From IMG/VR virus record IMGVR_UViG_3300048922_000025, positions 1 to 24,039 of that record: 24,039 nucleotides of DNA. One strand, given 5' to 3'. Position 1 is the stretch's first letter. Each line of letters starts with the position of its first letter. Both the position numbers and the translations under genes were made by a program. A model generated the notes under the pieces. That model did not search any database and was not told where the DNA came from. It saw nothing but the letters and a program-made list of their open reading frames with translations. The DNA is from a virus. Positions 1-24,039 of this stretch are shown here, one piece after another.

Positions 1-370
1 AATCAAACAACAGGCCGCGTGTGGCGGTCTTTCTGGGGCGTACAGTATGCGATTGTCTGTGCGATTAGACAATTTCCCGTTATCCCAAACCGCTCTTTTT
101 GTCGGGCTATATTCCATTTAGTAACTAATCATTCTTTTAAAGTAATTATATCAATATGATTTATATCTATAAAAATTTTATGATGCCCACTTTTTGACTA
201 CAGCTATATGCAGCAAGTACAGATTCAAACGAAAATTATGTCGATTTAAAAAGATTAAATTTCAGGTTGTCCACAACACGATCACACGTCGACAAAGACC
301 CCTGTTTTGTGAACTTTTCTTTGGGCAATAAAAAACCAGCCCGGAGGCTGGTTTCGGTGTTTCCCTGGTG
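1..370. other. Left-end non-coding region, AT-rich
   Basis: No convincing gene is seen here. Positions 1-118 have mixed composition with two small hairpins: about 12-30 (AGGCCGC with GCGGTCT, one G-T pair) and 52-73 (ATTGTCT with AGACAAT). GCGATT is directly repeated at 49-54 and 61-66. Positions 119-250 are strongly AT-rich. By comparison with HP1 and P2, where the attachment site and integrase lie beyond the last tail genes, this could be attachment-site flank or the junction with the host chromosome. That is inference only: no tRNA end, integrase or duplicated core is visible. Confidence 0.4.
330..357 (-). terminator. Intrinsic terminator after the 46-aa gene
   Basis: A perfect 9-bp inverted repeat (AAACCAGCC at 333-341, GGCTGGTTT at 346-354) encloses a 4-nt loop. 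On the minus strand the stem is followed directly by a T-rich run (TTTTTATTG), the normal form of a rho-independent terminator. It lies 17 nt beyond the stop codon of the small gene at 371-511 and reads in the same direction. Confidence 0.85.
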
Positions 371-511
371 TTAGTCGTGGCGTTCACGCACTGCCTTCAC
401 TAACTCAAAATAGCAATCGTCGCATAGTTCATTATCGGTATAGAACAGACGGTCAATGTAACTTCGTTTGATGCCGCATTCCTGGCAAAGCTTTAAAGCT
501 AATATTTTCAT
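371..511 (-). CDS. 46-aa putative zinc-binding microprotein
   Basis: An ATG-to-TAA reading frame of 46 codons. The protein begins MKILALKLCQECG and carries two cysteine pairs, C9-x2-C12 and C30-x2-C33, separated by 17 residues, which is typical of a small zinc knuckle or zinc ribbon. The C-terminus is charged (VKAVRERHD). It is followed by a strong same-strand terminator, which supports a real transcription unit. The spacing differs from the Ogr/Delta finger (C-x2-C-x22-C-x4-C), so it is not simply a second Ogr copy. The ribosome binding site is weak (AGG very close to the ATG). It lies downstream of the late operon in the same direction but about 620 nt beyond the late terminator, so it probably has its own promoter. 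Function unknown; small DNA- or RNA-polymerase-binding phage regulators share this layout, but that is inference. Confidence 0.6.
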   Translation of the reverse strand: MKILALKLCQECGIKRSYIDRLFYTDNELCDDCYFELVKAVRERHD

Positions 512-601
512 CCTGATACCATCATTCCCTGTTACTGCGATAACCCTACTCAGCGAATGGACATGCGTCCAATTGCTTTAATAGATCAATTACACCTTAT
601 C

Positions 602-618
602 GATCGGTGTCACCGATC
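602..618. promoter_or_regulatory. 17-bp perfect palindrome, possible operator
   Basis: GATCGGTG and CACCGATC form a perfect dyad around one central base. It lies about 90 bp upstream of the 46-aa gene on the minus strand. Two GATCAA(A)TT-like sequences flank it (near 583-590 and 615-623). The arrangement is what a dimeric repressor or activator site would look like, but no partner protein is identified and no clear -10/-35 pair can be assigned. Confidence 0.35.
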
Positions 619-902
619 AAATTGATAGGACGGAATCATCACGAAATTCATTTCGCTGACGACGGCCAGGCGAGTATTCAGCACGCGAGCGCGGGGATCC
701 GAACCGGATCCAATGCGCAAAATTTTGCAAAAGTTATGCTTGCTAAAAATCTGGCTGCAATCCGCGCCACGTCTGGGTTTGCCTTTGATCTCACCCTCTA
801 TTCATGCCAGCGTTTTTATCCGGCACGATCCAGACGGAAAGTAAAGAGATCCAAATAAAAACAATCAGTTAAACAAACAGTTAGTCACTGACACCTCGGG
901 GG

Positions 903-956
903 TTTTTGCAAAACTTCGCAAAATCTTGCGCATTGTGCAAACACAGCCAATGCGCA
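903..956 (-). promoter_or_regulatory. Phased GCAAAA repeats with hairpin, possible RNA switch
   Basis: GCAAAA-like units begin at 908, 918, 928 and 937, about one helical turn apart. TGCGCATTG (927-935) and CAATGCGCA (948-956) form a perfect 9-bp hairpin. The same AATGCGCA arm can instead join a 21-bp pairing with 712-732 in a minus-strand transcript, including three G-U pairs. Either protein binding to phased repeats or an RNA switch could explain it. P4 CI RNA and P1 C4 RNA act by this kind of complementary pairing, but homology to them is not established here. Confidence 0.35.
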
Positions 957-963
957 GAACCCC

Positions 964-997
964 AGGCGCCGCGCGGGCTGGCGGGGTGGTTTGCACA
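964..997. other. Candidate cos (cohesive-end) core
   Basis: The GC-rich stretch at 976-996 reads GGC-TGGCGGGG-TGGTTT-GCAC. From memory the P2 cos is GGCGAGGCGGGGAAAGCAC, and the two share GGC, GGCGGGG and GCAC blocks in order, with a small insertion here. The location, between the end of the tail genes and the expected integrase side, matches the cos position of HP1 but not of P2. The flanking TTTGCAAAA repeats could be terminase-binding sites. GC-rich phage DNA can give such a match by chance, so this stays a hypothesis. Confidence 0.3.
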
Positions 998-1129
998 AAA
1001 TTTCTTTTGCAAAATTTTTATGATCCAAATCGTGCAGGCGGGTGCGGTGTAGCGCCGTTTCCGTCTGACATGCGCTTCCGTGTACGTGATTCTATTGCGG
1101 CTGCGGGGCGTAGTGAGACGAACGCAAAG

Positions 1130-1151
1130 AAGGCCGAACGTTGTCGGCCTT
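1130..1151 (-). terminator. Terminator at the end of the late operon
   Basis: A perfect 8-bp stem (AAGGCCGA at 1130-1137, TCGGCCTT at 1144-1151) with a 6-nt loop lies 57 nt beyond the stop codon of the last late gene. On the minus strand it is followed by a moderately T-rich sequence (CTTCTTTGCG). The U-tract is imperfect and the hairpin is symmetrical, so direction is assigned from gene context. Confidence 0.65.
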
Positions 1152-1207
1152 GGGTTATTGCGCTTAATGGTGGGCGTTACAGATCGTTTTACGCGTGGAG
1201 GGAAAAA

Positions 1208-2908
1208 TCAGGCGATTAATGGGCCGTATTTGGTGTGCAATTTGTCGGTTTTCCCGGCGATGGTGGTGAACTGTGCCGCCTGTTGGCTGGCCCCGGTGTC
1301 CGGGTGTGTATGGGTCGCGACCAGTTTCGCCAGTTCGTTGACGACGTCCAGCGTGTCGGTCAGTAACGTGAGCACATTGATTGCGTCCGTACCCAGTTTA
1401 ACGGATGGTGCAATCAGCTGTTGCGCTGCGGCGACGCTGCGGCGTATGCCGGTGATTTTCTCCGTTAGCGTGCCACCCACCGATAACGTCAGGTTACCGC
1501 CAACGTCGCGTTTCGCATTTTTGCCAATGCTGACCGATTCGTCTTTCTCGCAGGACATCGTCAGGTTGGCCGATGTTCCGATGCTGTAATCACCCTCGCA
1601 CACGTTCACGACCGCACCGGCCAGTAACGTGGCAGTGCCCAGAACAGTGGTTTTATCCGTTGCCTGGATAGCGGTTTCGCGGGCTACCAGCGCGCGGGTT
1701 TCATCATCGGCGCTTATCTCCCTGGTCATGGAGCGTTCGCGGATTGTCTGGTCGGTCTGGCGTTCCCAGTCCCCTGCAATGGTGACGCGTTGTGATACGC
1801 CGTCACGTTGCTGTTGCAACTGTTCGCCCGGTTTGACCGCTGGCAGGTTTTGGCCCTGGGGCATACTTTGACGCACAAACGGTTTGTCCGGGCGGCCACC
1901 GGTGAAGCCGACCTCCACCAGCGTGCCAGCGGGTGGAAACTGGAACATCCCGGATTCACTCCCGGCCATCGGCACCGGCAGCGGCACGGCAGGATAAACC
2001 GGCGTATCCGCTGCGGGATTGCCGTCAGCATCAAGTAGCTGCAAATCGACGGCGTAACGCGGGCGGAATGGGTCTGCAATGTTTCCGCTGCTGACGTCTT
2101 CGCTCGGTGCTTCAACGCGGGCGAACTGGGGCAGGTGTAAACCGGATGCCAGCTCCGGGAAGGCATTTTCTACCTGGCGTTGTATGGGGGATTTTTGCAA
2201 GGGTTGGCCGGTGGTTTTGTTGCGCGGCTGCCAGGTGATCGCCATGTCGTCATTTTCCAGCCGTACCAGGTTAAGCCGCTGGCCGTTAACCTCGGCGCCT
2301 GGCCGTAAGCTCTGGATCATCGGCACGGTCATGGAATTACCGCCCGCCGTGGCCTGGCTAAATTCTCCGGGGATTTCTACAGGTTTACCCGCAAACATGC
2401 TGTGCTGGGCCGCACCGACAAAGACGGCGCCGTCCGGCAACTGATACCACAGATAATCGGTGATGGAGAACGCGCGTCCCAGGTTGGCAAAAAGCTGGTA
2501 TCCGGTACCGCTATGCGTGAAATGGGGGATTGGCTTATCGGCATAATTGGCCCCGATTGGCGGCGCGACGGTTAGCCCGCTTTGTTCGCTTATCCAGTCA
2601 GTAATCTGGCGGAGCGTTGGATGCTGAAACGAGCACGGCCACAGTTTATCGAATATGCCGATAAGCTCCCGGACAAAAAGGCGCTGTGTGCCGTTCTCTG
2701 CGGGCTGCGACCGTTCGACATAACCGGTGAACCAGCGCAGGACTAATCCGTCGTAACCGATATCAAGGCGAACCATTTTACCGGTGTAGTCGATTTGGGT
2801 TTCGGCGGTGATAAATCCCCGACCACACGCATTTAGCTCTAACACCAAGTTGGTATCGACCAGCGGCACGGGATCGCTGGACAGGTATAAACGTTTTATC
2901 GGCTTCAT
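1208..2908 (-). CDS. Baseplate hub/spike fusion (gpD-gpV/VgrG-like)
   Basis: 566 residues, last gene of the late operon. The first ~230 residues resemble a gpD/gp27-type hub (phage late control D class). Residues about 283-350 look like the gpV/gp5 OB fold (FQFPPAGTLVEVGFTGG, then DKPFV). Residues about 400-490 contain short alternating repeats expected of the spike beta-prism or helix (for example NLTMSCEKDESVSIGK). An HTH motif at 533-535 (ATHTHPDTG) resembles the iron-binding HxH of P2-type spike tips. The protein would sit at the centre of the baseplate and pierce the outer membrane. P2 makes hub (gpD) and spike (gpV) as separate proteins; here one polypeptide seems to do both, as in VgrG. 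Hub/spike role likely; exact domain borders are inferred. Confidence 0.75.
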   Translation of the reverse strand: MKPIKRLYLSSDPVPLVDTNLVLELNACGRGFITAETQIDYTGKMVRLDIGYDGLVLRWFTGYVERSQPAENGTQRLFVRELIGIFDKLWPCSFQHPTLRQITDWISEQSGLTVAPPIGANYADKPIPHFTHSGTGYQLFANLGRAFSITDYLWYQLPDGAVFVGAAQHSMFAGKPVEIPGEFSQATAGGNSMTVPMIQSLRPGAEVNGQRLNLVRLENDDMAITWQPRNKTTGQPLQKSPIQRQVENAFPELASGLHLPQFARVEAPSEDVSSGNIADPFRPRYAVDLQLLDADGNPAADTPVYPAVPLPVPMAGSESGMFQFPPAGTLVEVGFTGGRPDKPFVRQSMPQGQNLPAVKPGEQLQQQRDGVSQRVTIAGDWERQTDQTIRERSMTREISADDETRALVARETAIQATDKTTVLGTATLLAGAVVNVCEGDYSIGTSANLTMSCEKDESVSIGKNAKRDVGGNLTLSVGGTLTEKITGIRRSVAAAQQLIAPSVKLGTDAINVLTLLTDTLDVVNELAKLVATHTHPDTGASQQAAQFTTIAGKTDKLHTKYGPLIA

Positions 2909-2915
2909 AACTCAG

Positions 2916-3452
2916 TTATCCCAATGCGTCATTCACGGGTTTCAATACTTTTTGTTCGAACCAGCTCATTTTGTCCGGGGTTTCGTCTGCGGATGCCGCA
3001 CCGCCACCGCCACCGGTTTGCTTCGTGCTGGCCGTTTTATTGGCCTGCCGCGCCTGGTGTTTTTCCGGGACACTGCCTTTTTCGCGCAGCGTGAAACTGA
3101 CTTGCCAGGCGAGGCGGTCTTCCTGGGGGACGGCATCAATCTGGCCGGTGAACGTACCTTCGCGAAAGTTTATGGCCGTCGCAGTCTCATGCGCGACGCG
3201 GTATGTTTTCAGTGCGCCGCTGGATTCTGTCGCCGATGCAATTTGAAACAGGCGCTGTAATACCGCCTGGTCGTCAAACGTAATCAACCCGGACACGCGC
3301 AGTTCTTTGGCTTTTATCCCTTGTTCAGCGTTGGCCGTGCTGGACGTCTGCCCCGACTGGTCTTTCTCCTGGAATTGCATAGACGGCGAAACGAGCATGT
3401 TTTGCATCGTAATGCCCTCGCCATCAAGGGCGAGTAGCGCGGTCTGGCTCAT
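2916..3452 (-). CDS. Unassigned tail/baseplate-block protein
   Basis: 178 residues. It starts MSQTALLALDGEG behind a good ribosome binding site (GGAGAAG) and overlaps the preceding gene by 29 nt, so it is translated in series with the tail genes. Residues about 50-125 are a beta-rich globular part (LRVSGLITFDD, AWQVSFTLREKGSV). A low-complexity linker with a run of five glycines follows at about 143-150, and a short C-terminal tail contains WFEQKVLKPVNDALG. I do not recognise the family. Its place between the fibre module and the hub/spike suggests a baseplate or tail-terminator role like P2 U or X, but nothing in the sequence proves it. Confidence 0.7.
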   Translation of the reverse strand: MSQTALLALDGEGITMQNMLVSPSMQFQEKDQSGQTSSTANAEQGIKAKELRVSGLITFDDQAVLQRLFQIASATESSGALKTYRVAHETATAINFREGTFTGQIDAVPQEDRLAWQVSFTLREKGSVPEKHQARQANKTASTKQTGGGGGAASADETPDKMSWFEQKVLKPVNDALG

Positions 3453-4149
3453 GCAGCATCTTCTCCAAATCGGTCAGGGAATCCCCGGTAAACATCATTG
3501 CGGCGGTATGCACGGCGGTGGCTTGCGGGATGTTTTTCAATAATTCAACCGCGCCGGTGTTGTGATCGCCCGAATGCGTGAAAGCCCACACGGGGGCGCT
3601 GGCCCCTTTCAGGTCGTCAAGTCCCTGGCTTATGGAAGACAGCAAACCGGTGCGGGCCTGGACAAACGCGGCCAGCTGTTTTTGTAACCCTGCGGTGCTG
3701 GTACTGACGGCGGCCTCCAGCTGCGCGGCGGCAACCCGCTGGGCGTTCACGGCGGCGCGGTTTGTCGATACGGACAGCGGCGCGGCAGCGGGCAGGGCGT
3801 TGGCAACTTTGGCAGGCAGCTGCATTTTAACCGTGCTTAACTCGGCGGCGGCCTTTGCCATCCGGCTGACTTGCGTAAACACCGGGGCCGGGAAGACGGT
3901 TGAAAGGCTGCTCAATCCCTGGATAAACGCATCATGCGTGTTTTCGGCAATCATCAGGATAATCACATCGCCGGTGGCCCCGCTGGACACCAGTTTTTTA
4001 GCCAGGTAGGCCAGCGCATTAGCCGGGCTAAGGTATCCGCCAGAATCTGCCGATTGTCCCAGGCCATAAACCCACGGATGTGCGGGTGTGACTGCGCAGG
4101 ACAGCGGGGCCATATTGTCAGCGATGCGGATGATCGACTCTTGCCACAT
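3424..4149 (-). CDS. Hypothetical late protein, Ala-rich
   Basis: 241 residues. Its ATG overlaps the stop of the fibre-chaperone gene (TAATG), indicating coupled translation, with GAGG 13 nt upstream. The N-terminal ~90 residues appear globular (PAHPWVYGLGQSADSGGYLS). Residues about 95-175 are rich in Ala, Leu and Gln and probably form long helices or a coiled coil (NAQRVAAAQLEAAVSTSTAG). The end contains AVWAFTHSG-like and METAAMMFTG-like stretches without a known motif. No signal peptide or membrane segment is evident. I do not recognise a function. The position, after the fibre and its chaperone and before the baseplate hub, suggests a structural or adsorption-related role, but lysogenic-conversion cargo cannot be excluded. 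Confidence 0.65.
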   Translation of the reverse strand: MWQESIIRIADNMAPLSCAVTPAHPWVYGLGQSADSGGYLSPANALAYLAKKLVSSGATGDVIILMIAENTHDAFIQGLSSLSTVFPAPVFTQVSRMAKAAAELSTVKMQLPAKVANALPAAAPLSVSTNRAAVNAQRVAAAQLEAAVSTSTAGLQKQLAAFVQARTGLLSSISQGLDDLKGASAPVWAFTHSGDHNTGAVELLKNIPQATAVHTAAMMFTGDSLTDLEKMLHEPDRATRP

Positions 4150-4694
4150 TATTGCGGGGCCTCCGGCCAGGTGATATCCGGCGCGGCGGACAAGTCCAGC
4201 CGGTTCAGCGCGACGCGGTATTTTTTCCAGGCTGTCAGGTTTGCCCGCTCCTTGTCGGTTGCCTCGTCGATATCAACGGCATCCTGCAAAGGGGCGATTT
4301 GGAGGGCCGCTTCGGCCTGTAATTCCTCACGGGTTGCGGTCGCCTGTTTTATCAGTTCCGTGGCGGTATAAACGCGCTCGGTGATTTTCTTGCCGTCAAA
4401 TACCCAGCGTTCGCGCAGTATTTCGCTATCAAATCCTGCGGGAATAACATCAACTTCCGCCACGCTTTGACCATTGGCCCACAGGGTTGATGCGTCATAG
4501 CTCGCCATGCGAATAATGCCGCTGTCATCAAAAATGATTTTTAGCGTATCGGCTGAAAATTTCTTAACCAACTGATACCAGTCGTTACCCTGCGGGTCGC
4601 CGATAAACTTAACGCCGCGCGTTGTGGCTAACGCTGTTTCATCTTGCGTCAGGTTTTCGCGTGGTGAAAAAGGGCCGTAAATTTTAGCTTTCAT
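4149..4694 (-). CDS. Tail fibre assembly chaperone (Tfa family)
   Basis: 181 residues from the ATG that overlaps the fibre stop codon (ATGA). A longer frame starts at 4715 inside the fibre gene but lacks support. The N-terminus (MKAKIYGPFSPRENLTQDE) and the C-terminal helix followed by LTAWKKYRVALNRLD and a TWPEAP ending are hallmarks of the lambda Tfa/Mu U/P2 G chaperones, which fold and trimerise the distal fibre and stay adjacent to their fibre gene. The C-terminal WP motif is the most diagnostic feature. Tfa proteins usually co-evolve with the fibre tip, so host range is probably set by this pair. Confidence 0.92.
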   Translation of the reverse strand: MKAKIYGPFSPRENLTQDETALATTRGVKFIGDPQGNDWYQLVKKFSADTLKIIFDDSGIIRMASYDASTLWANGQSVAEVDVIPAGFDSEILRERWVFDGKKITERVYTATELIKQATATREELQAEAALQIAPLQDAVDIDEATDKERANLTAWKKYRVALNRLDLSAAPDITWPEAPQ

Positions 4695-7510
4695 GTGTAG
4701 TTCACCGTATACCAAGTGTTATTAATTAATTTTTGTAGCTGGCGGACGCGTATCCAATAATTTGAACTTCCTGAATCTTTGAAGGAGGTCATTACCCCGC
4801 CGTCAACATGCTCATTGTTCGAGCGCTCCTGGAATTCAGCCGACGTCCCGAAACGCATATCCTGAACTATGTTAGGCTGGGGATTGTTAGGGCTATAAAC
4901 GCGCTGACCTTTCTCAAATACCCCACCGGAGTCAGTGTTAATATTCCCCTGGGCTGAAATATCCCCAGTCCCTGTAAAGTTGACATATCCGCTTTGTACT
5001 GTGTTATTTGAGTTAACCGTTCGAAAACGAAATCCGCCCACGCCCCCGCCACGGTTATTCACAAAATCAGATTCACCTTGCCCGCCCGTTTCATTCCAGC
5101 CGATGAAAGTTCCCTGAACTTCTTTTCCTGGGTTAGGGGGCTGGGTAGCGCTCAGATACGTTGCATTTACATAGCCGCCGACGTTTCCCCCAGACTGGGG
5201 ATAAGCTCCCACCTGGCCGGGACTAGGTGGGTTTTTGGTTGTGAAAAAGGCGCCCTGGTCAGTGTTATCAACGGTCGCGTATATTTTGCCGTCGATTGCC
5301 CAATCCATATAAATGCGATGCGCAGCGTCGTGATGTAGCCCCCCATTGGACTGGACGGCGGCATAGTTGCCGACTTTGTCTAGCTCAAGGTTTTTGCGGG
5401 CATCCGCTGCGTTTTTTGCGCCGGTGCCGCCACTGGCAACCGGTAGCGCGGTTTCAAGCGTTACGGCACCTTTGACGGACACCGAATAATTGATTGTCAG
5501 CGGTGAATCAACGACGACCGATGAGGTGAAATAATTCGTTTCCGGCTTGTTGTACCCCAGATACAACGTCCCGCCCGTCGTAGAACCCGCATCTTTCAGG
5601 CTGGCCGCTAACGTGACGTTACCGTTGTTATGGTCGCGCAAAATAATGGCGTCATTTTTGCCACGGATGACAGAATCAGCCCTGGCCGGATAAAGGTTTA
5701 TCCCCATGAGTGGCTGGAAATATCCGTTAGCAACTTGCACCGTATCGCTCTGGCCGTCGCAGACAATGCGCGCTTTGATGGTGCCGGTTTCGTCCCTGGC
5801 ATCCATCCGCATAATGCCTTCACCGGTCGGATAAATTGCCGCTGAAAGACCGCCCAGCGCCCGCCCGGTATGCGGGTCGGTGTCCGCCAGGGTGTTGGAT
5901 ACCCGAAAATACATATTGCCCATTGAGGTAATGGCCGCAGGCAAATTGTCCGCCGCTACCAGTCCGGCCCGGCTGGTAAAGGACATGTAGGCTTCGTAAT
6001 CATTGGCCCGCAGGACGCCAATGCGATAATTGGCCTGGATAGAACTTGCTACCTCAAGGTTGATCGCCATTTTCACACTGGACGCAATACTGGTCAGCTT
6101 GCTCATGCTGGTGATGTCGGCATTTGCGCCGGATTGGGCGACGCCCAGGCGGGTCAGGTCGGCCAACGTCATGGAGGCGGTATCCATCACCTTTCGCCAG
6201 CCGTTCACATCACTGGATAAGTTGGTGAGATTCCAGGTAATTACGCCCGATGAAATCCCCCCGGTTCGCACATAAATTGTGCCGCCCGTCATGTACAGGT
6301 ACTGAATTAAGGCACAACCGGCATCGTAAGCGCGGCGGATATTGCGCAAAACGCCGGTCGGACTGGTGTTTCCCGCAGGCCCGTCGGTATAGCCGCTTGT
6401 GACCGTCCATGTCGATTCAAAACCAATAATTGAAGGGTCAGCCAGTAAGGTAATGGTTGAAGGCAATAACGGTGCTTTACCGCCCAGGCCAAACTCCCCG
6501 GCCACCATCGCCCCCACGTCTGCCGCCGTCAGAGAGATATCCGCACTCAGGGCCTTTTTATTGACCGTGCGGGTTTTGGGGACGCCGCCCAGGGTCGCGA
6601 GCGCGGTCGCAGGGTTGGCAATATCGGTAAGGTTTTTATCTTTTCGAACAAAGCTGTCATTGCCGGTCTGGTCACTCAGTGAACCTTTTGGGCGCAGGTC
6701 GGTAATGACGCCGTTCGCGTCGATACTCGCCAGGGCAAACACGTAATGCGTGACGCCGTTGATGGTGTAATTCGCCAGGGAGGCCGCAACGGTGAATTTA
6801 ATCTCCGTTTTATAAGCACTGGTCAGCGTGCCCTGATAACACACATCAACCCAGACTTTCGTCGGTTTAGCCGATACGGTGATATTTCGGTTTGCGGCCA
6901 GCGCGGCGCGAAGTCCGCCCACGTAACCCAGACCGGCAGTCACAAAAAATTGTGTGCCTGTTTTTGCCACCAAAAAGCCATTATCGAAAAAGGCTCCGGC
7001 GCCGTAGATGTCCAGGGCGGACAGGCGGACGGCTTCATCCATACCGGCCAGGCGGGCGGTAAAATCAATCTGCCAGGTTTCGGCAGGCGTGGTGATATTG
7101 GTCGATGCCTGGGCGCCGCTGTATTCCATCAGCATTGAGCGCACCAACACGTTGCCCTGTTGGCCGCTGGCGTTTTTGACTTTTCGCTGGGTCGGCGCGT
7201 GAATAATCATGCCCAGCGTGCCGGTTGCCTTGTTTGCCAGTCCGATCCAGTTGAAGTCGAAATCCCCAACGTCGGCGCCCAACGTGACGGAATACACCAC
7301 GGAATTGGCATTCACTACGCCGGTTTTGCCCACGGCCTGGCGATAAACAATCTTGTCGGTCGGGATGGTTTCGGTATTGGCGACCGGGACGGTATCGTCC
7401 TGGCCGGGGACGAAAGCAAAAATAAACTCATCCAGCGTTACGAGCTGGTTATCTGCGGCTTGCCGCGCTTTCCACTCGACAAAAGCTTTGGTGATAACGG
7501 TCTGTGACAT
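4691..7510 (-). CDS. Tail fibre protein (gpH-like)
   Basis: 939 residues, starting after a strong ribosome binding site (AGGAGAAGG). Residues 1-~165 match the baseplate-attachment domain of P2 gpH-type fibres (ITKAFVEWKARQAADNQLV, then DFNWIGLANKATGTLGMI). The middle part carries lambda Stf-like repeats, for example LSADISLTAADVGAM near 320-335 and PVASGGTGAKNAADARKNL near 695-715. The C-terminal ~150 residues form the receptor-binding tip, ending in a RVRQLQKLINNTWYTVNYT-like segment common to many enterobacterial fibres. The protein trimerises, attaches to the baseplate via gpI/gpJ and recognises the cell surface. The tip and its chaperone look like an exchangeable cassette. No invertase or inverted fibre copy is visible in the window. 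Confidence 0.93.
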   Translation of the reverse strand: MSQTVITKAFVEWKARQAADNQLVTLDEFIFAFVPGQDDTVPVANTETIPTDKIVYRQAVGKTGVVNANSVVYSVTLGADVGDFDFNWIGLANKATGTLGMIIHAPTQRKVKNASGQQGNVLVRSMLMEYSGAQASTNITTPAETWQIDFTARLAGMDEAVRLSALDIYGAGAFFDNGFLVAKTGTQFFVTAGLGYVGGLRAALAANRNITVSAKPTKVWVDVCYQGTLTSAYKTEIKFTVAASLANYTINGVTHYVFALASIDANGVITDLRPKGSLSDQTGNDSFVRKDKNLTDIANPATALATLGGVPKTRTVNKKALSADISLTAADVGAMVAGEFGLGGKAPLLPSTITLLADPSIIGFESTWTVTSGYTDGPAGNTSPTGVLRNIRRAYDAGCALIQYLYMTGGTIYVRTGGISSGVITWNLTNLSSDVNGWRKVMDTASMTLADLTRLGVAQSGANADITSMSKLTSIASSVKMAINLEVASSIQANYRIGVLRANDYEAYMSFTSRAGLVAADNLPAAITSMGNMYFRVSNTLADTDPHTGRALGGLSAAIYPTGEGIMRMDARDETGTIKARIVCDGQSDTVQVANGYFQPLMGINLYPARADSVIRGKNDAIILRDHNNGNVTLAASLKDAGSTTGGTLYLGYNKPETNYFTSSVVVDSPLTINYSVSVKGAVTLETALPVASGGTGAKNAADARKNLELDKVGNYAAVQSNGGLHHDAAHRIYMDWAIDGKIYATVDNTDQGAFFTTKNPPSPGQVGAYPQSGGNVGGYVNATYLSATQPPNPGKEVQGTFIGWNETGGQGESDFVNNRGGGVGGFRFRTVNSNNTVQSGYVNFTGTGDISAQGNINTDSGGVFEKGQRVYSPNNPQPNIVQDMRFGTSAEFQERSNNEHVDGGVMTSFKDSGSSNYWIRVRQLQKLINNTWYTVNYT

Positions 7511-7519
7511 GGCCTTCTC

Positions 7520-8110
7520 CTACACACTTGCGCTAAACGTTGCGCTGTATTCTGTGGCTACATCGCCCAATGTGGCGGGGTAGCAAATATATTCACCCTG
7601 ATACCAGCCGATGTTGATATGCACCGGCAGGGTGGTAATGACTTCAAACTGATAGCGGCGGCAGGTGCGGCCATACTTGCGAATGATTTCTAAAAGTAAG
7701 TCGCTGTTGTTGGCGACCTGGCTGTCGGTCACCCGCACGACAATGACGTCCCAGTCGAGGCCGTCTTGACGTTCCAGCAGTTCGACATAGCCGATCCCCA
7801 GGCGGCTGAAAATCGCAACAAACCCGGCGATTTCGCCCGCGTCCTGGGCGTTGATAAACGCGTAATTCACCCGCTTGCGGTACAGTTCCAGGGGTTCACC
7901 GTCAAATCGCACGATATCGCGCTCATACGCAATCAGGTTTAACAACGGCTCGGCGCAGGTCAGCGGATCAAACTGGCGAAGCGGCCAGGTTAGCCAGTCA
8001 TAAACCTCTGACCAGAACGTGATACAGGCCCGCAATAATTTGGCCGGCTCGCCTGCGTCCATCCACGACGGCAGTTTCAGGCTTTTCAGCAACGTGGAGA
8101 AATCAGTCAT
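7520..8110 (-). CDS. I: Baseplate/tail protein gpI
   Basis: 196 residues, overlapping gene J by 8 nt. The sequence fits the P2 gpI family: an N-terminal helical stretch (LLRACITFWSEVYDWLTWPL), a conserved NLIAYERDIVRFDGEP block at about 55-75, and a RRVNYAFINAQDAGEIAGF-like helix. In P2 it joins the baseplate periphery to the tail fibre, consistent with its place between J and the fibre gene here. Length is near that of P2 gpI (about 176 residues). Confidence 0.9.
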   Translation of the reverse strand: MTDFSTLLKSLKLPSWMDAGEPAKLLRACITFWSEVYDWLTWPLRQFDPLTCAEPLLNLIAYERDIVRFDGEPLELYRKRVNYAFINAQDAGEIAGFVAIFSRLGIGYVELLERQDGLDWDVIVVRVTDSQVANNSDLLLEIIRKYGRTCRRYQFEVITTLPVHINIGWYQGEYICYPATLGDVATEYSATFSASV

Positions 8111-9287
8111 TGCTAATCTCCACGGTCAGCGATGCCAGGCGCGGGACGGTTAATTCGCTGATAATGTCGGTCAGTGAAAAGCTCAGCGAATCAATGACCG
8201 GAAATGTTTTGTGCAGCTCGCGGCCCAGGTTAGAAAAAGAGAACCGCGCATAAGGCCAGGTCTTTTTGACGTCATAGTTGGCGTTCTCACGAAACGCGCA
8301 GCGGATCAGATTGCTGACCCCGGATTGCAGTTCGGCGAGTTCCTCTGCCGTCATGTTCTCTTTGCTCAGTACATAGACCGTGACCGCTAAAGTGTGGGTC
8401 GTCTCAGGCATAGCGAAACACTGCAAATCATCACCGTGGCCGTGGTGGCCCTGGCTGTTGATGTAGTCATTGACCGCATCAACAAACGGTTGTGATGTCT
8501 CGCCGCTGTCGAGCAGCAAATAGGCGTTTGCTGTGCCTGGGCCACGCGGGGCATCGTGCAAAAAGAAGATGCGGTCAACGCTCAGACCCACGACGCTGGC
8601 TATCATGCTGCGGTAAATGGCATCGGTGTGGTAATTGCCCACTAAATTGAACTGGTTGCGGGTACGGTCGCGCAGCTCGTCGTCGGATTCTTCATCGGCG
8701 CCCGGCGTGGTCAGCCAATCGTCTTCATTCACCACGCTGGCGATACCGGCCACCGCCACCGGCAAAATGCGGTAATAACCGGGGGCGAGGTTATACCCGC
8801 TGCCGGTACCGGTCGCGGTGACGGTAATCAGCCCGCTTTCGACGCCTTCGGGCAAAGTGGTGTCCTGGTCAACGGCCAGCGCATACACCACGCCGTTGAT
8901 GCGTTCGGTTTGAATAAGCGTTCCGGCGTTGATGGTCACCGCGTTGGCCGGTGTGGTTTTGTAAAAACGCAGTACGCCCGCCGCCGCGCTGGCCGGTTTG
9001 GCTTCGATGTTCACCGCCAAGGCTAACAGGCGCAGCATGGACCCGGTCGCGGTCGCGACAAACATGTTGGTTAATACGACATTGACCAGGGCGTCTTTCA
9101 GCCACAGCACCGGGGTGCTGACAATTTTGTTAATCAGCCGCCAGAACGGGGACATTGACGACGTGTTGGTGACGTAATTTTCGCCTTTGACGACGGCTTT
9201 AAACGCCGCGTTGACTTCGGCTTCCGTGGTCGGCATCCCGCTATCACGCAATACCGCCTCAAAATCTACCGTGGGTTTCTCAGCCAT
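8103..9287 (-). CDS. J: Baseplate wedge protein gpJ
   Basis: 394 residues, belonging to the Baseplate_J-like family (P2 gpJ, Mu gp47, T4 gp6). Visible hallmarks are the N-terminal helices leading to VLWLKDALVNVVLTNMFVAT at about 60-80, a RFYKTTPANAVTINAGTLIQT beta region at about 105-130, and the conserved DDWLTTPGADEESDDELRDR block at about 190-210. It forms the dimeric arch of the baseplate wedge. The start codon overlaps the end of the gp25-like gene by 8 nt, and the stop overlaps gene I by 8 nt. This J is longer than P2 gpJ (about 302 residues), in keeping with the longer Mu/HP1-type versions. Confidence 0.93.
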   Translation of the reverse strand: MAEKPTVDFEAVLRDSGMPTTEAEVNAAFKAVVKGENYVTNTSSMSPFWRLINKIVSTPVLWLKDALVNVVLTNMFVATATGSMLRLLALAVNIEAKPASAAAGVLRFYKTTPANAVTINAGTLIQTERINGVVYALAVDQDTTLPEGVESGLITVTATGTGSGYNLAPGYYRILPVAVAGIASVVNEDDWLTTPGADEESDDELRDRTRNQFNLVGNYHTDAIYRSMIASVVGLSVDRIFFLHDAPRGPGTANAYLLLDSGETSQPFVDAVNDYINSQGHHGHGDDLQCFAMPETTHTLAVTVYVLSKENMTAEELAELQSGVSNLIRCAFRENANYDVKKTWPYARFSFSNLGRELHKTFPVIDSLSFSLTDIISELTVPRLASLTVEISND

Positions 9288-9615
9288 AGTTGACCCCCTG
9301 GCCGACCTGGCCGAAATCGTAGGTTTCTGCGGTGACGTAAAGGCGAGAGAGACTTTCTTCCGTTATCGCAATCGTGCCCGGAATCAGCCGGGTGTCGCTT
9401 TCCACCAGCAATATCAGCTGGGTGATCACGTCGCCGCGCAGGGTCGGGCTGCGTTCGCCAATCAGCTGCGCGGTGATACCGCTTTCTAAAATACTGTGAA
9501 TGATGTCCTGGCCGATGCTGACCCGGTTGTTGCATAACTGCGGCTCGCTGCCGCTGTCGAGGGTGAAATCCCCGTCAGTTATCAGCAAATCAATATAAAT
9601 CGGTGTGTCGCTCAT
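9280..9615 (-). CDS. Probable gp25/W-like baseplate protein (DUF2590 type)
   Basis: 111 residues. The beginning (YIDLLITDGDFTLDSG) and the middle (IGERSPTLRGDVITQLILLVE) look like the DUF2590 family of HP1-type phages. The gene lies immediately before J, exactly where P2 W and other gp25-like wedge proteins are found, so a gp25-equivalent function is a reasonable inference. Its ATG overlaps the tape-measure stop codon (ATGA), and its end overlaps J by 8 nt. No membrane segment is present. Confidence 0.75.
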   Translation of the reverse strand: MSDTPIYIDLLITDGDFTLDSGSEPQLCNNRVSIGQDIIHSILESGITAQLIGERSPTLRGDVITQLILLVESDTRLIPGTIAITEESLSRLYVTAETYDFGQVGQGVNYG

Positions 9616-11951
9616 CCGGCTTGCATCTCCATAAACTCAGCCAGTTGACCTGGCGATATTCCGTTCTGGGCATTGATAATGGTATCCCCCCACGTTTTGC
9701 GGTTATCAACCGTTGTCTTACTGTCATTTTTAACCTGGCTGATTAAGCCTTCACGCGGTACGACCGGGCTGACCTTATTCCCTGATAACAAACTCTCACT
9801 CCCGGCAAGGCGCGGCGGCCTGGCTTTGTCGGCTGCGGTCACGGCCAGTGTCGGCGCTTGTACATTTTGCGGGCTTTGTGCGGGCATTCCTGAAAGCGTC
9901 CGGGCGGCCGGGATTTTGACCTCGGCCCCTGTCGTCACGGGCTTGGGCACGTTGACACCGGGTGAGGGGATTTTCACCGGTTCCGGTGCGGGGATGGCCC
10001 CGGACGACGGCATCGCGACCGGTTGGGGTGGTACGGGTATGCCAGTGGAGGGAACCGGCACGGGTTGCGGCGCCGGTGTTGCACTGACTGACGGGGTATC
10101 AACGGTTTTCAGGTCAATATCGACGCCGGGAATTTTGTTTAGCTTCTCGACTATCCAGTTATAGGTCGACGCAAAGGTATTTTTCAGCACATCAAACAGC
10201 TTGTTGAACACGCCGCCGATAGCTGCGGAAAACCCTTCGAACGCGGCCACCGGTGACAAACCGGAAAAGAACTGCACCACGGCATCCCAGCCCGCCGAAA
10301 TGGACGCCCACACGTCGGAAAAAACCTTGCCTACCTGGTCGGCCATATCCATGACCCAGGCGAACGCGGCAGTTTCCATGATGGCGGTTTTGAGTTCATC
10401 CCAGTGGGTGACCACGTACCAAATACCCACGGCCAGCAAAGCCAGTGCGGCAATAATTAGGGTGATCGGGCTGGTCAAAATCTGCATAGCGGCACCGGCG
10501 AACATCGTCGCGACGCCGTAAATGCGCATGGCAATAGCGCCCGCCTTCAGGACGCCATTCCAGGCAAACAGGGCCACGCGACAGACGCCCGTCCAGACCG
10601 CCAGTAATTTGGACTGGATCCAAAGACCGGCCAGGCCGATGCGGGTCATGAGCAAGGAGGGGCGCAAGATGTTCAGCGTCCAGATAAGGGCCTTCCATGC
10701 GCCGACCAGCACTTTGGCGATGCCGGACAGCCCCATCATGGTGAAACCAAACACGCCCATCACGATATTGGCCCCGGCGCCTACCAGACCAAAGGACAGC
10801 ACGGCAAGCGTGATGTAACCCAGCCAGCGGGCGATGTTGGGGAACATGTCCAGCCAGCGGGCGAACTTGGCCCCGACGTCGGCCACGCGGTTAATCAGCG
10901 GGGTGAGGATGGGCAGTAAAGTGTTACCGATGGCGACGCGCATCGCGAAAAATGCGGCGGTGATCCGTTCCCAGGGTTTCGCCATTTTGGCGGCCATTTC
11001 CTCGGCACGCTTCATGCCGTCATTGCGGCCCAGCTCGCTGATGCTGCGGTTTAAAATATTCTGCTGGCCGTACAGCTTTTTAATGACGTCGGCGCCGCCG
11101 CCGAACGCGGCGTCTAAATCCTGCTGTGCCTTGACGTTGCCTTCGATACTCTGGCCGTATTTGTCTTGCAGCTTTTGGAGAATGTCGCCCATTGGCAGCA
11201 TTTTGCCGGTGGCGTCGACAAAGCTCATGCCCAGCTTTTGGGCGGCGGCGGGCGCACTGCGCAGGAACTGTTCGTAAATGCCGCTGGATTCAGTGCCCAG
11301 CGTGCGCGACAAGCTGCCGAGCACGGCGAACTGTTCGTCCATGCTGACGCCAAAGTCTGCCCCGGCGTTTTTCGTGCCTTCGATAAGCTCCTGCATGGTC
11401 TGCATTTTGACGCCGAAGTTTTGCACCATGTAGGCGGTTTTCCCCGCCAGTTCTTCGGCAAACCGAACGTGTCCCAGGCTGGACAATTCACTGTTGAAGC
11501 GCGACGCCATCGCGCTGATGTATTCCCCGGCCTCTTCGCCGCTGGCTTTAACCCCTGCGGCCAGTGTGTTGGCGGCCAGCGTCACGCGCGGTAAATCCTG
11601 GTCAGCGAGTCCGGCCATCGCGCCTTTTATGGCGTAGCTGGAATTGACGACGTCGACAGCACTTTTGCCGTAGCGAATACTGAATTTAAGCGCGGAGGAG
11701 GACAGCTTTTTGAGCGTATCCTCCGCCACGCCCTTAGCGTCGAGTTCATTCAGTGCCGCTTTCATTTCAGACGCGGGGCCGAGTACGCCCCGGATGGATT
11801 GCGCGACGGCCCACATCGCGGCGGCCCCGATACCGATTTTCCCGAAAGACGCCTGCGATTTTTCGGCGAAACCGGTCAGCGACGACTGGGCCGTTTTTAA
11901 CGGTCGCGTCAGCTTGTCGATTAGGCTCAGGGTAAAATCTAAGTGGCTCAC
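9612..11951 (-). CDS. Tail tape measure protein
   Basis: 779 residues with a GTG start, directly after the frameshifted chaperone gene. The N-terminal ~350 residues match the TP901-type tape measure core (GIGAAAMWAVAQSI, SYAIKGAMAGLADQDLP, GSLSRTLGTESSGIYEQFLR). Hydrophobic helices fill about 370-440 and 475-530, as is usual for the part that crosses the host inner membrane during DNA injection. A striking proline-rich segment at about 617-690 carries P-x-P and PVxxP repeats. The C-terminal ~90 residues end in GDTIINAQNGISPGQLAEF. It sets tail length and guides tube assembly together with the gpE-type chaperones encoded just upstream. Confidence 0.93.
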   Translation of the reverse strand: MSHLDFTLSLIDKLTRPLKTAQSSLTGFAEKSQASFGKIGIGAAAMWAVAQSIRGVLGPASEMKAALNELDAKGVAEDTLKKLSSSALKFSIRYGKSAVDVVNSSYAIKGAMAGLADQDLPRVTLAANTLAAGVKASGEEAGEYISAMASRFNSELSSLGHVRFAEELAGKTAYMVQNFGVKMQTMQELIEGTKNAGADFGVSMDEQFAVLGSLSRTLGTESSGIYEQFLRSAPAAAQKLGMSFVDATGKMLPMGDILQKLQDKYGQSIEGNVKAQQDLDAAFGGGADVIKKLYGQQNILNRSISELGRNDGMKRAEEMAAKMAKPWERITAAFFAMRVAIGNTLLPILTPLINRVADVGAKFARWLDMFPNIARWLGYITLAVLSFGLVGAGANIVMGVFGFTMMGLSGIAKVLVGAWKALIWTLNILRPSLLMTRIGLAGLWIQSKLLAVWTGVCRVALFAWNGVLKAGAIAMRIYGVATMFAGAAMQILTSPITLIIAALALLAVGIWYVVTHWDELKTAIMETAAFAWVMDMADQVGKVFSDVWASISAGWDAVVQFFSGLSPVAAFEGFSAAIGGVFNKLFDVLKNTFASTYNWIVEKLNKIPGVDIDLKTVDTPSVSATPAPQPVPVPSTGIPVPPQPVAMPSSGAIPAPEPVKIPSPGVNVPKPVTTGAEVKIPAARTLSGMPAQSPQNVQAPTLAVTAADKARPPRLAGSESLLSGNKVSPVVPREGLISQVKNDSKTTVDNRKTWGDTIINAQNGISPGQLAEFMEMQAG

Positions 11952-11952
11952 G

Positions 11953-12150
11953 TCATGCTCCTTTCAGGGCTATCGCTATCCCTTCCGCCGTTTTGTAGGC
12001 TTTGGTCTGGGCAAAATATTCATCAAGCCACAACGCGCGGGCGAGGCTTTCTTCGCTATCTTCTTCGTGGGGGAGGTAGTAGCGGCGCAGCGTCAAATAC
12101 TGTTCCAGCGCATTAGCCCGGATGGCCGCTACCCGCGCCGTCAGTTTTTT
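11953..12150 (-). CDS. gpE' extension, made by -1 frameshift
   Basis: This reading frame has no start of its own. After the A-AAA-AAC heptamer at 12144-12150 the -1 frame stays open for 63 codons, from LTARVAAIRANALEQYLTLR to the TGA at 11953-11955, just 2 nt before the tape-measure GTG. Joined to the upstream 91-residue protein it would give a ~154-residue fusion. P2 makes E and E+E' in this way, and lambda makes G and GT, always directly upstream of the tape measure. The extension includes LRRYYLPHEEDSEESLARAL, an acidic helical segment that may bind tape measure or tube protein. Position, slippery motif and uninterrupted frame all agree. Confidence 0.85.
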   Translation of the reverse strand, partial: KKLTARVAAIRANALEQYLTLRRYYLPHEEDSEESLARALWLDEYFAQTKAYKTAEGIAIALKGA

Positions 12151-12416
12151 ATTTCAATCTCAACTTGTGGTGAGTAAATCGAATTCACCTTCTCGGCGAT
12201 TTGCAGCTCCACGCCCGGATAGTCGTCGAGCAGCTGCGTGAGTGCGTCTTTACACTCAGGCGACACGATGCGGCCCAGATAGGTGACCATTGGCGCCATT
12301 TTGTTGGTCTGGGTCACTTCATTCATCAGGCCGTTGAATGCGGTCTTGTTCGGCTCGAAGGTCAGCGCGACACCGGCCACGGTCATGGAAATGGTTTTAT
12401 TTTTTGGGTTACTCAT
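12141..12416 (-). CDS. E: Tail assembly chaperone gpE-like
   Basis: 91 residues in the unshifted frame (MSNPKNKTISMTVAGVALTF to VEIEIKN). The ATG overlaps the stop of the Rz1-like gene (ATGA). Small tail chaperones of this kind coat the tape measure before tube polymerisation and are not in the finished virion. Identity rests on size, position before the tape measure, and the slippery heptamer at the very end of the gene. Residues 10-30 show the short beta segment plus NGLMNEV helix seen in several HP1-like versions; this similarity is recalled, not computed. Confidence 0.85.
   Translation of the reverse strand: MSNPKNKTISMTVAGVALTFEPNKTAFNGLMNEVTQTNKMAPMVTYLGRIVSPECKDALTQLLDDYPGVELQIAEKVNSIYSPQVEIEIKN
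12144..12150 (-). promoter_or_regulatory. A-AAA-AAC slippery site for -1 frameshift
   Basis: On the minus strand the heptamer AAAAAAC sits in the reading phase X-XXY-YYZ required for tandem slippage (codons ATA AAA AAC, followed at once by TGA). Immediately downstream, GC-rich sequence could form a small hairpin (CGGGT with ATCCG, one G-U pair), a possible stimulator. The stop codon adjoining the slip site would set the ratio of short to long product. Confidence 0.8.
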
Positions 12417-12709
12417 TGGTCTAAATCCTTACGTTCTCGAATGATGCCCACCAGGGCGTTATGTCGTGCGGCGCAGTCGGTATAAAGCTGAAAATACTGG
12501 GTCAGCGCCGCGTGAAAATCAGTGCCGGTTTTGCCCGCCAGTCGCGGCAGGTCGACGGGGCACAATGTCAGCTGGTTTTCCTGATAAGGTTCGTTCGGCC
12601 TGATCAACGCTTTGGTTGAACACCCGGACAGACTCGTCAGTAGCGCAAACGTTGCTAAACACCGGCTTAATAATTTCCGTGCGGATTTCCCGCTCGGTGT
12701 GGATTTCAT
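12413..12709 (-). CDS. o-spanin (Rz1/LysC-like lipoprotein)
   Basis: 98 residues, overlapping the i-spanin gene by 191 nt in another frame. The N-terminus has basic residues, a hydrophobic stretch (CLATFALLTSL) and a lipobox LSGC with the acylated cysteine at residue 30. The mature part is short (KALIRPNEPYQENQLTLCPV) with a second half longer than in lambda Rz1. It should be an outer-membrane lipoprotein that pairs with the i-spanin to fuse the envelope membranes in the final lysis step. The nested arrangement is the usual Rz/Rz1 architecture. Confidence 0.85.
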   Translation of the reverse strand: MKSTPSGKSARKLLSRCLATFALLTSLSGCSTKALIRPNEPYQENQLTLCPVDLPRLAGKTGTDFHAALTQYFQLYTDCAARHNALVGIIRERKDLDQ

Positions 12710-12902
12710 TGGCTTTTAACTCCGCTAATTTGGCTTCCAGTACCTGCCCGGATTGCCGGGTCGCTTCGGTGACAATCACGCGGGTTTTTTCCGCCGACTG
12801 ACTGGCCGCCAGCTCTAATTTTGCGTTGTGCCAGCCGTGGGCAATCCAGCCGATGTAAAACACGGCAGCGAAGACCAGCATTTGTCCCCACAGCGCACGC
12901 AT
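12519..12902 (-). CDS. i-spanin (Rz/LysB-like)
   Basis: 127 residues. A single N-terminal membrane anchor (MLVFAAVFYIGWIAHGW, about residues 8-24) is followed by a long periplasmic coiled coil (LELAASQSAEKTRVIVTEAT to REIRTEIIKP). Its ATG overlaps the endolysin stop (TAATG). A type II inner-membrane spanin working with the lipoprotein encoded in the overlapping frame explains both the topology and the gene overlap. The last ~35 residues, in the overlap, are unusually basic and proline-containing, probably reflecting constraint from the second frame. Confidence 0.87.
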   Translation of the reverse strand: MRALWGQMLVFAAVFYIGWIAHGWHNAKLELAASQSAEKTRVIVTEATRQSGQVLEAKLAELKANEIHTEREIRTEIIKPVFSNVCATDESVRVFNQSVDQAERTLSGKPADIVPRRPAATGGQNRH

Positions 12903-13243
12903 TAGCGAACGCCGTTATGTTCAAGGCTGAAATGATTGCCGTCCGGGTTGGTCTTAAAGCGACCGCCCCAACTCCCGCCCAGGCTTTCCCAATACTCGCC
13001 GAGGGGTAAATAGGCACTGCTTTGGGTCTGATATTGACCGTCAACAAACAGATTGAAATCCACGGCCAGACGCTGGGTGTGCAGGCTGTTGGCAATACCG
13101 GTGCCGGATTTGGCATTGAGTTGCGCCTGTTGCGGCGTGCGGTAGGCTTCGCCGAACGTCAGGGCGTAACCGTTCGCTGTCGCCCAGGCAATCAGCTGGC
13201 CCACCATGACGGTGAATTGCTGTTGTTTTTGGCTAACTGTCAT
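12902..13243 (-). CDS. Endolysin, M15 family peptidase
   Basis: 113 residues from the ATG at 13243, preceded by a strong ribosome binding site (GGGGAAGG); the longer frame to 13345 lies inside the holin gene and is unlikely. Zinc ligands of the M15 (VanY/D-Ala-D-Ala carboxypeptidase-like) fold are visible: H55 and D62 in SLHTQRLAVDFNLF, and H104 in PDGNHFSLEHN. The GEAYRTPQQAQ stretch at 31-41 is also typical. The enzyme would cut peptide cross-links in peptidoglycan once the holin releases it. It has no signal peptide, consistent with holin-dependent export. It overlaps the holin end by 11 nt. Confidence 0.9.
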   Translation of the reverse strand: MTVSQKQQQFTVMVGQLIAWATANGYALTFGEAYRTPQQAQLNAKSGTGIANSLHTQRLAVDFNLFVDGQYQTQSSAYLPLGEYWESLGGSWGGRFKTNPDGNHFSLEHNGVR

Positions 13244-13541
13244 GACCTTCCCCTTTCTTTTTTGCCAGCCGGTAGTCGAGCCAGCGTTTAAAATATTCTT
13301 CGATGATCGCGCTGCCCAAAATGCCCAGGCCGCACGCGATACCAATCACGGCCAGCTCCGGCATGTTTTCGAATTGCAGCAGGGCAATACCGGCAATCGG
13401 CGCAACTGCCGACCCTAAAATTATCCGGCCCAGCAAGGTGCGCACCGTAATGCGCTCGTTGCTGACCATCAGTTGCCCCAGACCGATGACCGCACCAATC
13501 AGTAACAGCTTGGTCAGGAGTGAGGTTTCACCGTTTGGCAT
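13233..13541 (-). CDS. Holin, three membrane segments
   Basis: 102 residues with three hydrophobic stretches: about 9-27 (LTKLLLIGAVIGLGQLMV), 36-57 (LLGRIILGSAVAPIAGIALL) and 63-80 (AVIGIACGLGILGSAII). A charged cytoplasmic tail follows (KRWLDYRLAKKKGEGHDS). Size, topology and place immediately before the endolysin identify it as the holin that times lysis by opening the inner membrane. A ribosome binding site AAGGGAT precedes the ATG. No clear dual-start antiholin motif is present at the N-terminus. Confidence 0.87.
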   Translation of the reverse strand: MPNGETSLLTKLLLIGAVIGLGQLMVSNERITVRTLLGRIILGSAVAPIAGIALLQFENMPELAVIGIACGLGILGSAIIEEYFKRWLDYRLAKKKGEGHDS

Positions 13542-13545
13542 GGCG

Positions 13546-14001
13546 TTATCCCTTCAGGTCGCGCGTGTCGCGGGCAGACAGGTAAGGCACGCCATCAATC
13601 GCTACAAAGTCCGGGCTGGTAACCATGAATTTGATTTTCTTCGTGGTCTTACTGGCCTCAGAGGGTGCGATGTTCACCAGGTCGGACAGCGTCGGCACGC
13701 ACCCGAATACCTCGATTTTTTCTTCTTCGTCCCCCGCGCTGGCATAAAACAAAAAGTCTTTCGCCGCGATTGCCCGCCATGAACCGGCAGCGCGGGCCAC
13801 GGCGGTGAATTTTTTGAAATTCAGGGAATCAACTTCGATTTCCACATCCGCCGAGACTGACCCTTTGACGTGGCCGTTGGGCACGCCGCGCGTCTGTACG
13901 GCGGCGCTGTTGTCGGTGATCGTCACCGTGGCGTTTTCGACGTGGATCATGACGCTGTCATAGTTCACATCGAACGACCCGCCGCTAATGCGTTCTGTCA
14001 T
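13546..14001 (-). CDS. Tail tube protein (DUF2597-type)
   Basis: 151 residues, directly after the sheath gene, with ribosome binding site GGAGAG. The beta-rich sequence (ISGGSFDVNYDSVMIHVENA, VKGSVSADVEIEVDSLNFKK, KKIKFMVTSPDFVAIDGVPY) is typical of tube proteins and, from memory, of DUF2597 found in HP1-type phages. The sheath-then-tube gene order is shared with P2 FI-FII. The protein stacks as hexameric rings to form the inner tube driven through the envelope on contraction. Confidence 0.87.
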   Translation of the reverse strand: MTERISGGSFDVNYDSVMIHVENATVTITDNSAAVQTRGVPNGHVKGSVSADVEIEVDSLNFKKFTAVARAAGSWRAIAAKDFLFYASAGDEEEKIEVFGCVPTLSDLVNIAPSEASKTTKKIKFMVTSPDFVAIDGVPYLSARDTRDLKG

Positions 14002-14004
14002 GGG

Positions 14005-15147
14005 TTAGCTCTCCAGTGAGGTGTCGAGTTCGATACTGACCGCGATTTCTTTCGCGCTTTCGTACGGTCGCACCACGATAAAAATTTGCACCTTGACGCT
14101 ACTCGCCCAGGTAATGCTGATGTCCCCGTCCTGCGGCGGCTTCACTTCCCCAGGGAATTCAATCCCGTTGATTTGGGAGGTGATCGCCATTTCTCGCAGC
14201 GGCTTGCCGAAATACGTCACGTGGGCCGCGATACTGCCCGGCGTGCTGTTAAGCGAACGGTCGGCGATTTTCGGGATGGCACGCAAACGCACACGGCGGG
14301 AGGCTTTATCGACAATGCGCACATTTTCAATGGTCTGGTAATCGCCGCCTTCCACGTCCAGCGTGCGACCGTCTGACCAATAAATACCGTCGAAATCGTG
14401 GTACCACATCGGCACGCTGAACCGGCTGGTTTCCAGCGATTGCAGTACGGCGAGGTCAATCTCGGCGCCGGTGCCGTCAACGGGCAGGCTGTCGCTGCCG
14501 AGCGCGGTCACCGCACCCGTCGCCACGCGGGCCGGACTGTCGGCGATGGTCACCGAACGGTTGCACAGACGACCGGCCAGCACACCGGGTTCACTGCCCC
14601 ACAGGCGCGGTACCAGCTGGACACCTGGCGAAGCGATACCCTTTTGCAGGTCGGCCATGCGGGCCAGATAATCCGCCCAGGATTCCTCTGAACTCGGGCC
14701 GCGCACGGACAGCGTAAACCACACAAACCGGCCATATTTGGCCTGTAAGGTGGCGCGCATTTCGGTGGCCCGGTTAATGGTTGCCTGGTCTTTTGTGTCA
14801 AACGCCAGGACGACGCCTTCCACCGATGCGACGTTCTGGCCCGCCGTGATGGCGGCCATCCAGTCGGCATCCGGGGCGTATCCGTCCGCCTCGGTGTCCG
14901 GCTCGGCCAAAACGTGCACGTAGGCAAACCAGTTTTGCCCGGCATTGTTGGCAGCGGCAGCAATCAGCGATTTCAGCAGGCTGTCGGCTTCGCCGAGAGC
15001 GGTATCCAAATTGCTGCCGGTGTTTAACGCCTGGGTTTTCCCGACGTTGGTTGTGCCATAGCCGACAAACAGGACGACGCGTTCAACGTCGGTTGTGGTG
15101 CCGTTATAGCGGTTAATCTGACTGACATTTACGTTGGGCCAGGTCAT
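14005..15147 (-). CDS. Contractile tail sheath protein (DUF2586-type)
   Basis: 380 residues. It begins MTWPNVNVSQINRYNG, and the C-terminal part has DGIYWSDGRTLDVEGGDY and ENVRIVDKASRRVRLRAI, the conserved sheath core seen across contractile tails. Family assignment to DUF2586 (HP1/K139 sheath) is recalled, not searched. Length is close to P2 FI (396 residues). It forms the outer tail cylinder whose contraction drives the tube. Its ATG is 2 nt after the stop of the virion morphogenesis gene, indicating coupled expression. Confidence 0.9.
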   Translation of the reverse strand: MTWPNVNVSQINRYNGTTTDVERVVLFVGYGTTNVGKTQALNTGSNLDTALGEADSLLKSLIAAAANNAGQNWFAYVHVLAEPDTEADGYAPDADWMAAITAGQNVASVEGVVLAFDTKDQATINRATEMRATLQAKYGRFVWFTLSVRGPSSEESWADYLARMADLQKGIASPGVQLVPRLWGSEPGVLAGRLCNRSVTIADSPARVATGAVTALGSDSLPVDGTGAEIDLAVLQSLETSRFSVPMWYHDFDGIYWSDGRTLDVEGGDYQTIENVRIVDKASRRVRLRAIPKIADRSLNSTPGSIAAHVTYFGKPLREMAITSQINGIEFPGEVKPPQDGDISITWASSVKVQIFIVVRPYESAKEIAVSIELDTSLES

Positions 15148-15149
15148 GG

Positions 15150-15845
15150 CTACCCCCTGATGTCCTGCGCGTTGACGTCCCAGCCAAAGCCGATCGCCTG
15201 CAATTGCCGCGCAAGTATTTTGTTGAATTCCTCGTTGCTCACGCCTAAAAACACGCGGCCCGGTATGTCGATTGTCCAGGTGCGCTTTGAGGGTGTGCCC
15301 CGTAGCTTTTTAATCAGTAACCCCGCCTGGGCCATGCTCATGGTCGCCACGATGTGTTTGCTCGATGGCTTGACCCAGCGTTTGCCCTGGCGGATTTTGT
15401 ATCCCAGCGCACGCAGCTTTTTGGCCTGTCGCGGCAGTGCGGGCCGGTTGGCCTGCGGCTTTCGCGGGGCGTTGCTGGCATTCATCTGAATATGCGCACC
15501 GTCTTGTTGCACGGCGCCGACCAGGCCCGCCGCAATCGGCTTTGCCCCGTTGCGATAATTCCCGCCTTTGAGGTAAATCCGCACGCCCTGGATTTCCGGC
15601 ATTTCCCGCACGGCCAGCAGTTTGGGCAGGCCGCGCAGCATCTTGCCTTTGCCGCGCTTTCGCGGTGACCACGGCGTCCCGTCCGGGTCTGCCTGATCCC
15701 GCTGGTTGCGTTTGGCCGCCACGATGATGCCGAGTTTCGCGATACGCCATAACAGGCGCTGGCGTTTTCTCGCTGGCAGGTCAGCAGCGGCCAGCGCCGC
15801 ACGCATCTGTTTCAACTGCCGCTGATTCAGTTCGCCCCGGATCAC
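15150..15845 (-). CDS. S: Tail completion protein S / virion morphogenesis
   Basis: 231 residues, starting in an ATGA overlap with gene R. The N-terminal 100 residues contain QRQLKQMRAALAAADLPARK and the conserved DPDGTPWSPRKRGK block seen in the P2 gpS/Mu gpG virion-morphogenesis family. The protein is very basic, and the C-terminal half is longer than in P2 gpS (150 residues), containing TWTIDIPGRVFLGVSNEEF, the conserved PxRxFLG-like motif. Its expected role is the head-tail joining or tail-completion step. Confidence 0.9.
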   Translation of the reverse strand: MIRGELNQRQLKQMRAALAAADLPARKRQRLLWRIAKLGIIVAAKRNQRDQADPDGTPWSPRKRGKGKMLRGLPKLLAVREMPEIQGVRIYLKGGNYRNGAKPIAAGLVGAVQQDGAHIQMNASNAPRKPQANRPALPRQAKKLRALGYKIRQGKRWVKPSSKHIVATMSMAQAGLLIKKLRGTPSKRTWTIDIPGRVFLGVSNEEFNKILARQLQAIGFGWDVNAQDIRG

Positions 15846-16318
15846 GACTCGCCCGCTATCTGGGTAATGACCTCGACTTCCGTCGCCGTCCAGATTTCAG
15901 GGTTGACCACGTCCCAGCGCAGCCCTTTAAGCGGTACCGCGCCGTCGTCGCTTTGATTGAGGATGATCGGGTCAGCCAGGGCGACGACGATTTCCAAAAT
16001 GCACGCGCCTTCATCATCAAATTCAGGGTCGACCGTGGGGTCGGCCAGTCTTAGTTGTTCGTGCAACTCGTTGGCGTACTCCTCAATCCAGGCCAACACC
16101 AGCGCATACACCACGCCGGGGGAATAACGGCGATACGGGAAGTTGTCCCAGGACAGCCGGGCGTTATAGCGAAATATGCCAATGCGGCGCTGACCCAGTC
16201 CCAGCGACTTGCCGCTGCGGGTGATTTCGCAATCGTCCATCGAACTCTGAAACATCTGCATGGCATCGGGCGGCAGGTTCGCCGTGATAAATGCCGTCAG
16301 GCTTTCCAGCTGGCTCAT
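15842..16318 (-). CDS. R: Tail completion protein R
   Basis: 158 residues, matching the P2 gpR family in length and pattern: MSQLESLTAFITANLPPDA, then RRIGIFRYNARLSWDNFPYR, and an acidic C-terminal half with DPEFDDEGACILEIVVALAD. The GpR protein terminates the tail and contacts the head connector. It overlaps gene L at its start and gene S at its end, each by 4 nt. Confidence 0.9.
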   Translation of the reverse strand: MSQLESLTAFITANLPPDAMQMFQSSMDDCEITRSGKSLGLGQRRIGIFRYNARLSWDNFPYRRYSPGVVYALVLAWIEEYANELHEQLRLADPTVDPEFDDEGACILEIVVALADPIILNQSDDGAVPLKGLRWDVVNPEIWTATEVEVITQIAGES

Positions 16319-16788
16319 ATCAGATGCACCCCGACGCGCGGCAGCTGCAACATGTTGCGCATGACATAAGCCGCTTCGGCCAGCAGGTTGGCGCGGGTGT
16401 CTGTGCTCTCCTGTCCGGGGTGTGATTCCCGGCGCCCGATGGCGGCAAATTCACCCAGTAAATCGGCTTTTGCCCTGGCATAGACCGCCTTTTTGTACTG
16501 GGCCGTCAGCTGATTTTCGTCGCCCATCTTTGCGCCGGGCACGTCTTTGGCCTGGGCGTTTCCTTTGCCCGTCCAGTACGTGACCACATCGCCTAACGTA
16601 CTGTTCACCTCGGCAATGGCCGCCAGTACGGCGACGCCTGCAATTTCGGGCGGCAGGTCGGCGGGGATGGTGCGCGATTTTTGAAACTCGGCGAGATTCA
16701 AATCCGGCCAGAACGCCACGCCGTTGGTGATGGCGTCGTCCTGGTATCCCACCGGTCTGCCGCTGACGCTGAAACTTGGGCTGTTCAT
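16315..16788 (-). CDS. L: Head completion/stabilisation protein L
   Basis: 157 residues from the ATG at 16788, which has AGGTG 8-10 nt upstream; a GTG 9 nt earlier is less likely. The GpL family pattern is visible: FWPDLNLAEFQKSRTIPADL near the start, KKAVYARAKADLLGEFAAIG at about 105-124, and the C-terminal RANLLAEAAYVMRNMLQLPR helix. P2 gpL fills the connector after DNA packaging. The gene is separated from the small terminase by 104 nt containing a terminator-like hairpin. Confidence 0.9.
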   Translation of the reverse strand: MNSPSFSVSGRPVGYQDDAITNGVAFWPDLNLAEFQKSRTIPADLPPEIAGVAVLAAIAEVNSTLGDVVTYWTGKGNAQAKDVPGAKMGDENQLTAQYKKAVYARAKADLLGEFAAIGRRESHPGQESTDTRANLLAEAAYVMRNMLQLPRVGVHLI

Positions 16789-16835
16789 CGGGTACACCTC
16801 AAAAATGTGAGAAGCGGGCTAACGGTTTCCACGGC

Positions 16836-16858
16836 CAAAAAGCCTTACGGGCTTTATG
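16836..16858 (-). terminator. Weak terminator-like hairpin between M and L
   Basis: AAAGCC (16839-16844) and GGCTTT (16850-16855) form a 6-bp stem with a 5-nt loop, followed on the minus strand by TT and then GG. It lies in the only sizeable gap inside the late operon apart from the O-N gap. It may attenuate transcription into the downstream genes or stabilise mRNA ends; the U-tract is too short for a strong terminator. Confidence 0.35.
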
Positions 16859-16892
16859 CCTCCACCGCGCCCGCCCCGGCTTGCGGTAGTCT

Positions 16893-17597
16893 TTACTGCG
16901 CGACCAGGCTGTTAATGCGGGCCTGAATTTTCACGCGCATGGTTTTTACACCGGCGTTACGGTTGAACTTCTCCGCCTGGGCAAGCAACGCGTCGGCCTG
17001 TTCCAGCGTGTCGACATCTTCCACGGCGGTGGCACGCGGTGTGCCGTTCTCGTCGCGCAGCATGTACAGACCGGCAAACTTGAACCATTTGGCGTTGATG
17101 TCTTCATGCAAACGCCACTTGTCGCGGATGTTGTTAAACGTCCGGCTAAAGTACGGTTCAATGCTGTGGCCTGCGGCAGCCTCATTGATGGCCCATTCCA
17201 TGACGGTATCGGCCACGAACGCCGGTAAGGTGGATTTGAAGTTCTCCGGCATGACCTGGCCTTCGGCGATGGCCGCATCTGCCCAGTCGAGCGCCTTTTC
17301 CATTTCCCCGGTGTCAAGCAACCAGATCACGCAGTAGACCAGGGCCGGATTTGCAAAACGCTTGTCACCGGCGAGATAGGCTTCCACGGTCGGCAACCAG
17401 CGCGGCAGCAGGGTATCCCGCTTCATTTCGATGCGGTCTTCCGTGCGCGGCAGGCTGCGCAGCTGCGCGACATCGCTTTCCAGCTCCAGTTTTTGCAGGT
17501 GGAAACTGACCGGCGACGCCGTCAGGGCTTCGCGGTTATCCAGTGCCTGCGTAGCCTTCACGCGGGCGCGATGACGTTGACACGGGGACATGGCCAT
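16893..17597 (-). CDS. M: Terminase small subunit / DNA-binding endonuclease M
   Basis: 234 residues from the ATG at 17597, which follows a GGAGGC ribosome binding site 10 nt upstream; the longer frame to 17687 would overlap the capsid gene by 86 nt and lacks the family N-terminus. The start (MAMSPCQRHRARVKATQ) mirrors P2 gpM (MTSPAQRHMMRV). Further matches are RDTLLPRWLPTVEAYLAGD, VIWLLDTGEMEKALDWAD and the C-terminal ALLAQAEKFNRNAGVK, all in GpM order. GpM cuts and recognises cos for packaging together with the large subunit encoded divergently. Confidence 0.92.
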   Translation of the reverse strand: MAMSPCQRHRARVKATQALDNREALTASPVSFHLQKLELESDVAQLRSLPRTEDRIEMKRDTLLPRWLPTVEAYLAGDKRFANPALVYCVIWLLDTGEMEKALDWADAAIAEGQVMPENFKSTLPAFVADTVMEWAINEAAAGHSIEPYFSRTFNNIRDKWRLHEDINAKWFKFAGLYMLRDENGTPRATAVEDVDTLEQADALLAQAEKFNRNAGVKTMRVKIQARINSLVAQ

Positions 17598-17601
17598 AAC
17601 G

Positions 17602-18639
17602 TTATTCGCCTCCGCCGTTTGCTGGTGGTGTGACTGCTTCCGCCAAGTCGATTTTGTCGTAGGCCGCATACAGTTCGTCATGCTCAACGGCGTAGCCTTC
17701 CATGCGCAGATAACTGTTTTCGAACTGTTTGCGGTCGTCGCTCCAGTCGGCTTTACGCTTGCGGGTACCGGCCTGCGTGTAAATGTGCAGGTTCTCCAGC
17801 GTGGTGATGATCAAACGGCCTTCCGGCATAAATGGCGGGCGGTAGACGTCCAGACCCGCAATCTGGCGGTTCATCAGCTGCGCGGCGACTTTCTCTGTCG
17901 GGCGGTCGACCATGTTCATCATGGTGGTGGCGTCTTTACCGATAAGGTCACCGGAAATCAGCACGCACAGGCGCGGGTCATTGCGGTACTGTTCCAGAAT
18001 GCAGGCATGAAGCAGGTCAGTGACCGCCGCATCCAGTGACACGAAATCAGCACCGCTGCCGCCGAGCGTGACCGCGTCGGTAATAATCTGGGCCGGTGAA
18101 CGGTCTTTGACGATTTTGTGCCAGCCGATGTTGACGTCTTCCCCGTTCGGATTGGCCTCCGGGTCGGTAGTTTCTGCAACGCTGGTACCGTTGAAGGCAA
18201 CGCGCAGCATGTCGAGCGCAAAGGATTCATTACTGAACGCCTGGATACGCTGGAAGAACTCGTCTTCGCTGCCTGAGTTTGCCCAGTTTGTCAGGGTGTT
18301 GTAGTCCAGGTACGAACCGGAATCCGTTTCGTACAGCTTGTACTCGTTGCCTTCCACGCCCAGCGGACGAGAGAATCGGCCCCCTTTTTTACGGCCGGTA
18401 TAGATGCCCGGTTTGCCGGTGCTGACGACCTGGCCTGTGGTCTGGTTCACGTCGGTGACGTTAATCAGGCGCAGGAAGTCGGACGCTTCGAGCAGCGCAT
18501 TGCGCAGGAGGGTTTCTTTTGGCGGGGTGATCGCGAAAAACTTCGCGGTGTCACGCACGCCGTAAGATTTAGCCAGGGCCGCCGTGAACTTGATGAGGCG
18601 TTCTTCGGCCTGGGGTGATAGTTGCTGGTTTTGTTGCAT
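17602..18639 (-). CDS. N: Major capsid protein N
   Basis: 345 residues. The N-terminal region (LSPQAEERLIKFTAALAKSY, then PPKETLLRNALLEASDFLRL) and the central FSRPLGVEGNEYKLYETDSG and DMLRVAFNGTSVAETTDPE stretches match the P2 gpN family. It is made as a precursor, and in P2 about 31 N-terminal residues are removed by the gpO protease. The residues just before PPKET here would be the likely processed segment, which is inference. A good ribosome binding site (AAGGAA) precedes the ATG. Confidence 0.94.
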   Translation of the reverse strand: MQQNQQLSPQAEERLIKFTAALAKSYGVRDTAKFFAITPPKETLLRNALLEASDFLRLINVTDVNQTTGQVVSTGKPGIYTGRKKGGRFSRPLGVEGNEYKLYETDSGSYLDYNTLTNWANSGSEDEFFQRIQAFSNESFALDMLRVAFNGTSVAETTDPEANPNGEDVNIGWHKIVKDRSPAQIITDAVTLGGSGADFVSLDAAVTDLLHACILEQYRNDPRLCVLISGDLIGKDATTMMNMVDRPTEKVAAQLMNRQIAGLDVYRPPFMPEGRLIITTLENLHIYTQAGTRKRKADWSDDRKQFENSYLRMEGYAVEHDELYAAYDKIDLAEAVTPPANGGGE

Positions 18640-18685
18640 GGTGTTTTCCTTAAAAACTGACGCGTTAATGCAATAAACAGGCGAC

Positions 18686-19159
18686 TTACACTAAATCGCG
18701 CGGCTTATCGCTGCCGCCAGGGGCGCGGTTTGGGCGCTGCGTGCCGCCATTTTCCTGGACTGACAACTTGGTCATGACCTCTGATATCTGTGTTGTCAGC
18801 TGGGTGATCGCGTCATTTTTGTTTTGCTTACCAGGGCGGCGGGCACTGAACTGGCGACGCTCACGGCGTGACGTTCGCGCCGGTTTCGAACCGACGTTAA
18901 ACGCCTTCATGGCTTTCACCAGGTTGGCTTTTGCGACGGTAAATTCAGCCGCTTTGACTTCGTCGTCCGGGTTATCGGCAACGTCTGCGGCAATTTCGGC
19001 GACCTGGTCGGCGGCTTCGGCGATATCTGTTGCGATGTCCGCCACCGCGTCGGCGGCCTGGTCTGTGTTATCAACGTCCGGGTCGTCGCCGGTGCTGGCG
19101 TCGCTCATGTCGGTGAGCATTTGCATCATTTGCTGCAAGAGGGCTTTTAATTCATCCAT
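18686..19159 (-). CDS. Possible free scaffold from internal start in O
   Basis: Within the O gene, Met203 (ATG at 19157-19159) is preceded by GCGAGGAA and a 6-nt spacer, as good a ribosome binding site as that of O itself. It falls at the boundary between the Pro/Thr-rich linker and the helical domain. Translation from there gives a 157-residue protein (MDELKALLQQMMQMLTDMSD onward) containing the complete scaffold part without the protease. Lambda C/Nu3 uses this nested design. Whether it is used here is untested. Confidence 0.45.
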   Translation of the reverse strand: MDELKALLQQMMQMLTDMSDASTGDDPDVDNTDQAADAVADIATDIAEAADQVAEIAADVADNPDDEVKAAEFTVAKANLVKAMKAFNVGSKPARTSRRERRQFSARRPGKQNKNDAITQLTTQISEVMTKLSVQENGGTQRPNRAPGGSDKPRDLV

Positions 19160-19765
19160 CTTTTGTTCCTCGCCCTCGTTGGGCTTGTTGGTGTCGGTGT
19201 CGGTGTTGGGTTCTGGCGTTGGCGTAAACTCTTTACGGGTGGAAAATAATTTTCCCCAAAAAGAAGATTCTTTCTTTTGCGTCTTTAATTTCCCCAGGCT
19301 GAACGTTTCCAGGCTGCCGCGTTCGGCGTCCTTTTCTTCACCTGCTAATTTAAATTTGAGTTTCTCAGTGCCGAGGCTTGCCGGAATATCCGTTACGGCT
19401 AAACCCATTAAATATTCGCGACCGCTTCCGGCAAAGTCGCCCATGAATTCAGCGGAGGTAAATAATTTTTGTCCATCTTCATTCGCGTAAATAAGAAAAC
19501 GGTTAGGAATAAGCTGGGCATAAAGTTTTACAACGCCGTCCACGGTTTCAGTTTTTAATGCGTCGACTTCACCCAGATTGCAGGTGAACTCACGTTCGGC
19601 GTATTCATATTGCGGATGGTGCGGCCAAATCAGCGCGGTGTAGGTGTCGCGGCTGTAAGTTTCTGCCGCATCAATTAACCATTGCGCCTCAATGGTGCGA
19701 CCGTCTACAGCCTGGCCCGACGTGGCAATGCAAAGCCAATCGGTGCGGTAATTAGGTTGCGGCAT
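18686..19765 (-). CDS. O: Capsid scaffold/protease O
   Basis: 359 residues, first gene of the minus-strand late operon. The N-terminal ~145 residues match the gpO serine protease. By alignment from memory with P2 (D19, H48, S107) the likely triad is D21 in AVDGRTIEA, H49 or H50 in IWPHHPQY, and S104 in LFTSAEFMGDF. LAVTDIPASLGTE at about 122-133 is the family signature. A Pro/Thr-rich linker (about 180-200) leads into a helical, acidic scaffold domain (residues 203-285) and a basic tail (TSRRERRQF). P2 gpO is 284 residues, so this version is longer through the Asp/Ala-rich and C-terminal segments. An internal start at residue 203 is described separately. Confidence 0.93.
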   Translation of the reverse strand: MPQPNYRTDWLCIATSGQAVDGRTIEAQWLIDAAETYSRDTYTALIWPHHPQYEYAEREFTCNLGEVDALKTETVDGVVKLYAQLIPNRFLIYANEDGQKLFTSAEFMGDFAGSGREYLMGLAVTDIPASLGTEKLKFKLAGEEKDAERGSLETFSLGKLKTQKKESSFWGKLFSTRKEFTPTPEPNTDTDTNKPNEGEEQKMDELKALLQQMMQMLTDMSDASTGDDPDVDNTDQAADAVADIATDIAEAADQVAEIAADVADNPDDEVKAAEFTVAKANLVKAMKAFNVGSKPARTSRRERRQFSARRPGKQNKNDAITQLTTQISEVMTKLSVQENGGTQRPNRAPGGSDKPRDLV

Positions 19766-19942
19766 AACTGACCTTAATAATGTAATGAATTTATCAAACG
19801 CAATTGCGTGAAGGGCAGTATTACGAATTGAGAAATAACGCGCACCCGCTTTATTTCGGGTGCTTTCGGATATAAGGCATTAGCCTACTGTTGCCGATAT
19901 TTAATGATAAATGGCTTTGTTTTATCCCGTCATAATAGCCGC
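19766..19942. promoter_or_regulatory. Divergent late promoter region
   Basis: This 177-bp gap separates the minus-strand O operon from the plus-strand terminase-portal genes, as the P and O promoters do in P2. It contains a perfect 12-bp palindrome ACGCAATTGCGT (19798-19809) and a 7-bp hairpin GCACCCG/CGGGTGC (19842-19863). Late promoters of this superfamily have an activator site near -55 and a poor -35. I could not find the P2 Ogr site TGT-N12-ACA, so the Ogr-like protein here may read a different sequence, and the palindrome is a candidate. A CATAAT at 19931-19936 is too close to the terminase ATG to be an ordinary -10. Confidence 0.6.
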
Positions 19943-21751
19943 ATGGCTAAATATTCAGATGAAATAAAAGAGGCCGCCCGCGCGTTATATATTAAACGCT
20001 GGCAGCCCAAAGACATTGCGCAGGAATTAAACCTCCCGCCGCGAACGGTTTACCATTGGGCGGACGTCGGCCAGTGGGCATCCCTGTTGCCTGTGGATTC
20101 CGTCGAACATGTGATCGCCCGGCGCATTGACCAGCTGACGCGCCGGGAGAAAAAAACCTCCCTGGAACTGGAAGAACTCCGCGACCTGGTCGCCCAGCAC
20201 GTCAAACTGATGGCCCAGCACAATAAGCACGCCGAGAAGATGGCCGAGATTCAGGCTAAAAGCGTTGTGAGCTATGGCGGTGACGGCTTCGACTGCGCCG
20301 AACCCGGAGAAGGGCGAAAACGGAAATATAAGAAAAACGACGTATCCGGCATCACGGCGGAAATGCTCGACGACTGGGCACGCGAACACCTGTTCGACTA
20401 CCAGCTGCATTGTCGCGAACATAAGGATGAAGACTGGCGGTTTATTCTCAAAAGTCGCCAGGTCGGCATGACCTACTATTTTGCCTGGGAAGCTTTCGAA
20501 GACGCCGTCGTCAGCGGCGACAATCAGGTCTTTTTCTCGGCCTCCCGCGCTCAGTCGGAAATTTTCCGCGAATACATCGTCCAGATTGCCAGCCAGTATT
20601 TCGGCATTACGCTGACCGGGAAAAATATCCGTCTCAGCAACGGCGCGATTCTGCGGTTCTTGTCGACCAATGCCAGCACGGCCCAGGGCTTTAACGGTCA
20701 CCTGTACGGTGATGAAGTGTTTTGGATCCCCAAATTCACCAAGTTACATGAAGTGGCGTCAGCAATGGCGACGCACAACAAATTTCGCACGACCTATTTT
20801 TCGACGCCCAGCGCGAAGACCCACCAGGCGTATACCGTGTGGACGGGGGAAGCGTGGAGCGAGGACGACCCGACACGCAAAGGTAAGGTCTTCCCAAAAG
20901 AGAAGGCCATGCGTGAAGTCGGCATCCGCTGCCCGGATGAAATCTGGCGTTACATCATCACGATGGAAGACGCTATCGAAGGCGGACTCGCCGCCCTGGT
21001 CGACATTGAGCGACTTCGCAACAAGTACAACCCGACTGCCTTCGCCATGCTTTACATGTGCCAGTTCGTGGACAGCAAAGACGCCGTTTTCAAACTGGCG
21101 GCCCTAGTGGCCTGCGAGGTGGACGCGGGCACCTGGGGCGATTATGACCCGACCGCCGCCCGGCCATTTGGTAACCGGGAAGTGTGGGCCGGTTTCGACC
21201 CGTCGCGGTCGGGGGACAATTCCACTTTCGTGATAGTGGCCCCGCCGATTTTTGAGGGTGAGCGCTTCCGCGTTCTCGCTATCTACCAGTGGCAGGGGCT
21301 TAATTTCAGCTGGCAGGCCGAGCAGATAAAAGGGCTAATGCGCCGGTTCAATATCACCTATATCGGTATCGACACGACCGGCATCGGAAAGGGGGTTTTT
21401 GACCTGGTAACCAAGTTCGCGCCGCGTGAAGCCACCGCGATTTTGTACAGCGTGGAGAGTAAAAACCGGCTGGTGATGAAGATGATTGATGTGGTCGAAC
21501 GTAAACGCATCGAATGGGCTAAAGACGCCCAGGACGAAACCAACAAAGAGCGGGCCGAAATTCCGGCCAGCTTTATGGCAATACGCCGAACCACGACGGC
21601 CAGCGGCAACGCGCTGACGTTCGTCGCCGAACGATCGGACGCCACCGGGCACGCGGACGTTTTCTTCGCCATTTCTCACGCCGTGATTAATGAGCCTATC
21701 GACTACGAATTTGACCGCCCGTCTACCTGGGCCTTTGGACAAGCAGCATGA
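19943..21751 (+). CDS. P: Terminase large subunit P
   Basis: 602 residues from ATG 19943 (MAKYSDEIKEAARALYIKRW), the usual family start; a 13-residue upstream extension to 19904 is possible but has no ribosome binding site. Residues 18-45 form a helix-turn-helix (PKDIAQELNLPPRTVYHWAD). An ATPase motor domain follows with a Walker A-like KSRQVGMT at about 170-177 and Walker B YGDE at about 255-258. The C-terminal RNase H-like nuclease shows AGFDPSRSGDNST at about 408, IGIDTTGIGKG and GHADVFFAISHAVINEP. It drives DNA into the procapsid. The portal gene overlaps by 4 nt (ATGA). Confidence 0.94.
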   Translation: MAKYSDEIKEAARALYIKRWQPKDIAQELNLPPRTVYHWADVGQWASLLPVDSVEHVIARRIDQLTRREKKTSLELEELRDLVAQHVKLMAQHNKHAEKMAEIQAKSVVSYGGDGFDCAEPGEGRKRKYKKNDVSGITAEMLDDWAREHLFDYQLHCREHKDEDWRFILKSRQVGMTYYFAWEAFEDAVVSGDNQVFFSASRAQSEIFREYIVQIASQYFGITLTGKNIRLSNGAILRFLSTNASTAQGFNGHLYGDEVFWIPKFTKLHEVASAMATHNKFRTTYFSTPSAKTHQAYTVWTGEAWSEDDPTRKGKVFPKEKAMREVGIRCPDEIWRYIITMEDAIEGGLAALVDIERLRNKYNPTAFAMLYMCQFVDSKDAVFKLAALVACEVDAGTWGDYDPTAARPFGNREVWAGFDPSRSGDNSTFVIVAPPIFEGERFRVLAIYQWQGLNFSWQAEQIKGLMRRFNITYIGIDTTGIGKGVFDLVTKFAPREATAILYSVESKNRLVMKMIDVVERKRIEWAKDAQDETNKERAEIPASFMAIRRTTTASGNALTFVAERSDATGHADVFFAISHAVINEPIDYEFDRPSTWAFGQAA

Positions 21752-22815
21752 CAACCAAACAGCGTAAGCAAAAAAAACAACGTGTCGCAGCAGCTGCGCG
21801 ACCAAAAACGTTCACGCCAGCAACCGGGAAAGGCAGCGTTATCACCTTCGGGGAGCCTGAACCGATACTGACGACGGGCACGGATTACCTGAATATTTGG
21901 TATGAAAATGATTATGACCACTGGAGCCTCCCAATTGACCGCATGGCCCTGGCCCAGTTGCCGAACCTTAACGGCCAGCACGGCGGCGTGCTGTATGCCC
22001 GGCGCAATATGGTGGCCGGTGGCTACCTGGGCGGGGGATTGTCAGCGGATCAAATCGAGCAGATGGCGTTCGACTATCTGCTATTCGGTGACGTGGCCGT
22101 CCTGAAAATCCGCAACGTCTTCGGCGAAGTCATCGACCTGTTGCCGCTGCCGTCGCTGTATTTACGCTGCCGGAAAACGGGCGAATTTGTGGTGTTGCAG
22201 GAAGGGCCATCGCTGGTTTATGACGCTGCCGACGTGGTGTTTTTCAAAATGTATGACCCGCGCCAACAGGTCTACGGACTGCCTGACTATATCGGCGGCA
22301 TCCACTCCGTTTTGCTCAACAGCGAAGCGACTATCTTCCGACGCCGTTATTACAACAACGGGGCGCATATGGGCTTTATTCTCTATGCTAATGACCCGAA
22401 CATCACCGGCGAAGTGGAAACCGAGATTAAAGCCAAAATTGAACAGTCCAAAGGGCTGGGCAATTTCCGCAACATGTTTGTCAATATCCCGAACGGTAAC
22501 CCGGAAGGTGTAAAACTGATACCGGTCGGTGAGGTCAGCGCAAAAGATGAATTTGCGAACATAAAGGGCATCACCGCGCAGGATATTTTAACGGCGCATC
22601 GCTTCCCCTCCGGGCTGGCCGGTATCATTCCGACCAACGGCGCGGTCATGGGAAACCCTGAGACGGCCCGCGATACCTACCGTAAAGACGAGGTGATCCC
22701 TCTACAACGAAAATTTATGAACGGCATCAACTCTGACCGGGAAATCCCTCCACATTTACACCTGAGATTTGACGTTGAAATCCCCGTAATTAACTCTGAC
22801 AAGGGCGAAAAATGA
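21748..22815 (+). CDS. Q: Portal protein Q
   Basis: 355 residues with P2 gpQ family features: ITFGEPEPILTTGTDYLNIW near the start, PLPSLYLRCRKTGEFVVLQE, YGLPDYIGGIHSVLLNSEAT at about 175-195, and ITAQDILTAHRFPSGLAGII at about 275-295. The basic N-terminus (KQRKQKKQRVAAAARPKTF) is typical. Length is close to P2 gpQ (344 residues). It forms the dodecameric entry ring of the capsid. The start overlaps the terminase stop. Confidence 0.95.
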   Translation: MTTKQRKQKKQRVAAAARPKTFTPATGKGSVITFGEPEPILTTGTDYLNIWYENDYDHWSLPIDRMALAQLPNLNGQHGGVLYARRNMVAGGYLGGGLSADQIEQMAFDYLLFGDVAVLKIRNVFGEVIDLLPLPSLYLRCRKTGEFVVLQEGPSLVYDAADVVFFKMYDPRQQVYGLPDYIGGIHSVLLNSEATIFRRRYYNNGAHMGFILYANDPNITGEVETEIKAKIEQSKGLGNFRNMFVNIPNGNPEGVKLIPVGEVSAKDEFANIKGITAQDILTAHRFPSGLAGIIPTNGAVMGNPETARDTYRKDEVIPLQRKFMNGINSDREIPPHLHLRFDVEIPVINSDKGEK

Positions 22816-22871
22816 GCGTAAATAAGTTAAAATCAACCCAATTGTTGGCACTGGCGTGCGGGGTAGTAAAT

Positions 22872-23129
22872 ATGCGCATCTTTAAAATCAATTGTCCGGA
22901 GTGTGGATCACCAGCCATCATCCGAAAATCAGACTGGAAAGATAAAAAGCTGGCTGATTTGTACTGTGCCTGTTCAGAAGTTGAATGTGGTCTAACATTT
23001 GTTTATAACGTATGTTATTCCCACACGTTGAGTCCAAGCGGCCTGACAGGGCAGAAAATGGTAAAGTTCTTGATAGACCAATTGAAACCTGATGAGCGGC
23101 AAATGGCATTCAAACTACTCACTCAGTAA
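22872..23129 (+). CDS. ogr: Ogr/Delta-type late transcription activator
   Basis: 85 residues from the ATG at 22872 (MRIFKINCPECGSPAIIRK), the usual start of this family, with GGGG about 10 nt upstream. A longer frame begins at 22812 in an ATGA overlap with the portal stop and would add 20 residues. The zinc ligands follow C-x2-C-x22-C-x4-C (CPEC, then CSEVECGLTF), the same spacing as in P2 Ogr. LADLYCACSEVECGLTF and SHTLSPSGLTGQKMV are strong family marks. Ogr/Delta proteins contact the RNA polymerase alpha C-terminal domain and activate late promoters. It probably controls both late transcripts of this window. Confidence 0.9.
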   Translation: MRIFKINCPECGSPAIIRKSDWKDKKLADLYCACSEVECGLTFVYNVCYSHTLSPSGLTGQKMVKFLIDQLKPDERQMAFKLLTQ

Positions 23130-23176
23130 CCAGATTCAATTACCAAAAAAACATAAATAATTTTGAGGAATTACAA

Positions 23177-24039
23177 ATGGCTCTGAAAATATTAGGGAAA
23201 ACCATTGACTTGAGAAGCAATGCTCGAGTTATCTATTGTCAAGCTTCATTGGATGATTATTTAAATATTGTTGGCGAAAACTTCGGTGATTATGAAATAC
23301 AACGAAAAAGAGAAAGTCATAAGGCCTATAAGAGATTAAAAAGTGACATTGAAGGTGGGGCTCTTTTACCTTCAATCACTCTTGCGGTTAAACATCATAT
23401 GGTCAAGGGTATTTTAGAGGTTATGGAAGACCCCAAGCTATTATCTGAGAAGTTATCTGCAGCAAATACGGTTGATATTTTAGATGGCTTACAAAGAACG
23501 TATATCATTTCTGACTTAAAAAAAGAAGGCACTGATTTCAAAGAAGGACAAGAGCTATTATTGGAGTTTTGGCTTGAGGAAGATATAAGTAAACTAATTT
23601 ATCGAATGATTGTTTTAAATTCTGGGCAAAAGGCTATGTCTATGAGGCATCAGGTCGAGTTGTTGTTTACCTCATTGCAAGAAACTATAATACAAAGTAT
23701 CCCTGGGATTGAAATATTTAGGGAAAGTGAAACTAAACGACGTACTCAACCTAATAAATATACTCTTAATAACATTGCAGCTTCATATCAGGCTTTTGTC
23801 ACTGGCTCACATGAAACAGATAAAGAAAATTTGGTGGCCCAAAAATTAATTGATGAAAATGCATTTGACTCAACTGAAGGAGAGTTGAGGGAGAAATTCC
23901 AAGACTATCTGCATTATTTAACTTATTTTATTAAATTAGACCAGGTTTGTTGGGATAAATACTCTTCGATTGATGGGTTTACATATATTCAGCCAAATGA
24001 TGGTTCAAGCCCTCAAGAGATTGAATTACGGATTGCTGA
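23177..24039 (+). CDS. Partial DGQHR/ParB-like accessory gene (defence candidate)
   Basis: The frame opens at ATG 23177 after a good ribosome binding site (GAGGA) and runs 287 codons to the window edge without a stop, so the end is missing. Composition is strikingly AT-rich next to the GC-rich phage genes, a sign of recent acquisition. Motifs in order: LLPSITLAV (about 63-71), ILDGLQRTYIISDL (101-114), then IVLNSGQKAMSMRHQVELLF (145-164), helical to the end. The pattern 'PxIxLxV ... DGxQRxxxI ... xNxxQKxx' is that of the DGQHR/DndB and ParB-nuclease-like superfamily; DGLQRT replaces the commoner DGQHRL. DndB-like proteins occur in phosphorothioation-linked and other anti-phage islands. The specific family, catalytic activity and partner genes are unknown; the function is inferred from motifs and place only. 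Confidence 0.6.
   Translation, partial: MALKILGKTIDLRSNARVIYCQASLDDYLNIVGENFGDYEIQRKRESHKAYKRLKSDIEGGALLPSITLAVKHHMVKGILEVMEDPKLLSEKLSAANTVDILDGLQRTYIISDLKKEGTDFKEGQELLLEFWLEEDISKLIYRMIVLNSGQKAMSMRHQVELLFTSLQETIIQSIPGIEIFRESETKRRTQPNKYTLNNIAASYQAFVTGSHETDKENLVAQKLIDENAFDSTEGELREKFQDYLHYLTYFIKLDQVCWDKYSSIDGFTYIQPNDGSSPQEIELRIA

Follow-up and report, generated by a model that had tools for sequence, protein, structure and literature searches.

A probable Dazbog dzbA cargo gene at the gpQ-gpA hotspot of a P2-like phage

The viral record IMGVR_UViG_3300048922_000025 breaks off inside an AT-rich gene that follows the late genes of a P2-like phage, which raises the question of what this gene encodes and what would lie beyond the break. 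We analyzed the whole record of 24,039 bases, hereafter the window, of which this gene is the last. The first-pass annotation had described an open frame cut by the window edge, three motifs in a set order and a base composition unlike that of the phage genes, and all three observations hold. From its ATG start, the frame runs for 287 codons without a stop or a frameshift and then off the end of the record; LLPSITLAV, ILDGLQRT and IVLNSGQKAMS begin at residues 63, 101 and 145; and the GC content is 34.7% (28.6% at third positions), versus 53.1–58.7% (61–72% at third positions) in the phage structural genes and 41.8% in ogr. A likely ribosome-binding site, TGAGGA, is located 8 bases 5' of the ATG (Table 1), and a promoter search of the 47-bp gap between ogr and the gene gave nothing better than chance. 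At the other end of the window, positions 1–833 are low in GC and without a match in phage records, and may represent the prophage end on the host or attachment-site side.

The end-of-contig gene is dzbA of the known two-gene anti-phage system Dazbog (DzbA-DzbB) of bacteria, reportedly described by Millman et al. in 2022, found here in a new location rather than as a new system. The fragment matched the PADLOC DzbA model (PDLC03835) at full strength from its first residues (E=2e-91, 305 bits; residues 3–265 co-linear with positions 2–268 of 393) and no other PADLOC family, which bears out the earlier proposal of an anti-phage gene. The match is not a chance one, and the fragment also hit PHROG 27603 (E=4e-28), whose function is unknown. 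The 12 aligned close DzbA proteins all match the DzbA model and no other, and across the aligned part the window sequence shares 42–65% identity with the remaining close homologues. DGLQRT had been regarded as a departure from DGQHRL. This apparent oddity is explained because D103 to T108 are invariant in all 12 aligned proteins and, by this alignment, DGLQRT is the standard signature of the DzbA family and no deviation; a distant DzbA branch carries DG[LM]QR, and the LN.GQ motif is shared with Dazbog as well. Counting against the Dazbog reading, the window DzbA stands somewhat apart from the branch that best fits the PADLOC model: full-length members of its own branch score about 339–387 bits, versus 485–500 bits for the best-fitting branch, to which the window is 26–28% identical. 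Its P2-like phage carrier is a further difference, as is a record that ends before the partner gene. DzbA was found in 6 of 395 genomes of the Pantoea order (the query genome counted in) and in 2 of 398 of its phylum, and is therefore rare; in the phylum of a Labilibaculum genome the count was 8 of 395. Neither tblastn of phage records nor blastn of E. coli genomes returned a dzbA relative.

The right end of the window reads terminase, portal, ogr, dzbA, so the gene does lie just beyond the portal and the late activator, as had been claimed (Table 1). P2-like phages carry a defense hotspot between gpA and gpQ (Rousset et al. 2022, PMC9122126), and the main text of that paper does not mention Dazbog. 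A close ogr homologue was present in 46 viral loci (45 contigs), and in 42 of the 46 the replication gene gpA (by Pfam Phage_GPA) lay beyond a variable insert of 13–3251 bp with changing genes. Among these inserts, there were matches to the PADLOC models for a methyltransferase, Thoeris ThsB, PD-T4-2, SoFic, PifA, AbiLi and NsnA as well as to the candidate families PDC-S06, PDC-S20 and PDC-M50A, and to Pfam HEPN, KAP NTPase, PemK, Fic and putAbiC. The view that this is an exchangeable accessory site is thus well founded, and comparison of the same locus in relatives marks the gene as accessory, not core: neither DzbA nor DzbB was found in relatives L004–L122. In Salmonella phage SW5 (Peduoviridae, Irrigatiovirus) the ogr-gpA interval contains a DNA methylase, in an E. 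coli prophage it contains an unnamed 2.8-kb gene, and Dam-type and cytosine methylases are common beside gpA in the relatives of the window. Judged from ogr as the anchor and from the position of gpA in relatives, the dzbA site is the gpQ-gpA hotspot of P2, the genomic place of old and tin past the portal (here also past ogr) and before gpA, with a different cargo. Dazbog thereby joins the cargo observed at this hotspot.

Table 1 Positions of features at the right end of the window and of dzbAB loci adjoining an MvaI/BcnI-type system
Feature	Position	Strand	Evidence or remark
Terminase ATPase subunit gpP	19904..21751	+	E. coli prophage terminase annotation, DNA 78.9% identical
Portal protein gpQ	21748..22815	+	Pfam Phage_portal E=3e-14; 78 viral loci found with it
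ogr/delta-like late activator (anchors the accessory site on the left)	22812..23129	+	Pfam Ogr_Delta E=1e-14
Likely ribosome-binding site before dzbA	23163..23168	+	Sequence
dzbA (Dazbog), 5' three quarters	23177..24037	+	PADLOC DzbA E=2e-91
DGLQRT core motif (ILDGLQRT, residues 101-108), DzbA signature	23477..23500	+	D103-T108 invariant in 12 DzbA
dzbAB + MvaI/BcnI-type system	L131 3766-9358		One strand, collinear array
dzbAB + MvaI/BcnI-type system	L194 2972-8568		One strand, collinear array
dzbAB + MvaI/BcnI-type system	L132 3761-9388		
dzbAB + MvaI/BcnI-type system	L129 3086-8268		
dzbAB + MvaI/BcnI-type system	L003 8540-14482		

Loci L004–L049 together hold a rich set of ogr-gpA inserts, many with matches to defense models and some probably without, which are candidate defense genes. 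One viral contig, IMGVR_UViG_3300031110_000610, has two ogr copies, one in each of L006 and L049, and this suggests tandem P2-like elements or a duplication.

The earlier suggestion that the gene may work alone is almost certainly wrong, given the constant presence of dzbB as the next gene in close homologues. In 12 of 12 (from Pantoea, Erwinia, Pseudomonas, Acinetobacter, Moritella, Alphaproteobacteria, a cyanobacterium, Bacteroidota and a viral contig), the start of dzbB falls between −25 and +6 bp relative to the dzbA end, and dzbB lies directly 3' of dzbA in 4 further homologues, giving 16 of 16. Among viral relatives, L002 is the nearest (67% identical to the window over 264 residues); it encodes a DzbA of 379 residues and, after a 3-bp gap, a DzbB of 383 residues (PADLOC DzbB, PDLC03836, E=2e-46), and a Moritella plasmid (L003) carries the same pair, with a DzbA 52% identical to that of the window and a DzbB matching at E=3e-50. 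The dzbB gene is therefore very probably past the contig end, and the Dazbog system is incomplete as seen, since the record ends before it. The fragment covers 287 of about 380–400 codons and, in the alignment, the window end falls at a length-variable loop of the DzbA family; the last 100 or so codons of dzbA, and with them the whole of dzbB, are thus expected past position 24039. The sequence past this point was sought, as had been advised, but two scans by exact match returned no viral contig that overlaps the end. Overall, we assign a probability of about 0.92 to the reading that dzbA of Dazbog is cargo of the gpQ/ogr-gpA hotspot of a P2-like (Peduoviridae) phage, probably enterobacterial, and that dzbB most probably follows about 0.3 kb past the contig end.

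Dazbog also occupies another place in this phage group. In L002 and in its chromosomal counterpart, the Pantoea locus L123, dzbAB lies directly behind the CI repressor (Pfam-confirmed in L002, called by position in L123), with CII and gpA of a different P2-like phage alongside. This site resembles the second, cI-integrase type of hotspot in PMC9122126; no integrase was seen in the examined DNA of L002 and L123. With the window gene at gpQ-gpA and these two behind CI, one defense system is found at two sites in one phage group.

A different kind of neighbor accompanies dzbAB in five of the 16 close loci (L003, L129, L131, L132 and L194; small counts, with the five from two phyla and three of them from one phylum), where no more than about 25 bp separates dzbA from a large C5-cytosine methyltransferase, with an MvaI/BcnI-type endonuclease in the vicinity (Table 1). 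Outside L003, the endonuclease was identified by 31–45% identity to the annotated Moritella enzyme. The linkage spans Gammaproteobacteria, Alphaproteobacteria and Bacteroidota, and in L131 and L194 the methylase, dzbA, dzbB and the endonuclease are collinear on one strand. Dazbog could accordingly belong to a larger unit as a second line behind type II restriction-modification, which in this case the host or other genes of the phage would provide. Against this stand the 11 loci without such a neighbor in the examined DNA and the lack of a visible restriction system in the window; moreover, the same restriction system is found on plasmids of Vibrio and Acinetobacter with no dzbAB, which shows that the two can be separated. 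We regard the larger unit as an unlikely explanation of the window gene. A literature search found no paper that joins Dazbog with MvaI/BcnI-type restriction.

It is less probable still, indeed quite improbable, that the gene is decayed or partial cargo that has lost dzbB and has no function in this phage. The record does show no dzbB, ending as it does inside dzbA, and such loci do decay: dzbB of L128 is split by a frame break, and gpA of L002 is broken. However, the window frame is open throughout its length, its invariant motifs are intact and it is preceded by a ribosome-binding site.

The first-pass annotation placed the protein in the DGQHR (DndB-like) superfamily, a claim that survives as remote kinship and fails as an assignment. 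The NCBIfam DGQHR/DndB model TIGR03187 gave E=0.0013 with 18.5 bits, far below its cut-off of 58.85, and the DGQHR motif of that model is absent from the window protein, which has DGLQRT instead. Pfam GmrSD_N (DUF262, PF03235) also scored far below its gathering cut-off (E=0.0066, 17.0 bits vs 33.2). In profile comparisons by hhalign, DzbA aligned with 19 DUF262 proteins at E=0.0019 and with 20 DGQHR proteins, for which the DG..R and LN motifs were in register, at E=0.014, versus E=0.21 for a control of three HEPN proteins; the kinship is therefore remote but plausible. With the DGQHR and DUF262/GmrSD models both below cut-off, DzbA is a distant relative and no DndB. Its three motifs follow the order of those in DGQHR/DndB proteins and align with them in register, and it differs from these proteins in its partner, which is DzbB and not Dnd proteins. 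With the DUF262/GmrSD_N proteins (GmrSD, BrxU, SspE, PD-T4-2) it shares a weak profile similarity and a DG-x-Q-R motif like their DGQQR, the NTP pocket motif of DUF262 proteins (PMC10952713), whereas its own DGLQRT differs from DGQQR and full-length DzbA relatives are without the DUF1524 nuclease half. That the gene encodes a stand-alone DndB/DGQHR-type protein, a regulator or helper of phosphorothioate modification, is largely refuted and highly improbable: the sub-threshold match and the motifs in register speak for it, but 18.5 bits for TIGR03187 compare with 305 bits for DzbA, and the close relatives consistently have a dzbB partner.

A ParB-like fold had been proposed too, and is only hinted at by the predicted structure of DzbA (pLDDT 78). 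Its top three Foldseek matches in the PDB were indeed to ParB N-domains or to a protein of ParB type, but with non-significant E-values of 0.23–0.37 (TM 0.22–0.25); nothing in the PDB was significant for DzbA by Foldseek, and a PDB sequence search gave no match.

Returning to DzbA as the first component of Dazbog, published reviews indicate how it may act. The DUF262-type gene of Dazbog is required for phage resistance and may recognize methylated DNA (PMC10952713), and the system is activated by phage methylases (PMC12409349). Most likely, DzbA would be a sensor of phage-modified DNA and DzbB the effector. In a lysogen, the prophage would express DzbA and DzbB; DzbA, with a putative DUF262-like nucleotide-binding pocket around DGLQRT, would sense an incoming phage by methylated or modified DNA resulting from a phage methylase and would then presumably switch on DzbB, which would stop the infection. 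We propose that, because DzbB would halt the infection, the lysogen and its prophage would survive competition from other phages.

DzbB itself is without a recognized domain. In L002 (9144–10295), it contains an R-x4-H motif (R335...H340, both invariant) within residues 329–345, YWIYR.R..IAHN.IGE, where a long helix ends, and this motif recalls HEPN ribonucleases. This prompted us to consider DzbB as a HEPN ribonuclease, but Pfam gave no HEPN match, hhalign against a three-sequence Apea-HEPN set was negative (E=0.82) and Foldseek gave no support, and we keep a HEPN-like DzbB only as a lead. Foldseek against the PDB returned nothing significant for DzbB, and a PDB sequence search returned only three weak matches to unrelated proteins.

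The linkage of dzbAB with MvaI/BcnI-type systems offers a testable idea on what Dazbog guards against. Tentatively, and with more doubt than confidence, we suggest that in this DzbA branch Dazbog partners type II restriction, such that the enzyme would cut unmethylated phage DNA and methylase-carrying escapees would trigger DzbAB. If true, the recurrent methylase-dzbA-dzbB-endonuclease arrays would record a two-layer defense in their gene order, and a P2-like phage with dzbAB as cargo would need either to avoid methylase genes of its own or to tolerate them.

Two further dzbAB neighborhoods were observed in Pseudomonas. A distant dzbAB pair (L134, 4004–6378) lies on a 26-kb replicon with filamentous-phage-type genes (TspB-related, major capsid protein, DUF5447). 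In Pseudomonas caspiana (L125, 6001–13040), dzbAB adjoins an AIPR abortive-infection gene (Pfam E=2e-93), and this region is likely a defense island.
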